In this document: in pieces, positions 1 through 64,000 of the stretch | How the letters are laid out: each line of letters opens with the position of its first letter | How positions within the stretch are numbered: the first letter of the stretch is position 1 | Assembly (NCBI GenBank): GCA_028872475.1 | Contig: JAQYMQ010000004.1 | Span: 44,482 to 108,481, forward strand | DNA: 64,000 nucleotides | Source of the DNA: Eubacteriales bacterium | Lineage (GTDB): Bacteria > Bacillota > Clostridia > Peptostreptococcales > Anaerovoracaceae | Reading direction: 5' to 3' | Made by a program: the position numbers and the translations under genes | Notes under the pieces: generated by a model | What the model saw: the letters and a program-made list of their open reading frames with translations, nothing else | The model's database searches: none | What the model was told of the DNA's origin: nothing

Positions 1-2
1 TT

Positions 3-590
3 CTAAAAAACAGTGTTGACTTAATTAATGAAACCATCAGTTCCTTGCTAGGCGATGAAGCAAATGAAGATTTAAAAGAAAAAATATTATCGGAATTCAA
101 TAATTATAGCGAAATTATTGACACTCATGATTTAAATGTTCACTATTATGGGCCAACTAGAATATATGCAACTATAGATGCTATGGTAAGCCCGGAAACT
201 AGTATAATTCGTCTCCATAAGGTATTTACAGAAATTGAGCATCTTATACATCATAAATATGACGTTTTTCTAAATATCCATATGGATGTTGCAATTGAAT
301 CATCTGCCGAAAGAAAATTAAAAGTTTTACTAGATCAATACTGCAATGCTCACAATGAAATCTTGTCATATCATGACGAAGCTGTAGTAAAAACGGAGCA
401 TGGCACATTTGTCGTTTTACACCTTGATGTTGATGGAAATATAATAAAAAATAACGATGACGAGGAAAAAGTTATATCGACTTTAAAATGTTATCTCAAC
501 AACACACTTGAAGTTGATGGCAAAAGTTTTTCTGAACAAAACATCGATAATCAATATAATATTTTTATTGATAAGGTTTACAAAGATTAA
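3..590 (+). CDS. Cation diffusion facilitator (CDF) transporter, C-terminal part
   Basis: The frame is open back to the window edge, so the gene starts upstream and the TTG given in the ORF track at 45 is only an artefact of truncation. What remains (about 195 residues) is the cytoplasmic C-terminal region of a CDF metal/proton antiporter: the stretch HDLNVHYYGPTRIYATIDAMV followed by a helix and a second strand (FLNIHMDVAIE) is the ferredoxin-like dimerisation domain of the family. The membrane part with the metal-binding HxxxD/DxxxD motifs is outside the window. About 85 further residues follow the dimerisation domain, a tail of unknown role. A strong terminator follows. Metal specificity cannot be judged. 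Confidence 0.8.
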   Translation, partial: LKNSVDLINETISSLLGDEANEDLKEKILSEFNNYSEIIDTHDLNVHYYGPTRIYATIDAMVSPETSIIRLHKVFTEIEHLIHHKYDVFLNIHMDVAIESSAERKLKVLLDQYCNAHNEILSYHDEAVVKTEHGTFVVLHLDVDGNIIKNNDDEEKVISTLKCYLNNTLEVDGKSFSEQNIDNQYNIFIDKVYKD

Positions 591-660
591 ATAAAGTATC
601 ATATATTCCGAATTTTTTCAAAATATCGAACGTTATAAAAATAAATAATTGACACAAAAC

Positions 661-707
661 AGCGACAAGAGCTTTCTATCAATTAGATTGCTTTTGTCGC
701 TTTTTTT
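661..707 (+). terminator. Rho-independent terminator after the CDF gene
   Basis: AGCGACAAGAGC pairs with GCTTTTGTCGCT across a 17-nt loop, with one G-T pair, and seven T follow on the plus strand. The right arm overlaps the last codons of pepP on the other strand (KKATKAI), so the two convergent genes share this DNA. The minus strand has only a weak T-run, so termination there is less certain. Confidence 0.8.
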
Positions 708-2509
708 AACCATTCTCTCTCAACATTTGAAATCAATGGGGATAATTTAGTATAAACTTGTTTATGATAATCATTCAGCCACTGTATTTCTTCTTTATCT
801 AGCATTTCAATAACGATAGGTCTTTTATCAATAGGACACATAGTCAAGTTTTCAAATTGATAAAATACACCGTCATTTGTAGACTTATAATCTACTACGC
901 ATACCAGATTTTCAATTCTGATTCCATAATTATTTTCAACATAATAACCTGGCTCATTAGACATTATATATCCCTTTTCCAAAACAGTATTAGAAGATTC
1001 TCTTGTTGTCGGTGGATCTTCATGAACATTAAGAGCAAATCCTACACCATGTCCAGTGCCATGCTTGTAATCTTTACCTTCTTGCCACATTACATTTCTA
1101 GCTAACATATCTATTTTTGAACTGAATGTAGGATATAAAAATTTTGCTATACTAAAAGCTATATGAGCTTTAAGAACTAATGTGTAATTCTCTTTTTGTT
1201 CTCTTGTTAACTCGCCAATAGCTATTGTTCTAGTAATATCGGTAGTTCCATCTTCATATTGAGCACCTGAATCTATCAACAACAGATTGTCTTTTTCTAT
1301 TGGCATTGCAATTTCCTTTTCAGGTTTATAATGCACAATCGCTCCGTTTGCTCCATATCCTGCAATGGTATCAAAAGATGGACTTAAAATTTTATCACCT
1401 TGAGACCTAAAATACCATAAAATATCAGCTATATCAGCTTCATCTATTTTTTCATATCTAGGATATTTGCTCTCTAAAAACTCATCATCTAAACTTTTAG
1501 CTTGTTCATTCATGTGATTATAAAGCCAAGATAAAAACCTGACCATTGCAACACCGTCTCTAATATGAACATCCCTCATACGATCAACTTCAGTAGCATT
1601 TTTCTTTGCTTTTAGTGGGGCAATAATACTTGAACCTACGACTATATCATTTTTTTGATTGAGAATATTGTATTGCAATACATTAACTTTAGAATTATCT
1701 AAATAAATCTTATGCTCACAAATATTCTCCAAATCATAGTTGATATTCTCATAGCACTTAATTTCAAAGCCTGTGCGCTTAATATACTCAACAACTTCCT
1801 CACTTAGCGCTTGTTCAGATAGCCAAATATATTTGAAAACATTGCTAATATAGGCATAACTCATAAATACCTGATTCATATCCACATCACTCCCCCTTAG
1901 GTTAAGTAACCACGCAATGTCATCTAGACTAGAAATAAAGTAACCAGTTGCTCCAACTTTCTCAATATCTTTTATTACCCTGTCTATTTTTGAATTAGCA
2001 CTTTCCCCTGTAATGTCATCAGGCAAAATTCTCAATTTATTGAAAATAGGATTAGGTCTTTCACGCCAAATCACATCTAACAGGTCTTCACCTATCATAA
2101 AAATAGGATTGATATCTTTTAATTTGTTCTTCAAGTTATCAAAATTTGATTTTGAAATTGTTCTGCCATCAAAAGAAATCTTTGCTCCTACACAAAGATT
2201 TTCATTCAGCCATTCCTCTAATGTAGGACAACCGTCAGTTGCAAGCTTCATCATTTCAAAAGGAGTTTCTTCTAATTGATTACTAGCTTGTAAAAAGTAT
2301 CTTCCATCAGTCCAAACAAAGGCTTTATCTCGTGTAACTAGTGCTACGCCAGCAGATCCACTAAAGCCAGATATATACTCTCTACCCTTCCAATATTCAG
2401 AAACATATTCACTTTGATGAGCATCTTCACTGAAAATAATTACAGCATCTACATCTTTTTTTGCCATATATTTTCTAAGTTTAATAACTCTATTTGTAAT
2501 CTCACACAT
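683..2509 (-). CDS. pepP: Xaa-Pro aminopeptidase (M24B family)
   Basis: Cytoplasmic metallopeptidase that removes an N-terminal residue preceding proline. The 608 residues follow the long, eukaryote-like aminopeptidase P layout: two creatinase-like N-terminal domains (about 5-130 and 160-300), the pita-bread M24 catalytic domain (about 310-530) and the short C-terminal M24 extension. Metal ligands are visible: the two Asp in LIDSGAQYEDGTTD, His in HGTGHGVGF, Glu in SNEPGYY and Glu in GIRIENL. The ATG lies three bases after the gpmI stop, so the gene is probably translationally coupled and is last in a nitrilase-gpmI-pepP operon. Its end overlaps the convergent terminator. Confidence 0.92.
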   Translation of the reverse strand: MCEITNRVIKLRKYMAKKDVDAVIIFSEDAHQSEYVSEYWKGREYISGFSGSAGVALVTRDKAFVWTDGRYFLQASNQLEETPFEMMKLATDGCPTLEEWLNENLCVGAKISFDGRTISKSNFDNLKNKLKDINPIFMIGEDLLDVIWRERPNPIFNKLRILPDDITGESANSKIDRVIKDIEKVGATGYFISSLDDIAWLLNLRGSDVDMNQVFMSYAYISNVFKYIWLSEQALSEEVVEYIKRTGFEIKCYENINYDLENICEHKIYLDNSKVNVLQYNILNQKNDIVVGSSIIAPLKAKKNATEVDRMRDVHIRDGVAMVRFLSWLYNHMNEQAKSLDDEFLESKYPRYEKIDEADIADILWYFRSQGDKILSPSFDTIAGYGANGAIVHYKPEKEIAMPIEKDNLLLIDSGAQYEDGTTDITRTIAIGELTREQKENYTLVLKAHIAFSIAKFLYPTFSSKIDMLARNVMWQEGKDYKHGTGHGVGFALNVHEDPPTTRESSNTVLEKGYIMSNEPGYYVENNYGIRIENLVCVVDYKSTNDGVFYQFENLTMCPIDKRPIVIEMLDKEEIQWLNDYHKQVYTKLSPLISNVEREWLKKATKAI

Positions 2510-2512
2510 AGT

Positions 2513-4081
2513 TTAAATAATTAAAGACTCTCCAGTCATTTCTGCAGGTTTTTCAAATTTCATAATATCAAGAATTGTTGGTGCTACATCTGCAAGTCTT
2601 CCACCATCTCTCAAGCTATATTGATTATCATCAACAATTAGAACACACGGAACCCTATTAGTGGAATGAGCTGTAACAACATTATCACCATCTAGCATTA
2701 CATCAGCATTACCATGGTCAGCAATCAATAAGATCTTTCCGCCACATTCAAGGATTGCGTTTGCAACCCTTTCCACACAATTATCCAACGTTTCAATAGC
2801 TTTAATTGCAGCATCCATATCTCCTGTATGACCAACCATATCCGCATTAGCATAATTAATAACGATTGCATCATAGTTGTTAATTTCATTAATCAATCTA
2901 TCAGTCAATTCATATGCACTCATTTCCGGCTTCATATCATAAGTAGCAACCTTGGGCGATGGAATCAGAATCCTATCTTCGCCATTTGCAGGCTCTTCTA
3001 CACCACCGTTAAAGAAAAATGTAACGTGAGCATACTTTTCTGTTTCTGCAATTCTTAACTGTTTAATTCCATTTTTCACAAACACATCACCCAATGTATT
3101 TTTAATCTTTTGAGGAGCAAACGCAATATGAACATTATCCAAAGTAGCATCGTATTCAGTCATTGTTACAAAATAAAGATTGTCTATAAACTGTCTTTCG
3201 AATCCAACAAAAGCCTTATCTGTAAATGCTCTTGTAATCTCTCTTGCCCTATCCGGTCTAAAGTTATAAAAAATAAAACTGTCACCTGATTTTACATATG
3301 CATCCTCTATGAATCTCATCGGCTCAACAAATTCATCACTTATATCATTATCATAAGAATGTAATAAAGCTCGCTTAGCTAGACTTTGACTATCTACATC
3401 CCTTAATTCGAAATTCTCTACATTCATATAGTTACAGTCAGCACTTTCATCAGTAGACACTAACATATCGTAAGCTTGACTAACACGTTCCCACCTATTA
3501 TCTCTATCCATTGTATAAAATCTGCCCGATAATGAAGCTATTTGACCAACTCCCTGCCTTACTAATTCTTCTTGAATTTCGTCAATATATGTCTCAGCAG
3601 ATTTAGGCGGCACATCTCTACCATCTAATATAGCGTGGATATACACTTCTTCCACATCATTTCTTTTTGCTAATTCAACCAAGGCTTTAAGGTGATCAAT
3701 ATGGCTATGAACTCCACCATCAGATAATAATCCCATCAGATGAAGTCTGCCATCGTTTTTCTTAATATGTTTTATTGCATTAATAAATTCTTTATTATCA
3801 AAAAAATCTTCATCAAAAATTGACTTACTAATCCTAGTTAATTCCTGATATACAATTCTACCAGCACCTATGTTAAGATGACCAACCTCTGAATTGCCCA
3901 TCTGCCCATCTGGCAAACCTACATCACCACCACTTGCCCCAAGAGTAGTCCATGGATATTTTTTAAACATATCATCAAAAAATGGAGTTTTTGCTCTAAA
4001 AATAGCATTACACTCGTCATCTTTCCCAATGCCAAAACCATCTAATATCATCAGCATAAACGGAGCCTTGTTCGTCTGCAT
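2513..4081 (-). CDS. gpmI: 2,3-bisphosphoglycerate-independent phosphoglycerate mutase
   Basis: Interconverts 3- and 2-phosphoglycerate in glycolysis with two Mn ions. I start at the ATG giving MQTNKAPFMLMILDGFG, preceded by AAAGGAGAAATT; the TTG nine codons earlier in the ORF track has no such site. At 522 residues it has normal family length. The alkaline-phosphatase-like metal sites are visible: DGFG near the N-terminus, the catalytic Ser in GQMGNSEVGHLNIGAGR, VHSHIDHL, DGRDVPPKS, and the C-terminal ADHGNAD and TAHSTNRVP. It sits between the nitrilase-like gene and pepP with almost no spacing, whereas glycolytic gpmI is more often in the gap-pgk-tpi cluster. Confidence 0.96.
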   Translation of the reverse strand: MQTNKAPFMLMILDGFGIGKDDECNAIFRAKTPFFDDMFKKYPWTTLGASGGDVGLPDGQMGNSEVGHLNIGAGRIVYQELTRISKSIFDEDFFDNKEFINAIKHIKKNDGRLHLMGLLSDGGVHSHIDHLKALVELAKRNDVEEVYIHAILDGRDVPPKSAETYIDEIQEELVRQGVGQIASLSGRFYTMDRDNRWERVSQAYDMLVSTDESADCNYMNVENFELRDVDSQSLAKRALLHSYDNDISDEFVEPMRFIEDAYVKSGDSFIFYNFRPDRAREITRAFTDKAFVGFERQFIDNLYFVTMTEYDATLDNVHIAFAPQKIKNTLGDVFVKNGIKQLRIAETEKYAHVTFFFNGGVEEPANGEDRILIPSPKVATYDMKPEMSAYELTDRLINEINNYDAIVINYANADMVGHTGDMDAAIKAIETLDNCVERVANAILECGGKILLIADHGNADVMLDGDNVVTAHSTNRVPCVLIVDDNQYSLRDGGRLADVAPTILDIMKFEKPAEMTGESLII

Positions 4082-4108
4082 AATTTCTCCTTTATCTAAA
4101 ACCGTCAA

Positions 4109-4912
4109 TTACATTATTGTATTAACCGGAATTTGTGTTCTCGATTCATTAATAATATCTAAGTCAATTTCCCTATTTATCACAATCTCATCAAATTCAG
4201 CCATTTCTATTATATCACCCCAAGGATTAATAATAGTACTATGACCAAATGCCTTATATGGTGCATTTTCATCCTGAGCTGGCGCACAAGCCAAAATATA
4301 TGCCTGATTATCAACGGCTCTAGCTCTCAAAAGTAACTCCCAGTGCCTTGGTCCTGTCGTCATATTAAATGCGGCAGGTATTACAAACATTCCTATATCA
4401 CCATTTTTATTAAGCTCATAAAAATCTCTTCCAAATCTTAAGTCAAAGCAAATCATAACGCCGACCTTGCCAAATTCCGTATCAACAGTGGTTAGCCTAT
4501 CACCTGCAGAAAGTACATCAGACTCTTTGAACTTCATACCGCCTTTAATATCAACGTCAAATAGATGATGCTTGCGATGTTTAGCTATAATATTGCCCTC
4601 ACGATCGAACACAAAGCAAGTATTGTAAACCTTATCTCCATCGAGTTCCGCAATACTGCCACCAAATAAATAAATCTTATTTTTCTTAGCGATGTCACTC
4701 ATAGCTTTTAAGGTAACACTATCTTCTAATGTGCAAACCTCTCCGTATTCTCTAAAATATTTAGTGCCATATGGACAATTCCACATTTCTGGCAACACAA
4801 CAAAATCCAGATTTGACTTGCAGGCTTCATCAACCTTTTCAATCATCTTCTCGATAGTTTTTTCTTTTTCCCAAAAACCACTCATCTGTACTAGAGAAAC
4901 TCTTACTTTCAT
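4109..4912 (-). CDS. Carbon-nitrogen hydrolase (nitrilase superfamily, omega-amidase-like)
   Basis: Cytoplasmic amidase of the nitrilase fold. The Glu-Lys-Cys triad is visible: Glu in VVLPEMWNCPYG, Lys in RKHHLFDVDIKGG, Cys in GVMICFDLRF. At 267 residues with PEMWNCPYG and HHLFDVDI it resembles the Nit2/omega-amidase group, which hydrolyses alpha-ketoglutaramate or similar omega-amides; the substrate here is inferred. I chose the second Met (MKVRVSLVQ) because GGAGGT lies six bases upstream, inside the six extra residues of the ORF track. It is first in a short operon with gpmI and pepP. Confidence 0.88.
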   Translation of the reverse strand: MKVRVSLVQMSGFWEKEKTIEKMIEKVDEACKSNLDFVVLPEMWNCPYGTKYFREYGEVCTLEDSVTLKAMSDIAKKNKIYLFGGSIAELDGDKVYNTCFVFDREGNIIAKHRKHHLFDVDIKGGMKFKESDVLSAGDRLTTVDTEFGKVGVMICFDLRFGRDFYELNKNGDIGMFVIPAAFNMTTGPRHWELLLRARAVDNQAYILACAPAQDENAPYKAFGHSTIINPWGDIIEMAEFDEIVINREIDLDIINESRTQIPVNTIM

Positions 4913-5082
4913 CGCATTACCTCCATACATAAACCACTCATTTATATGAATAACTGATTTTTATAAATTTATTATCATAATTACATTTTCATAGCATTAT
5001 TAGAACAAAGTTATATATAATTATTCCTTAAAATTTAAATATCGGTCTACCTGTTCAGATATTTAATAATGTCTAAATAAAA

Positions 5083-5259
5083 ATGTGTCTAATTATTCTT
5101 TATTATCTAACTATATCTGAATAAAATGTGTCTAATTATTCTTTATTATCTAATTATATCTGAATAAAATATATCTAATTATTATTCTTTATTATCTAAC
5201 TATATCTGAATAAAAATACATCTAATTATTCTTTATTGCCTAATAATATCTGAATAAAG
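5083..5259. repeat. Four tandem copies of a ~42-48 bp unit spanning the nudix gene 3' end
   Basis: Four consecutive near-copies of TCTAATTATTCTTTATTATC...TATATCTGAATAAAA are visible at about 5083-5126, 5127-5168, 5169-5216 and 5217-5259. The right-most copy encodes the last residues and stop of the Nudix protein (QILLGNKE), so the array seems to have grown outward from the gene end. The copies differ by a few substitutions and a 3-bp insertion. The rest of the 313-bp gap to the nitrilase gene is AT-rich; around 5041-5065 there is a weak resemblance to the Nudix coding region near 5262-5290. No gene is visible there. Confidence 0.85.
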
Positions 5260-5861
5260 TTATATGTAATCCTACCTGTTAATCCCCAAATTGCCTTTCC
5301 TTTATAGTTATATATCGCAACTTCCGCATTACTGCTCATCCACTTATAGTCTCTAGGTATATTAGCTTTTTCAAACGGAAATCCATCTCGATTATATTGC
5401 TTTAAATCCATAATATGAATCTCGGGTTCATTCTCTATAAACCACCTAATCGGAACTGTAAATACTTCTTGGACTTCATCTTCATTGATATTAATATTTC
5501 TATATGCCCTCGTTGACAATTCACCAACATAAGTGAACATAGTAAAGTTTGCCTGACTAACTAATTTATCCCCCTCAGCAATAATTATAATATCATGTTC
5601 TGATACGCCAATTTCTTCTACTGTTTCTCTGATAGCAGCTTGCTTTGAAGTTTCTCCTTTTTCAATCGCTCCGCCCGGAAAACAAACTTCACCCGGCTGA
5701 CTTGAAATTCTATTTGACCTTACCTCATATAATAAGCATAGCTCCCCATCAACTTCCACTATTGGAATCAAAACAGAAAAAAAATTATGTCGTCCTACTG
5801 TAGATAATTTTCTATTTTGAAATTTATCTCTTATATTATTAATATCTAAAATCGATGACAA
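5226..5861 (-). CDS. Nudix hydrolase, CoA pyrophosphatase-like
   Basis: A 211-residue Nudix protein. The Nudix box is complete (GAIEKGETSKQAAIRETVEE followed by IGV), and just before it LYEVRSNRISSQPGEVCFPGG matches the extra signature of the NudL/YeaB group that cleaves coenzyme A to 3',5'-ADP and phosphopantetheine. The start is a TTG with GGGAGA about nine bases upstream; no ATG fits. The last residues are encoded by the first unit of the tandem repeat described separately, so the C-terminal end may be newly added. No clear operon partner. Confidence 0.9.
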   Translation of the reverse strand: MSSILDINNIRDKFQNRKLSTVGRHNFFSVLIPIVEVDGELCLLYEVRSNRISSQPGEVCFPGGAIEKGETSKQAAIRETVEEIGVSEHDIIIIAEGDKLVSQANFTMFTYVGELSTRAYRNININEDEVQEVFTVPIRWFIENEPEIHIMDLKQYNRDGFPFEKANIPRDYKWMSSNAEVAIYNYKGKAIWGLTGRITYNFIQILLGNKE

Positions 5862-5969
5862 ATTTACCGTCTCCCTCTCACTTATAAATGTAAATATGTA
5901 TTTATAAACACTTTATACCTACGTATACTCTATAATTCATACAATATTTTATGCCTATATATTGATAAT

Positions 5970-6953
5970 CTACTTACTACCTTTATCATACACCATCTCT
6001 GCAATTAGATATATCAAAACTGACAATAGTCCTGCTCCAACCCAAATAATCCAACTCCTATTCCATCCATGAGTTATCAAGCTATAAATCAAGTATACAG
6101 CTGTTACAGCAACCCAATAAACTGCGAATAAAGGCTTAGTTCTTCCTCTTATATTTTTCTTTTTCAATGTATAATCGCCTTCTTGCAATAACATAGCAAA
6201 GCCGTCATTAATAACTGATGCACTCACAATATTCTTAACTCCAAAGCCGACTATCAATAGTAATATACATACCGAAAAAAATATATAACCCTCATTTTTC
6301 TCATCAAAAATAATAGAAACAAATAACGGCAATACTGATAATATACAACTTAAAACTCCTATTATCATCTTTGTCAAATATAATTTTTTATATTGTTCTC
6401 TTCTTTCCTTAACAATGCCAACAACACCGTATTCACATTCAAAATAATCATCTTCTAAAAATTTATATTTATCATCATCCCTGCCAATAAATATAAATAG
6501 CCCAACTGCTATAGCAATAAAAATCATTAATGTAATTAATCCAATACCTGCAACAACAGCTTCAGATGTACTAAACATTTTTAGCTCTTTCAACGCAATA
6601 AGTAACATTAATACTACAGGAGAAGTAATGCACAACATCACAGCTGTACTTACAAATTTTGATAAGGACTTTCTATAATCTAAGAATTTATTCATCTCAT
6701 CAACAGTAACTTTACGAATATAACTCTCCTCATATTCACCAGCAACAATATCTTCTAATTCATCTTTAACAAGATAGTCCGTCGTCACTCCAAAAATCTC
6801 ACTCATTTGTAAAATTCTATCCAAACCTGGAACCGATTGACCCATTTCCCACTTTGATATAGATTGTCTTGAAACATTTAATTTTTCTGCCAATTCATCT
6901 TGAGACCAACCATTTTGTTCTCTTAGCTTTAATATTTTATCTGCTAATATCAT
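5970..6953 (-). CDS. XRE-family regulator with C-terminal membrane domain
   Basis: Residues 1-65 form a classic Cro/CI helix-turn-helix (WSQDELAEKLNVSRQSISKW). From about residue 95 there are roughly six hydrophobic segments separated by short charged loops, for example FVSTAVMLCITSPVVLMLLIAL near 100 and WIIWVGAGLLSVLIYLIAEM near the end. Such membrane-tethered XRE proteins are common in Clostridia and are thought to sense envelope or peptide stress, but no ligand or target is visible here. The ATG has AGGAGAGGG upstream. The inverted repeat at 6994-7035 just upstream is a possible autoregulatory site. Confidence 0.85.
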   Translation of the reverse strand: MILADKILKLREQNGWSQDELAEKLNVSRQSISKWEMGQSVPGLDRILQMSEIFGVTTDYLVKDELEDIVAGEYEESYIRKVTVDEMNKFLDYRKSLSKFVSTAVMLCITSPVVLMLLIALKELKMFSTSEAVVAGIGLITLMIFIAIAVGLFIFIGRDDDKYKFLEDDYFECEYGVVGIVKERREQYKKLYLTKMIIGVLSCILSVLPLFVSIIFDEKNEGYIFFSVCILLLIVGFGVKNIVSASVINDGFAMLLQEGDYTLKKKNIRGRTKPLFAVYWVAVTAVYLIYSLITHGWNRSWIIWVGAGLLSVLIYLIAEMVYDKGSK

Positions 6954-6993
6954 TCTACCCTCTCCTTTATAATATACAGTTACATAAATTCAA

Positions 6994-7035
6994 TTTAGAT
7001 ATTTTTACAATTAATTCTTGTAACAGCTATCTAAA
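6994..7035. promoter_or_regulatory. Inverted repeat upstream of the XRE gene
   Basis: TTTAGATA and TATCTAAA form a perfect 8-bp inverted repeat separated by 26 bp, 41 bp before the start of the XRE regulator. In so AT-rich a gap this could be chance; an operator role is inference from position. Confidence 0.3.
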
Positions 7036-7103
7036 TAATGTGCATTTTGTAACAATATTATAAAATTTTTAACAGTTGCAATCTATCAACTCCAGTTTAC
7101 AAT

Positions 7104-8174
7104 TTAGCAGCTACTGGTTGCAATTTCTCTTTTCATACGCAATTGTCCGCAAGCTCCATCTATATCCGCTCCAAGCTGTCTTCTTACTGTAGCACTTACA
7201 CCCCTTGACTCCAAATAATCAGCAATATCCTTAGCTTTTTTCCTCTCTAAACCTTGCATACCATTTTCTACAACCTGATTTAAAGGAATTAAGTTAATAT
7301 GACAATTTAAACCGCGAACATATTTAACTAAAGCATCAATAGCTTCTTTACTATCATTTTTTCCCTTAACTAAAGTATATTCAAAAGTTATTCTTCTGTT
7401 TGTCTTTTTAATATATTGCCTGCATACATCAATAATTTTCTCTAAATTGTATTTTTTATTAATAGGCATCATCTGTGTTCTAACTTCATCAATGGCTGAA
7501 TGTAAAGATATAGCCAAATTTATCTGCGGATACTCTTCAGCAAGTTGCATTATTTTATCTACAACACCACATGTTGAAACGGTGATATTTCTAAGCCCCA
7601 AATTAATGCCATCTTTATCATTTACAATTTCAAAGAATTTTGTAACATTATCATAATTATCAAATGGTTCACCGATACCCATTAAAACTATATGTCCAAT
7701 CTTAGCCTCAATATCCTTTTGAATTGTTAAAAGCTGTCCTAAGATTTCTCCTGCACTCAAGCTACGCACTAGCCCATTTAATGTCGAAGCGCAAAACGAA
7801 CAGCCCATTCTACAGCCCACCTGCGATGAAACACAAAGTGAATAACCGTATTTATACTTCATCAATACAGCTTCTATAACATTTCCATCGCCAAGCTCCA
7901 AAAGATATTTAATAGTTTCATCAATCTTACTAATCTTCTTTTCTAATATTTTAATATTTGAAATATAAAAACTATCCGCAAACTTTTCTCTCAACATCTT
8001 AGGAATATTATTTAATTCATCAAAGTCCGTTATACCTTTTTGAACCCACGAAAACACCTGCTTACCTCTAAAGCGTTTTTCACCTAAATCTTCAATATAC
8101 TGACAAGTTTCATTTTGATTCAAATTTCTAAGATCAATCTTTAAATTAACTTTTTCATTGTTTTCAAAGGTCAT
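7104..8174 (-). CDS. rlmN: 23S rRNA (A2503-C2) / tRNA (A37-C2) methyltransferase RlmN
   Basis: Radical SAM enzyme that methylates C2 of A2503 in 23S rRNA and of A37 in some tRNAs. The iron-sulfur motif CRMGCSFC sits at residues 121-128. GEPFDNYDNV carries the SAM-binding GEP, and the C-terminal GACGQL contains the conserved methyl-transfer Cys. At 356 residues it has normal length; the sequence fits RlmN rather than the resistance enzyme Cfr. It lies 90 bp downstream of the TrmB-aminotransferase frame, so two RNA methylation activities are neighbours here. Confidence 0.95.
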   Translation of the reverse strand: MTFENNEKVNLKIDLRNLNQNETCQYIEDLGEKRFRGKQVFSWVQKGITDFDELNNIPKMLREKFADSFYISNIKILEKKISKIDETIKYLLELGDGNVIEAVLMKYKYGYSLCVSSQVGCRMGCSFCASTLNGLVRSLSAGEILGQLLTIQKDIEAKIGHIVLMGIGEPFDNYDNVTKFFEIVNDKDGINLGLRNITVSTCGVVDKIMQLAEEYPQINLAISLHSAIDEVRTQMMPINKKYNLEKIIDVCRQYIKKTNRRITFEYTLVKGKNDSKEAIDALVKYVRGLNCHINLIPLNQVVENGMQGLERKKAKDIADYLESRGVSATVRRQLGADIDGACGQLRMKREIATSSC

Positions 8175-8264
8175 AACAATACATCACCCTTACTAAATTT
8201 CCCCATATTATACAAATAGTATAAACACTAATCTTACAATAATGCCTATACTATCTACTAATTT

Positions 8265-10151
8265 TTATAAAACTTCAGCTATCTTATTCGCTGTAATAAT
8301 ACACTTCTCTTCACTGATAGATGCAACTGAAATCCTGATACCTTTCTTTAACGGAATAACAAACACTCCGTAACTTGCAAGCTTTTCAGCTACTTCCATA
8401 GAATTTTCACACTCTATACATGCAAAAAATCCTGAATTAAATGGAACCATAGGTAAGTTTAATTTCTTACATTCTTCTTCAAAAATTCTACCTCTTTTTA
8501 AAAGCATATCTCTAAATTCTGTTCTCTCTTGCTCAACAATTTTATACTTCGCACTATTGCTTGCAATATTAGCAATCATCTGTTGACCTGCTCTATTACA
8601 GTTAGACCAAGTATTTCTAGATGAATATTCACATACTCTCTTAAATTCCTCAGCAATAGCCTCTGTCTTTGCCATACACATCATTGCACCCGTTCTTGTA
8701 CCATAAGCTGCATATGTTTTAGAAGCACTATATCCAATTATAGGCAATATATTTTCATTTAATCTTTCAAGTTTAGGCAAGAAATGTCTAACTTCATCTG
8801 GATCACCCGCAAAATCTATATACGCTATGTCAACAAATAATGCAATTGGTACCTGATCAAGCTGCTCATCATTAAGAACATCAATTAGTGCATTCCAGTC
8901 ATCTTCATGCAAGCTATATCCTGTCGGATTATGTGCAGGTGTATTCATTAAAATAACTAAACTTTCCTGCTCCTTAGCAAGCTTATATATCTTTTCAGTT
9001 AAACCGCGCAAATTAAAATCATTATGTGCATCAAAAAGTTCAAAGGTATCTAGTTTTCTCTGCTGCTCCTCACAAAGACTCTTATACGGTCCCCAATACC
9101 AGTCACTAGTTAAAACCTTATCTCCCACTTTAGAATAATTAGAAATCGTATTTCTGATAGCTCCTGTACCACCTGGTGTAGCAACTACCTCCAAAAATCT
9201 TTCACTATTAAAGCCTCTTAGAATTTCATTCTTTACTGTTTCTTTATATGCTGGAATACCTCCAATTGGTGCATATTCAAAATAGTCACTTGCATCAAGT
9301 GTCTTCATCTCATCTAGTACACAATCCATAGTCGCAAGAGAACCAGAATCATCAAGTAAAACACCAATAGTTGCATTAACAACTGCATCTTTACCCTTTT
9401 CTTCTATCATTTCTTTTGCCCTTGTATTAAGTACAAAAGTAATATCCCCCTGCGGAATTTCCCTCGCATTTTGTTGTGCTAATATCATATTATCTCCCCC
9501 AAAAAATATTCTAAAATAATTTATATTCTTTCCTCTATTATGAAACTTTGTCTCGTATTCTGTAGGCACATTACCCTTAATATAATCAGAAGAATATAAA
9601 TCCCTAGTTATCTCATTTATCCTATACCCCAAAAAATTCAATTCATCTACACTAAATTCAAATAACGGATCATTATCTGTTTTAAATTGTAAAAATCCGT
9701 TTGGAGTAATGATTTTTCTGTATTTTTGTAAAAGTCTTCTGTGAGTCAATCTTCTTTTTTCATGTTTTTTCTTAGGCCATGGATCGCTAAAATTCAAGTA
9801 AATTCCATTCAACTCATCAGGCTTAAAATAATCACAAATATCTTCCATATACTCACTAATAAACACAATATTATCAAGTTCAAGGTCTCTAGCTTTTTCC
9901 ATAGCTAAGACCACTACACTCTCCTGACCTTCTAGCGCAATATAATTATTATCAGGATTATTTTTAGCGAGCGTTGTAATAAATCCACCTTTACCACAGC
10001 CAATTTCTAAAAATAGATCAGCATTTTTCTTTCCATTTTTTTCTTCAAAAAAAGCAGTCCACTTTCCTTTTAACGCCTTTGGATTATCCAAAAATTGCCT
10101 ACTAACATTATTCTTTCTTGTTTCAAGATTTTTTAATCTTCGCTGTCTCAT
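8265..10151 (-). CDS. trmB: TrmB tRNA (guanine-N7) methyltransferase joined in frame to a class I/II aminotransferase
   Basis: One uninterrupted 628-codon frame encodes two complete enzymes. Residues 1 to about 220 are TrmB, which methylates G46 of tRNA: SAM motif FLEIGCGKGGF, signature FSDPWPKKKHEKRRL and the usual end near YETKFHNRGKNI. From Met222 there is a full PLP aminotransferase of 407 residues: NTPAHNPTGYS, FVDIAYIDF, the PLP lysine in GYSASKTYAAYGTR and the carboxylate-binding Arg in GIRISVAS. There is no stop between them, but GGGGGAG lies five bases before the ATG of the aminotransferase (9488). It may therefore be a real fusion, two proteins from one frame, or both. The amino acid substrate is unclear; aspartate/aromatic type is likely. 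Confidence 0.88.
   Translation of the reverse strand: MRQRRLKNLETRKNNVSRQFLDNPKALKGKWTAFFEEKNGKKNADLFLEIGCGKGGFITTLAKNNPDNNYIALEGQESVVVLAMEKARDLELDNIVFISEYMEDICDYFKPDELNGIYLNFSDPWPKKKHEKRRLTHRRLLQKYRKIITPNGFLQFKTDNDPLFEFSVDELNFLGYRINEITRDLYSSDYIKGNVPTEYETKFHNRGKNINYFRIFFGGDNMILAQQNAREIPQGDITFVLNTRAKEMIEEKGKDAVVNATIGVLLDDSGSLATMDCVLDEMKTLDASDYFEYAPIGGIPAYKETVKNEILRGFNSERFLEVVATPGGTGAIRNTISNYSKVGDKVLTSDWYWGPYKSLCEEQQRKLDTFELFDAHNDFNLRGLTEKIYKLAKEQESLVILMNTPAHNPTGYSLHEDDWNALIDVLNDEQLDQVPIALFVDIAYIDFAGDPDEVRHFLPKLERLNENILPIIGYSASKTYAAYGTRTGAMMCMAKTEAIAEEFKRVCEYSSRNTWSNCNRAGQQMIANIASNSAKYKIVEQERTEFRDMLLKRGRIFEEECKKLNLPMVPFNSGFFACIECENSMEVAEKLASYGVFVIPLKKGIRISVASISEEKCIITANKIAEVL
9486..9500 (-). 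promoter_or_regulatory. Internal ribosome binding site before the aminotransferase ATG
   Basis: On the minus strand GGGGGAGATAAT precedes ATGATATTAGCA at the point where TrmB homology ends and aminotransferase homology begins. A strong site with proper spacing inside an open frame suggests that the aminotransferase is, or recently was, translated separately. Confidence 0.6.
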
Positions 10152-10222
10152 TAACCCCTACACTCTCTACAACTAATTATCAATACTTTTATCTTACCTA
10201 CATTAATATAGTTTAATGCAAA

Positions 10223-12139
10223 TTATTTTTTTGAATTTCTACTTGCTGACAATTTAACCTTGCTCCATAATTCAGACATAATCTTCTTTGTCTTTTCATT
10301 GTAGTTAAATACCTCGTCATTAGGATGATTCTCTCTTGGAATATACGCTCCTATCTCTGCAAACATTCCATCCTTTGATGACAATTCATCAAAAACTTCT
10401 TTGTTTGACGATGTATATCCAACAAAACTTGAATTTGACATTGCTGATTCATAATCTGAAACAAAATTCATAAATTCATAAGCTAGTTCTTTATTATCAG
10501 CATCTTTAGGTATAACCATCGCATCTGACCAAACGTTAGTACCACTCTCAGGAACATAAAATCCCATATTCTCATTTTCCTGCATTATATATACAGCATC
10601 TCCAGAATATACTATTCCTAAAGCTTTTCTACCCTGTGCCATATTATCGATTATTTCATCAGTAACAATTTCCGCATGTGTCTTGTTCACACTATCTAAA
10701 AGCCATTTATATGCTTCATCAAGCTCCTTCTGATTGCTCGTATTCATTGAATACCCCAAAGCTTTCAACGCCATCATAAATGAGTCTCTCTCTGAATCGT
10801 AGAGATATGTTTCACCTTTATATTTATCATCTCTAAAAATATTAAAGCCTTCTCGTTCCAGATCCTTCACATCCACTTTTGTCTTATCATAAACAATTCC
10901 AACATTGCCCCAAAAGTATGGAACGGAATAATCATTATTTGGATCATAAGGTAGGTTCTTTACAGAATCAAGAATATTATCAAACGCTGTAATCTTGGAT
11001 TTATCCAATTTTTGTATACGATTTTCTTTAATTAATCTCTCAATCATATAATCACTAGGTACTAAAACATCATATTTCTCGCCATTAACTATCTTGATAT
11101 ACATCTGTTCATTGGAATCAAAATTATCCATTATAACCTTAGCGCCAGTATATTTTTCAAAGGTCGGAATAACATCTTCACCCATATATTCTCCCCAATT
11201 ATATATATGTAATGTCTGCCCTTTATATTTACCTTCTCCACCACCAAGGGATATAAAGGAAAAAGATCCAATAAACACAACAAAAGCCGTAGCAAACGCA
11301 ATAGCTGAATACTTAATCTTCTTATTAATGCCAGCATATTCACCATTCTTTTTCTCAAGCTTTCTTCCTAAAACAGGTACAACATTCACTAATATTAAAC
11401 CTACCGCTATAACCAAAATTACAATTGTAGAAATCGCATTTATACTTGGATTTATACGTTTACTCATCGTATAAACCATTATACTAAGGTTCTTAATACC
11501 TCCACCCGTTGCAAAGTATGAAATTACAAAATCATCAAAAGACATTGTAAATGCAATCAAAGCACCGGCAAATATTCCAGGTGCAATCTGCGGCACAATA
11601 ACCTTTCTCATAGCCTGCCACGGAGTAGCGCCTAAATCTAAAGCTGCCTCAGCTAAGTTAGAATCTAGTGACGACAATTTTGGCATAATACTCAACACAA
11701 CATAAGGTATACAAAACGCAATATGCGCTAATACTAAAGTAAACATCCCCTTATTTATACTGAATGTCACAAACAATATCATCATAGAAATTGCCGTTAC
11801 AATCTCAGGATTCAATATAGGGAAGTCATTCATCTGCTTTACAATCATTCTTATTGACTTTCTTGATTGTGAAAGTCCTATTGCAGTAATTGTCCCTATA
11901 AACGTAGAAATCAAAGTTGCTATAATTGCGACAAAGATTGTCACCCAAAGAGATGTCATCATACCATTAGCCTGAAGCATCTTCTGGTACCACTGCATAC
12001 TAAATCCTGTAAAACTTGTCAATGATTTCGAGCTATTAAACGAAAATACAACTACATAAAATATAGGTAAATAGAAGAAAATCATCGTCAATATAAAAAT
12101 TGTTTTTCCAATCGGTCTTCTTTTTTTATCTAAATTCAT
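10223..12139 (-). CDS. potC: Spermidine/putrescine ABC transporter, fused permease (PotC) and binding protein (PotD)
   Basis: Residues 1 to about 265 are the PotC permease with six membrane segments and the EAA loop (EAALDLGATPWQAMRKVIVPQIAPG). A further membrane segment near 280-300 (SAIAFATAFVVFIGSFSFISL) leads into a complete PotD-type substrate-binding domain starting at LHIYNWGEYMGEDVIP and running to the end. The binding domain has no signal peptide or lipobox of its own; the extra helix would tether it outside the membrane to its permease. I start at the ATG nine bases inside the ORF track start, with AGGGTG upstream. It follows potB directly. PotD-like conserved residues support polyamine transport, but the exact ligand is inferred. 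Confidence 0.92.
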   Translation of the reverse strand: MNLDKKRRPIGKTIFILTMIFFYLPIFYVVVFSFNSSKSLTSFTGFSMQWYQKMLQANGMMTSLWVTIFVAIIATLISTFIGTITAIGLSQSRKSIRMIVKQMNDFPILNPEIVTAISMMILFVTFSINKGMFTLVLAHIAFCIPYVVLSIMPKLSSLDSNLAEAALDLGATPWQAMRKVIVPQIAPGIFAGALIAFTMSFDDFVISYFATGGGIKNLSIMVYTMSKRINPSINAISTIVILVIAVGLILVNVVPVLGRKLEKKNGEYAGINKKIKYSAIAFATAFVVFIGSFSFISLGGGEGKYKGQTLHIYNWGEYMGEDVIPTFEKYTGAKVIMDNFDSNEQMYIKIVNGEKYDVLVPSDYMIERLIKENRIQKLDKSKITAFDNILDSVKNLPYDPNNDYSVPYFWGNVGIVYDKTKVDVKDLEREGFNIFRDDKYKGETYLYDSERDSFMMALKALGYSMNTSNQKELDEAYKWLLDSVNKTHAEIVTDEIIDNMAQGRKALGIVYSGDAVYIMQENENMGFYVPESGTNVWSDAMVIPKDADNKELAYEFMNFVSDYESAMSNSSFVGYTSSNKEVFDELSSKDGMFAEIGAYIPRENHPNDEVFNYNEKTKKIMSELWSKVKLSASRNSKK

Positions 12140-12149
12140 CTTATTCACC

Positions 12150-12974
12150 CTAGTATGACTGCCTCTTTTCTAAATTTCTAACTGCATACATACTTATCAT
12201 CATTACAAGTGCAATAATAACAGCAATCGTGCTACCAAACGCCCATTCACCAACGTTAATAAACTGATTTTCTATTACATTTCCAATCATCATATACTTA
12301 CCACCACCTAGCATCTTCGGTATAAAGAACGAGCTTACACACGGCAAGAACACTAAAGAAATTCCGCTCAAAATACCAGGCACCGAAAGTGGTAATGTCA
12401 CCTTCATAAAAGTCATCTTATTGTCTGCACCAAGGTCTGCCGACGCCTCCAATAAAGAATTATCCATCTTCGCTAACGCACTGTTAATCTGTAATACCAT
12501 AAATGGCAAAAAATTATAAACCATCCCCAAGATAACTGCACCTTCAGTGTATAAAAGTGTAGACGGATCAAATCCAAGAAGCTTCAAGCTCTGCTGAGCC
12601 AGTCCACCATCAGATAATATACCTATCCAAGCATAGGTCCTAACTAACATATTTATCCACATCGGCACTGTCACAAGTAATACCAATGTATTTTGAATAC
12701 TCGGTTTACTTCTAGATATATAATATCCTATTGGATAACCAATAATTAAACATAATATTGTAGTCTTAACTGCTATAACTAGCGACCTAAATAATATAAC
12801 CAAGAAATCCGGGTCAGTAAAAAACTTTTTGTAATGTTCAAACGTAAAAGCAATACTTAATATTCCGTTCCCCTCTTTGGTAATAGAATAAATTACAATT
12901 AAAAGCATTGGAAGGAATATCATTAATGCTCCCCAAATTATATATGGTATTGCAAGTCTTGACATTGATTTCAT
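12150..12974 (-). CDS. potB: Spermidine/putrescine ABC transporter permease PotB
   Basis: Inner-membrane subunit of the polyamine importer: 274 residues, about six hydrophobic helices, and the conserved ATPase-contact loop LEASADLGADNKMTFMKVTLPLSVPGI. The ATG overlaps the potA stop by one base (TAATG), with AGGATGATAGG upstream, so potA and potB are translationally coupled. The next gene is the potC-potD fusion, giving a complete importer. Confidence 0.94.
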   Translation of the reverse strand: MKSMSRLAIPYIIWGALMIFLPMLLIVIYSITKEGNGILSIAFTFEHYKKFFTDPDFLVILFRSLVIAVKTTILCLIIGYPIGYYISRSKPSIQNTLVLLVTVPMWINMLVRTYAWIGILSDGGLAQQSLKLLGFDPSTLLYTEGAVILGMVYNFLPFMVLQINSALAKMDNSLLEASADLGADNKMTFMKVTLPLSVPGILSGISLVFLPCVSSFFIPKMLGGGKYMMIGNVIENQFINVGEWAFGSTIAVIIALVMMISMYAVRNLEKRQSY

Positions 12975-14551
12975 TAGCCTATCATCCTTCTCATAACATG
13001 AATATCTTCCGGATAAAACGTAAGTCCTATCTCTTTACCCTCTTCGACATAATCTGTAGTATTAATCTTAAATTCCCGACCTTCTGTAGTGAATGTAATT
13101 TTGTACTGGCCAAGCTCTATATTGTCCATATCAAAATCATAGTTTACATAAATGTCAATAGATTCTTCTTCGTCACTCAATCTCCAACCCTGAGCCCCTG
13201 CCCAAGTCTTAAGGTCGGTATCAATAGCAACTGCTTCTTGAACTTCTTCAACCGTCTTATAGAAATCAAATGCACTTACAGCTTCATCAGCTTTTCTATT
13301 AACAATGTATTTTTGATCAACTACATGAATAGTTCTCGTTATACTTGTACCTGATGCTGTGGAAAATGTAACATTATATTTACCAATCACTGGTTGTAAA
13401 TCATATTCTATCTTATGTATAGAAATATATTCATCTGCTTCTATTTCCCAAGCTTGTGCATCTGCTCTTGCAATTATCTCCTTATCATCTAATTCTTCCA
13501 TATCATCAATATCTAGATAAAAGTCGTTAGCAGAAATTTTTTCTTTTCCATCATCACTTGTAACTGCATGTTCTGCAATAACGTTCATATTAACTGTAAC
13601 GGATGTACCTTCAACTGTTTGCACTGTAACATCATAATGCATTCCCTTGAAGAATACATTGTCTACAATTCCAGTCATCTTTCCATCTTCTACATCAACT
13701 ATATCTATATCTTCAGGTCTGATAATTACATCAACTATCTCATTTGTACCAAAACCATGATCTACACATTCAAAAGCAATTTCATCAAATTCTACCAAAT
13801 AATCTTCTACCATCTTACCTGTAACGATATTGCTTTCACCAATAAATGATGCCACATACTTATTTTGTGGCTCATTATATATTTCTTCCGGCGTACCAAT
13901 CTGATATATACTCCCCTTATTCATTACAACAATCTTATCTGACATAGTAAGAGCTTCTTCTTGATCGTGCGTAACATATATAAATGTGATTCCTACTTCT
14001 TTTTGAATTTTTTTAAGTTCATATTGCATTTCCTGTCTAAGTTTTAAATCAAGTGCCCCTAGTGGCTCATCTAAAAGAAGTACCTTCGGCTCATTTACAA
14101 GAGCCCTTGCAATCGCAACTCTCTGTTGCTGTCCACCGGAAAGTGTCTTAATATCCTTCTTCTCAAATTCTTCCAATCCAATCAGCTTGAGCATCTTCAT
14201 TACTTTTTGTTCAATAACGTCTTTGCTCATTTTTTTAATATTCAAACCGAATGCTATATTGTCGTATACATTCATATGTGGGAATAAAGCATATTTTTGA
14301 AAAACTGTATTAACCTCTCTCTTATAAGGAGGTAATTCGCTAATATCTTCACCATTAAAGATAACACTACCTTCGCTGGCATCTAAAAATCCACCCAAAA
14401 TTCTTAGCAAAGTTGTCTTACCACAGCCACTCGGTCCAAGAAGAGTAACAAATTCGTTTTCATAAATATCTAAATTAATGCCTTTTAAGACTACATTGCC
14501 GTCAAATTCTTTTACAATATTTCTAAATGATATTAAAAGATTTTTGTCCAA
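12974..14551 (-). CDS. potA: Polyamine ABC transporter ATPase PotA with repeat insertion in the TOBE region
   Basis: ATP-binding subunit of the importer. Walker [10 protein letters not shown] (39-47), signature LSGGQQQR (137-144), Walker B VLLLDEP (157-163) and the D-loop are intact. PotA is normally about 350-380 residues; this one is about 525. The TOBE region begins near 275 (IIRPEDI) and its last strand is at the extreme C-terminus ([11 protein letters not shown]). Between them lie two modules (about 338-415 and 423-500), each with SAxDFY, a central AW/GW and an Ig-like YxVTFxTxxG strand. I start at the TTG followed by DKNLLISF, with GGAG upstream; the ORF track start 19 codons earlier is also TTG but lacks a site. 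Confidence 0.9.
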
Positions 14552-14610
14552 TTCACATTCTCCGTTCTCAACAAATTTTGATAAAAATATAATCAAATAT
14601 ACAAACAATA

Positions 14611-14638
14611 ATTATATAGCAAAACGCTAAGATTTCAA
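14611..14638 (-). promoter_or_regulatory. Promoter for the pot operon
   Basis: On the minus strand TTGAAA and TATAAT are separated by 16 bp, 60 bp before the chosen potA start. Both hexamers are near consensus for the housekeeping sigma factor. Confidence 0.6.
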
Positions 14639-14661
14639 TAATTATACAGAATAATTATAAC

Positions 14662-14688
14662 AAAAAAAGATGGTATAAAACCATCCTT
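14662..14688 (-). terminator. Rho-independent terminator after the small lipoprotein gene
   Basis: Minus strand GGATGGTTTTATACCATC followed by seven T. It separates the lipoprotein gene from the potA promoter. Confidence 0.75.
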
Positions 14689-14737
14689 TTAATTTAGTCA
14701 AGCTATGTAATTATAATACTAATAATTATTTAATTAC

Positions 14738-15091
14738 CTATTTCTTTTCAAAATAAATCTTTACTCCGGACTGTTCAACATATAGTTTGCCTTTTTCTTC
14801 AACAAACTTCATCTCCTGGCCCTTTTCTTTAACAGTAATACCTTTGCCTTCTTCCTTCCATTCAGCTGCACCCTTCATTTTTCCAAGAGTTACCTGTGCC
14901 TTACCGCCATCTTTTAATTCAAGGCTAAATTCTTCGCCTATAATAGTTTTTACATCTATCTCCACACTTGTTCCCGGCGCCACTGCTTTTGTAGCTTCCC
15001 ATTTGCCGATAAACTTACTCTTACCTCCACCACAAGCTGTAAATCCAACTATAATGAATGCACATAAAACTAAACTTAATATTTTTTTCAT
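14738..15091 (-). CDS. Small lipoprotein of unknown function
   Basis: A 117-residue protein starting MKKILSLVLCAFIIVGFTAC, a lipoprotein signal peptide with the lipobox Cys at position 20. The mature part is one small beta-rich domain beginning GKWEATK, with an internal AEWKEEGKGITV and ending KIYFEKK. The same pattern ends the protein at 17267-17953, so the two are distant paralogues. Such GxWxATK domains occur in Firmicute lipoproteins without assigned function. GAGAGGAAATT precedes the ATG, and a terminator follows. Confidence 0.8.
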   Translation of the reverse strand: MKKILSLVLCAFIIVGFTACGGGKSKFIGKWEATKAVAPGTSVEIDVKTIIGEEFSLELKDGGKAQVTLGKMKGAAEWKEEGKGITVKEKGQEMKFVEEKGKLYVEQSGVKIYFEKK

Positions 15092-15233
15092 AATTTCCTC
15101 TCTTTCATAGCAATATTAACTGATACGTACACAATAATTTTACCATATATAGCCTACTATGTCCTTATAAATATGGCATTTCTTATAATATTCCCCTTTA
15201 ATATATATCAAAGCAAACTTTTTATATCTTACT

Positions 15234-15801
15234 TTAACGAAGAGCAAAGAAATATTTTCTAATAAATTTTATTCTAGAAAATATTTTAATAACTAATACG
15301 CTTAATAACAATGACGTTCCCACAAAAAATATAAAATTGATTAATTCTAAATTTGATACAACATCTATTATATACATACTCTTATCATACATATATTGCA
15401 TTATAATAATATGGATAAAATATACTGCAAAAGAAATGTTTGAGATATAAATTATTGACCTTCTGTATTTTCTTACATTGTTACCGTATCTCCTAAAACA
15501 TTCGAAGCTTAAAACAGAGACAATAAATATCAAAATATTACTGTATTCAATACTCCAATAATCGTCTTTTAATGAAAAAATAAATACATATACAACAGTT
15601 GTAAAAAACAGTTATAAACATCCATATCTCAGATGTTATGAAAACTTTTAAAAGATTATTTTTATAAAATCGCTTAACGTCACTCCAATTTTCAAAATTT
15701 TTATTTAAAATTAACACTCCTGTAATCATAAAAAATATTGGGGCACCTAAACGACTAAAAACATATATACCTCTCTCAATAATTCCTATTTTATCTTCAT
15801 C
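15234..15801 (-). pseudogene. Acyltransferase 3 family remnant (truncated and frameshifted)
   Basis: Two ORF-track fragments (15547-15729 and 15234-15533) are pieces of one membrane O-acyltransferase. Reading from 15801, which is just inside the flippase end, gives SRLGAPIFFMITGVLILNK, a typical early segment of the family, then membrane segments up to FITVF. There a run of six T (15603-15608 on this strand) shifts the frame; with one T fewer the frame continues TTVVYVFIFSLKDDYWSIEY into the second fragment, which ends with the usual last helices. The first 50-60 residues, including the catalytic His region, are missing at the junction with the flippase gene. It is probably dead, although the T-run could be phase-variable or an error. 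Confidence 0.75.
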
Positions 15802-17255
15802 TTACCATTATCAAATGAAATTGCATTTTTAAGATGATACATTATTTTCCTTCTAAATATTAATGGAATACATACCAATAATAGTGTTGCAAAAATTCTT
15901 AAAACAATATTGCTATATGTAAACATAATCGCAAAACTTATCAACATAAAAGTAATATAAATAATCAGCAAAATTTTAATGTCATAAGGCTTTGTATCTG
16001 GGAATTTTTCTCGACAAATCTTATTCATAAACACATAGTGCCCAAACGCATAAAAAATATAACAAACCAATGTTGTATATCCCGCTACCATATATCCGTA
16101 AATAGGTATAAATATGTAATTTAAAGCAATATTTATAGCCGCACCAGCTATACTTGCTATCATTACAAAAAATGTTTTCTCAAAATAAAACTGATATGAT
16201 GAGAATAGATCATAGGAAAAGATAAATACGCCACTCATTGCAATTGGAGGTATTATCCATATCGCCTCATAAAATTCTGGTGGAGCAAAAACCATAATAA
16301 CTTCCGGTGCAAATACTATCAGCAATAAATTTAAAATGGCAATAGCAACTAATGATAAGTACGCAACCCCCTTAATATCTCCGATCTGCTTATCCCTAAT
16401 CTTACCGTATATCCAAGGCGTCATTGTTTGCATCATCGCACTATTTATAATAAGCAATATCATCGCTAATTGATAAGCCAAATTATATATACCTGCCTTG
16501 TCAACACCTATCATATCTCTTATCATTATTACATCTGCTTTACTCAAAACAGTCTGCGATAAATAATGAGGAATTAAAGGCAGATTAAATACCAAAGCAT
16601 ATTTCCAAATTTTTCTAGAAATAAAAGGTTTTTTCTCTCTAAATTTAACAATCAAAAACGGTGTATAAAAAATTAGGTTAATTACTGCCATACTAATGAT
16701 TCTAGCTGTAACTTTTTCGTCAAATGCCAAAATTGCAAAAATACCTGCAAGCGGTTTTGCAACAGACACTATAATAGATATAATAACTAAAAACTTATAT
16801 TCGTATTCAACTCTTTTTTCACACAGCCAAAAGCTAAAAATTTCTCCAGTCCATAAAATTACAAACAAAGAAATCATCTGATATGTATTTAGTCCAAAAA
16901 TATTATTAAAAAATTGATAAAAAAGTGCATAAACAATAGAAAAGCAAAAGATTATAAACGTAGATAAACCTTGCATGGCAACTGAAAATTCAGCTTTTTT
17001 CTCGTGAAATTTTACAAGACCTTGTGTATAAACGCCAGAAGTTAATTTCAGTGTAACAAATACAGCTAAAATACTCTCCCAAGAAGTAAACGAGCTATAT
17101 TCTCCATATAATTCAGGATTTAATAATCTTGTAAATATCGGAGTTGTCAATATATTAATGCCTTTTTGTAAAATCATACAAATCAAGAACCAAAATGATG
17201 CTTTTGCTTGTTTAGGCAATTTGGAATATCTATCGATTAATTTATTTGTAAACAT
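15786..17255 (-). CDS. Polysaccharide biosynthesis flippase (Wzx-like, MOP superfamily)
   Basis: A 489-residue membrane protein with about 12-14 hydrophobic segments. The N-terminal FWFLICMILQKGINILTTPIFTRLLNPELYGEY is characteristic of PST/Wzx transporters that flip lipid-linked sugar units across the membrane. GGGG precedes the ATG, and the gene starts 11 bp after the previous one, so it is in an operon with the acidic envelope protein and the broken acyltransferase. No glycosyltransferases are nearby, so the substrate cannot be inferred. The C-terminal end abuts the deletion junction of the acyltransferase remnant. Confidence 0.9.
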   Translation of the reverse strand: MFTNKLIDRYSKLPKQAKASFWFLICMILQKGINILTTPIFTRLLNPELYGEYSSFTSWESILAVFVTLKLTSGVYTQGLVKFHEKKAEFSVAMQGLSTFIIFCFSIVYALFYQFFNNIFGLNTYQMISLFVILWTGEIFSFWLCEKRVEYEYKFLVIISIIVSVAKPLAGIFAILAFDEKVTARIISMAVINLIFYTPFLIVKFREKKPFISRKIWKYALVFNLPLIPHYLSQTVLSKADVIMIRDMIGVDKAGIYNLAYQLAMILLIINSAMMQTMTPWIYGKIRDKQIGDIKGVAYLSLVAIAILNLLLIVFAPEVIMVFAPPEFYEAIWIIPPIAMSGVFIFSYDLFSSYQFYFEKTFFVMIASIAGAAINIALNYIFIPIYGYMVAGYTTLVCYIFYAFGHYVFMNKICREKFPDTKPYDIKILLIIYITFMLISFAIMFTYSNIVLRIFATLLLVCIPLIFRRKIMYHLKNAISFDNGKMKIK

Positions 17256-17266
17256 TTTCCCCTTTT

Positions 17267-17953
17267 TTAAATTTTTTCAAAAAATAATAAAATACCGTCT
17301 TCACTAATAACTAGCTTACTATTGCGATTGATAAATCGTTTTTCCTCATTCTTAGAATTTGTTATAATTATGCCATCTTCAACACTCTTCCAACTCACTT
17401 CACTTATTCGTCCACCTGCATCCAAAAATGCTGTTGAATCATCATAAAGACATATAGTAAATTGTTTTTCAAGAACATCCATCGCAGACATCACCACACC
17501 ATTAGATTCAACTTTTGTCGCCTTCCATGCACCACAATAATCTTGAATTGTAATCTTTTCATTCATTAAATAACTATCATCTAAAGTATTAATAAAATTA
17601 TCATCTTTCCATATATCATATTTAATAGCTCTCTCTTCAGTATCGCTATCAACGTCAATATCATTTTCAATAATATTATTTTCTAAGGTATTTTCTAAAA
17701 CAATATCTAAATCACTGCTCTCTTTTGCCCTCATATCTGATGCGGTAGCTTCTTCAACTAAATCATCTTGTTGCTGAAGAACATCAACAAAATCATCTTC
17801 GCCTAATGTTTCATCTAATAATTCATCCTGATTATCATTATCCAAAATGACATCACCTGATTTAACATCTTTAATCTTTTTTAATTTTTCCTTACCTACA
17901 ATACCTGCTACCAATGCTGTACATAAAATTGTTCCAATTATCCTACTCTTCAT
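17267..17953 (-). CDS. Exported acidic protein with C-terminal GxWxATK domain
   Basis: Unrecognised 228-residue protein. It has an N-terminal hydrophobic segment (IIGTILCTALVAGIVG) fitting a signal peptide or anchor. A long, strongly acidic low-complexity stretch follows (about 30-115, rich in Asp, Glu and Asn). The C-terminal domain of about 95 residues (GAWKATKVESNG ... LLFFEKI) resembles the lipoprotein at 14738-15091. I start at the ATG giving MKSRIIG because AGGTG lies five bases upstream; the ORF track uses a GTG two codons earlier. It lies just upstream of the flippase, suggesting an envelope role; no function can be assigned. Confidence 0.7.
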   Translation of the reverse strand: MKSRIIGTILCTALVAGIVGKEKLKKIKDVKSGDVILDNDNQDELLDETLGEDDFVDVLQQQDDLVEEATASDMRAKESSDLDIVLENTLENNIIENDIDVDSDTEERAIKYDIWKDDNFINTLDDSYLMNEKITIQDYCGAWKATKVESNGVVMSAMDVLEKQFTICLYDDSTAFLDAGGRISEVSWKSVEDGIIITNSKNEEKRFINRNSKLVISEDGILLFFEKI

Positions 17954-18031
17954 ATTCACACCTACAAAGAACTGTCTATTTCAATAATTAATAAATATAA
18001 TCTCTGTGACATTATACCATACTTCTACAAC

Positions 18032-18062
18032 AAAAATCGCCAGCTCTTTACGAACTGACGAT
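18032..18062 (-). terminator. Rho-independent terminator of the nifJ-but-brnQ operon
   Basis: Minus strand ATCGTCAG, an 11-nt loop, CTGGCGAT, then TTTTTGTTG. The stem includes one G-T pair. It lies 25 bp after the brnQ stop. Confidence 0.7.
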
Positions 18063-18086
18063 CTTAGCTTTATTTGTTTTATTTTT

Positions 18087-19427
18087 TTATTCTTCTATAG
18101 GATCTACCTGTTTTCCTGGGATTACCATTCCAACTACTGTAGCTACTATAGCTGGAATTAACCAGTTAAATCCGAACTGATCTAGTGGAATCTTGTGAAT
18201 CCAAGCTAAGCTTGTAACTGCAAAAACGTCGCAAAGTACAGTGATGATACTAACTACTAGAGTTACTAATGTACCTAATCTGTAAGCATTAACGTTCTTG
18301 ATTGCATTACGTAAGAATCCCATAACGATTAAGTATACAACTACAGGACAAACAATCAATAATACTGGAACTGATACTTCTAGGATTTTGCTTAGACCAA
18401 CGTTTGCAAGTAATACTGAGATTAAGCAGCATAGAATTACACCCTTAGTGTAGTTTAACTTGCCTTTAGTTACCTTATCAAAGAAGTTTGCAAAAGATGA
18501 TACTAGTGCGATTGATGTTGTTAGACAAGCTAGAATTACTGCGATAGCAACTAGGATTACACCAACATTACCTAATAAGCTAGATACAATATTAACTACT
18601 AAAGCGTCATTTCCAACACTACCATCTAATATGCCTGCTAACCAGTTAACACCTGTAGATGCTCCTAGGTATGCTAGACCACCATATACGATGAATAATA
18701 ATACCATAGCAACGACAGCTGATTTACCTGTTTCTCTATCAGCCTGCTTACCAACATATCCCTTATCGAATACTGACGCAATGATAATGCCAGCAAATAG
18801 GATAGATGCTAGAACGTCTAGTGTCTGATATCCCTGAAGAATACCGTATGAAAATGCTCCTGTTGGAAGCACGTTTGCACCGATTGATCCCTGTGGTGAA
18901 GCAACACCAACTGCAATAAGTACTAATAAAATAACAACTAGTGCAGGAGTTAATATCTTACCTACGATATCAACAACCTTTGATGGTCTAATTGTAAGCG
19001 CTAATGTAACAGCGAAGAACACTACTGAGTAAACAGCTAGTGGAACTGCTCCACTAAAGTCAAATCCTAGCATTTCACCAACTGGTTTAGCACCGATACC
19101 AAAACTTACGATAGATGTTCTTGGAATAGCAATTCCAGGGCCTATACAGATTACAACTGCAGCAATTAGGATAATACCTGGGATCTTACCAATTACATTT
19201 GTTAAACCTTCTGTATCTTTACACTTTAGAATAGCGAATACACCTAATACTGCTAACCCTGCATCGGCTACAAAATAAGCTAAGAATGCAATAAACCATT
19301 CAGCTCCTGATAACGCTCCTAATGCAGGCGGGAAGATTAGGTTTCCTGCCCCGAAAAACATCGCGAATAACGCAAGACCTATGAATACAAAATCCGTAGA
19401 TTTCTTTGTTACTGTCTTTCCTTCCAT
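18087..19427 (-). CDS. brnQ: Branched-chain amino acid:cation symporter
   Basis: LIVCS-family transporter for Leu, Ile and Val coupled to Na or H. It has 446 residues, about 12 membrane helices and the family N-terminus FIGLALFAMFFGAGNLIFPP. AGAGAGG precedes the ATG. It starts 21 bp after the CoA-transferase gene and is followed by a terminator, so it is the last gene of a nifJ-but-brnQ operon. Coupling of branched-chain amino acid uptake with PFOR and CoA-transferase hints at amino acid fermentation, an inference from order only. Confidence 0.95.
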   Translation of the reverse strand: MEGKTVTKKSTDFVFIGLALFAMFFGAGNLIFPPALGALSGAEWFIAFLAYFVADAGLAVLGVFAILKCKDTEGLTNVIGKIPGIILIAAVVICIGPGIAIPRTSIVSFGIGAKPVGEMLGFDFSGAVPLAVYSVVFFAVTLALTIRPSKVVDIVGKILTPALVVILLVLIAVGVASPQGSIGANVLPTGAFSYGILQGYQTLDVLASILFAGIIIASVFDKGYVGKQADRETGKSAVVAMVLLFIVYGGLAYLGASTGVNWLAGILDGSVGNDALVVNIVSSLLGNVGVILVAIAVILACLTTSIALVSSFANFFDKVTKGKLNYTKGVILCCLISVLLANVGLSKILEVSVPVLLIVCPVVVYLIVMGFLRNAIKNVNAYRLGTLVTLVVSIITVLCDVFAVTSLAWIHKIPLDQFGFNWLIPAIVATVVGMVIPGKQVDPIEE

Positions 19428-19448
19428 AATTTTACCTCTCTACTTTCT

Positions 19449-20783
19449 TTACCTCTTATTTGAATTTCTCCAAATTTTCTGCTGTTCAGCAGCCTTAATT
19501 AACTCATCTCTGTGTTCTGGGTGAGCTATAGAAATAAGCTTTTCAGCTCTCTCCCAACTAGATAAACCTGCTAGGTTTACAAGACCATATTCTGTTACTA
19601 GAATAAAGGCTTGGCTTCTTGGGTCAGTCACGATATCTCCATCAAATTTTGGCATAAATCTTGATTTATGCTGTCCATCTTTCGTAGTGAACGAAGATGT
19701 CATACAAATAAAGCTTTGTCCACCTTTTGCATCAAAGGCGCCTGTTAGGAAATCTAGTTGACCACCCGTTCCACTGATATGTCTAGTACCAGCACTTTCT
19801 GCACAGATCTGACCATAAAGGTCTACTGAAATACAGTTGTTTATAGAAACAAAGTTATCTAATTGACTAATTACACTTGGTGCATTCACGTAGTCGATTG
19901 GCATAGTTACTAATCCAGGATTTTCTCTTGTCCAATCATAAAGCTCCTGCGAACCAGCTGCAAAGCCAAATGTACCTTTGTTCTTATCTATTGTTTTTGC
20001 ACTATTGTTTAATCTTCCAGCTTTATACATATCTAGATATGCATCTACAAGAAGTTCTGTATGAACACCCAAATTCTTTAAGTCTGAACGTGCAATCATC
20101 TGACCTACAGCATTTGGCATACCACCTATACCGATTTGAATTGTTGAACCATCTCTCATGCTTTCTACAACATATTTAGCGATTTTTTCGTCAATCTCTG
20201 TAGATGCTGGCGATGGTAATGTCACTAGAGGACCATGAGGACCTTCAACGATACAGTCTACCTCAGATATATGAATAAATTCATCATATCCACCAAATAC
20301 TCTAGGTAGATTTTCATTGATTTCAAGAATTACAATCTTGGCTTTTTCCAATGTTGCTCTAGCAGAAGCATTATTTACAGAAAAGTTAAAATAACCCTTT
20401 TCATCCATCGGTGGCACAGCCATCATAGCTACATCTACGTCAAGATATCTTCTGTAGTATTCAGGTACGTTTCTAAATACCATCGGAATGTAGTTACATA
20501 ATCCCTGGTCACAAAGTTTTCTTTCATAACCAGTACAATGCCATGAATTATAAGTAAATGTACTACGGTCAGGGTCTGCCTCTACAACCTTCATAGGATG
20601 TAGACGCATGTAACCTCTTATTTTAATATCTTCTAACTCATCTTTTCTCTTTGCAAGAGCTTCATCTAAAAGTTCTGGAAAACCTAAGTTGTAACTGTAG
20701 TCAACCCAATCTCCACTTTTAACTAATTTAACCGCCTCTTCTGGGGTTCTCAGTTTATCATTATACTCTTTAGTAAAATTCAT
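19449..20783 (-). CDS. but: Butyryl-CoA:acetate CoA-transferase (acetyl-CoA hydrolase/transferase family)
   Basis: Transfers CoA between acyl-CoA and acetate, the last step of butyrate formation in many gut Clostridia. The 444-residue length, GIGGMPNAVG near 220, and GTGGQLDFLTGA (matching the GGQxDFxxGA signature of But) support this over acetyl-CoA hydrolase. The CoA-binding and catalytic Glu region is around residues 240-330. The sequence alone does not exclude 4-hydroxybutyrate or propionyl-CoA transferase activity. GGAGAAACA precedes the ATG. It lies 54 bp after nifJ, the enzyme that makes acetyl-CoA. Confidence 0.85.
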   Translation of the reverse strand: MNFTKEYNDKLRTPEEAVKLVKSGDWVDYSYNLGFPELLDEALAKRKDELEDIKIRGYMRLHPMKVVEADPDRSTFTYNSWHCTGYERKLCDQGLCNYIPMVFRNVPEYYRRYLDVDVAMMAVPPMDEKGYFNFSVNNASARATLEKAKIVILEINENLPRVFGGYDEFIHISEVDCIVEGPHGPLVTLPSPASTEIDEKIAKYVVESMRDGSTIQIGIGGMPNAVGQMIARSDLKNLGVHTELLVDAYLDMYKAGRLNNSAKTIDKNKGTFGFAAGSQELYDWTRENPGLVTMPIDYVNAPSVISQLDNFVSINNCISVDLYGQICAESAGTRHISGTGGQLDFLTGAFDAKGGQSFICMTSSFTTKDGQHKSRFMPKFDGDIVTDPRSQAFILVTEYGLVNLAGLSSWERAEKLISIAHPEHRDELIKAAEQQKIWRNSNKR

Positions 20784-20837
20784 ATTGTTTCTCCATACAA
20801 ATTAATTTATTGTTTCTACATACAAATTATTTTACAA

Positions 20838-23800
20838 TTATTTGTTCTGTTCTGCAAGGTTTTTATAATATTCGTATCTTTCTTTTGCATGTTTATCTGC
20901 TTTATCAAATAAATCTGTAGCATTTTCAGGGAAAGTAATATCTAATGCAGAATATCTTACCTCACTTCTTAAGAACTCATAGAAATCCTTTGTAGGTTCT
21001 TTTGAATCCAAGCTAAATACCTTAGTTGTTGGATTCCATCTGTATAGATTCCAGTATCCAGCTTCAACTGCAGCCTTCATTTCTACCTGCGCATTGCCCA
21101 TACCTCTCTTAATACCGTGATTGATACAAGGAGCATAACAGATAATGATAGATGGACCCTTATGTTCTTCAGCTTCCTTAATTGCCTTCATTAATTGATT
21201 TGAGTTTGCACCCATAGCACACTGAGCTACATATACGTTGTCATATGTCATCATTAGACGACCAAGATCCTTCTTCTGAGTTGTCTTACCAGCAGCCTGG
21301 AACTGAGCAACCGCCCCAATTGGAGTAGCCTTTGAAGACTGACCACCTGTATTTGAGTAAACTTCTGTGTCAACGATTAATACATTTACATCTTCACCCA
21401 TCGCAAATACGTGATCTAGACCACCGTAACCGATGTCATAAGCCCAACCGTCTCCACCGTACATCCACATTGTCTTCTTGTTTAGGTGTTCTTTCTTGTC
21501 TAAGATTGTCGCTGCTAATTCTTTTGCTTCTCCATCAAGTGTAGCTGTTTCTAATACCTTAACTAATTCTTTACTTGCAATATCAGATGCATCTAAATCT
21601 TCATAAGTTTCATACCATTTTGCAATAGCATTTGCAACTTCGCTACCTTCAGCAACTAAAGTTACTAGCTTGTCGATATCCATCTTAACGTTTTCTCTCT
21701 GATGCTTAACTGCTAAGCACATACCATAAGAGAATTCTGCGTTATTTTCAAATAGTGAGTTAGACCAAGCAGGACCCCTACCATCTTTATCCTTACAGTA
21801 TGGGAAGCTTGGCATTGCAGCACCCCAAGCCTGAGTACAGCCTGTTGCATTTGCAAAGTACATCTTGTTTCCGAATAACTGAGTAAGAATCTTAGCGTAA
21901 GGAGTTTCTCCACAACCAGCACAAGCTCCTGAGAACTCAAGAAGTGGCTGAATGAACTGAGAAGCCTTAACAGTATACTTGTCCATACCAGTCTTTTTGT
22001 CTGTAATAGTTGTTGCGAAATCCCAATTTTCCTGACTTAAGTCTGCATCTGCAACTGGAACCATCTTTAATGCCTTGTCTTTCTTTGGACACTGGTTTAC
22101 ACAGTTTCCGCAGCTTGTACAGTCAAGAGTTGAAATCTGAATTGAGAATTTGTATTCTTCTAGGCCCTTACCCTTAGCATCAACAACTTCAAATCCTTCT
22201 GGTTTGTTAGCCATATCTTTGTCATCTAATAAGAATGGTCTTACTACAGCATGTGGACAAACGTAAGCACACTGATTACACTGGATACATTCGTCTTTAT
22301 TCCATACAGGAACATCAGTAGCAACTCCTCTCTTTTCGAAAGCAGATGTTCCAAGAGGCATTGTTCCGTCCATAATTTCTATAAAGGCACTTACTGGAAG
22401 ATCGTCACCCTTCTGAGCATTGATTGGCTGTAAAATATCTGAAATGAATGATGGAACAGCTTTCTTAGCCTTAACTTCATCATCAGCAGCAGTTTTCCAA
22501 GCTTCGGGAACTTCAACCTTAACTGGTGCATTAATACCTGCATCAACTGCCTGCATATTCATGTTTACAATCTTTTCACCCTTCTTCTGGAATGTCTTTT
22601 GAACAGCCTTCTTCATTGCGTCAACTGCAACATCTAGAGGAATTACCTTAGATAGATTGAAGAATGCTGCCTGTAATACCATATTTGATCTGTTTCCAAG
22701 ACCGATTTCCTGAGATACTGCGTTAGCATCTACAATGTAGAAGCTGATGTCGTTGTTTGCGATGTATCTCTTAACTTCTGCAGGAATATGAGCATCTAAC
22801 TCTTCAACTGGCCAGTGACAATTTAATAGGAATGTTCCACCTGGCTTAAGTTCACTTACGATGTCGTACTGAGTTAGGTAACTCTGATTGTGACATGCGA
22901 TAAAGTCAGCTCTCTTTACGAAGTAAGAAGCTCTAATTGGATTGTCACCAAATCTTAAGTGAGACTTAGTAATACCGAATGATTTCTTTGTATCATATTC
23001 GAAATATGCCTGACAGTACTTATCTGTATTGTCTCCGATAATCTTAATTGAGTTTTTATTAGCTCCAACTGTACCGTCTGAACCAAGACCCCAGAACTTA
23101 CAACTGATAGTTGCTTTATCATCAACACTGTATGTAGTATCGATTTCTAGAGATCTATGTGTAACGTCATCTAAGATACCAACTGTGAAGTGTCTCTTTG
23201 GAGCTGCTGCCTTAAAGTTGTCATATACAGCCTTAATGCAAGCAGAGTTTGTATCCTTAGAAGATAGACCATAAACACCAGAAACGATAAATGGAGTTTC
23301 AACATCTAATTCATTGAATGCTGCACATACGTCATCATATAGAGGCTGTCCAACTGAACCCATTTCTTTTGTTCTATCAAGAACCGCAATTTCCTTAACA
23401 GTCTTTGGAATAGCTCTCATCATGTGTTCTACACTAAATGGTCTATATAGATGAACCTGAACTAAACCAACTTTTTCACCCTTAGCATTTAAGTCATCAA
23501 CAACTTCTTCAATTGCATCACATACAGAACCCATTGCGATAATGATTCTTTCAGCATCATCAGCACCGTAATAGTTAAATGTATGGTATTCTCTGCCTGT
23601 CAGTTTTGTAATTTCAGCAAAATATTCCTCAACAACTTCTGGCATGTTATCGTAATCTTTATTATTTGCTTCTCTAACCTGGAAGTAAATATCTGGGTTT
23701 TGAACTGAACTTCTTAAAGAAGGAGTTTCAGGGTTCATTACACCCTTTCTCCAAGCGTGAAGAGCTTCTTTGTCTACAAGCTTTTCAAACTCATCATAAG

Positions 23801-24359
23801 AGATAGCTTCAACTTTCTGCACTTCGTGAGATGTTCTAAATCCATCAAACCAGTGAATAAATGGAATTCTTGCTTTAATAGCTGATAAATGTGCAACACC
23901 TGCAATATCCATAATTTCCTGAACACTGCTTGAACATAGCATTGCAAAACCAGTCTGTCTACAGTTCATAACGTCTGAGTGGTCACCGAAAATAGACATT
24001 GCGTGAGTACCAACTGTTCTTGACGCTACATGTAAAACGCCTGGATGTCTCTGTCCTGAAATTCTATGTAGTGTAGGAATCATTAACATTAAGCCCTGAG
24101 AAGCAGTATATGTAGTTGCTAGAGCACCTGATTCTAAAGCACCATGTACAGCACCTGCAGCACCTGCTTCTGACTGCATTTCTACAAGTCTTACTTTCTG
24201 TCCAAAAATATTTTTTACACCATTAGCTGACCATTCATCTGTCTTTTCTGCCATTGGTGATGATGGAGTAATAGGATAAATACCTGCTACTTCAGTAAAG
24301 GCGTAAGCGACGTATGCTGCTGCCTCATTACCATCAACAATTTTCATAATTTTACTCAT
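20838..24359 (-). CDS. nifJ: Pyruvate:ferredoxin (flavodoxin) oxidoreductase
   Basis: Single-chain PFOR of 1173 residues that oxidises pyruvate to acetyl-CoA and CO2 and reduces ferredoxin. Domains in order: pyrimidine-binding domain (GIYPITPSSPMAEKTDEW), transketolase C-like domain II, gamma domain near 430-640, the two 4Fe-4S clusters (CIQCNQCAYVCP and CTSCGNCVNQCP, about 695-770), then the TPP-binding domain with CAGCGETPY and GGDGWAYDIGYGGLDHV. I start at MSKIMKIVDG because GGAGGAGAAAA precedes it; the 15 extra residues in the ORF track are untranslated leader. Its codons are visibly more biased than its neighbours, as expected for high expression. Confidence 0.97.
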   Translation of the reverse strand: MSKIMKIVDGNEAAAYVAYAFTEVAGIYPITPSSPMAEKTDEWSANGVKNIFGQKVRLVEMQSEAGAAGAVHGALESGALATTYTASQGLMLMIPTLHRISGQRHPGVLHVASRTVGTHAMSIFGDHSDVMNCRQTGFAMLCSSSVQEIMDIAGVAHLSAIKARIPFIHWFDGFRTSHEVQKVEAISYDEFEKLVDKEALHAWRKGVMNPETPSLRSSVQNPDIYFQVREANNKDYDNMPEVVEEYFAEITKLTGREYHTFNYYGADDAERIIIAMGSVCDAIEEVVDDLNAKGEKVGLVQVHLYRPFSVEHMMRAIPKTVKEIAVLDRTKEMGSVGQPLYDDVCAAFNELDVETPFIVSGVYGLSSKDTNSACIKAVYDNFKAAAPKRHFTVGILDDVTHRSLEIDTTYSVDDKATISCKFWGLGSDGTVGANKNSIKIIGDNTDKYCQAYFEYDTKKSFGITKSHLRFGDNPIRASYFVKRADFIACHNQSYLTQYDIVSELKPGGTFLLNCHWPVEELDAHIPAEVKRYIANNDISFYIVDANAVSQEIGLGNRSNMVLQAAFFNLSKVIPLDVAVDAMKKAVQKTFQKKGEKIVNMNMQAVDAGINAPVKVEVPEAWKTAADDEVKAKKAVPSFISDILQPINAQKGDDLPVSAFIEIMDGTMPLGTSAFEKRGVATDVPVWNKDECIQCNQCAYVCPHAVVRPFLLDDKDMANKPEGFEVVDAKGKGLEEYKFSIQISTLDCTSCGNCVNQCPKKDKALKMVPVADADLSQENWDFATTITDKKTGMDKYTVKASQFIQPLLEFSGACAGCGETPYAKILTQLFGNKMYFANATGCTQAWGAAMPSFPYCKDKDGRGPAWSNSLFENNAEFSYGMCLAVKHQRENVKMDIDKLVTLVAEGSEVANAIAKWYETYEDLDASDIASKELVKVLETATLDGEAKELAATILDKKEHLNKKTMWMYGGDGWAYDIGYGGLDHVFAMGEDVNVLIVDTEVYSNTGGQSSKATPIGAVAQFQAAGKTTQKKDLGRLMMTYDNVYVAQCAMGANSNQLMKAIKEAEEHKGPSIIICYAPCINHGIKRGMGNAQVEMKAAVEAGYWNLYRWNPTTKVFSLDSKEPTKDFYEFLRSEVRYSALDITFPENATDLFDKADKHAKERYEYYKNLAEQNK

Positions 24360-24406
24360 TTTTCTCCTCCATAAAACAAATAAAGAAATTGTACTTTTAC
24401 ACATAC

Positions 24407-24434
24407 ATTATATACCATTTGATAAAAAAAACAA
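24407..24434 (-). promoter_or_regulatory. Promoter for nifJ
   Basis: Minus strand TTGTTT, 16 bp, TATAAT, about 48 bp before the nifJ ATG. The -10 is perfect and the -35 moderate. The rest of the 281-bp gap to the divergent UPF0145 gene shows no further gene. Confidence 0.55.
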
Positions 24435-24641
24435 TAAAATTACGCATATAAAGATTGTTAAAAAATCGGCAATTTCTCAAGTTTCTGTTAGATAGGATTC
24501 CAACTTTTCCAACACGTTGAATTAGCAATTATTACGGGCTTTTACCTATCACAAAAAAAATTATCTTAAAATATATTGAAAAAATTATTCTATACATCTA
24601 GAATAAATACATCAATTAAAAATTACACAGGAGGTGCTATT

Positions 24642-24953
24642 ATGATAGTTGTAACTACTGATTTTATTACAGGAAAAGAAATTGAAACAATCGGTATTGT
24701 TCAAGGAAATATGGTACAAAGTAAACATATCGGAAAAGACATCGGTGCAGGTTTTAAAACTATAGTTGGCGGTGAACTTAAAGGATATACAGATATGATG
24801 ACCGAAGCTAGAGATATGGCAAAAGACAGAATGCTTCAACAAGCTCATGCACTTGGCGCTGACGGCGTTGTAGGAGTAAGATATGCTTCAGCAGCAATAA
24901 TGCAAGGAGCTGCAGAAGTAATTGCTTACGGAACAGCAGTTAAATTTATATAA
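24642..24953 (+). CDS. UPF0145 / YbjQ-like heavy-metal-binding domain protein
   Basis: A 103-residue protein of the YbjQ family. It has the family pattern: N-terminal TTDFITGKEI, central VVGGELKGYT, and ALGADGVVGVRY. These proteins form pentamers and their role is uncertain despite the 'heavy metal binding' label. AGGAGGTGC precedes the ATG; the 22 extra residues in the ORF track come from the leader. It stands alone, divergent from nifJ, with a terminator 83 bp downstream. Confidence 0.9.
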   Translation: MIVVTTDFITGKEIETIGIVQGNMVQSKHIGKDIGAGFKTIVGGELKGYTDMMTEARDMAKDRMLQQAHALGADGVVGVRYASAAIMQGAAEVIAYGTAVKFI

Positions 24954-25035
24954 AACAATTTAATATTTTATCACATAATAATATTACTTAATCTTAATAA
25001 TATTACTTAATAATTTAATTGAAAAATCAAAAATC

Positions 25036-25083
25036 AAAAAGCAAATCTTTACATAACAATTAAGCTTAAAGACTTGCTTTTTT
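25036..25083. terminator. Bidirectional terminator between UPF0145 and addA
   Basis: AAAAAGCAAATCTTTA pairs with TAAAGACTTGCTTTTT across a loop of about 15 nt, with A- and T-runs on the two sides, so it can serve both convergent transcripts. Confidence 0.75.
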
Positions 25084-25204
25084 ATTTCTTTAAATTATTA
25101 TGATTGACTTATAATTACAAAGCTTGTTGTTAAAAACTGCTGTAAACACTGTAATATTAGCATTTAACCGCTTCCAAAGTCATTTTAATGTACACGTACA
25201 TATT

Positions 25205-28200
25205 TTATAAGACCTTAGTATACTTGTCATGCTGATACCAATATAAATATGCTCCAACTACATTTTTCCCTGTAGCCATTTCAATTGCCATCTTATAATA
25301 TTCAAGTTGTTTTTCATATTCACTGCTGTCAATTTTCTTATTAGTCTTAAAATCTACGATAATTATTCCATCATCTTTTTCCACATACATATCAATCTGA
25401 CCATTAATAATTTGATCCTGATATTGCAACAAGAATGCCTTTTCCCTATATATAGCTGTTGCTTGACTAAGTATTTCTTTAGTTTGTTCATTATTCAAAA
25501 AGCAAAAAACTTTTTCTGGCTCTATTGTTTCAGCTTCTTTTTCTGTCAAAATCTCACGCTCTATAACATCTTGTATATTTCGTTCCACTTCCTCCAAAGT
25601 CGAAAGGTTAAAATCCAAATGCTGAATAAAATTGTGGACTATCGTTCCTTTTTCAGTTGGCGAAAAATCTATCTCACCAATCATAAAACTAGGTTTAGCA
25701 AATTCAACGTCACCGCCATCTACCTTGCAATCCTTATATGAGCAATCTATCATATCTTGTTCAAGTTTTTTATCTTCTTGCAAAATACTCGTAACAGTAG
25801 TCTTTATATTTTTCTTTGTATCATCAATATTTGAATATATAAAATTATATCTATTATTAAATTTTAACAAAAGCTCATCATCACAGTATTGTTCTGAATG
25901 ATTAGCTAAAAACTCTTCCCACTCACATATTTCTTTACACTCAGTTTCACGAGGCTCTAACTCTTTAACTATATTATATGTATACTTTTCTATATCAGCT
26001 ATTTCTTGCGATCTTTTACCTTCTTCAAAAAAATTCTTGTTTGACAATATATATGTGATCCACTCAATATAGTTAGAAAGAGACATAGATTCTTCCAAAT
26101 TATCTGATTTTTTCAATTCTTCCACATCTACTTTATTTGATTTAATGTCTTTTTCTAATTTATTTAATTTCTTCACTAATTGTTCCGGTAAATAATTACC
26201 AACAACATATATTCTCTCCTCAGCCCTTGTCAATGCCACATACAAAAGTCGCATTTCTTCCTGTCGCTCTGCATTATTAATAATTTTATTGATAAGTTGT
26301 TTTCTTATACTAGGGAATTTCACCTGCATATCTTCTTTTAATACATTTAAGCCAAGAAAATAATTCTCATCAAATGCATAAACACTGTCTATAGATGTCC
26401 TACTAAATTTTCTATGTGCTTCAGCTAAAATAACCACAGGAAATTCAAGACCCTTACTACTATGAATTGTCATCAAACGAACTACATTATCCATTTCAGA
26501 TAATTCACTAAGGGGCTCGAAATTCTCAGCGTTTTCATTAGTAATCTCATCTAAATAATCCAAAAAACCATATAGTCCATTGTCATTTGTCTCATCATAA
26601 TCCTTCATCATTCTTATGATAGTTTCAACATTATTGATCCTTGTGATTCCTGTATCTCTAGCTGATAAATAATCTAGAAGTCCACAATCTTCAAATATCA
26701 TTTCAGCAAATTCGTATAAATTCAAGTTGAGCAACATATAAGAATACGATTTCAATTTATCTTTTAAATTTTTAATCTTTCTCTCGACTATTTTGTCTCC
26801 ACTATAGTTGATAAACGCATGATAGAAACTCTCTTTTTTATTACTCAATTTAATCTTCGCTATTTCTTCGTCATCAAAACTAAACAACTCACTCCTTGCT
26901 ACAGTGAGTAATGCTATCTCGTCCTTAGGATTTTCTATAAGCTTCAATAAACTAATATAAAAATTTACCTCAGGAGTATCAAAATTAAATCTCGTTAAAT
27001 CTGAGTAAAAAGGAATACCCGCCATCTTCAGTTCATTATAGTAATCATCAATCGAATTAGCAGGTCGATTTCTAAACAAAATCACAATATCTTTATAATC
27101 AAATCCATCTTTAATACACTCATTAATTTTTTGAGCAATATACGCAGGCTGGCTTATCGACTTCGCTAAATAATCAATTTCAACCTTTGCCCTATCGGAA
27201 TCACCTGTACCATCCTCAGTAATCTTGCCACAGACTAACTGATGATTATCGCTATAATCTATATCACCGGATTTCTTAGTCATAAGTGCTTTAAAAATGC
27301 AATTATTAAAATCAATCAATGTCTTATATGTCCTAAAATTGCTATCTAAGTCTATCCTAGTTGCATTTTCATCATTTTTATAGCTCTTCAATCTATCTAA
27401 AAATAATTGTGGTTTTGCTCCTCTAAATCCATATATAGATTGTTTAATATCTCCAACAAAAAATAAATTATTATCTCCTGCTATCTGCTCCACTATAAAG
27501 TTTTGAATATCATTAGAGTCTTGATATTCATCAAAAAAGATATATTTATATTTTGCTTTTAATCTATTAACAACATCTGGATTTTCTTTTAACAGTTTTA
27601 TCATATAGTGCTCTAAATCGTTGTAATCCAACTTATTTTTAGCCGCTTTCTTTTCAGTATATAAGCTTTCAAATTCCTTAATTAATTTAAATATCGTTTC
27701 TGTTAATCTTTTCTCTTTATCAAAAAGTTCTTCATATATCAATTCTCTATTTTTATATTCCTTAATTAAATCGTTATGCTCACCTATATCTAAAATGTCC
27801 TTAAAAGCTGTAAAACTAATATCTACAGTATTTTCATATTCAAGAACGTTTAAAAAATCTATATGATTTTTTAAATATCTATCGACACCAACAATAATTC
27901 CTTTCACATTGTCTAGTGATGTCCTACTAGTAAAATTATCTAAAAACTCCTTGAAATCGCTTTCTTTATCTAAGTTGTCCAAGTGAATTTTCATAACTTC
28001 TTGCAAGGCATCAGACTCCATTACTCTCTGTTGACTGCCAGTAATAATTCCAAATTTAGGACTTAAATTTTTAAAATAATAAAAATTTTCTCTCAAAACA
28101 GATGTACAAAATGCATGCATCGTTTGAATATTAGCTTTTGGTAAATTTCTTATCTGCAAAAGTAAAAATTCAGATTCTTCCTTACTATTTGAAACCATTA

Positions 28201-28432
28201 ATTGTTTTTCAAGAGCTTCTTTTATTTTCGCCTTCATGTCAGAAGCAGATTTAACAGTGAAAGTAACAATAATCATTTCAGTAATATTAACTTTTTCATT
28301 TAAAATTTTACGAATAATTCTGTCTACTAGAATCTTCGTTTTACCACTACCTGCAGCAGCTGAAACAATAATATTTTTTCCTTCAGTTTCTATTGCAAGT
28401 CTTTGTTTTTCAGTTAATTTAATCTCTGCCAT
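25205..28432 (-). CDS. addA: ATP-dependent helicase/nuclease AddA
   Basis: Helicase-nuclease subunit of AddAB, which resects double-strand breaks for recombination and degrades foreign linear DNA. Visible are the UvrD-type Walker A (VSAAAGSGKTKILVDRI, about 27-43), the helicase DEYQDS box, GDIKQSIYGFRGA, LMTIHSSKGLEFPVV, LLYVALTRAEER and the C-terminal RecB nuclease motif (GQIDMYVEKDDGIIIVDFKTNK). At 1075 residues it is shorter than Bacillus subtilis AddA (about 1230). AGAGGAGAATAGAC precedes the ATG and overlaps the end of addB. A terminator lies downstream. Confidence 0.95.
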   Translation of the reverse strand: MAEIKLTEKQRLAIETEGKNIIVSAAAGSGKTKILVDRIIRKILNEKVNITEMIIVTFTVKSASDMKAKIKEALEKQLMVSNSKEESEFLLLQIRNLPKANIQTMHAFCTSVLRENFYYFKNLSPKFGIITGSQQRVMESDALQEVMKIHLDNLDKESDFKEFLDNFTSRTSLDNVKGIIVGVDRYLKNHIDFLNVLEYENTVDISFTAFKDILDIGEHNDLIKEYKNRELIYEELFDKEKRLTETIFKLIKEFESLYTEKKAAKNKLDYNDLEHYMIKLLKENPDVVNRLKAKYKYIFFDEYQDSNDIQNFIVEQIAGDNNLFFVGDIKQSIYGFRGAKPQLFLDRLKSYKNDENATRIDLDSNFRTYKTLIDFNNCIFKALMTKKSGDIDYSDNHQLVCGKITEDGTGDSDRAKVEIDYLAKSISQPAYIAQKINECIKDGFDYKDIVILFRNRPANSIDDYYNELKMAGIPFYSDLTRFNFDTPEVNFYISLLKLIENPKDEIALLTVARSELFSFDDEEIAKIKLSNKKESFYHAFINYSGDKIVERKIKNLKDKLKSYSYMLLNLNLYEFAEMIFEDCGLLDYLSARDTGITRINNVETIIRMMKDYDETNDNGLYGFLDYLDEITNENAENFEPLSELSEMDNVVRLMTIHSSKGLEFPVVILAEAHRKFSRTSIDSVYAFDENYFLGLNVLKEDMQVKFPSIRKQLINKIINNAERQEEMRLLYVALTRAEERIYVVGNYLPEQLVKKLNKLEKDIKSNKVDVEELKKSDNLEESMSLSNYIEWITYILSNKNFFEEGKRSQEIADIEKYTYNIVKELEPRETECKEICEWEEFLANHSEQYCDDELLLKFNNRYNFIYSNIDDTKKNIKTTVTSILQEDKKLEQDMIDCSYKDCKVDGGDVEFAKPSFMIGEIDFSPTEKGTIVHNFIQHLDFNLSTLEEVERNIQDVIEREILTEKEAETIEPEKVFCFLNNEQTKEILSQATAIYREKAFLLQYQDQIINGQIDMYVEKDDGIIIVDFKTNKKIDSSEYEKQLEYYKMAIEMATGKNVVGAYLYWYQHDKYTKVL

Positions 28433-28434
28433 GT

Positions 28435-31400
28435 CTATTCTCCTCTTTTTAGCGCTCTAATCTTATCCATATCTGAGGCTAATTCAAACTTGCAAACACC
28501 ACCAAAATCACAATATCCACAAGGAAGTTCATATTTAATACCACTTTTATTCTGATTAAACGGATTAATTTTAATATCACCTGCATTAATATTTGTTATA
28601 AACTCTGTAATTATTTTTAAAGTTTTCACTTTAATATCATCAAACTCTTTTTTATCATAAACTTTTTCTCTTTTAAGAATTTCTTTACCACTACCCGGAT
28701 TGCCAGGAGCAAATACAGTAACTTCCCTTGCATCATCTATCTTGCAATCAATATGTCTAAGAATATCCTTATCTCCTAAAACAATACCACTTCGCTTATA
28801 CCTATCAATATATATGTTTTCCTTTTTATTAGCCTTAAACTCAGAATACGATACAGCATTATCTTTTATTGGAGTATAGAAAATACCAACGACCTCTTTA
28901 TCATCTTTTTTTTCAACGCTTAACATATATATCATCAATTGCAAATCTAAACCATTAAGGACTAAATCGATGTCAAATTTTTTATCACCCGTCTTATAGT
29001 CCATTACAACAGCATAATTTTCATATGTATCTATTCTATCAATCTTACCTCTAATGTAATCAATATCATTAATGGCTACTTCAGGGTAATCCTTATCCTT
29101 ATTAAACTCTTTCTCCTTCTCGCTAACTTTAAAATCACCTTGCTTTTGTTGATATATCATCATCTTTATTGCAGTTCTCGCATTTTCGCGCAACCTACTT
29201 ATAAAATATTTATTTATAGAAATATCCGCTCTATTCGATTCAACATTCTCTTTAATACATTTATCAAAAATATCATCTATTACTGCATCTAAATCATCTT
29301 CTTTAATAACATCAAAATTAAACTCCGATAAACCAGCATGAACCAAATTACCAACGTCAAGAGTTTCAATTTCATATTTTCTTGGAATATTAGGTCTTAT
29401 TCCGTATCTCATAAAATGCTGATATGGACATTTTGCATAAGTATCAATCTGAGATGCTGAAAACGCCCTTTCTTCATCAGGTCTATCAAAGTATAGTTTT
29501 TTAGCTAAATCTCCGGATATATTTTCCCTTTTATTGCTATAACACAAAGCCTTACGAAAGACCTCGTCTTCATCCTGATTCTTTAAATATTCTACAAATG
29601 TAATGATTTCTTTTTTCTCAGTTTCGTCCATATCATTCAGCTTAATCATATTTGTAGACGATCTATACTTAATTATATTTTCAAGAATTTCATTGTATTT
29701 AAGACGATGTGTATATTTTTCAATATCAAAAATCTTAGATGTCTCACTTAGGTCAAACATTTTTCCAATCTGAATAACATCTCTGCTCAACCTCATTAAA
29801 CTTGATGAACTATCCTTTTTCGCAGATGTAAATATAACATTATCTGAACTTGTAATTATTTTATATAACGAAAATAACTCAAGCGAATACATTCCACCAG
29901 CATTAACATTTATATCAATTTTATTATCACTCAACACAGAAATATCGTCGTCAGCCAAAATACTATTTGTATTATCAATTGACGGATAAAAAATATCAGA
30001 CATTCCAACAATAAAGTGATATTTCTTATAGGTTGGAATACTTCTTTGTAAACTACCAACACTTATCTCATCAATTTTCATTGGCGGTACACCAACGGAA
30101 ACATTCTTCACTCCCTGTTCAATTAATGAATACATATCTCGAATATTAATCTTTTCATCACCCAAAATATTTACGAGCTCATCTAAAATATTCATCATCT
30201 TATCCCAAATCTGCTGAGATTCTTTAATATAAAATTCATTTACAGACAGATCACTATATACATTTTTATTTGTATTTTTCTCTATATTTTTTTCAATATT
30301 TTTATCATAGAATTTTTGTAATTCTAATATGTATTGATCTATACCTTTAACAAAAGATTCTGAACTAAACAAGTAATAGATTTGTTCACAAAACTCTCTA
30401 ACAGTATGTTGTTTACGAGAAAACTCATAAAATTCCTTATTATTTAATATTAATTCTGACAAAACCTCTTTTATTTTAAGCAGTTCTGTATTTTTTTGAT
30501 GAAATAGCCTATCTGATTTCCCCTTATAAAATTCTCCATCAAGATAAAAATACTTTTCATCAAAGAACATAGCGCCATATATTTTACGATTTTTTATATA
30601 ATTAATAAAATCAATAATAGCAAGTTCACTGCTTTTAATAAAAAATATTCCTGATTTTAATACAAATTCAATATCATCCTGTCTAAAGTTAAATACAAAC
30701 AATCTTAAAAATGCCATCATAGTCTTAGTGATATGATTTTCTCCTATACTTCGACTATTATCTGCATAGTAAGGCAATCTATTTCTAATAAATACTTTTT
30801 TTATTAAGCTATCGTATTCTCCAAAATTTGTAGCAGTAATAGCTATATCCCTATACCTAACACCCTCTTCTTTAACGAGCTTATTTATTAAATTAGCAAT
30901 ATTCTCAACTTCCTTCTCTGTTGTCGCAAACTCTTTCACAAAAATATGTTCACAGTCATCGGAATATTTCTTCGCAGAATAGCTTGCAAAATTTCTTGAT
31001 AAATGAGCAAGGTCTCCAGCTATTTCATCACACTCAGCATCAAAATATTCTAACCTTGACATTTTTCTCAATTTCTTCAATAAGCTAATGCCGTTACAGT
31101 AAACTCCATTATTAACTTTATCATCTAAATTTTCAGATAGTTCAAACGGAATATTTAAAGCAAAGGTTACATCTACGCCTACACGCTCTAAAGCAATCAA
31201 AAATTCAATTTGCAAAACACTTAAACTGCTAAAATTATTTAAATATATCTGCGTATCTCGTAGATAATCCGCTTCTTTTACCTTTTCTATAGCAAGCGAC
31301 AATTTGTCATCACTATCAATATACTTTCCTTCTAAACAAGCATTATATCTGTCAGAAATTAAATTTATATCATGCAATTTATTCCTTAAGTTAATATCGT

Positions 31401-31827
31401 CAATTTTTTGAATTACATCATATAAACTTTCAGCTGAAATCTTTTCATTTTTTAATTCGCTCAATAAATTTGACATACCTTCAATAAAGCCGTCATTCTT
31501 GCTATTATCTTTAAAAATAGACAACTCATCATTAAGTTCAGACAAAATCTTTGAAATCAACATACTTTTCCCAGTAGTCGTTATTGTTTCTCGTTTAATG
31601 CCACCAACATTTTGTAAAATTTCACGCGCAAAAGAACTGAAACTATATTCTCTAACATCAATAAGGCTATATTTACCAATATTATTAATCATATCTAGCT
31701 CTGTCTGTAAAGTGAATTGCTTAGGTACAATCAAATTAGATATCTTGCCTTTACACAAGTTATCCTTAATATCACTATAAATATACTTATCCAAATTTTG
31801 TTGGTATCTTGAAAGTATTATCTTCAT
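28435..31827 (-). CDS. addB: ATP-dependent nuclease AddB
   Basis: Partner of AddA, with an inactive-helicase-like body and a C-terminal nuclease. The nuclease motif is present (KIDRIDTYENYAVVMDYKTG) and the four iron-sulfur cysteines can be placed: one in the YAKCPYQHF segment and three in the terminal CGYCDFGGVC. At 1130 residues it is near normal length. The N-terminus, where B. subtilis AddB has a GxSGSGKT P-loop, reads MKIILSRYQQNLDKYIY, so Walker A is missing; some RexB-type relatives are also said to lack it. AGGAGATAGT precedes the ATG. Confidence 0.93.
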   Translation of the reverse strand: MKIILSRYQQNLDKYIYSDIKDNLCKGKISNLIVPKQFTLQTELDMINNIGKYSLIDVREYSFSSFAREILQNVGGIKRETITTTGKSMLISKILSELNDELSIFKDNSKNDGFIEGMSNLLSELKNEKISAESLYDVIQKIDDINLRNKLHDINLISDRYNACLEGKYIDSDDKLSLAIEKVKEADYLRDTQIYLNNFSSLSVLQIEFLIALERVGVDVTFALNIPFELSENLDDKVNNGVYCNGISLLKKLRKMSRLEYFDAECDEIAGDLAHLSRNFASYSAKKYSDDCEHIFVKEFATTEKEVENIANLINKLVKEEGVRYRDIAITATNFGEYDSLIKKVFIRNRLPYYADNSRSIGENHITKTMMAFLRLFVFNFRQDDIEFVLKSGIFFIKSSELAIIDFINYIKNRKIYGAMFFDEKYFYLDGEFYKGKSDRLFHQKNTELLKIKEVLSELILNNKEFYEFSRKQHTVREFCEQIYYLFSSESFVKGIDQYILELQKFYDKNIEKNIEKNTNKNVYSDLSVNEFYIKESQQIWDKMMNILDELVNILGDEKINIRDMYSLIEQGVKNVSVGVPPMKIDEISVGSLQRSIPTYKKYHFIVGMSDIFYPSIDNTNSILADDDISVLSDNKIDINVNAGGMYSLELFSLYKIITSSDNVIFTSAKKDSSSSLMRLSRDVIQIGKMFDLSETSKIFDIEKYTHRLKYNEILENIIKYRSSTNMIKLNDMDETEKKEIITFVEYLKNQDEDEVFRKALCYSNKRENISGDLAKKLYFDRPDEERAFSASQIDTYAKCPYQHFMRYGIRPNIPRKYEIETLDVGNLVHAGLSEFNFDVIKEDDLDAVIDDIFDKCIKENVESNRADISINKYFISRLRENARTAIKMMIYQQKQGDFKVSEKEKEFNKDKDYPEVAINDIDYIRGKIDRIDTYENYAVVMDYKTGDKKFDIDLVLNGLDLQLMIYMLSVEKKDDKEVVGIFYTPIKDNAVSYSEFKANKKENIYIDRYKRSGIVLGDKDILRHIDCKIDDAREVTVFAPGNPGSGKEILKREKVYDKKEFDDIKVKTLKIITEFITNINAGDIKINPFNQNKSGIKYELPCGYCDFGGVCKFELASDMDKIRALKRGE

Positions 31828-32201
31828 ACTATCTCCTATTTCAACACTTTAAAATTATAATTTCCCATCAATGTTATATATTTGTTTAATGAACTATAAT
31901 ATATAAAATACTATAACAATATTAACGAATTTAATTATTTTTTTAACTTAAATACAGCTTCAATCATATTTAATATTCTTCAATAATCATATACAATATA
32001 TATTCTATTATAATTCAATAACGATTTGTAATAAAAGACAAAAAAAGAGACGGTCAAACCGTCCCAAAATTTTACGTTTTCCAAATTGTGTATCTTCGAA
32101 ATATCATAATTAATACTATTATTTTGACTATTATTAGTATTTCCAATTTCTGATAGCACATTATCCAAATTCGTAGCTAATTCTACTGAAATTTCATTTT
32201 T
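31828..32201. other. Intergenic region between addB and the small hypothetical genes
   Basis: AT-rich 374-bp gap. It contains the minus-strand terminator described separately and presumably the addB promoter, for which I found no convincing -35/-10 pair. The 62-codon ORF in the track (31980-32168) runs through the terminator hairpin, starts at a TTG without a ribosome site and shows no recognisable motif, so I do not call it. Confidence 0.6.
32040..32065 (-). terminator. Rho-independent terminator after the small hypothetical genes
   Basis: Minus strand GGGACGGTTTGACCGTCTC followed by seven T. It ends the transcript of the genes at 32202-33186 before addB. Confidence 0.8.
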
Positions 32202-32645
32202 TTACTGTCTTTCAATATAGCTTACTACTTCACAAACTACAAGTTGATCTTCCTCTTCAGGATTATAGAAATTAACTAATTTACTACCTGACAAATGAGA
32301 ATCTTTTTCTAGATAGTCCGATATAACCTCGTATATCCAATCCATAGGCCAAGGTACAGTCAACTCACCTTCAATTAATTTGCCGTCAACGTCATACTTA
32401 AGCTTTTGCTCTTTCAAACTGCATGGAATACTATCAACATCCCTAACAATAATATCGTAAAACCTGTCTACTACAACCTTTTTTTCTTTTGGATCATCAA
32501 ATATAAATGACACATCATTGCCCATATTGTGTGCCAATTTTCTACTACAACTCGTCTTACAAGCAGTAGAACAACCTGCACAGACATCACTCTGTCCAAC
32601 CGGATCCAGTCTATGATAGTCTTTTTCAATTACTCGCTTACCCAA
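32202..32645 (-). CDS. Hypothetical protein with Cys-rich N-terminal motif
   Basis: Not recognised. The 147-residue protein has an N-terminal cluster CAGCSTACKTSC (residues 22-33), four Cys that could bind a metal or iron-sulfur cluster. A mixed alpha/beta region with PWPMDWIYEVISDYL and an acidic C-terminus follow. There is no signal peptide or membrane segment. The TTG start overlaps the end of the preceding gene by eight bases, with GGGGAG seven bases upstream, so the two are translationally coupled. The pair plus the YopX-like gene look like accessory cargo. Confidence 0.7.
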   Translation of the reverse strand: MGKRVIEKDYHRLDPVGQSDVCAGCSTACKTSCSRKLAHNMGNDVSFIFDDPKEKKVVVDRFYDIIVRDVDSIPCSLKEQKLKYDVDGKLIEGELTVPWPMDWIYEVISDYLEKDSHLSGSKLVNFYNPEEEDQLVVCEVVSYIERQ

Positions 32646-33186
32646 AATAAAACTCCCCTTCGTCTTCGTCTACTTCAGCACTAAAATAAATACACTGCCA
32701 TTTTCCTGCTAAGTATTTCTCCTGCTTTTCAAACATTTCTTCGATAGAATCAAAGTCATATCTATCACCTGTACAGAACATATTTATCTTATTAACCTCC
32801 ATAAACCATTTATCCTCTTGACTGTTATACCAAATCAATGTATCGTCTGGTTTATTGAAAAACTGTGTTACACCCAAAGAAAATTCTTTAGCAAAATCCT
32901 CAGGTGTAGGCTCCACTAACGCTGTGTAAACCCTATTTATTTCAAGGTCAAAAACCTTACCATCTTCAACTCTTGAAGCGGTAGGTCGACCATATTTTTC
33001 ACCAATTTTAAGTCTGTTGCCGGCAATTTTAAGCATATGACCAACTGCATAAACGACATCGATATATACACCATCTTCTGCCACATCAAATTTACCTTCA
33101 ATTTCAAACATATCATCTTCAAGGTAAAAATCTACTGACTTTCCATTTACCTTGTTATAAAAATCTTTATCTTTTAAATCTAACAT
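32638..33186 (-). CDS. Hypothetical protein, coupled to the Cys-rich protein
   Basis: Not recognised. The 182 residues contain no membrane segment or signal peptide. The N-terminal third looks like a small beta-barrel (VDFYLEDDMFEIEGKFDVAEDGVYIDVV). The C-terminal half is aromatic and acidic (LIWYNSQEDKWFMEV, GKWQCIYFSAEVDEDEGEF). The gene starts about 150 bp after the YopX-like gene, across a structured element, and shares eight bases with the next gene. Any function would be a guess. Confidence 0.7.
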   Translation of the reverse strand: MLDLKDKDFYNKVNGKSVDFYLEDDMFEIEGKFDVAEDGVYIDVVYAVGHMLKIAGNRLKIGEKYGRPTASRVEDGKVFDLEINRVYTALVEPTPEDFAKEFSLGVTQFFNKPDDTLIWYNSQEDKWFMEVNKINMFCTGDRYDFDSIEEMFEKQEKYLAGKWQCIYFSAEVDEDEGEFYFG

Positions 33187-33226
33187 TTTAAATTCTCATA
33201 ATTACAAATATAAATTACACCATAAA

Positions 33227-33333
33227 GCCTAAGTTCAACCTTCGTGCTCCGCTCTCGCTTTCTCTAAGGTTTTTGGGCATCTGACGTACTTTAATTCGAA
33301 CTTCACTAAGCTCGTTCTCATTTAGTTACGTCA
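33227..33333 (-). other. Structured intergenic element with two stem-loops
   Basis: Immediately after the YopX-like stop, minus strand TGACGTA ... TACGTCA (perfect 7-bp arms, 33282-33333) encloses a smaller GAAC ... GTTC hairpin. It is followed by AACCTT ... AAGGTT (33237-33271) enclosing a purine-rich loop AGAGAAAGCGAGAGCGGAGC. The stretch is clearly richer in GC than the surrounding gap. There is no T-run, so it does not look like a simple terminator. It could be an intergenic repeat element, a processing site or an RNA; which one is inference. Confidence 0.45.
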
Positions 33334-33738
33334 CTATACACTAAAATCTAATAGTTCAGGATTCTGGTAGATATTTCCCTGTAACTTAAATGTATCTGAC
33401 ATATATGGTCCACCCATTGCCATTGATCCATTATTACCTAGTAGGATAAATCCTGCAATTTCTTCACTCCACATAATCTGATAAGTTCCGTCATCATTTT
33501 TAACAACATCACCCTCAAAAATTTCATTCTGCTCGTTATCAAACCAACCTGTACTTTGTAATGGAAGTAATTCTAATGGTTCTTCAGGATTTTTGAAATC
33601 ATAAATCAAAACAGTACCATAAGAAAGGTAACCATAGATTGTCTTTTCCATTTCACTAGCTTCTGCCTGTTCTAGATCTTCAGGAGAATACATCTTTTTA
33701 TTTTCATCATCCCATGCTCTAAATTTTATTTCTCTCAT
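33334..33738 (-). CDS. YopX-family protein (phage-type)
   Basis: A 134-residue protein beginning MREIKFRAWDDENKKMY, the hallmark start of YopX-domain proteins common in phages of Firmicutes. It ends with the family pattern FEGDVVKNDDGTY ... GNIYQNPELL. The role of YopX proteins is unknown. I start at this Met because GAGGAAATTC precedes it; the ORF track adds 16 upstream residues. No other phage gene is nearby, so it is probably an isolated remnant or domesticated gene. It shares direction with the two unknown genes downstream. Confidence 0.85.
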   Translation of the reverse strand: MREIKFRAWDDENKKMYSPEDLEQAEASEMEKTIYGYLSYGTVLIYDFKNPEEPLELLPLQSTGWFDNEQNEIFEGDVVKNDDGTYQIMWSEEIAGFILLGNNGSMAMGGPYMSDTFKLQGNIYQNPELLDFSV

Positions 33739-33760
33739 TGAATTTCCTCTCATCATATAT

Positions 33761-33792
33761 ACATCGGTGCCGCTATACAGCGACACCGATGT
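33761..33792. other. Long hairpin between the molybdenum hydroxylase operon and the YopX gene
   Basis: ACATCGGTGCCGCT and AGCGACACCGATGT form a 14-bp stem around a short loop; the one irregular pair is a G-U only in the minus-strand RNA. A run of six T follows on the plus strand, where no gene needs it. On the minus strand it sits 72 bp after the hydroxylase stop and 23 bp before the YopX start. It may be a terminator/attenuator or a 5' structure of the YopX mRNA. Confidence 0.6.
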
Positions 33793-33863
33793 AAATGTTT
33801 TTTATTTAACTACATAATTTAATATAAAATAGTTACTTGTAATATTATTTCGCGCTTTTCTAA

Positions 33864-36209
33864 TTAGAAAACACCCTTAGCTTTTTGTTCTTTAATTGCA
33901 TTAAGAACTTTTTCTGGAGTTAGAGGCATTTCTGTAAATCTTACTCCGATAGCATCATATACAGCGTTGAAGATTGCTGGAATTGTAGGCTGAATTGGAC
34001 CTTCTCCAGATTCTTTAGCACCGTATGGAGCTGATGGATCGTATGCTTCTACGATGTTTGCATCAATTTCAGGCATATCTAATGCAGTTGGTAATTTGTA
34101 GTCATGGAATGAAGGATTTAGGAATGTTCCGTCCGGAGCAATCTTCATTTCTTCATATAGCGCCTGACCCATACCCATCTGGATAGAGCCATGAACCTGA
34201 CCTTCAACACTCTGCGGGTTGATAGCTACACCGCAGTCTCCTGCTTCTGTAATCTTAACTACATTGATCTTTCCTGTTTCTAGATCTACATCAACTTCAG
34301 CAATCTGTGCACTGAATCCAAATGTTGGAGAGTGTCCGATGTTACCACCCTGCTGGATACCCTTTCTTCTTGGAGGTGTAAACTGTCCTGTCATTGATAG
34401 TGGGCCATTTGTCTGAATGTATGCTGATACAACTTCTCTCCAAGGAACTCTCTTATGAGGCTTGTAAATATTGTAGAATTCTCCACCCTGTACTTCAACT
34501 TCTTCACCACGAATACCTAGCATTCCTGCAGCAACCGGTTTAAGTTCAGCGTTAATCTTTTCTGCAGCCTGTCTAATTGCCCAACCAGTAGCAAATGTTA
34601 GACGGCTAGCAAATGTACCCAGGTCAAATGTTGAAATCTTAGTATCTCTTGGAATAACAGTAACATCTTCAGTCTTAACACCTAGAGTTTCTGCAGCCAT
34701 CTGAGCCATTACCATATCAACACCCTGACCGATATCAGTAGCACCGCAATATACAGTTACATCATTTTCTTCATCTACCTTAATTGTAGCTACTGTATGT
34801 GGCTTGTAAGATAGATATAATGTGTAAGATGTTCCTGAGATATAGTATCCGCCAGATAGACCAATACCTTTACCAAATGGCATCTTACCGTGTTTTTCTT
34901 TGTATCCTGATTTTTCTACACACTCAGTTAGACACTTCTTATACTCTGTATGAGGAATATACATTTTACTCATTGCAGTGTATCCAGATTCTGCTGCATT
35001 TAGCATTCTGATTTCATATGGGTCCATTCCGAAGTGAGCAGCTGCCTGATCTAGCATCTGTTCCATAGCAAATCTAGGCTGAACACCACCTAAACCTCTA
35101 AATGCTCCGCATGTAGGCTTGTTAGTATAAATTCTCTTACCGTCAAATCTTACGTTTGGCACCATGTATGGAATGTGAATCATTGATGCAGTGTAGAATA
35201 ATACTACGATACCCCAACCAGCGTAAGCACCACCATCCATTAGGTTTGTAAAGTCGCAAGCTGTAATCTTACCAGTCTTGTCGAAACCTAACTTCATCTT
35301 CATATAGCATGGGTGTCTACCATTGTTTGCTGCAAATACTTCACTTCTTTCGTAAGTAATCTTAACAGGTCTGCCAATCTTTCTTGATAATAGTGATGCA
35401 CAGAAGTCTGCCTGTGAAGCAACACCCTTACCACCGAAACCGCCACCAATCAAAGGAACTGTAATTCTGATTTTGCTTAGAGGCATTTCTAGAACCTTAG
35501 CTAACTGCTGATGTGTATAGTGAGGAACCTGACAAGTAGCATATAGGTGTAATTTTCCAGTTGCTACATCAAAATCTGCTAAAGCAGACTGTGGTTCGAT
35601 AAAGCCGTGATTTACATAAGAAGAATAATAATCCTGTTCTAAGATATAATCAGATTTTTCGAATGCACCATCAGGATCTCCGTAAACCTGAACACCTTCA
35701 TAACAGATGTTATTTGGAGCATCTTCGTGAATTCTTACGTCGTCTCTCTTTACAGCTTCTCTTGGATCTACTAAAGCTTCTAATACTTCATATTCAACTT
35801 CAATTAACTCTAAAGCTTTTTCAGCAATTTCTTCTGTAATTGCTGCTACTGCTGCTACCGGTTCTCCCCAGTTTCTTACCTTTCCTACTGCTAGAGCGTG
35901 CTCATTAGCATTGTGAGGAACGATACCATAAGGGATTGGACAATCTTCACCTGTAATTACTGCAAGTACTCCATCTAATTCTAAAGCTTTGCTGTAATCA
36001 ATCTTGATGATGTTTGCGTGAGCGTGCTTTGTTCTTAAAAGCTTACCATATACCATTCTTGGTAATGTCAAGTCATCTGTATACTGAACTGCACCCTTTA
36101 CTTTAGCAGGACCATCAGGTCTTCTAATGCTTCTACCTACTTCAGTAAATTCTTTTGTATAATCTCTATAGTTATTATATCTATTTGATACTTCATACAT
36201 TTTACCCAT
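33864..36209 (-). CDS. Molybdenum hydroxylase large subunit (xanthine dehydrogenase family)
   Basis: Molybdopterin-binding catalytic subunit of about 781 residues. It has the N-terminal a/b hammerhead domain (GRSIRRPDGPAKVKGAVQYT) and then the cofactor domain with GGGFGGKG, FRGLGGVQ, the GATDIGQGVDMV loop and, near the C-terminus, AKESGEGP carrying the catalytic Glu. These match xanthine dehydrogenase, nicotinate dehydrogenase and CO dehydrogenase-like hydroxylases; the substrate, probably a purine or other N-heterocycle, is not settled by sequence. I start at MGKMYE because GGAGG lies upstream within the end of the previous gene. XdhC and MocA encoded 12-17 kb away would serve its maturation. 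Confidence 0.92.
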   Translation of the reverse strand: MGKMYEVSNRYNNYRDYTKEFTEVGRSIRRPDGPAKVKGAVQYTDDLTLPRMVYGKLLRTKHAHANIIKIDYSKALELDGVLAVITGEDCPIPYGIVPHNANEHALAVGKVRNWGEPVAAVAAITEEIAEKALELIEVEYEVLEALVDPREAVKRDDVRIHEDAPNNICYEGVQVYGDPDGAFEKSDYILEQDYYSSYVNHGFIEPQSALADFDVATGKLHLYATCQVPHYTHQQLAKVLEMPLSKIRITVPLIGGGFGGKGVASQADFCASLLSRKIGRPVKITYERSEVFAANNGRHPCYMKMKLGFDKTGKITACDFTNLMDGGAYAGWGIVVLFYTASMIHIPYMVPNVRFDGKRIYTNKPTCGAFRGLGGVQPRFAMEQMLDQAAAHFGMDPYEIRMLNAAESGYTAMSKMYIPHTEYKKCLTECVEKSGYKEKHGKMPFGKGIGLSGGYYISGTSYTLYLSYKPHTVATIKVDEENDVTVYCGATDIGQGVDMVMAQMAAETLGVKTEDVTVIPRDTKISTFDLGTFASRLTFATGWAIRQAAEKINAELKPVAAGMLGIRGEEVEVQGGEFYNIYKPHKRVPWREVVSAYIQTNGPLSMTGQFTPPRRKGIQQGGNIGHSPTFGFSAQIAEVDVDLETGKINVVKITEAGDCGVAINPQSVEGQVHGSIQMGMGQALYEEMKIAPDGTFLNPSFHDYKLPTALDMPEIDANIVEAYDPSAPYGAKESGEGPIQPTIPAIFNAVYDAIGVRFTEMPLTPEKVLNAIKEQKAKGVF

Positions 36210-36210
36210 C

Positions 36211-36696
36211 TTATTTAGCCTCCTTTTCTGCAACTGCCTTTGCATAAGATTCTACTGCGGCCAAGATGTTGATGTAACCTGTACATCTACATGTATTTCC
36301 AGCTAACGCCGTTTTAATCTCTTTCATTGTAGGATTTGGATTTCTATCTACTAATGCCTTTGAAGATAAAATCATACCTGGTGTACAGAATCCACACTGT
36401 ACCGCACCATGATCTAGGAAAGCTTCCTGAATTGGGTGAAGTGTACCATCTTCGTTTGCAATACCTTCGATAGTAGTAATCTTCTTACCTACTGCAGTGA
36501 TTGCTAACTTAAGACATGATAATTCTGGCTTACCATCAATTAACATTGTACATGCGCCACAGTCTCCCTGTCCGCATCCCTTTTTTGTTCCTGTTAGTCC
36601 TATTGTTTTTCTAACAACGTCTACTAATAAGTCCATAGGAGTAACAATTACATCATAATCTTCATTATTTATATTTAAAGTTATTAACTGTTTCAT
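36211..36696 (-). CDS. Molybdenum hydroxylase small subunit, 2x[2Fe-2S]
   Basis: Electron-transfer subunit of 161 residues. The plant-type cluster ligands are CGQGDCGAC with a later Cys in PELSC, and the C-terminal helical-bundle cluster is CGFCTPGM ... NTCRCTGY. GGAGGCGTA precedes the ATG. The stop lies one base before the large-subunit ATG, and the FAD gene ends three bases upstream, so the three genes are tightly coupled in the order FAD, FeS, Mo. Confidence 0.96.
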   Translation of the reverse strand: MKQLITLNINNEDYDVIVTPMDLLVDVVRKTIGLTGTKKGCGQGDCGACTMLIDGKPELSCLKLAITAVGKKITTIEGIANEDGTLHPIQEAFLDHGAVQCGFCTPGMILSSKALVDRNPNPTMKEIKTALAGNTCRCTGYINILAAVESYAKAVAEKEAK

Positions 36697-36699
36697 TGT

Positions 36700-37581
36700 T
36701 TACGCCTCCATTGCTAATTCATACGCTTCTTTAGTTAGTCTTCTTGCAAGAGCTCCTACAACATCTTTTCTGTATTCTGCTGATGCTCTAACGTCTGAAA
36801 TTGGTTTAGCTTCGCTCATTGCTGCTTCACCAACTGCTTCGATAAGCGCTTCATCTAATACCTTACCATTGATTAATGCAGGTACAGCTTCTGAAACGAT
36901 TGGCTTTGGAGATACAGATCCCATTACTAACTTAACTGTCTTAATTGTCTTTTTGTCATCTTCAAGCTCAACATTAACTGCCATATTTACAGCATCGATT
37001 TCCATAGCGTTTCTTAGACCAATATGTCCGTACACTGATGCTGAATGTGGAGCTGGCGCTGGAATGAAAAACTTAGTTACCATTTCGTCTGATTCTAATA
37101 CATTCTTACGGTTACCTAAGATAAACTCTTCAGCTTTAACTGTTCTTTCACCATTTTTACCTTCAATAACAACCATAGCGTTCATAGCTGCTAATGGAGT
37201 AGGTGTTTCTGCTGCTGGTGATGAGTGAGAAATATTTCCACCAAGTGTAGCCATTGTTCTTACCTGATAAGAACCTAACTGACCTGCAGCAAATACTAGT
37301 GCATTGTAGTCTTTAACTAATTCCTTTGAATCTTCAATGTCTGCAATCTTTGTACATGCGCCGATTTCAACACCGCCGTCAACAAATTTGATTCCAGCTA
37401 ATTCTTCGACATCTCCAATGTTGATTAGGTTTTCTGTTGTAATCATTTTTTCTTTTAGCATGATTATCAAATCAGTACCGCCGGCAAGCATTTTTGATTT
37501 GTCGCCAATATCTGCTAATAGCTCTAAAACTTCTTTCTTTGTCTTAGGTGCATGATATTGGAAGTTGCTTAAAATGTTCAT
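36700..37581 (-). CDS. Molybdenum hydroxylase FAD-binding subunit
   Basis: Medium subunit of 293 residues passing electrons to FAD. It has the two FAD-binding segments of the family, MLAGGTDLIIML near residue 35 and TLGGNISHSSPAAETPTPL near 110, and a C-terminal CO-dehydrogenase flavoprotein domain (ASAEYRKDVVGALARRL). GGAGGCGTA precedes the ATG. It is the first gene of the hydroxylase operon, with the promoter at 37678-37706. Confidence 0.95.
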   Translation of the reverse strand: MNILSNFQYHAPKTKKEVLELLADIGDKSKMLAGGTDLIIMLKEKMITTENLINIGDVEELAGIKFVDGGVEIGACTKIADIEDSKELVKDYNALVFAAGQLGSYQVRTMATLGGNISHSSPAAETPTPLAAMNAMVVIEGKNGERTVKAEEFILGNRKNVLESDEMVTKFFIPAPAPHSASVYGHIGLRNAMEIDAVNMAVNVELEDDKKTIKTVKLVMGSVSPKPIVSEAVPALINGKVLDEALIEAVGEAAMSEAKPISDVRASAEYRKDVVGALARRLTKEAYELAMEA

Positions 37582-37677
37582 TCTATACGCCTCCTTAAAT
37601 TACGTGTTAAATTCCCCGCACCAAAAAAGATGCTACGGGTATTAAAAAAATGAATATGTGCGATATTCTACCTATAC

Positions 37678-37706
37678 ATTCTATGACAAAAATTTAACTT
37701 TTTCAA
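37678..37706 (-). promoter_or_regulatory. Promoter for the molybdenum hydroxylase operon
   Basis: Minus strand TTGAAA, exactly 17 bp, TAGAAT, giving an mRNA leader of about 90 nt. In the 429-bp gap 37582-38010 I see only this, the terminator at 37814-37843 and AT-rich DNA. Confidence 0.6.
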
Positions 37707-37813
37707 TTAATTATTCAAAAAACTCATCAAAAAAATTGTACTTTTTAAGAAAAATTTGTGTATTTTTTTATGAATAGCCACAATATAGCTATCACTTTTT
37801 GATAACAAACAAC

Positions 37814-37843
37814 AAAAAACAGGCATTTTATCACAATACCTGT
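37814..37843 (-). terminator. Terminator after the GDPD-hydrolase genes
   Basis: Minus strand ACAGGTA, 11-nt loop, TGCCTGT followed by TTTTT. It lies about 170 bp beyond the hydrolase stop and just upstream of the hydroxylase promoter. Confidence 0.65.
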
Positions 37844-38010
37844 CATTTTCATCTTAAAAATCAACCTTAGCTCTCTCACTACATGTACAGTATATAATTT
37901 AATTTACATTTTATATAAATTTTATATTGTCAAAAATTTTGTAAATTGGGTTAAAGTCGAATTTTAAATATCAAAAAAAATCAATTTTTAAATTTCAAAA
38001 TATTTAGAAG

Positions 38011-39048
38011 TTACAAATCCAAAAAATCAAATATTCTAGCATAATAGTCTGTTCTAATATAATCTACAGAATTAAAAATTTCATGTTTAGATTCTGTATA
38101 ATTAATCACCATTGTATCCGATGATTTTTTTGCAAATGTTAATTGACCCTCCGCCTTTACTAGATGATCATTACCTGCGGTAAACATAATTAATGGTATG
38201 CACACCTTTTCAGCATATCGAAGCAGTTCACGATTAGCCTTTAGACTTGCACTCACCCATCCAAAAGTACCACCATACATCTGATAATATTCATTTAGCA
38301 ATCTCTGCTCAAATTGATAATCATACCTAGCCTTCGACTGACAGCTAGACTCTTTAAATATAGGCTTACCGTCGAAATAACTCTGACCAATTGACAATTC
38401 CTTCATCTTACCTCTTAACTTTAGATAAGCTATATATACGGAAATTATTGGCTTAGGTATACTTCCAGTATTCATCTCAAGCATCGGTGAACTAAAAATA
38501 GCTTTTTGAAAATAATCAGGATATTTCTCTAAAAATAATGCTCCAATTGCCCCTCCCATTGAATGCGTATATAAATACAAATTTCGATTTCCATTCATAG
38601 GAACAACAACTTGGTTTACAAATTCATGAAGATCCTCAACATATTGCTCATAATTATGTACATGAACCAAATCTAAACGATCTACAGTCCTCTCAGAATA
38701 TCCATGACCACGTTGTTCTAAAAAGAAAAATCCATAACCTGCCTCACGAAAATACCATGCCATTTCATGATATTTACCCCAAAATTCACAGAATCCATGC
38801 AAGATTACAATCACAGCTTTAGCATTTTCTGGCATTTCGTAATAGTAACGCAGCTTGCTTCCATCAAAACTTTTAAAATCAGCGCTCTTAACGACAGTAT
38901 CTCGCCAATTTTTAACTTGATTTGACATTACAGTTTGAAAATCATCTTCACCTATAATGTTCACACCATTTGACATCGAAGAAATTAATTTCTCATCCCT
39001 ATAATTTTCTATTGTTTCTATATGAAGTCTATTTACCAAAGCCCTCAA
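38011..39048 (-). CDS. Alpha/beta hydrolase, lysophospholipase/monoacylglycerol lipase-like
   Basis: A 345-residue serine hydrolase of the Hydrolase_4 type. Oxyanion segment VILHGFCEFWGKYHEMAW, nucleophile in YTHSMGGAIGALF, then acid and His near the C-terminus (AGNDHLVKAEG and ESKHEIFN). This pattern matches PldB-like lysophospholipases. The start is a TTG lying within the last 20 bases of the GDPD gene; a second TTG three codons on is also possible, so the exact start is uncertain. With the GDPD gene it forms a plausible two-step route from lysophospholipid to glycerophosphate. Confidence 0.85.
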   Translation of the reverse strand: MRALVNRLHIETIENYRDEKLISSMSNGVNIIGEDDFQTVMSNQVKNWRDTVVKSADFKSFDGSKLRYYYEMPENAKAVIVILHGFCEFWGKYHEMAWYFREAGYGFFFLEQRGHGYSERTVDRLDLVHVHNYEQYVEDLHEFVNQVVVPMNGNRNLYLYTHSMGGAIGALFLEKYPDYFQKAIFSSPMLEMNTGSIPKPIISVYIAYLKLRGKMKELSIGQSYFDGKPIFKESSCQSKARYDYQFEQRLLNEYYQMYGGTFGWVSASLKANRELLRYAEKVCIPLIMFTAGNDHLVKAEGQLTFAKKSSDTMVINYTESKHEIFNSVDYIRTDYYARIFDFLDL

Positions 39049-39775
39049 TTACCTCTCTAATTTTATCTGGATAATTACCGATTATAGCGTCAACGTCAAG
39101 CATACAACACATTTGAATATACGGTAACTCATTTACTGTCCATACGTTTACCTCAAGACCATACTCTCTACACTTTTCCATTAAACCTGGAAACTGAATA
39201 TTATAAAGTGCCGGATGCAAAGCATCCACCCCATAATCTTTCGCATACTCAGGCATATTCATAGTTCCATCCGCATACAAAAAGCCTACTTTTGCAGTTG
39301 GTTCTATCTCCTTAAGCTTTTTTACAGAATAATGATTAAAAGACGAGTAAATTACTCTGTCTTCCCAGCCACATTTATGCACAAGTTCGACTAGCTTTTC
39401 TTCAAGGTTTTCGTAGAAAACTACCCCATTTTTCATCTCTATATTAATTGTAAGTCCCGAATCTTTTAATAGATTAAACACTTCTTCCATTGTCGGAATT
39501 TGGACTCCTTTATATTTTTCATTTCCATTAAAAAAATCCAATTTTCTTAACTCTTCAAACGTAAGATCTTTTATCCAACCCTTACCTGTCGATGTACGAT
39601 CAATAGTTTCGTCATGACATACTACAAGCACACCATCTTTAGTAAGTTGCACATCCAATTCTACACCATCTGCACCCATATCGGCAGCCATTTGAAACGC
39701 TGGCAATGTATTTTCAGGTGCATATCCACTAGCACCCCTATGAGCCCAAACAAAAGGTCTTTTATTTTGTGACAT
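39029..39775 (-). CDS. Glycerophosphodiester phosphodiesterase
   Basis: Hydrolyses glycerophosphodiesters to glycerol 3-phosphate and an alcohol. The 248 residues show the family core: HRGASGYAPENTLPAF (catalytic His and metal Glu), DGVELDVQLTKDGVLVVCHDE (metal Glu/Asp and second His) and later IEMKNG. There is no signal peptide, so it is a cytoplasmic UgpQ-like enzyme. AAGGGAGAG precedes the ATG. It overlaps the lysophospholipase-like gene and has a promoter with a palindrome upstream. Confidence 0.93.
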   Translation of the reverse strand: MSQNKRPFVWAHRGASGYAPENTLPAFQMAADMGADGVELDVQLTKDGVLVVCHDETIDRTSTGKGWIKDLTFEELRKLDFFNGNEKYKGVQIPTMEEVFNLLKDSGLTINIEMKNGVVFYENLEEKLVELVHKCGWEDRVIYSSFNHYSVKKLKEIEPTAKVGFLYADGTMNMPEYAKDYGVDALHPALYNIQFPGLMEKCREYGLEVNVWTVNELPYIQMCCMLDVDAIIGNYPDKIREVIEGFGK

Positions 39776-39820
39776 ATAAACTCTCCCTTTTACAAATAAT
39801 TTTTCAATAACATAATAAAA

Positions 39821-39874
39821 TTATTATATTCAAATCCCCCTAGTGTCAATAATTCTATAGTTGTAGAATTATTG
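39821..39874 (-). promoter_or_regulatory. Promoter with overlapping palindrome for the GDPD operon
   Basis: Minus strand TTGACA (39844-39849), 17 bp, TAATAA, or 15 bp to TATAAT. The -35 begins at the edge of a perfect 11-bp inverted repeat, CAATAATTCTA-TAGTTG-TAGAATTATTG (39847-39874). A repressor bound there would cover the -35. No T-run follows it on either strand, so it is not an obvious terminator for the GPH symporter gene. Confidence 0.55.
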
Positions 39875-39931
39875 AATTATTCTTAATTAAATTTATTTTT
39901 AATCTACTCCTAGTTTGTTTGCAAATTATAT

Positions 39932-41398
39932 TTAAATATTTCCTTTATTCCAAAGTTCATCGTAAGCAAAACCTGTAACTTCTTCACATATTCTCTTTTC
40001 TTCATCTGTCGCAACAGAATCATCCTCACCCTTTCTTCTAGCAATTTCCTTATGGATGACATCAAATTCTTTTTCTGACATAGGAAACTTATACCCGAAA
40101 ATAAGAAGGGCAACAACTAAAATTACCGGCATTAAAATATATATCCAAGCTATACCTGACTGAGTAAAGACTGCTTGTCTTTCTCCAATCTGTGCAATAG
40201 AAGCGTCATATCCGACAATCGACAATAGTATCCCAATCATTCCTGAAGATAATCCTGCAGAAATCTTTCGAGCAAACGTCGCCATACCTGAAACAGTTCC
40301 CGGACGACTAACTGATGTAATCAACTCATCAACATCAGGCATATCCGCCATAATAGCGAATATTGAAGTCAATGTCGCCGCATTACCAATACCTATACCT
40401 GCCGTGCATATTAAAATCGGAATCATCGCAGCTCCCTCAAACGAGAAGAACACTAATCCTAAAGTTGATATAATACGAATCGGCGAACCGATAAGAATTG
40501 TCATTCTCTTTGACGTCTTAGTCATAACAGGTCCCCAAATCAACATTCCAATAAGCTGTGAAACAATGAGAACACCCATCAAAATAGTAAGCATTCCATC
40601 TTGATATCTATTTAACACGACGTCTACATAATAGATAGCCATACCAGATACAAAATCTGTCGCGCACTGTCCAGTTAAATAAATTCCAATAAATAATCTA
40701 AATGATCTACTTTTAAATACACCAACAGCCTGCCTAAAACTATCCTTTATTGGTACAACAACTGGTTCTTTATCCTTTTCCCAAGTTCCAACAAAAGTAA
40801 CCAAAGAAGTAATTAAAAATAAAAAACCAAATAAAATTGCACAAGTCAAATATGCTGTTGAATTTGTATTGTCTTTTATCATAAAAGTAGGCACTAGACC
40901 ACAAACCATTGACCCTAGTGTAGACCATATCATTCTAACATTTGAAAATTTTGAACGAACAACATAATCTTCCACCATATCTGGAAGCAATCCACCATAA
41001 GGGACCATCAAAACAGTAAATCCTGTTGAAAATAGGCAATACATCACCATATAAAAAGCGACCTCAGCTCCTACCGACGCAGCACTAAAAGGCAGCCACA
41101 TAAGGACAAATGTAATTGATGAAAGAAATGCACCAATTAAAATATAAAATCTCTTTGCCCCAAATTTAGATGTAGTCCTGTCAGTAATATTGCCCATAAT
41201 AGGGTCAGTTACTGCATCCCAAACTTTGCCAACCAACGGAATCATACCAGCTAAGTACGCTGGAATACCCATAGCGTTAGTCATAAATACTATAAAAAAC
41301 GCATTTATAATAACAAATGCCCCGCCGTTAAAAAATTCTCCCATACCATACATGGTCATACTCATAAAACCATGTTTATTTTTAGCTTTTTTCTCCAC
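39932..41398 (-). CDS. GPH-family sugar:cation symporter (MFS)
   Basis: A 488-residue transporter with about 12 membrane helices of the glycoside-pentoside-hexuronide group (MelB-like). Family marks are WDAVTDPIMGNITDRT near residue 60 and VPYGGLLPDMVEDY near 125. The start is a GTG (VEKKAKNKHG) with AAGGAG six bases upstream. No sugar-degrading gene is adjacent, so the substrate is unknown. It follows the terminator of the molybdenum operon and seems to be monocistronic. Confidence 0.9.
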   Translation of the reverse strand: MEKKAKNKHGFMSMTMYGMGEFFNGGAFVIINAFFIVFMTNAMGIPAYLAGMIPLVGKVWDAVTDPIMGNITDRTTSKFGAKRFYILIGAFLSSITFVLMWLPFSAASVGAEVAFYMVMYCLFSTGFTVLMVPYGGLLPDMVEDYVVRSKFSNVRMIWSTLGSMVCGLVPTFMIKDNTNSTAYLTCAILFGFLFLITSLVTFVGTWEKDKEPVVVPIKDSFRQAVGVFKSRSFRLFIGIYLTGQCATDFVSGMAIYYVDVVLNRYQDGMLTILMGVLIVSQLIGMLIWGPVMTKTSKRMTILIGSPIRIISTLGLVFFSFEGAAMIPILICTAGIGIGNAATLTSIFAIMADMPDVDELITSVSRPGTVSGMATFARKISAGLSSGMIGILLSIVGYDASIAQIGERQAVFTQSGIAWIYILMPVILVVALLIFGYKFPMSEKEFDVIHKEIARRKGEDDSVATDEEKRICEEVTGFAYDELWNKGNI

Positions 41399-41497
41399 CG
41401 CCTGCTCCTTAACTATTCATAAAACCACTGTTTCATAACAGTACTGTTAAATTTCATAATATATTTATTATATGATAAAAATCAACTATTTCTATAC

Positions 41498-41538
41498 AAA
41501 AAATCCTTTGAAAAATATTTTTTACTTTCTCAAAGGAT
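41498..41538 (-). terminator. Terminator of the molybdenum operon
   Basis: Minus strand ATCCTTTGA ... TCAAAGGAT (9-bp stem, AT-rich loop) followed by TTTTT. It lies about 150 bp after modC. The 292-bp gap 41399-41690 otherwise shows only AT-rich sequence. Confidence 0.75.
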
Positions 41539-41690
41539 GTATAAATTTTTATTTTACATAATACGGTATTTGATGAATAACAGAATAACTTAGAATAAAC
41601 AGTATTAAAATAAATAAATTAAAACAACTTTATTTATTTTAAGATATCGTCACAAATTTAATCTAGTTTGTTTAACACTTTTATTTAATA

Positions 41691-42932
41691 TTATCTAAAG
41701 AAAATCAATTTTTCATAGTTAATCTTTACTCTATTAGGAACTTGACACTCTTCCATATCATTGTTTTTTAATATAAATGAATACTGTCTTTCTGGATTAT
41801 TTACATGTGTAAAAAATATCTTTTTCTCTACAAACCCATTCAGATTACCTACAACATTAATATCTATAACGTCACTTATCTTTTTTCCAAGACTGTCCTC
41901 ATATACATTTTTATTAACACAATCATCTTCATCATATACCGGAATAATATCATAGCTTCTAATACCTATAGATTTAATATCTTTAATATCTTTAATATCT
42001 TTAATATCTTTAATATCTTTAATATTTTTAATATTTTCAGCATCTCCAGCATTTTTATCGTCATTAATTCTTTTATTTTTTTCAACATGTTTAACGATTA
42101 AATTTTCCTTGCATCCTTCAAATGTGTCTGAATGAATAGTTTTGTATTTCAAAACTTCACTTTTTAAGCGCAAATTCCATTCTGGAATCTCTAAATACCC
42201 ATCTAAAAATCTAGCTTCAAGGATATTATCCACTCCAACCAGTTTTGCTCCCGCAATTGTCTTAGGACTTTTAAAAACATCCTTAGTCTTGCCATGTTCG
42301 ACAACACAACCATCATTCACAATCAAAATTTCATCACTGAATCTATAAAGTTCTTCTCTGTTGTGAGAAACCATAATAATAGTCCCATCAAAATCTGAAA
42401 TCATAGCTTCCATTTGAATCTGCAGGGATTCCTTTAGGCTCTCATCAAGAGCTGAAAATGGCTCATCTAATAAAATAATCTTTGGCTCATATGCCATTAT
42501 CCTTGCAAGCGCTACCCTCTGTTGTTGACCTCCAGATAATTCTTTTGGCAATTTACTAGCTAATTCACTTATCTGAAACTTTTCTAGTAAATATGTAGTC
42601 TTATCCTCTTTTTGTTTTTTGTCACCCTTAGCAATGATATTAATATTTTCTCTAACCGACATAGTTGGAAAAAGAGCATAATTTTGAAACATATACGCTA
42701 CATTGCGGTCTTGTGGCTTAACATTAATCTTTTTTTCTTGACTAAACACTTCATCATTATCTAGAGAAATTGCCCCAAAATCAGGGGTATAAATCCCTGC
42801 AATACACTTAAGAAGCATACTCTTTCCCGCACCAGATGCACCCAAAACACCAATACGCTTTGAATTGCTAGAAAATGAAATATACATATTAAAATTGTCC
42901 AACTTCGATTTGATATTTACATCTATAGCCAT
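41691..42932 (-). CDS. modC: Molybdate ABC transporter ATPase ModC with repeat-containing C-terminus
   Basis: ATP-binding subunit of the molybdate importer. Walker A GASGAGKSM (about 30-38), signature LSGGQQQR, Walker B IILLDEP. After the ABC domain (about 1-220) comes a regulatory C-terminal region unlike a normal Mop/TOBE domain, interrupted by a lysine-rich low-complexity stretch that includes tandem IKD units. At 413 residues it is longer than the usual 350. I start at MAIDVNIKSK, with GGGGAA upstream, four residues into the ORF track frame. Last gene of the mod operon. Confidence 0.9.
   Translation of the reverse strand: MAIDVNIKSKLDNFNMYISFSSNSKRIGVLGASGAGKSMLLKCIAGIYTPDFGAISLDNDEVFSQEKKINVKPQDRNVAYMFQNYALFPTMSVRENINIIAKGDKKQKEDKTTYLLEKFQISELASKLPKELSGGQQQRVALARIMAYEPKIILLDEPFSALDESLKESLQIQMEAMISDFDGTIIMVSHNREELYRFSDEILIVNDGCVVEHGKTKDVFKSPKTIAGAKLVGVDNILEARFLDGYLEIPEWNLRLKSEVLKYKTIHSDTFEGCKENLIVKHVEKNKRINDDKNAGDAENIKNIKDIKDIKDIKDIKDIKSIGIRSYDIIPVYDEDDCVNKNVYEDSLGKKISDVIDINVVGNLNGFVEKKIFFTHVNNPERQYSFILKNNDMEECQVPNRVKINYEKLIFFR
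41979..42032 (+). repeat. 9-bp microsatellite ATCTTTAAT inside modC
   Basis: Five perfect head-to-tail copies of ATCTTTAAT followed by one variant (ATTTTTAAT), with degenerate units on both flanks. On the coding (minus) strand it encodes repeating Ile-Lys-Asp. Because the unit is nine bases, slippage changes protein length without breaking the frame. Confidence 0.9.
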
Positions 42933-42974
42933 AAAATTCCCCAATATTATCTTTTAAAGTTTTCTGATTTTTAT

Positions 42975-43664
42975 TTAATTCTTCCCTTTTGTAGTAATGA
43001 TATTTACAAAATATATTATCGCGAAAGATATCAATAAAACAATAAATACCCAAATACCAGCCTTCATATAATCGCCATCATTTATTACCATGGCAATCGT
43101 CTGCGAAACTGTACCTGTCTTTCCTTGAATATTTCCTGCAAGCATTGAAGTTGCACCATACTCTCCCATTGCTCTTGCAAAACATAGTATAGCTCCTGCA
43201 ATAATACCTGGTTTAGCAACTGGCAAAACTACTTTATAGAATATTTTTCTTTCACTCATTCCAAGCGTTCTAGCAGCATAGATAAGATTTTTATCGACTT
43301 GTTCAAATGCCGCTCTTGCATTTTGATACATTAACGGCAAAGCGATAACTGTCGCTGCCAAAATACATCCTAGCCAAGTCTGTACCACCGAAATATCAAA
43401 ATTTTCAAACAAAAATGAACCTATCACTCTTCTTCTACTGAAAATTATCAAAAGAATAAAACCGGCAACCGTAGGCGGTAACACTAACGGTAAAGATAAA
43501 ATGCCGTCAACAAAAGCTCTTTTTCTTTTACTATACAGCATCGCCCTCTTTGCTAGATGGATGCCAACGAAAAAAGATATAATAGTAGCTACGATACCGG
43601 TTTTAACTGATATGATCAATGGACTCCAGTCCAAATTTTTTAGTATTTCGAGCAATTCACTCAA
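42975..43664 (-). CDS. modB: Molybdate ABC transporter permease ModB
   Basis: A 229-residue permease with about five membrane helices, the ModB-type LPLVLPPTVAGF loop near residue 60 and the ATPase-contact segment AARTLGMSERKIFYKVVLPVAKPGI. The TTG start has AGGAGA six bases upstream. It lies between modA and modC. Confidence 0.95.
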   Translation of the reverse strand: MSELLEILKNLDWSPLIISVKTGIVATIISFFVGIHLAKRAMLYSKRKRAFVDGILSLPLVLPPTVAGFILLIIFSRRRVIGSFLFENFDISVVQTWLGCILAATVIALPLMYQNARAAFEQVDKNLIYAARTLGMSERKIFYKVVLPVAKPGIIAGAILCFARAMGEYGATSMLAGNIQGKTGTVSQTIAMVINDGDYMKAGIWVFIVLLISFAIIYFVNIITTKGKN

Positions 43665-43723
43665 CTAGATTCTCCTATTTATGTCAATTATACCTATAAT
43701 TACAATACTTATAATATTTCTAA

Positions 43724-44590
43724 CTATTTAGCTGTAAAGCCGTATTTTTCATAAACTTTCTTAGCCTTGTCTGAAATTAAGAATTTATATAATTTATCAA
43801 CTGCTTTTTTCTGATCTTTAGAAAGCTCTTTATTTGTAATCTTAGCGATTGGATAAGTTATTTCTCCTGAAACTTTTTTATCAACCTTGCTGATAATCTT
43901 AACATTTTCGTTTCTCTTTACATCACTTGTATAAGCAAAACCAATTTCTGTAGACTTTTCTGCAACAGCATTTAGTACTGAACTAACATTATCCTTTTCG
44001 CTGATTGTAATTCCACCTAACGCACTTGCTACATCGCTTCCAGGAATCTTTTTGATTGCTTTGTCATCAAGCCCTTCCTTATTCAAGATACCCTGTTTGA
44101 TCATAGCCTTTCTTGCATAAAATCCTACTGGAACACTTCCATAAGCTAGAGAAATGCTCTTTGCGTTTTTGATTGTAGCAATATCTTTTACACCACCGTT
44201 GTAATCTTTATGAGCAATAATTGCTAATTGATTTTCAAGTAAATCCAATTCACTATCTTTATCTGTCATATTCTTTTCACTAAGTTCTTTAATCTCTTTC
44301 TTTGAAGCACTTAAAAAGATATGTGAATCAAACCCTTCTAAAATCTGTGTCTTAAGCTTACCGGAGCTATCTGCATTGATAACAATAGTTATATTCGGAT
44401 TTTCTTTTTCAAAATCAGCCTTTAAATCTTCCATAGCCTTTGACATACTAGCAGCAACAAAAAGATTAATTTCATACTTCTTTCCATCCAAACTGTCATC
44501 TTGATCTGACGAACAAGCTGTCATTCCAAAGCTCATAGCTACAACCAATGCAATAGTAACTATTCCCTTAATTTTTCTTAAAATGTTCAT
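43724..44590 (-). CDS. modA: Molybdate-binding lipoprotein ModA
   Basis: Extracellular binding protein. The signal peptide ends in a lipobox (FGMTAC, Cys about 26), followed by the ModA pattern NLFVAASMSKAMEDL, the oxyanion-binding NADSSGKLKTQI and AYGSVPVGFYARK. At 288 residues it has usual length. AGGAGGATTT precedes the ATG. It is 13 bp after the MOSC-MogA gene. Confidence 0.95.
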   Translation of the reverse strand: MNILRKIKGIVTIALVVAMSFGMTACSSDQDDSLDGKKYEINLFVAASMSKAMEDLKADFEKENPNITIVINADSSGKLKTQILEGFDSHIFLSASKKEIKELSEKNMTDKDSELDLLENQLAIIAHKDYNGGVKDIATIKNAKSISLAYGSVPVGFYARKAMIKQGILNKEGLDDKAIKKIPGSDVASALGGITISEKDNVSSVLNAVAEKSTEIGFAYTSDVKRNENVKIISKVDKKVSGEITYPIAKITNKELSKDQKKAVDKLYKFLISDKAKKVYEKYGFTAK

Positions 44591-44603
44591 CTAATAAATC
44601 CTC

Positions 44604-45539
44604 CTACTTTCTTGCACACTCACTTGCTGAACCTTTTAAAATTTCTAAACCGTGCTCTAAATTAGGCACTAAAAACTCCAGACTTTCACTTACCGCCTTA
44701 GGACTGCCCGGCAAATTAATAATCAAAGTGTTTTTTCTAATTCCACTAACTGCCCTACTAAACATAGCACGAGGAGTATACTGCATGGAATGAGCTCTAA
44801 TCGCTTCAGATATACCGTTAGCCAGCTTATCGCAAACTGCAATTGTCGCTTCCGGAGTAACATCTCTCTTAGCAAAACCGGTACCACCTGTAGTAATAAT
44901 CAAATTTACCTGTCTCTGATCTGCAAGTCTACATAGTTGTCTTTGAATTAACCCATTTTCATCCGGCACAATAATGCTTTCCTTTACATCAAAGCCTTTA
45001 TCTTCAAGAGCTTCTACAATAATAGGTCCACTACCATCCTCTCTTAGCCCTGCCGAACCCTTATCACTTACTGTAACAACGGCTGCAGTTAAAGGTCTAT
45101 TCGTATCAGCTTCAATCATTACAACTTCATCACCAGTTTTAATGTGTCCGCCAACCAAAACTTCTGTAAACACGCCCTCTCTTGGCATTATGCAATCACC
45201 GACTGCATGATAAATTGCACAGTGAGTGTGACATTCCTTGCCAATCTGAGTAAGCTCTAAAAGTACATCACCAATCTTAAATCTTGTACCGACTGGCATT
45301 GTTCTAAAATCGTATTCATCAATGATAATATTTTCGCCAAATGCACCAAAATCAACATCTGCGCCTTTTGCTCTAAATTCCTCAATCTTATCAAAGGAAA
45401 GCAAACTCACCTGTCTGTGCCACTTACCCGCATGAGCGTCATTTTCAATTCCATAACCTGCAACAAGCGTAGCCTCTGGAACTTCCGTCTTTTGTGTTCC
45501 CTTTTTTTCGCTTATACAAATTCCAACAACTTTTGCCAT
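44604..45539 (-). CDS. Fusion of MOSC domain and MogA/MoaB-type molybdopterin adenylyltransferase
   Basis: Residues 1-150 form a MOSC domain (YGIENDAHAGKWHRQVSLL, GAFGENI and the conserved Cys in GKECHTHC). Residues about 155-311 form a MogA/MoaB-like domain (VVTVSDKGSAGLREDGSG, TTGGTGFAKRDVTPEA and INLPGSPKAV). The second domain adenylylates molybdopterin before metal insertion. MOSC domains bind sulfur or molybdopterin; here the domain may help deliver cofactor or sulfide, an inference. AAGGAAGG precedes the ATG. It lies between moaA and modA. Confidence 0.92.
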   Translation of the reverse strand: MAKVVGICISEKKGTQKTEVPEATLVAGYGIENDAHAGKWHRQVSLLSFDKIEEFRAKGADVDFGAFGENIIIDEYDFRTMPVGTRFKIGDVLLELTQIGKECHTHCAIYHAVGDCIMPREGVFTEVLVGGHIKTGDEVVMIEADTNRPLTAAVVTVSDKGSAGLREDGSGPIIVEALEDKGFDVKESIIVPDENGLIQRQLCRLADQRQVNLIITTGGTGFAKRDVTPEATIAVCDKLANGISEAIRAHSMQYTPRAMFSRAVSGIRKNTLIINLPGSPKAVSESLEFLVPNLEHGLEILKGSASECARK

Positions 45540-45615
45540 TATCTTATCCTTCCTTATTGAATAGCCTTCTATATAGTATATTAAGCATAACTTTGAGCCA
45601 TTATTTGCTCACATA

Positions 45616-46581
45616 CTATCCGCCAATTTGAGTCATCCTCTTATTTTCTGTAATATTCTCTGTCTCTTCAAAACAATGTTTTTCAGGTTTATCCAAAATG
45701 ACATCATTTAAAACTTCATATATTTTTTCTACATCTGCTTTCTTTATAATATCCCAAAGCTCTACATTTCTATCATAACAAAGACACGCCTTTACCTCTC
45801 CGGTTGACGTCAACCTTATCCTATTACAAGTATCACAGAATTTACCATGTATAGCACTTATAAAGCCGATTGCGCCCTTAAAGCCATCAATCTTATAATA
45901 TATTGCAGGTCCGTTCCCCTTAGGTGTGACATCACACTCCACTCCATCATAAAGTTCTTTTATCTGTCCTAACAAGATATCATTAGAAACTAGGTAAGAA
46001 TCTGCACCTAGTCCAATAGGCATCATTTCAATAAATCGAACGTCAACGGGATAATATTTTGCAATTTCAATAAGTCCAAGAAAATCATCGTAATAATCTT
46101 TATCGTGTAACACAGAATTTACCTTAACTCTTAAACCTCTATCCACAGCAAGCTTTATAGCTTCTATAACTTTATCAAGCTGATCAAAACCCGTAATCTC
46201 TTTATATTTCTGTCTGTTGACAGTATCTAGACTAATATTTACTGATCTCAATCCCGCATTCACAAGTTCGTCAAGTTGTTCCTCAAGCAAAATACCATTT
46301 GTAGTTAAAGTAACCTGATTAGCTCCATCAATATCATATATTTGTTTAATTAGAGCAGCACAGTCCTTCCTTACTAAAGGTTCACCGCCTGTAATTTTAA
46401 AATTAACAATGCCTAACTTAACGGCTTCCCTACAGACCATTACAATCTCGTCATAACTCAATATTTCGTCATGCGAACATAATTCAACCCCAGCCGGCAT
46501 ACAATACCTACATCTCAAGTTACATCTATCCGTAATGGAAATTCTCATATAGTTAATATTTCTGTTATATGAGTCTCTCAA
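45616..46581 (-). CDS. moaA: GTP 3',8-cyclase MoaA
   Basis: Radical SAM enzyme for the first step of molybdopterin synthesis. N-terminal cluster CNLRCRYC (residues 20-27), C-terminal cluster CDTCNRIRLTSTGEVKACLC, and the required C-terminal Gly-Gly end (TQIGG). At 321 residues it has normal length. The TTG start overlaps closely with the moaC end, indicating coupling. Confidence 0.96.
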   Translation of the reverse strand: MRDSYNRNINYMRISITDRCNLRCRYCMPAGVELCSHDEILSYDEIVMVCREAVKLGIVNFKITGGEPLVRKDCAALIKQIYDIDGANQVTLTTNGILLEEQLDELVNAGLRSVNISLDTVNRQKYKEITGFDQLDKVIEAIKLAVDRGLRVKVNSVLHDKDYYDDFLGLIEIAKYYPVDVRFIEMMPIGLGADSYLVSNDILLGQIKELYDGVECDVTPKGNGPAIYYKIDGFKGAIGFISAIHGKFCDTCNRIRLTSTGEVKACLCYDRNVELWDIIKKADVEKIYEVLNDVILDKPEKHCFEETENITENKRMTQIGG

Positions 46582-46582
46582 T

Positions 46583-47068
46583 TTACTCGTCTACCTTTCT
46601 CGTCCAGATTCCACTCTTTCCACCTGTCTTCTTTACAAGTTTAATATCGCTTATAATCATTCCCTTATCTACAGCCTTACACATATCATAAATAGTCAGC
46701 AGACATACATTTACACCTGTTAAGGCTTCCATTTCAACACCTGTCTTACCTACAGTTTTAGCTACACAACTGGCTGTAATTACTGAATTTTCATCATCTA
46801 AGCTAAACTCAATTTCAACTTTACTCAAATTCAATATATGACATAAAGGAATAAGTTCAGAAGTTTTCTTAGCTCCCATAATGCCGGCAACTCTAGCAAT
46901 CCCAAGGACATCACCCTTCTTCATACTTCCTTCTTTAACCTTGTTGTAACATTCTTTAGACATAGAAATACTACCTATAGCCAAGGCTTCCCTAACTGTA
47001 TCCTTCTTTTCGCTCACATCTACCATAATAGCGTTGCCATCTTTATCAAAATGTGTAAATTCACTCAT
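46583..47068 (-). CDS. moaC: Cyclic pyranopterin monophosphate synthase MoaC
   Basis: Converts the MoaA product to cPMP. The 161 residues show the MoaC core: [33 protein letters not shown] (active-site His) and [28 protein letters not shown] with catalytic Asp and Lys. TTTGGAGATAG precedes the ATG. The molybdopterin synthase genes moaD and moaE are not in this window. Confidence 0.97.
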
Positions 47069-47098
47069 TGACTATCTCCAAATCTCATCTCTGTATAT

Positions 47099-47140
47099 CT
47101 GTATAATTATCGTTATATATTTATCGCTGTATAATTATCG
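47099..47140. promoter_or_regulatory. Direct repeats upstream of moaC, possible ModE-like sites
   Basis: CTGTATAATTATCG occurs twice (47099-47112 and 47127-47140), spaced 28 bp start to start. Between the copies is CGTTATAT, identical to half of the E. coli ModE box. The surrounding 134-bp gap between the MoeA-like gene and moaC also has an AT-only stretch of near-tandem TAATAAAT. A regulatory role is inferred from position and from the ModE-like domain encoded upstream. Confidence 0.4.
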
Positions 47141-47202
47141 AGATATAAATTAATAAATTAATAAATTAAATAATTAATTATTTATATGCTTAATTATTTT
47201 CA

Positions 47203-48249
47203 CTATTTGCCAAAACCACAATTCGGGAAAGTACAAGGCTCACAGTTTAAACATAGTCCGCCCTGTCCTAAGTCGACCAAATCTTCTGCTGAAACTTTAT
47301 CATCAGCCATTACCCTTGGCAAAATTAAATCAAAAATCGTTCTCTTTGCATACATTACGCAACCAGGTAGACCCATCACAGGAATTCCTAATTCACTTCC
47401 TTCTTTCTTAAAATAAGCTAACAAGAACATTGCACCCGGTAAAACCGGAGCTCCATAAGTAATAATCTCTGCTCCTGTATTTTTAATGGCAAGCGGAGTC
47501 TTATCGTCAGGATCTACACTCATACCGCCTGTACATACAACCATATCAGCACCCTTTCCAATAAGTTCCAAAATCGCTGCAGTCACCTTAGTATCGTCAT
47601 CTTCCAATATAATATGTTCAAGCACTTCTCCGCCAAATTCAGCAATTTTATCAATAATTACAGGAGTAAAAGTATCCTTAATTCTTCCATAAAATACTTC
47701 ATTTCCTGTAGTTACAACGCCAACTTTTTTACCATTAAACTTTTTAATCTCATAAATAGGAGCTCCACCTGTAATATCAAATACAGTTTTCTTAGCCCTA
47801 AGCATTTTTTCTTCTTCAATTACTAATGGAATAATTCTAGTTCCGGCAATCTTGTCTCCCTCTTTAACCGAGAAATTTCCGTGCCTACTTGCAATCATAA
47901 GCTGTCCAAAAGCATTAACTGCCTTAAGAGCTTCATTATTAATTTTTAACAAACCATGACAATCTGCAAATAATTCAATCTTGCCTTCCTTAGTTTCAGA
48001 ACGTCTCATATTGTCATTTATGCACATTTCACATAAAATTTCAGCGCCCTCGTCCTCATGAAGCATGCCATCTTTGTTTTCCCAAACGTATAAATTTTCT
48101 TTACCGACACTCAAAAGAACAGGTATATCTTCTTTTCTAACTACATGACCCTTTCTAAAAACCGCATCCTTAGTTACTCCCTTTATTATTTGAGTAATGT
48201 CGTGACATAGCACCATGCCTTCAGCTTCAACTGTTTTTACTACTTTCAT
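47203..48249 (-). CDS. MoeA-like molybdopterin-binding protein with C-terminal Cys motif
   Basis: A 348-residue protein whose central part is the MoCF/MoeA-type cofactor-binding fold (VGVVTTGNEVFYGRIKDTF, VVCTGGMSVDPDDKTPLAI and GLPGCVMYAKRTIFDLILPR). It is shorter than true MoeA and ends with CLNCEPCTFPNCGFGK, four Cys that could hold a metal. Such proteins are found beside xdhC in Clostridia and may act in cofactor modification for the hydroxylase rather than in general molybdenum insertion. The chosen start (MKVVKTVEAEG) lies two bases past the xdhC stop; the ORF track Met eight codons earlier lacks a site. Confidence 0.82.
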   Translation of the reverse strand: MKVVKTVEAEGMVLCHDITQIIKGVTKDAVFRKGHVVRKEDIPVLLSVGKENLYVWENKDGMLHEDEGAEILCEMCINDNMRRSETKEGKIELFADCHGLLKINNEALKAVNAFGQLMIASRHGNFSVKEGDKIAGTRIIPLVIEEEKMLRAKKTVFDITGGAPIYEIKKFNGKKVGVVTTGNEVFYGRIKDTFTPVIIDKIAEFGGEVLEHIILEDDDTKVTAAILELIGKGADMVVCTGGMSVDPDDKTPLAIKNTGAEIITYGAPVLPGAMFLLAYFKKEGSELGIPVMGLPGCVMYAKRTIFDLILPRVMADDKVSAEDLVDLGQGGLCLNCEPCTFPNCGFGK

Positions 48250-48250
48250 C

Positions 48251-49267
48251 TTATCTATCTTTCGCCCTTTCATTAATCAACTGTCCTGCAACACTAATTG
48301 CGATTTCTGCCGGAGTTTCCGCATCTAACGGAATACCGATCGGAGCCGTTATTCGATCTAAATCTTTGTCATTATAACCATCCGCAATAAGCTTTGCACG
48401 CACACCTGCAATCTTTCTCTTACTACCTATAACCCCTATATATCTGGCAGGAGTCCTAAGTACCTGTCTTTGCACTTCATAGTCATCCTTGTGACCTCTT
48501 GTCATAACACAGATATAGTCATTTGATGTTATCTCTGCACAAATGTCATCAAGATTTAGCATATCTACAAGTCTTGTATCCATCACACCTTCAAAGAGCT
48601 CTTTTTTAGTAAAATCTTCTCTATCTTCACAAACAATACAGCTAAAATTAATTCTCGTTAAGGTCGGAACTAATTGTTGTGCTACATGCCCACCGCCAAA
48701 AATATAAACCTTACCATTTTGATTAATCTGTTCAACGTAATAATCTCTATCTTCAATTGTCACTTTAATAGGTTTACTCTGCAATTTATATATAATATCT
48801 TCAGGAATATCTATGCCAAATATACCTTCATTCTTGCTGTATAATGCCATGCCGGCATCACTGTCCTCAGTAATATCTGTAATAAGCCAAGTGTCAACAT
48901 CCTGCTCGAAAAGTTTATTCGCATAATCAATAATTGCACACATCGCCTTGTCTTCTGCCGATATAAACTGGAAATAGCATCTAACATCGCCACCACATAT
49001 CATTCCTAAGTCTTGAACTTGATTTGGCTTTAGAATGAAGTTTTCATTAAAAGACTTCTTAGTTTTCAAAACTTCAGCAGCTCGCTTCTGACATTCAAAT
49101 TCAACAGCACCGCCACCGATAGTCCCATACAACCTACCTGAATCACCCACAATCATTCTAGCTCCTGCGCCTCTTGGAGTAGAACCGGAGCTGGCTGTAA
49201 CAGTCACCATAGTCACATCTCTATTAGCATCTAACTCGTTTTTCAAAATTTCAAAAAGCTTTTTCAT
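48251..49267 (-). CDS. XdhC/CoxI-family molybdenum hydroxylase maturation protein
   Basis: Binds and sulfurates the molybdenum cofactor before insertion into xanthine dehydrogenase-type enzymes. The 338 residues show the N-terminal XdhC domain (TVTASSGSTPRGAGARMIVG, MICGGDVRCYFQ) and the C-terminal Rossmann domain with IFGGGHVAQQL and VIGSKRK. AAAGGAAATAT precedes the ATG. Its client is probably the hydroxylase at 33864-37581. Confidence 0.94.
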   Translation of the reverse strand: MKKLFEILKNELDANRDVTMVTVTASSGSTPRGAGARMIVGDSGRLYGTIGGGAVEFECQKRAAEVLKTKKSFNENFILKPNQVQDLGMICGGDVRCYFQFISAEDKAMCAIIDYANKLFEQDVDTWLITDITEDSDAGMALYSKNEGIFGIDIPEDIIYKLQSKPIKVTIEDRDYYVEQINQNGKVYIFGGGHVAQQLVPTLTRINFSCIVCEDREDFTKKELFEGVMDTRLVDMLNLDDICAEITSNDYICVMTRGHKDDYEVQRQVLRTPARYIGVIGSKRKIAGVRAKLIADGYNDKDLDRITAPIGIPLDAETPAEIAISVAGQLINERAKDR

Positions 49268-49336
49268 ATTATATTTCCTTTATTTCTATTATCGTTTTAT
49301 TCAAAAATCAAACCATAACTTAACCAATGAATTATA

Positions 49337-49963
49337 TCATATGCCATTAGGCATTTCACCGATAGCAACTGCCTCTATTCGATAAATATCGTTCAATCTT
49401 TTCCTTGCATTAATCACTAAATCCTTTTGCTCTTCATGCTGAATTTCATCGACAACGAAATGATTATAACAGCCGCATGGTTGTTTAATTGCGCGAGAAG
49501 TTTTAATATCTTTACCAGTAATCTTTGCAATAAATGCACAGTTCACACCTGCATGAGCCACACAGATTACATCACCTGATGTTTCTTGCAATATATTTAA
49601 AATACCATTTTCCATTCTTGCTAATGCATCTACCCTTTTCTCGCCATCACCGGGCTCATCACCTAAATTTTTCTTTATATCTTTCAATGGAACACCTTCC
49701 CAATGTCCCATGAATATTTCCCTCAAATCTTTATTAACTCTAACGCTGCATTTTCCATTAGCAATTATTTTAGCAGTATGAACACACCTATCTAATGGGC
49801 TAGCAAATATATTATTTATATTTTTAACGTCAAAAAAACTTTGTAAATTCTGAGCTTCCCTAATACCAATCTCGCCAATATCTATATTAGTTCTGCCAAT
49901 ACAAAGCTTTTCTCCATTTGTAAAATTCGGAGTACCGTGTCTGATTAAATACAAATTTCTCAT
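49337..49963 (-). CDS. Histidine phosphatase family protein
   Basis: Phosphoglycerate-mutase-like phosphatase of 208 residues. Catalytic RHGTPNF at positions 8-14, the second Arg/Glu in FASPLDRCVHTA and GHWEG, and the second His in CVAHAGVNCAF. The fold is shared by alpha-ribazole phosphatase (CobC), but no cobalamin genes are here. Its place between the MocA-ModE fusion and xdhC suggests a role tied to the molybdenum cofactor, with unknown substrate. The C-terminal 40 residues (QHEEQKDLVINARKRL) extend past the core. Confidence 0.85.
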   Translation of the reverse strand: MRNLYLIRHGTPNFTNGEKLCIGRTNIDIGEIGIREAQNLQSFFDVKNINNIFASPLDRCVHTAKIIANGKCSVRVNKDLREIFMGHWEGVPLKDIKKNLGDEPGDGEKRVDALARMENGILNILQETSGDVICVAHAGVNCAFIAKITGKDIKTSRAIKQPCGCYNHFVVDEIQHEEQKDLVINARKRLNDIYRIEAVAIGEMPNGI

Positions 49964-49972
49964 CAGAAACCA

Positions 49973-50917
49973 CTAATTCCTTATACCATGAGCAAAATAC
50001 TTCTTGTAAAGTCTCTTGCTTTCCTTGTTAATATCTTCAATAAATTTTTCGTAGTTATCAATCAAACGTAGTCCTTCTTTAGTCAAAGTAGTACCACCAC
50101 CGCCACTTCCGCCAATTCTCTTTTCGGAAACAGCAAAACCTAGTTGATGCTCAATATCTTTAACAATTTTACTACCCTTGGAATATGAAATTTTTGTTTC
50201 TACACAAGCCTGTTGCAAAGAACCAAGTGTTATCAAATTCTTAAGGAGCTTGTACGCAGTTTCGTCAAAAAATACTTCTCTAGCTTTGAGCTTAACATCG
50301 ACCTCAGGACTCACAGGATAACCTTCTCCACGCTGATAGTTCCACTCTATTAACCTGTCATATTCTTCAGGTGTATCAATGTCAAGATACACAGCTTCAT
50401 CATCAACATCCAAATTCGTAATAGGTAAACCACAGCTTTCCATCGCACCCTTTAGACCATTTTCTCCGTTATAATCCTTTAAACTGGCAGCAAACTCGCT
50501 GCTAATTATTATCGGGTGTCCTGGTTTTCCTTGAAAAGTCGTCCTAATTAAAGCAGCATCAATGCTCAAAACTTGTCTTAATGTCTCTTCCAAAATAGCG
50601 GGTAAATCCATAGGCATGATCATAATTCTATCGCACATATTCATTATATCTTCAACACCTAGAAGCACCGAATCAAACATTTGAGTTTCGCTATATTTTT
50701 CGTTTTTGACATATCTGACATCGTCAAAGCAGATGCTATCCTTTAATTCTTCCGACTTGTGTCCTGTAACTACTGTTATAGGAGATATATTTAATTTTCT
50801 TAATTTATTGATAATATGATTAGCAACAGTAGAATCGCCAAAAGGCAAAGCCGGCTTAAACGCTTTCATTCTCGATGATAATCCTGCTGCCACAATTACA
50901 GCACCTGTTTTTTTCAT
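49973..50917 (-). CDS. Fusion of MocA-type molybdopterin nucleotidyltransferase and ModE-like DNA-binding domain
   Basis: Residues 1-195 are a MobA/MocA nucleotidyltransferase (VIVAAGLSSRMKAFKPALPFG with the NTP-binding loop; GKPGHPIIIS). MocA transfers CMP to the cofactor of xanthine dehydrogenase-like enzymes. Residues about 210-300 are a winged helix of the ModE N-terminal type (LGSLQQACVETKISYSKG, KRIGGSGGGGTTLTKEG), without the molybdate-binding Mop domain. A cofactor-making enzyme with its own DNA-binding domain suggests regulation of the operon by cofactor state. It is the first gene of the long molybdenum operon; AGGAAAG precedes the ATG. Confidence 0.92.
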   Translation of the reverse strand: MKKTGAVIVAAGLSSRMKAFKPALPFGDSTVANHIINKLRKLNISPITVVTGHKSEELKDSICFDDVRYVKNEKYSETQMFDSVLLGVEDIMNMCDRIMIMPMDLPAILEETLRQVLSIDAALIRTTFQGKPGHPIIISSEFAASLKDYNGENGLKGAMESCGLPITNLDVDDEAVYLDIDTPEEYDRLIEWNYQRGEGYPVSPEVDVKLKAREVFFDETAYKLLKNLITLGSLQQACVETKISYSKGSKIVKDIEHQLGFAVSEKRIGGSGGGGTTLTKEGLRLIDNYEKFIEDINKESKRLYKKYFAHGIRN

Positions 50918-50986
50918 ACTACTTTCCTATCCGCTAAACCATTACAATAAATTGTCGCGTCATGTTCAACCGTTCGTTTTTTAATT

Positions 50987-51029
50987 ATATAACGCTTACT
51001 TATTATACCATGATTAGCAATAAATTCAA
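50987..51029 (-). promoter_or_regulatory. Promoter of the molybdenum operon with a ModE-like half site at the start point
   Basis: Minus strand TTGAAT (51024-51029), 16 bp, TATAAT (51002-51007) with an upstream TG (extended -10). Starting 7 bp after the -10, where transcription should begin, is CGTTATAT (50987-50994), half of the known ModE box; a weaker inverted half (AAAAAACG) follows four bases later. The first gene encodes a ModE-like domain, so autoregulation is a reasonable inference. No other gene is visible in the gap 50918-51142. Confidence 0.5.
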
Positions 51030-51142
51030 ATATAACTTTTATAATATTTAAAAAATATCAAAATCCCATTAATTTAAAATACAAATAATAAACCAGCCTA
51101 GATACTTAGTTACACTATGCCAATATATATTACATAAAATAG

Positions 51143-51409
51143 TTAAATTAATTTTTCAAAAACTAATGTTGCCTGTATTCTATCGCCACCCATTAAACCT
51201 TTACTAGCACCACTACTTGTAGCTATAGTATGCAAGCGATAACCTTTACTAGCTTGTTCATTTATTATATTTTCAAGCTCTGTTAAATTACCTGACCCTG
51301 TCCCAATAAATTTTTCTTTTAAAGTAACTTGTAACACCACATATTGTAAATCTTCTCCTGTAGCTGTTGAAAATGAACTTTCTTTTTTTACTGTATCCAA
51401 TATTCCAAT
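51143..51409 (-). CDS. DUF4177 protein, probable AUU start
   Basis: Small soluble protein of about 88 residues. The core LQYVVLQVTLKEKFIGTG ... LENIINEQASKGYRLHTIAT ... ATLVFEKL matches DUF4177, of unknown function. The ORF track starts at a TTG, but AAGGAG lies 15 bases before it. In the same frame, ATT lies six bases after AAGGAG and would give (M)GILDTVKKE, close to the MGxLDxVK start common in such proteins. I therefore place the start at the ATT. It is followed by glpK upstream on the same strand, with a gap of 52 bp. Confidence 0.75.
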   Translation of the reverse strand: MGILDTVKKESSFSTATGEDLQYVVLQVTLKEKFIGTGSGNLTELENIINEQASKGYRLHTIATSSGASKGLMGGDRIQATLVFEKLI

Positions 51410-51461
51410 ATTTTTCTCCTTTTTAACAATATATTATATATAATAAATTTTCTTTAAAAAT

Positions 51462-52952
<1,491 letters not shown>

Positions 52953-53015
52953 TTATACCTCCAGTATGTCCTTACTGCCTAAAGCTCGTTTAATCAATTA
53001 ACTATTATTATAACT

Positions 53016-53045
53016 AAAAAAGAGCATATATTATATGCCCTTTTA
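53016..53045 (-). terminator. Terminator after the CRISPR array
   Basis: Minus strand AAAAGGGCATATAATATATGCTCTTTTTT: a stem with one G-U pair flanked by A- and T-runs, 45 bp beyond the last repeat and 64 bp before the glpK start. It would end array transcription. Confidence 0.7.
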
Positions 53046-53089
53046 GTAACAATATAAATTACTTAAAGCTTTAGTATAACAAGTTACAC

Positions 53090-54316
53090 CTCTACAATAG
53101 TAGAAATTAATATGCAATGTTAGACTATGGAAAAGATAGCGGGGAATTTCTATCTACAATAGTAGAAATTAATATGTAATGTTAGACAAAATTCGGGGTT
53201 AATCGTTCCAATGCATCTACAATAGTAGAAATTGATATGTAATGTTAGACAGAGACGGAGAAGTACAAACAATATTTATCTACAATAGTAGAAATTAATA
53301 TGTAATGTTAGACACTAATTCTTTACCATTGGATTTTTTATCTACAATAGTAGAAATTAATATGTAATGTTAGACAGCGAAAATAACAACCCTCAATAAT
53401 TTATCTACAATAGTAGAAATTAATATGTAATGTTAGACACAATATCAGTCAATTCATATTCATTATATCTACAATAGTAGAAATTAATATGTAATGTTAG
53501 ACTATGGAAAAGATAGCGGAGAATTTCTATCTACAATAGTAGAAATTAATATGTAATGTTAGACTAACTGTCTGTCCAACGAGTAATTGTATCTACAATA
53601 GTAGAAATTAATATGTAATGTTAGACATGGACGGTATTGGTCCAGAGTCTAACAATCTACAATAGTAGAAATTAATATGTAATGTTAGACTCTAGCTCTG
53701 TTACAGTAGGTCTTTGATCTACAATAGTAGAAATTAATATGTAATGTTAGACCGGTACAGTTGAAGAGAAATAGAATAAATCTACAATAGTAGAAATTAA
53801 TATGTAATGTTAGACTACAGAACCCCCAAAATACTATGAATTATCTACAATAGTAGAAATTAATATGTAATGTTAGACAAAGAAACTTCAGAACGTTTAG
53901 GGGAAATCTACAATAGTAGAAATTAATATGTAATGTTAGACTATTTATTCGATCTCTTTTTTGCGATATCTACAATAGTAGAAATTAATATGTAATGTTA
54001 GACTGAGGAGCTTCGAGGGGAAATCTACTATCTACAATAGTAGAAATTAATATGTAATGTTAGACATCTAATATCTACAAAAAATTCAATTACATCTACA
54101 ATAGTAGAAATTAATATGTAATGTTAGACGATGCTCCAACCAGTGTACCATTACCATCTACAATAGTAGAAATTAATATGTAATGTTAGACAATGAGTAT
54201 AAATGAAGAAACTGTATTATCTACAATAGTAGAAATTAATATGTAATGTTAGACGATTAAAGAATTAGCAGATATAGAACATCTACAATAGTAGAAATTA
54301 ATATGTAATGTTAGAC
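53090..54316 (-). CRISPR. Type V-A CRISPR array, 20 repeats of 36 bp and 19 spacers of 26-28 bp
   Basis: In the transcribed (minus) direction the repeat is GTCTAACATTACATATTAATTTCTACTATTGTAGAT; its 3' end TAATTTCTACTATTGTAGAT is the Cas12a crRNA handle with the UCUAC/GUAGA stem. Repeats begin at 53090 and every 62-64 bp up to 54281. The repeat at 53090 has two substitutions (C for A at its first base, TGCAATG for TGTAATG) and is the old, leader-distal end; the repeat at 53215 has one (ATTGATATG). All others are identical. Spacers at 53126-53151 and 53503-53528 differ by one base. The leader side is at 54317, next to cas2. I found no protospacer for any spacer in this window by eye. Confidence 0.98.
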
Positions 54317-54441
54317 TCCAAATTTAGCAATCTAACAAATATTTCATTATTTTTTATATATTTTTGTGGTTGTCTAACAACTTTTATATCATTGCCTAAC
54401 ATTACTACATCTATTTTACCTTTACAGACTGAGGTTTGCAA
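54317..54441 (-). promoter_or_regulatory. CRISPR leader
   Basis: AT-rich 125-bp stretch between the cas2 stop and the first repeat, the expected place of promoter and integration signals. On the opposite strand it carries pieces resembling the repeat start, GTCTAACAACTTTTAT (54374-54389) and GCCTAACATTAC (54394-54405). I see no clear -35/-10 pair. Confidence 0.65.
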
Positions 54442-54717
54442 TTACTTTATCATTATAAAGTCCTCTTCATCATTAATAGCATATCCATATCTTTCAATTT
54501 TACAAGTATTTGACATTTTAAATATTATCACACTATCAGATTGTGAAAATTCTCTTTCAAACTTGTTCTTTAAATCTACACGTATATTTTCTAATATATG
54601 ATCACTATTTTTAATTTCATACACAGAATATTGCAATCTGCGTCCAAATTTACATATGTATTTAGAAAATCTTCTCCTTAATTTATCGTTTGCGATATCA
54701 TAACTTACTAAAATCAT
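54442..54717 (-). CDS. cas2: CRISPR-associated endonuclease Cas2
   Basis: A 91-residue ferredoxin-like protein that bridges Cas1 dimers during spacer integration. The start MILVSYDIANDKLRRRFSKY has the conserved Asp after the first strand, and FGRRLQYSVYEI is the second family motif. It starts one base after the cas1 stop and is the last cas gene before the array. Confidence 0.97.
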   Translation of the reverse strand: MILVSYDIANDKLRRRFSKYICKFGRRLQYSVYEIKNSDHILENIRVDLKNKFEREFSQSDSVIIFKMSNTCKIERYGYAINDEEDFIMIK

Positions 54718-54718
54718 T

Positions 54719-55684
54719 TCACCAAATTCTTATAGTTGGAAAATCATTCTCCAACACACCTTTCATAAATTTCCGGTAATATCCCTGAATATATAAGAAG
54801 ATTTCTTCTTTATGCTTTAATATCTCTCCCATAAACATTGATGTATATTTTGAAGATTCCTTCCATTTCAATACGACTCTATTACCAATTCTTTCAAAGT
54901 CATCTTCTTTTATTTTATCCAAGTTAATTCCTTTTCTCACGCAATAATCTATGAGTGGTCTCAAAGGTTCCATCAAGTCACATATTAAAGACTTTCTCAT
55001 ATAAAAACATCTATGTAATACTCCATAATAAGTATCAAATCCATAAATATTTGTAATCGCATCAATCACATTGAATAAAATTGTATACCCAATATCTAAA
55101 GTGGAGTTTATATAATCACATTTTATTCTTGGTTTTCGTCCAATCCAGTCAACATCATCAAATATTTCTCTAAAATATATTTTAGAAGCATTACCTTCAA
55201 TCCCTAATATAGTTAAAAGCTCCAATTCATTACTTTCGATGGATTTCAAATTTTCTTTTAAATAATATATTGATTTCTTCGTTATTATACTTTTATTTCT
55301 TATTTGATTAAGTGCAGCAATCTGATTTTGAATTTTATTAGCAACAATTTTTTGTCCTATAATTAAATCGTTATAATCATACTGCTTTTTTCTTAATAAA
55401 GTATTACCTTCCATTTTACTACCGATTACTTCATATAATTTCATACCCGCACTAAACAAACAAATTGAAAATCCAAACTTCTTGCTTCGTCTAATCAATC
55501 CTGTTGTTATTGTTGTATCACCAACAACAAAAAGAGCAAATAATCTATAACAAGTTGATTGATACTTTATTTTATTGTCTTTATCTCTTATTACAATATT
55601 ATCATTCTTATATGATATTTTGTCGCCAGCATACGGATAATAAATTAAAATTTGCTTATATTGAAAATCTAATTTACTAATCAT
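54719..55684 (-). CDS. cas1: CRISPR-associated integrase Cas1
   Basis: Metal-dependent integrase for spacer acquisition, 321 residues. The N-terminal beta domain is followed by the alpha domain with the catalytic Glu in LTILGIEGNASKIYF, His in GVLHRCFYMRKSLICDLMEPLRPLID and the acidic EPLRP. The ATG overlaps the cas4 stop (ATGA), so the adaptation genes are coupled. Confidence 0.97.
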   Translation of the reverse strand: MISKLDFQYKQILIYYPYAGDKISYKNDNIVIRDKDNKIKYQSTCYRLFALFVVGDTTITTGLIRRSKKFGFSICLFSAGMKLYEVIGSKMEGNTLLRKKQYDYNDLIIGQKIVANKIQNQIAALNQIRNKSIITKKSIYYLKENLKSIESNELELLTILGIEGNASKIYFREIFDDVDWIGRKPRIKCDYINSTLDIGYTILFNVIDAITNIYGFDTYYGVLHRCFYMRKSLICDLMEPLRPLIDYCVRKGINLDKIKEDDFERIGNRVVLKWKESSKYTSMFMGEILKHKEEIFLYIQGYYRKFMKGVLENDFPTIRIW

Positions 55685-56238
55685 ACTAATCCTCTATCAC
55701 AAGCATCACTGTATATACAATTCTCACATTTTTTAACATTTGTTTGAACGTAATTGGAAATATCCGTTGTCTTTAACTCCACTATAACATCTTCAAAAAG
55801 TCTAAACATCTCTAAATCTTCTAACGGTTTTTTTATATAGTATCTTTTATTGTCATCTAAACTATGAATATACATACTTTCTACAGTATAACCTAGCTCT
55901 TGCATACTAAAATATTGAGCGTAAAGTTGTAAAATATACCCATCATAGATTTCTACAACCTTCTTTTTTCTCTCAATTAATATTTTATTTACAGAGTCAT
56001 ATATATCAATCTTGCCGACTAGTCCATATCGTTCAGAATAAATATCTATACCTGTAATAATATTCCTTTTATCGTAATAACTGTATTTATCAATAGTTTC
56101 ATGAGCTTTCTTACCATTTAATTGAGCTTCTTTTTGAAAAGTTAACTGCTCCCTATTACCATACATATTATGAAAATATATAGAAGCAGGGCAAAATATA
56201 TAGTCATTTAAATAGCTAATTAGAATTAACTCATCCAT
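55681..56238 (-). CDS. cas4: CRISPR-associated exonuclease Cas4
   Basis: RecB-like nuclease of 185 residues that trims prespacers and helps select those next to a PAM. The first cluster Cys is in DYIFCPASIYFHN and the other three are in CENCIYSDACDRG at the C-terminus. Nuclease residues are in GLVGKIDIYDSVNKILIERKKK (GxxD and ExK). GGTGGAG precedes the ATG at the end of cas12a. It overlaps cas1 by four bases. Confidence 0.95.
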   Translation of the reverse strand: MDELILISYLNDYIFCPASIYFHNMYGNREQLTFQKEAQLNGKKAHETIDKYSYYDKRNIITGIDIYSERYGLVGKIDIYDSVNKILIERKKKVVEIYDGYILQLYAQYFSMQELGYTVESMYIHSLDDNKRYYIKKPLEDLEMFRLFEDVIVELKTTDISNYVQTNVKKCENCIYSDACDRGLV

Positions 56239-56241
56239 AAG

Positions 56242-59200
56242 CTACTCCACCACACAATTGAGCTGTACGTACTTTAACCATTCTTTATTAGAAATATTTG
56301 TTTTAACTTTAAATATATCTCCTCCCTCTTCAGAAGTCTTCTTTAATTGCTCAATTATCCACAATACTTTTCGCGCAATATTATATGCTCCATTAGCATC
56401 AGCATCCTTCGGTAGTCTATCATCATATTGCTCTTCACTATTATAAAAATATCCTGCTTTATTCTTAATGGGTGATATAATATAATCTATCTCTGTTCCT
56501 GTTACACTATTTCTCATTTGTAATGTAAGATATAATATCTTTATAAGTGATTTATAAAAATCTTTACTTTCATTTCCAATAATCTGTTCTTTTAGATTTT
56601 TATTATAATCAATATCATACTGATTAAATAAATCAATCATAGCAGCTGTTAAATCAATTTCTTCATAATCCCATTGACCATTTTTTTCTGCATTTCTAAA
56701 TTTTTTTATTCTTTTACCATAAGTACAAATTGTCCATGTTGATATATCTGACGTACTTGCTCTTGGCATCTTAGAATAATCTACTAAAAATTCAAAATAT
56801 TTTTCCAATTCGTTATATCTAATATCAACAAAACTAGAGAATAGCACCTTTGAATCATTAACACTTTTATATCTAGGATTAATTAAATCTACAAATCCTG
56901 TTGTTGGATCAATTTTACTTGTTAACCATGGTGGAATATAAAATAAAAAACCATTTTGTGACTTCATTTCTTTAAAACTTGTAAATTTATTTGTAAGCTG
57001 ATATGCAGAGAAAAGTCCACCTTTGTCATACTTGTCTAAATTTTTATTAACATAGAAATTCAATTTATCTATAAGCATCTTTTCAAACTTCTGATAAACT
57101 TGTTTCTCAACTTTCATTCTGCTCCTTTTAAATCCGCTATTCAAATCCTCTATAGCAATTACTGCATCATATTTTTCAACAAGGCTACATATCTTATGAA
57201 CTACTTGACTTATATATCCCTCTTTAACATTTTTTATACCTGCTATAGTATTCCAGTCTTTTCTAGCTTTTGTGTTTTCTTTCTCTCTGGAATCAAGCAA
57301 AGAATGATAATCGGTAATATATTTTCTACACTGTTCTCCATCCATATATTCGTTTTTAATTAAATTGAAAGAACGCTGCTCATGAATGCAACCTTTCTCA
57401 TCCACTACAGTAATATATATTAAATTCCTTTCACCTCTGTCTATACCTATAACATAATTGTTATCGCACTTAATTAATTCCTCACGAACTTTAAGATTTA
57501 TGCTTCCCGTGAAAGTAGATTTAAAATTCGCTTTAACCGGAATATGCAAACTAAATTGATCCTCAGTATATCTTCTATCTTTAATAATATCGTATGAAAA
57601 AACACTTTCTTTCTTAAGATTACCATCATTTTTATTCACAATAGGTTCATTCGATGTATGGATTGTAGCATTATTAATATCAATACTCGCTTTTCTAACA
57701 AACATCTCAGCTCTACCATTCAAAGCGAATATAACATCTTTTAAATTATCCTCATCAAATAAAGCATTGAAATACATCGTATGTAAATTAGGTTTACCCT
57801 TACTATACTCAGAAAAATCTTTATTATAAATTTTAAATAAGAATAATTTGCCTTCTGAAACCAATTTATCTATATACGCTTTTGAAACATCTTCAAATTC
57901 TAATTTATAACCCTGCTCATTCACTTCTTTATAAAATTCGCTTATATTTTCATACTCTTGCGTATCAGAAAATTGAAAATTAAAATGTTTCCAATCATTA
58001 TGTTTATTAATACTTAATTTAAAGAAATCAATTAATTCATGACAAAAATTAATATCAAAATTTTCACCTTTTTTATGTAATCCACGATTATATTTATCCA
58101 TTAAATTATCCGAAGGAGCATATACATCAATATTTTTCTCCGAAAAAAATACTTTTGGAAGCATCCTATGTGATCTAGATAGTAGTTTATATACCATCTT
58201 TGATATAATTTCTTCCCCTTCTGAAATTTCTGGAATCTGCCTGAATATATTTTTTGATTTTTTATTCATTATTCCTAAATAATAATACTTCTTGTCTTTA
58301 AATAGTACAGATGAATAATCCTCCTCTTTATTTCTGTCCCATCCCCCCAAAAATTGTGGATTATCAAAATTTAATTTGATTTTTTCATTAGAATAAGGTT
58401 TTTGTGTCACATAATCTCTTACTTTATTATATAAAAGATTAACTGTATTTAGTTGATCTAATAAAGGTAAATATTGAGCATAAAATCTTTCGTCCTTTGA
58501 TGTTTCAATACCTGATCCTTTAAACTTGCTTGCAAATCGTTGAAAATCTTTAATACTATCTAAAAATATTTTAATCTTTACAACAGCTTTTTTATCGGAT
58601 ATCAACTTTTTATCAAGAGAATAATCTCTAGATAATATTAACTCTATATCTTTAAAAGCGTCCATAATAGCTGTATATAATTTTTTTGATTCTAAAATAA
58701 TATATTCACAAACATTATTGCCTGATGTATTAAATGAAGAACCTTGGTTGCCTGCATTTTGCAACTGCACTAAGCTATAACTTTTTATCCCTTTAAAATA
58801 CTTCTTCCTATTTTCTTCATATTTTTCTATATTCTTTTTCTTTGATAAAGGCTGCTCACTATCATATTGCTCATTCAATCCATTTTGTATTGTAACCCAA
58901 TCTCCGAAAACAGACTTAGAAATGGACGTTATATTAGGTCCTGATGATACATAAACTCCATGCAAATTATAATTTTCTATATGTGTAAATAATCCTGCTA
59001 ATTCCTCAAATATATCTAAAGTTCTAAGGTGTGTCTCCTCACTAATATATTCCAAAAATTCTTTAATTGCTGTAACCAATTCTCTATCATTTTTAAATTT
59101 TTCTGGAATAAATGAAATACTATCTCTATCACTTAAAATTTGTTTATATAACATTTTCAATTTAGGAATTCTCGTTTTATTTTTTTGATTGTATTCATTA

Positions 59201-59979
59201 ATATACTCATTAATTCCTTTTATTTTCTCGCCTGTTAATAATGAATATCCACCAATTATTTGATTATATTGTTCAATTCCTTTTTGAGACAAATGTTTGC
59301 TAAAATTATTTATACTAAAAATACTAATCTCATCATCCAATATAAAATCTGAATAATTATTCTTTAAATCATCTAACCCTGTTTCTTTCAATACATCTGT
59401 AATTAAAATTTTTAATTTTAAATTATCTAAATATTTATGTAAATTTTGATTAATAATTCTATAACCTATTTCTGTTGATTTGTTTTCACAGGAATACATA
59501 TTTTTTCTATTTTTAAAAAATCCTTGAAAATATGTAGTAAAATCGCGAAATTTCTTTAGCGCTTCCCTCTCTTCATCCGTTTCTATATAATCAACCAATA
59601 TTTCACGAATTATCTCTTTTTTAAATAATTTAGAATATTTATCATGCTCGCTAAATGATTTAGAAATCGCCTTTCTCATATCTAAATTTATTTTTTCCAT
59701 TTGCTTTTTTTCTTTATCATCTTTATTGTTTTTAAAATACAAATGTGCGTATTCTTCGATATCTTTCAGTTCACATCCTTCAAGTGCTTCATCGATAAAC
59801 ACCTTATGATAACGGTTCATCATTTTTTTTATTAGTACATATGCGTCTGCTCTTTTTTGATCTTCATCAATTAATCCTAATTTTGTAAAATTTTCTAAAG
59901 TCTCTCCCTGTGGAATAAGCTTAAATTTAAGCGTCTTATTCAAAGAGTATAATTTTGTAAAGTTATCTATTTTTTTCAT
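56242..59979 (-). CDS. cas12a: CRISPR-associated endonuclease Cas12a (Cpf1)
   Basis: Single effector of type V-A, which processes its own crRNA and cuts DNA beside a T-rich PAM. With the start at MKKIDNFTKLYSLNKT (AGGAGGG five bases upstream) it has 1245 residues, against 1228 for LbCas12a. Visible are the WED/PI segment GGWDRNKEEDYSSVLFKDKK, the crRNA-processing region NLHTMYFNALF, RuvC-I GIDRGERNLIYI (Asp about 850), the bridge helix, RuvC-II AIEDLNSGFKRSR (Glu about 940), the Nuc-domain Arg in MRNSVTGTEID, and RuvC-III DADANGAYNIA (Asp 1194). Several blocks are close to LbCas12a (VEKQVYQKFEKMLIDKLN, WLTSKIDP), so a similar TTTV PAM is likely but unproven. All catalytic residues are intact. 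Confidence 0.98.
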   Translation of the reverse strand: MKKIDNFTKLYSLNKTLKFKLIPQGETLENFTKLGLIDEDQKRADAYVLIKKMMNRYHKVFIDEALEGCELKDIEEYAHLYFKNNKDDKEKKQMEKINLDMRKAISKSFSEHDKYSKLFKKEIIREILVDYIETDEEREALKKFRDFTTYFQGFFKNRKNMYSCENKSTEIGYRIINQNLHKYLDNLKLKILITDVLKETGLDDLKNNYSDFILDDEISIFSINNFSKHLSQKGIEQYNQIIGGYSLLTGEKIKGINEYINEYNQKNKTRIPKLKMLYKQILSDRDSISFIPEKFKNDRELVTAIKEFLEYISEETHLRTLDIFEELAGLFTHIENYNLHGVYVSSGPNITSISKSVFGDWVTIQNGLNEQYDSEQPLSKKKNIEKYEENRKKYFKGIKSYSLVQLQNAGNQGSSFNTSGNNVCEYIILESKKLYTAIMDAFKDIELILSRDYSLDKKLISDKKAVVKIKIFLDSIKDFQRFASKFKGSGIETSKDERFYAQYLPLLDQLNTVNLLYNKVRDYVTQKPYSNEKIKLNFDNPQFLGGWDRNKEEDYSSVLFKDKKYYYLGIMNKKSKNIFRQIPEISEGEEIISKMVYKLLSRSHRMLPKVFFSEKNIDVYAPSDNLMDKYNRGLHKKGENFDINFCHELIDFFKLSINKHNDWKHFNFQFSDTQEYENISEFYKEVNEQGYKLEFEDVSKAYIDKLVSEGKLFLFKIYNKDFSEYSKGKPNLHTMYFNALFDEDNLKDVIFALNGRAEMFVRKASIDINNATIHTSNEPIVNKNDGNLKKESVFSYDIIKDRRYTEDQFSLHIPVKANFKSTFTGSINLKVREELIKCDNNYVIGIDRGERNLIYITVVDEKGCIHEQRSFNLIKNEYMDGEQCRKYITDYHSLLDSREKENTKARKDWNTIAGIKNVKEGYISQVVHKICSLVEKYDAVIAIEDLNSGFKRSRMKVEKQVYQKFEKMLIDKLNFYVNKNLDKYDKGGLFSAYQLTNKFTSFKEMKSQNGFLFYIPPWLTSKIDPTTGFVDLINPRYKSVNDSKVLFSSFVDIRYNELEKYFEFLVDYSKMPRASTSDISTWTICTYGKRIKKFRNAEKNGQWDYEEIDLTAAMIDLFNQYDIDYNKNLKEQIIGNESKDFYKSLIKILYLTLQMRNSVTGTEIDYIISPIKNKAGYFYNSEEQYDDRLPKDADANGAYNIARKVLWIIEQLKKTSEEGGDIFKVKTNISNKEWLKYVQLNCVVE

Positions 59980-60039
59980 AACAGCCCTCCTATAATAAAT
60001 TTTAATTACATGCACAAACGGTTAACTTGCAGAATTAAC

Positions 60040-61020
60040 CTAAATCGTATTAACTACATTATTAATCATTTTTTTGTATCTCTTATTTACACTCTCTGGT
60101 CCTACAATCCTCACCTTTCCTTCAAATCCAAATATCCAACAAAAGAAAATATGGCTAACAGCAACATTGACAACAACACTAAAATGTTTATCATCACACA
60201 CCTTAATATCTATATCTAAACCAAATCTATCAATAATTGCATCCACAACATCATTTTCTACAAAAAGCTCAACATCTTCACATTGGCTATTGAACATTCG
60301 GAATGTAGTATTAAGATATACTTCTAAAACAAAGTCATCTGGTGCTTTATTAGCTATTTCATCTAAAATAATCAAATTCGGCATGATACGATCTATTCTA
60401 AAATTCCTAACTTTATTATCGTAATCATAGACTCCAACTAGATAATAATAGTCTCCACTCCATATCAAATGTAGTGGAGAAAGAATATATCGATCACCAT
60501 TATGCTTCATACACTTGTTTTTATTCACATCATACTTAAAATACTGAAACGATATTTTTTTCTTTTTATTTATGGCTTCATTAATTTTGTCTATATTAAT
60601 ATATATATTTTCATTTTTAGCTTTTGTACGATTTTCACATCCTATATTTCGTCTCAGAGTTGTAGAAGCATAGATACTAGCAAGAGATGAAAGCTTTTCT
60701 ATAAGCTCCTTACTTTTTTGCTCCGGAATAAATTTTGAAGATGCCACTGCATCAATCAATAACTTTAGTTCCGGAATATCAAATTTTCTATCAAATAAAT
60801 TATATTGATTTTGTTTAGATTTTACTTCTTCAATTTCATAACCAAATTCTCTCAACACTTCAATATCTTTTTTGATTGTGTGCCTATGCGACTTAATTCC
60901 ATAATCTTCTTCTAAAATATTAATAAAATCTGTTGTTGTAAGAAAATGCATCTCATCCGTTTGCTCTTTTAATATCTTAAGAATATACAATAACCTTAAT
61001 TTTGTACTATTGTCCATCAA
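60040..61020 (-). CDS. WYL-domain transcriptional regulator next to cas12a
   Basis: A 326-residue protein with an N-terminal DeoR-like winged helix (LRLLYILKILKEQTDEMHFLTTTDFINILEE ... HTIKKDIEVLREFGYEI), a WYL domain (about 145-230; ISFQYFKYDVNKNKC, LSPLHLIWSGDYYYLVGVYDYDNKVRNFRIDRI) and a C-terminal WCX extension. WYL proteins bind nucleic acids or nucleotides and often accompany CRISPR systems as regulators. The gene lies 60 bp upstream of cas12a on the same strand with no terminator between, so it is likely first in the operon. GGAAAGGATAA precedes the start; either of the first two Met is possible. Confidence 0.92.
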   Translation of the reverse strand: MMDNSTKLRLLYILKILKEQTDEMHFLTTTDFINILEEDYGIKSHRHTIKKDIEVLREFGYEIEEVKSKQNQYNLFDRKFDIPELKLLIDAVASSKFIPEQKSKELIEKLSSLASIYASTTLRRNIGCENRTKAKNENIYINIDKINEAINKKKKISFQYFKYDVNKNKCMKHNGDRYILSPLHLIWSGDYYYLVGVYDYDNKVRNFRIDRIMPNLIILDEIANKAPDDFVLEVYLNTTFRMFNSQCEDVELFVENDVVDAIIDRFGLDIDIKVCDDKHFSVVVNVAVSHIFFCWIFGFEGKVRIVGPESVNKRYKKMINNVVNTI

Positions 61021-61090
61021 CTAATTATCCTTTCCAAAAGTTTTCAAAAATTAAATTAACAGTTTAATTACAATTATTTGTATCAACTTA

Positions 61091-61161
61091 ATCTTAGCAC
61101 AATACTTTTCATTTGAAAAGCTATTTTTTTGTAACATCTTATTTGTCGATATTTTTCGACA
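61091..61161 (-). promoter_or_regulatory. Candidate promoter and palindromic operators of the WYL-cas operon
   Basis: Minus strand TGCTAAGAT (extended -10, core at 61091-61096) has its weak -35 region inside CTTTTCAAATGAAAAG, a perfect 7-bp inverted repeat (61105-61120). Farther upstream is TGTCGAAAAATATCGACA (61144-61161), another perfect inverted repeat. Both are good candidates for binding by the WYL regulator. In the 324-bp gap 61021-61344 I otherwise see only the terminator at 61236-61279; the 81-codon ORF at 61051-61296 runs through that hairpin and is rejected. Confidence 0.45.
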
Positions 61162-61235
61162 GTATGTTTGAGTCATAAATATATAAATGATAAAATAACA
61201 AGATATTGTATTCGTAAATATTTTTGTAAACTTGG

Positions 61236-61279
61236 CAAAAAAACAACCCCGTATAGCACCTATCCATGCTACACAAGGT
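61236..61279 (-). terminator. Terminator after the Fem-type gene
   Basis: Minus strand ACCTTGTGTAGCA, 8-nt loop, TGCTATACGGGGT, then TGTTTTTTT. The 13-bp stem includes G-U pairs. It isolates the WYL-cas operon from upstream transcription. Confidence 0.85.
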
Positions 61280-61344
61280 CGTAGTTTTAAAATCATTTAT
61301 TCTTAAAGTATTTTATTGATAATTTTTAAAATATCAATAAAAAA

Positions 61345-62577
61345 TTACTTCTTTCTCATTTTTCTAATTTTCTTTTTCAAATTATAAAGACCATTTATCA
61401 AATGATACAGTGGAGACGTCGCTAAATCAAACTCTCCTATATATTCTTCAATATTAGGCACAAAATGTTGTTTAAACTCAAGCAGACCATCGTTCAACGA
61501 ACCCTGAATTCCTCCCATACACGCCTTACTAAATCCATCACTATAAGCCTCTTCCATTGTTTTTAGATAAAGAAGATACTGCGCAAAATATGTTTTATAC
61601 CTTACATCAAATCCAGCATAAAGCATCTCTAATGTATCTCCATAACCTATGGAAATTATACCAGCAAGGGTAATTATATCCTCATCAGTATCTATATTAT
61701 TAAGCTCTTCAAGAGATCTTTCAATTGCCGCCTTATTCTGCTCAAGCTCTTTCATTTTCTTAGGAGCATTTTTATTTGCCAGTTCACTTATCTTATCTTC
61801 AATTTCATTAATCCTGTCATTCAAGGTTTCTCTTGTCTCTGAGATATGAAGCTCTGCAAAGCTAAGTCTATATCCATCAGGATAAGCATTTACCATCTTT
61901 TCAAAGTATGATACATCCCTTAATGAAATACTCTTTCGTTCCATCGTTTTTTCAAGTATATCTTGAAATCGCATAAGATCTTCTTTAGAGCCGTTTGATT
62001 TGCGAATAACAACATTTTTCTTTTCTGCACGATTTATCTTCTGTCTCGTAGCGGAGCTAAGCACTTTTTTGAAATCATCACACAAAAAAGTCGTAGCATC
62101 AAATCTCGGCTGAAATGTTTCTCCCATTTCAATCGTCTTGCCTTTCCAGTAAAACCCCTGTTGTTTCAACGCTTCGATAACACTTAACGCTTCACTAGAT
62201 TCTTCAGCACTTACAAAGTCGTTTATTAAAGCAGATCTTAAAACAACTTTAGGATCCATCTTAATAAAAAGAAGTTTCTTTGCCTTCGCCAATTTTTTAA
62301 GGTTCGAAAAGTAAAAATCTAAAAGTTCTCTATCATTATAATCAAATATTGGTCCACGAGGCATATAACCTACTGATACCAACCCTTTTACAGTCTGTAT
62401 CAGCATAAGTCCTGCCGCCTTTAACTTACCTTCACCATCTTTTACACCAGTATATATAGGCGTCCAATTATCCTTTATTTCCTTCCAGTTATATGACTGA
62501 AGTAAACTATTAAGTGGGTGCGATGCAACAAATTCATCATATTCCGCCTTATCTATTTCAGTTAAAAATTTATACAT
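61345..62577 (-). CDS. FemABX-type peptidyltransferase (peptidoglycan cross-bridge)
   Basis: Adds amino acids from aminoacyl-tRNA to the peptidoglycan stem peptide or lipid II. The 410 residues show the family start (AEYDEFVASHPLNSLLQSYNWKEI), the GNAT-like half with GYMPRGPIFDY, the coiled-coil arm about 255-300 (NDRINEIEDKISELANKNAPKK), and the second GNAT-like half ending CMGGIQGSLNDGLLEFKQHF with the usual GI..F..GFGG-like region. This matches MurM/FemX rather than a fragment. The amino acid added is unknown. GGAGGG precedes the ATG. Confidence 0.93.
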   Translation of the reverse strand: MYKFLTEIDKAEYDEFVASHPLNSLLQSYNWKEIKDNWTPIYTGVKDGEGKLKAAGLMLIQTVKGLVSVGYMPRGPIFDYNDRELLDFYFSNLKKLAKAKKLLFIKMDPKVVLRSALINDFVSAEESSEALSVIEALKQQGFYWKGKTIEMGETFQPRFDATTFLCDDFKKVLSSATRQKINRAEKKNVVIRKSNGSKEDLMRFQDILEKTMERKSISLRDVSYFEKMVNAYPDGYRLSFAELHISETRETLNDRINEIEDKISELANKNAPKKMKELEQNKAAIERSLEELNNIDTDEDIITLAGIISIGYGDTLEMLYAGFDVRYKTYFAQYLLYLKTMEEAYSDGFSKACMGGIQGSLNDGLLEFKQHFVPNIEEYIGEFDLATSPLYHLINGLYNLKKKIRKMRKK

Positions 62578-62598
62578 ATATTCCCTCCAACTGCTCCA

Positions 62599-62607
62599 AT
62601 TATAGCA
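62599..62607 (-). promoter_or_regulatory. Extended -10 promoter for the Fem-type gene
   Basis: Minus strand TGCTATAAT, a perfect extended -10 about 22-27 bp before the start codon, with no good -35 at the expected distance. Confidence 0.4.
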
Positions 62608-62738
62608 TACTGGTGATTTTAAATCTATTTTGGAGTTATAAACACGAAATCACAAAAACACATTCCTAAAAGTTTCTACAATCTTAAAAACATGTTTTTA
62701 ATTTTTCTACTGTTTAATAATCTATATAAACGATAATT

Positions 62739-63401
62739 CTATTTAATTTTATATACCTCTTTGCCACTTGCTAACTCGAAGTGATATTTAGCTATACCAA
62801 GATCCATAGCTGCGTAAAAGCTTCTACCATGTTTCGCCGCAACATTATCATTATTATCCAATTCAAAATAAAATTTTTGTTGATTAACAGCAGTTGGAGC
62901 AAGAAGTGCAGCTTTTACACCATTTAAAAACCATTCTGGCATACCTTCTTCATAATTACTTACAGTTGAGATTTCCTTACTTTTGTGAGCAACGCCATTT
63001 GTTTCACCATAACCAATAGAAATTAGACAACGTTCTGATTCTCCAGACATTTTTTGTGCCTTACTCTTTCCATGAGTCAAAGCCACCCAACAAGTATTTA
63101 ATCCAAGCTCCTGTGCTTTTAATACAATCTGCTCTCCATAATAACCCAGCTTTTCATCCAAACCCTTGGATTTTTTCCCTATTAAAGAAATATAATTTTG
63201 CACTCCTCTAAACTTTCCGTAATGAGCCTTCAAAGAATCAAAGCATGTAGGCTCATCATACAAGATTTGTATATTTAAATCGGCTAAACTATTTATTTCC
63301 GCAATCAATTGATTTAAAATGTCCCTCTTTTCCTGTTCAATAGGAATACTTTTATAAGCTCTAACACTATGTCTTTCTTCCATAATTTTTATAATGTCCA
63401 T
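62739..63401 (-). CDS. Nitroreductase-family flavoprotein (putative TM nitroreductase)
   Basis: A 220-residue FMN-dependent oxidoreductase of the type in which two nitroreductase repeats form one chain. Residues 10-15 (RHSVRAY) bind FMN phosphate; GYYGEQIVLKAQELGLNTCWVAL and the late AALLAPTAVNQQKFYFEL are the family's other motifs. The physiological substrate is unknown. AGGAGGTATAA precedes the ATG. It stands alone between the Fem-type gene and the small gene at the window end. Confidence 0.88.
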   Translation of the reverse strand: MDIIKIMEERHSVRAYKSIPIEQEKRDILNQLIAEINSLADLNIQILYDEPTCFDSLKAHYGKFRGVQNYISLIGKKSKGLDEKLGYYGEQIVLKAQELGLNTCWVALTHGKSKAQKMSGESERCLISIGYGETNGVAHKSKEISTVSNYEEGMPEWFLNGVKAALLAPTAVNQQKFYFELDNNDNVAAKHGRSFYAAMDLGIAKYHFELASGKEVYKIK

Positions 63402-63462
63402 ATTTATACCTCCTATATCTGAGATAATTGTAAACTTTAATTTTATTTATTCTTTTTATTAT

Positions 63463-63864
63463 TTATGGATGCTCTTTTATGTCAATTATTTTCCATACAC
63501 CCTCCTCATCCTTTTCAAATATCCATAGAGAAGGAATGTCATAACTACCTTGAATAACCTCATCTTTTTCATCCTTCACTTCATTTGTATACCATATCCA
63601 CACATATCCATAAGAATCATCACCAAAATGCGCTGACCACAGTTTTAAAGAATGGGTTTCACTTTTACCTCCTATGTCACCACCTGGCGCATATCTTGAC
63701 AAAAGCCCATATTTATCATATAACTCCTTTTCTGGAGTAGTCAAATCCGAAAATGCTTTATCAGCTTTAGCAACAAACAATCTTGCTCTATCACGATCTT
63801 CCGGACTACCAATGGATGCCAGCTTTGTTATTTCTCCAGTCGTATAAAACGATGGATGGACCAA
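63463..63864 (-). CDS. Hypothetical protein, possibly the 3' part of a frameshifted gene
   Basis: Not recognised. The 133-codon frame reads as convincing protein (HPSFYTTGEITKLASIGSPE, ALWSAHFG-like aromatic strands, WKIIDIKEHP end) and could be an NTF2- or lumazine-binding-like fold. However, it has no proper start: only a TTG without a ribosome site, four codons after a stop. An upstream frame, open from the window edge to 63806, overlaps it by 59 bp in another register. The simplest explanation is a single gene with a frameshift near 63810-63870, or a downstream start such as the TTG/ATT codons further in. Confidence 0.5.
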   Translation of the reverse strand: MVHPSFYTTGEITKLASIGSPEDRDRARLFVAKADKAFSDLTTPEKELYDKYGLLSRYAPGGDIGGKSETHSLKLWSAHFGDDSYGYVWIWYTNEVKDEKDEVIQGSYDIPSLWIFEKDEEGVWKIIDIKEHP

Positions 63865-64000
63865 TTCTATAGATTATTTTTCCAATATTATATATGTTGA
63901 TTATTGCACTAACAGGCTCTTTACCCTCTTGCCAAATCCATCCGGAATATATTGTACAATATCCGTTATACCCTTCAGACAGAATCTCAAATTCAGCATT
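63806..64000 (-). CDS. Partial reading frame at the right edge
   Basis: A minus-strand frame is open from the window edge to a stop at 63806 and reads NAEFEILSEGYNGYCTIYSG, then WIWQEGKEPVSAIINIYNIG. It is too short for the ORF track. It looks coding until about IYRIGPS, where homology-like character passes to the overlapping frame of the gene at 63463-63864. It may be the 5' part of that gene or a separate upstream gene whose start is outside the window. Confidence 0.4.
   Translation of the reverse strand, partial: NAEFEILSEGYNGYCTIYSGWIWQEGKEPVSAIINIYNIGKIIYRIGPSIVLYDWRNNKAGIHW

Follow-up and report, generated by a model that had tools for sequence, protein, structure and literature searches.

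A single open frame in the window (the whole 64,000-nucleotide stretch of DNA analysed here) joins trmB to an aminotransferase (AT) gene, and it is a genuine in-frame gene fusion which has kept the start of its downstream partner, most likely giving both a TrmB-AT protein and a free AT from one frame. The frame lies at 8265..10151 on the minus strand and was read as 628 codons (628 amino acids) without an internal stop. Pfam recognised Methyltransf_4 in residues 45-210 (139 bits) and Aminotran_1_2 in residues 257-621 (129 bits). The TrmB part, a tRNA (guanine46-N7)-methyltransferase (residues 1-221; 9489..10151, minus strand), scored above the curated cut-offs of the NCBIfam models NF001080 (197.4 bits, cut-off 132) and TIGR00091 (154 bits, cut-off 112.65), its closest solved structures being 1yzh and 2fca/7nyb. 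The remainder (residues 222-628 plus the stop; 8265..9488, minus strand) is a class I/II PLP aminotransferase, which scored 128.8 bits against PF00155 (gathering score 19.7), covered positions 3-358 of the 361 in that profile and so is full length, and matched 3rq1 (E 2e-92) and 4emy (E 1.5e-86) in sequence and, with TMt of 0.94-0.95, in fold. Lysine K478 of the SASK motif (8718..8720, minus strand), the predicted PLP-binding residue by analogy with class I aminotransferases, aligned with a lysine in 33/33 fused proteins, and the other conserved residues of the class (the NPTG motif N408-P409-T410-G411, the D/Y pair D441 and Y444, and the C-terminal Arg R606) were likewise invariant across these 33. 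The AT part reached no NCBIfam equivalog cut-off, scoring 145 bits against the aromatic amino acid transaminase model PRK09257 (NF006719), for which the cut-off is 377. An AlphaFold2 model of the fused chain, built from the 33 fused sequences, was confident for both domains (mean pLDDT 89; pTM 0.68) and gave pLDDT values of 54-79 for the inter-domain linker at about residues 217-236 (9444..9503, minus strand) against about 90 in either domain. The linker is thus probably flexible, and the modelled chain reads as two whole enzymes joined by a short tether. That two full-length and unrelated enzymes are joined here with no stop between them, as was first proposed from a sequence-only reading, is therefore borne out by the frame itself and by the completeness of both domains in Pfam and NCBIfam.

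The same reading had placed a ribosome site and a start exactly at the seam, and both were found there in frame. On the minus strand the seam runs AAT TAT TTT AGA ATA TTT TTT GGG GGA GAT AAT ATG ATA (NYFRIFFGGDN-MI), and the peptide NYFRIFFGGDNMILAQQ spans the join. The Shine-Dalgarno (SD)-like GGGGGAG (9494..9500, minus strand; GGG GGA coding for Gly-Gly) stands 5 nt 5' of the junction ATG at codon 222 (9486..9488, minus strand), the proposed internal start of a free AT of 407 amino acids. With the long ORFs of the 64-kb window as the SD background for the host organism, an anti-SD duplex energy as strong as the one at this ATG (-8.4) was reached at just 8 of 427 internal ATGs in frame, and the median for the ORFs' first ATGs was weaker (-6.9). 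Beside the G5 of the SD is a T6 run (9501..9506, minus strand) in which a single-base indel would split the gene: with one base fewer TrmB ends in IFLGEII followed by a TGA which overlaps the ATG, and with one base more a TAA comes immediately 5' of the ATG, so that in either direction the fusion is one indel away from two separate genes.

This proximity raises the question of whether the window fusion reflects an error of sequencing or assembly in T6G5, the genuine genes being separate and coupled through ATGA. Besides the ease with which a one-base change puts a stop right at the ATG, the congeners G001 and G003 carry stops at the seam, their trmB and AT genes overlapping or adjacent and in different frames. 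It had been suggested that relatives with a stop, one base different from the sequence here, would speak against a fusion; stops do occur in G001, G003 and dozens more relatives, yet a one-base error is not what they reveal, because in G002 (59% identity) the two genes are joined in the same frame through different nucleotides, and there are four other independent fusions, one of them old and diversified. G002 is another species and another assembly, its linker is of equal length and it has no such T6 run, and fused genes are common across the family, also in assemblies of 1-3 contigs (such as G217, G218 and G008). We consider an error very improbable. A stop-codon or sequencing artefact was accordingly rejected on the evidence of the congener G002 and of the fusions that arose independently elsewhere, programmed slippage at T6G5 was rejected as a conserved feature as the run is absent from G002, and the idea that the fusion is unique to the window's genome was rejected as many more full-length fused frames were found in the family search (351 genomes). 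No full-length fused match was found outside the family in order-wide (395 genomes) and class-wide (391 genomes) samples.

To describe the history of the genuine fusion, 158 AT loci (nine of them outgroups) were classed: 33 were fused, 53 had adjacent genes with a stop, 7 had adjacent genes with a longer gap and 31 had about 800-1900 nt between trmB and the AT gene, the remaining loci having no trmB nearby or being cut by contig ends. On a tree of TrmB and AT together, for which the TrmB active-site motif was masked, the fused state required 6 changes, all of them forced by well-supported branches. A tree of AT only required 7, as it set G122 apart from an old fused clade in which the TrmB+AT tree places it; the TrmB+AT tree was built with a simpler model and a quick search but rests on more columns and was preferred for that reason. 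The simplest reading of the six changes is five gains of the fusion (in the window's genus, in G169, in G287, in G106 and in the one old clade, which has 28 fused members) and one re-splitting. The re-splitting concerns L119, L122 and L126, which lie inside the old clade, have a stop at the seam again with the AT intact, and look like natural fission of what had been a fused gene. Several members of g14, the genus with the old fusion, also carry a stand-alone AT that falls on a different branch of the tree, in some cases besides the fused copy (L226, L228, L235, L236, L239, L240, L243 and L253).

An alternative is that the fusion protein alone is made, the ATG and GGGGGAG being relics of a once separate gene. 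In the window itself the junction SD was no stronger than its synonymous alternatives (z +0.32), as the relic explanation would have it; with the fusion confined to the window's own genome (G000) and G002, decay may hardly have had time to set in, and equally the fusion may be too recent to demonstrate selection on the SD. The wider set of fused genes is more informative. An in-frame linker ATG was present in 32/33 of them against 10.9 expected from equal-length windows of the same genes, the SD energies at these ATGs (median -8.65) were far stronger than those of 322 control ATGs in the same frames (-2.9), with -10.4 at unfused AT starts, and the observed SD beat random synonymous recoding in 29 of 32 cases (mean z -0.97, against +0.06 for control ATGs), although these statistics are only indicative since the fused sequences share ancestry and are not independent. 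In the old clade the linkers (7-32 codons) have turned over to a median identity of 25%, yet the ATG is still there in 27/28 and an SD energy of -7 or lower in 20/28, compared to 3.4% of 262 control ATGs. The choice of nucleotides at the SD thus exceeds what the encoded residues require, which argues against relics. One sub-branch of the old clade does have weak SD sites, and L134 within the clade has no linker ATG, which fits with relics in those members and suggests that the need for a free AT is not universal. The re-split genomes have an intact AT, as expected if the internal start was working before the stop returned. We therefore regard relics as an unlikely explanation overall. An SD and start inside the open frame, in frame and kept in relatives, is what a gene with two products should show, and this was seen for 32/33 fused genes; from the sequences, it is most likely that the fusion protein and a free AT are both made from the one frame, and the earlier suggestion that one mRNA may give both products gains support.

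The TrmB half differs sharply between the window and the old fused clade. In E. coli TrmB, alanine at D144, H151, R154, R155, D180, T217 or E220 reduces activity to below 10% (PMC10130221). Alignment showed that the window TrmB holds the equivalents of all seven, and the residue table that its catalytic motif DPWPKKKHEKRR (D123-R134, containing the equivalents of E. coli D144, H151, R154 and R155; 9750..9785, minus strand) is intact. In the old clade, by comparison, the H151 equivalent was found in 0/31 loci (L090, L095, L097-L102, L104-L106, L110, L112, L114, L117-L123, L126-L131, L133, L134, L138 and L234), being replaced by W, T, S, Y or L, and it was found in 86/86 readable unfused relatives outside the clade; a motif count for L038-L081 was set aside, as those loci had been fetched with the peptide WPKKKHEK and were biased. 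W146 was lost in 28 and R154 in 14 of the old-clade loci, while D144, R155, D180, T217 and E220 were kept, so that the motif DPWPKxRHxKRRL has become DPLPKNYWYKRRL, DPHPKNYTYKKRL, DPLPKNYSAKKRL, DPWQKPSYYRHRL and others. Nearly all the fused genomes that were searched have the fused protein as their single TrmB above the family cut-off; a second TrmB is present in G169, and in G006, G007 and G080 the sole TrmB falls just short of the cut-off. Decay of TrmB in the old clade was rejected, as the ratio of TrmB to AT distances is 0.98 there and 1.24 in unfused loci; measured against AT, the divergence of TrmB has not sped up, and the change looks like remodelling. The tree placed the fusion and the loss of H151 on the same stem branch, and cause and effect of the two are thus inseparable. 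Going by these residues, we tentatively suggest, while thinking it rather unlikely, that the sole TrmB of most old-clade bacteria may act on a new RNA target or by a new chemistry and perhaps be controlled by the attached AT, the window lineage being at an early unmodified stage of the same path.

How trmB came to lie beside this AT gene can be followed in the unfused relatives. Of 29 inserted loci that were checked, 28 had an antisense gene between the two, coding for an M23 peptidase for which SpoIIQ was the best named model, at a score below that model's cut-off; these SpoIIQ-like inserts are found in INSERT-class loci among L141-L175 and L203-L241, from spore-forming relatives. In clostridia, LytM-domain proteins which are not orthologous to SpoIIQ take its place, SpoIVA is universal among spore-forming bacilli and clostridia, and sporulation is easily lost (Galperin et al., PMC3533761). 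With spoIVA used as the marker of sporulation, a match was obtained in 23/24 insert-bearing genomes (21 of them over the cut-off) and in 0/56 fused or adjacent genomes, which ties the adjacency of trmB and the AT gene to loss of sporulation. The insert-bearing genome without a spoIVA match is G345, and its locus (L154) is the sole one of the 29 without a SpoIIQ-like gene, having instead a 231-amino-acid ORF on the same strand. In G029 (G029:C1:599961-601435) spoIVA is in two adjacent pieces, which may be an early loss of sporulation or an assembly error. A search of the residual gaps of adjacent loci for SpoIIQ remnants gave none that were convincing, and the ancestral order of the genes is deduced by parsimony and from the spore-forming relatives; most likely, sporulation loss deleted the spacer gene and left trmB and the AT gene head to tail. 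The antisense SpoIIQ-like gene, as it tracks spoIVA, might also serve to mark the loss of sporulation in the family.

The pairing of a tRNA modification enzyme with amino acid metabolism had at first been singled out as unusual, and it could be that the fusion was selected because the two enzymes cooperate, for example by channelling or by coupling the amino-acid state to tRNA methylation. The same pair has after all been fused five times independently, and the old fused clade has diversified with its TrmB, measured against AT, evolving at no higher rate than that of unfused relatives. We know of no metabolic link between TrmB and this AT, however, three genomes have split the pair again, and loss of spoIIQ yields an adjacency that allows repeated fusion without any shared function. 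Adjacency from loss of the spacer, followed by one in-frame loss of a stop, is a sufficient explanation of the pairing, and chance adjacency after sporulation gene loss accounts for it better than a shared pathway does; selection for cooperation is accordingly doubtful, and we give it little weight.

The sequence of events that we favour would begin with an ancestor in which an antisense SpoIIQ-like sporulation gene was flanked by trmB and the AT gene. Loss of sporulation would have removed the SpoIIQ-like gene and brought trmB and the AT gene end to end, and in some lineages the trmB stop would then have been lost and the frames joined. In the window organism, ribosomes initiating at the trmB ATG would make the 628-residue TrmB-AT, its two complete folds held together by a short, flexible linker, while other ribosomes would use the junction ATG, through GGGGGAG, to make free AT, and both enzymes would be active. 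Class I aminotransferases are dimers, so that mixed dimers of TrmB-AT and AT would be expected to form, with zero, one or two TrmB domains.

Two further genes near the fusion were observed on the minus strand. Directly upstream (10223-12148), a PotC-like permease and a PotD-like substrate-binding protein share one 641-amino-acid frame, a known arrangement (compare NF043073), and at 12974-14608 there is a PotA ATPase of 544 amino acids with a long C-terminal stretch beyond the first TOBE part, in which there are two similar-looking segments.

Gene fusions and internal starts are both known kinds of arrangement. Among the papers searched, none joined trmB, gene fusion and aminotransferase, and we came across no description of TrmB paired with AT, of a connection between this pair and the loss of sporulation, or of the altered old-clade TrmB. 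What the living relatives offer is a natural series, from a sporulation spacer through its deletion to abutting or overlapping genes, then to a fused frame and, once, to re-splitting, which suggests that fusion need not end the independent expression of the second gene. The fused genes also provide a set for direct testing of internal initiation, and the altered active site of the old-clade TrmB poses a testable question, namely whether m7G46 is still present in these bacteria, and how.

Compared with the free-standing TrmB of Bacillus subtilis (2fca/7nyb) and Streptococcus pneumoniae (1yzh), the window protein has the whole domain in common and keeps the catalytic motif and the residues important in E. 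coli, but its chain continues into a C-terminal aminotransferase. The AT half is a near full-length match in sequence and fold to 3rq1 of Veillonella parvula and 4emy of Anaerococcus prevotii, with the PLP lysine kept, whereas those proteins are free-standing and are named by class only. The bifunctional PrmC-TrmB (NF002421) is likewise a fusion containing TrmB, but with another partner and with TrmB at the C-terminus; the window protein has no PrmC domain and scored at most 54 bits against NF002421, in the TrmB half only, where the cut-off is 567. The bacterial genes for IF2 and ClpB have in-frame internal starts and give two products, and the logic is the same here, with one frame, two N-termini and an internal SD and start (the start being putative in the window gene). 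The window gene differs in that its predicted shorter product would be a complete and different enzyme, in an arrangement born of gene fusion.
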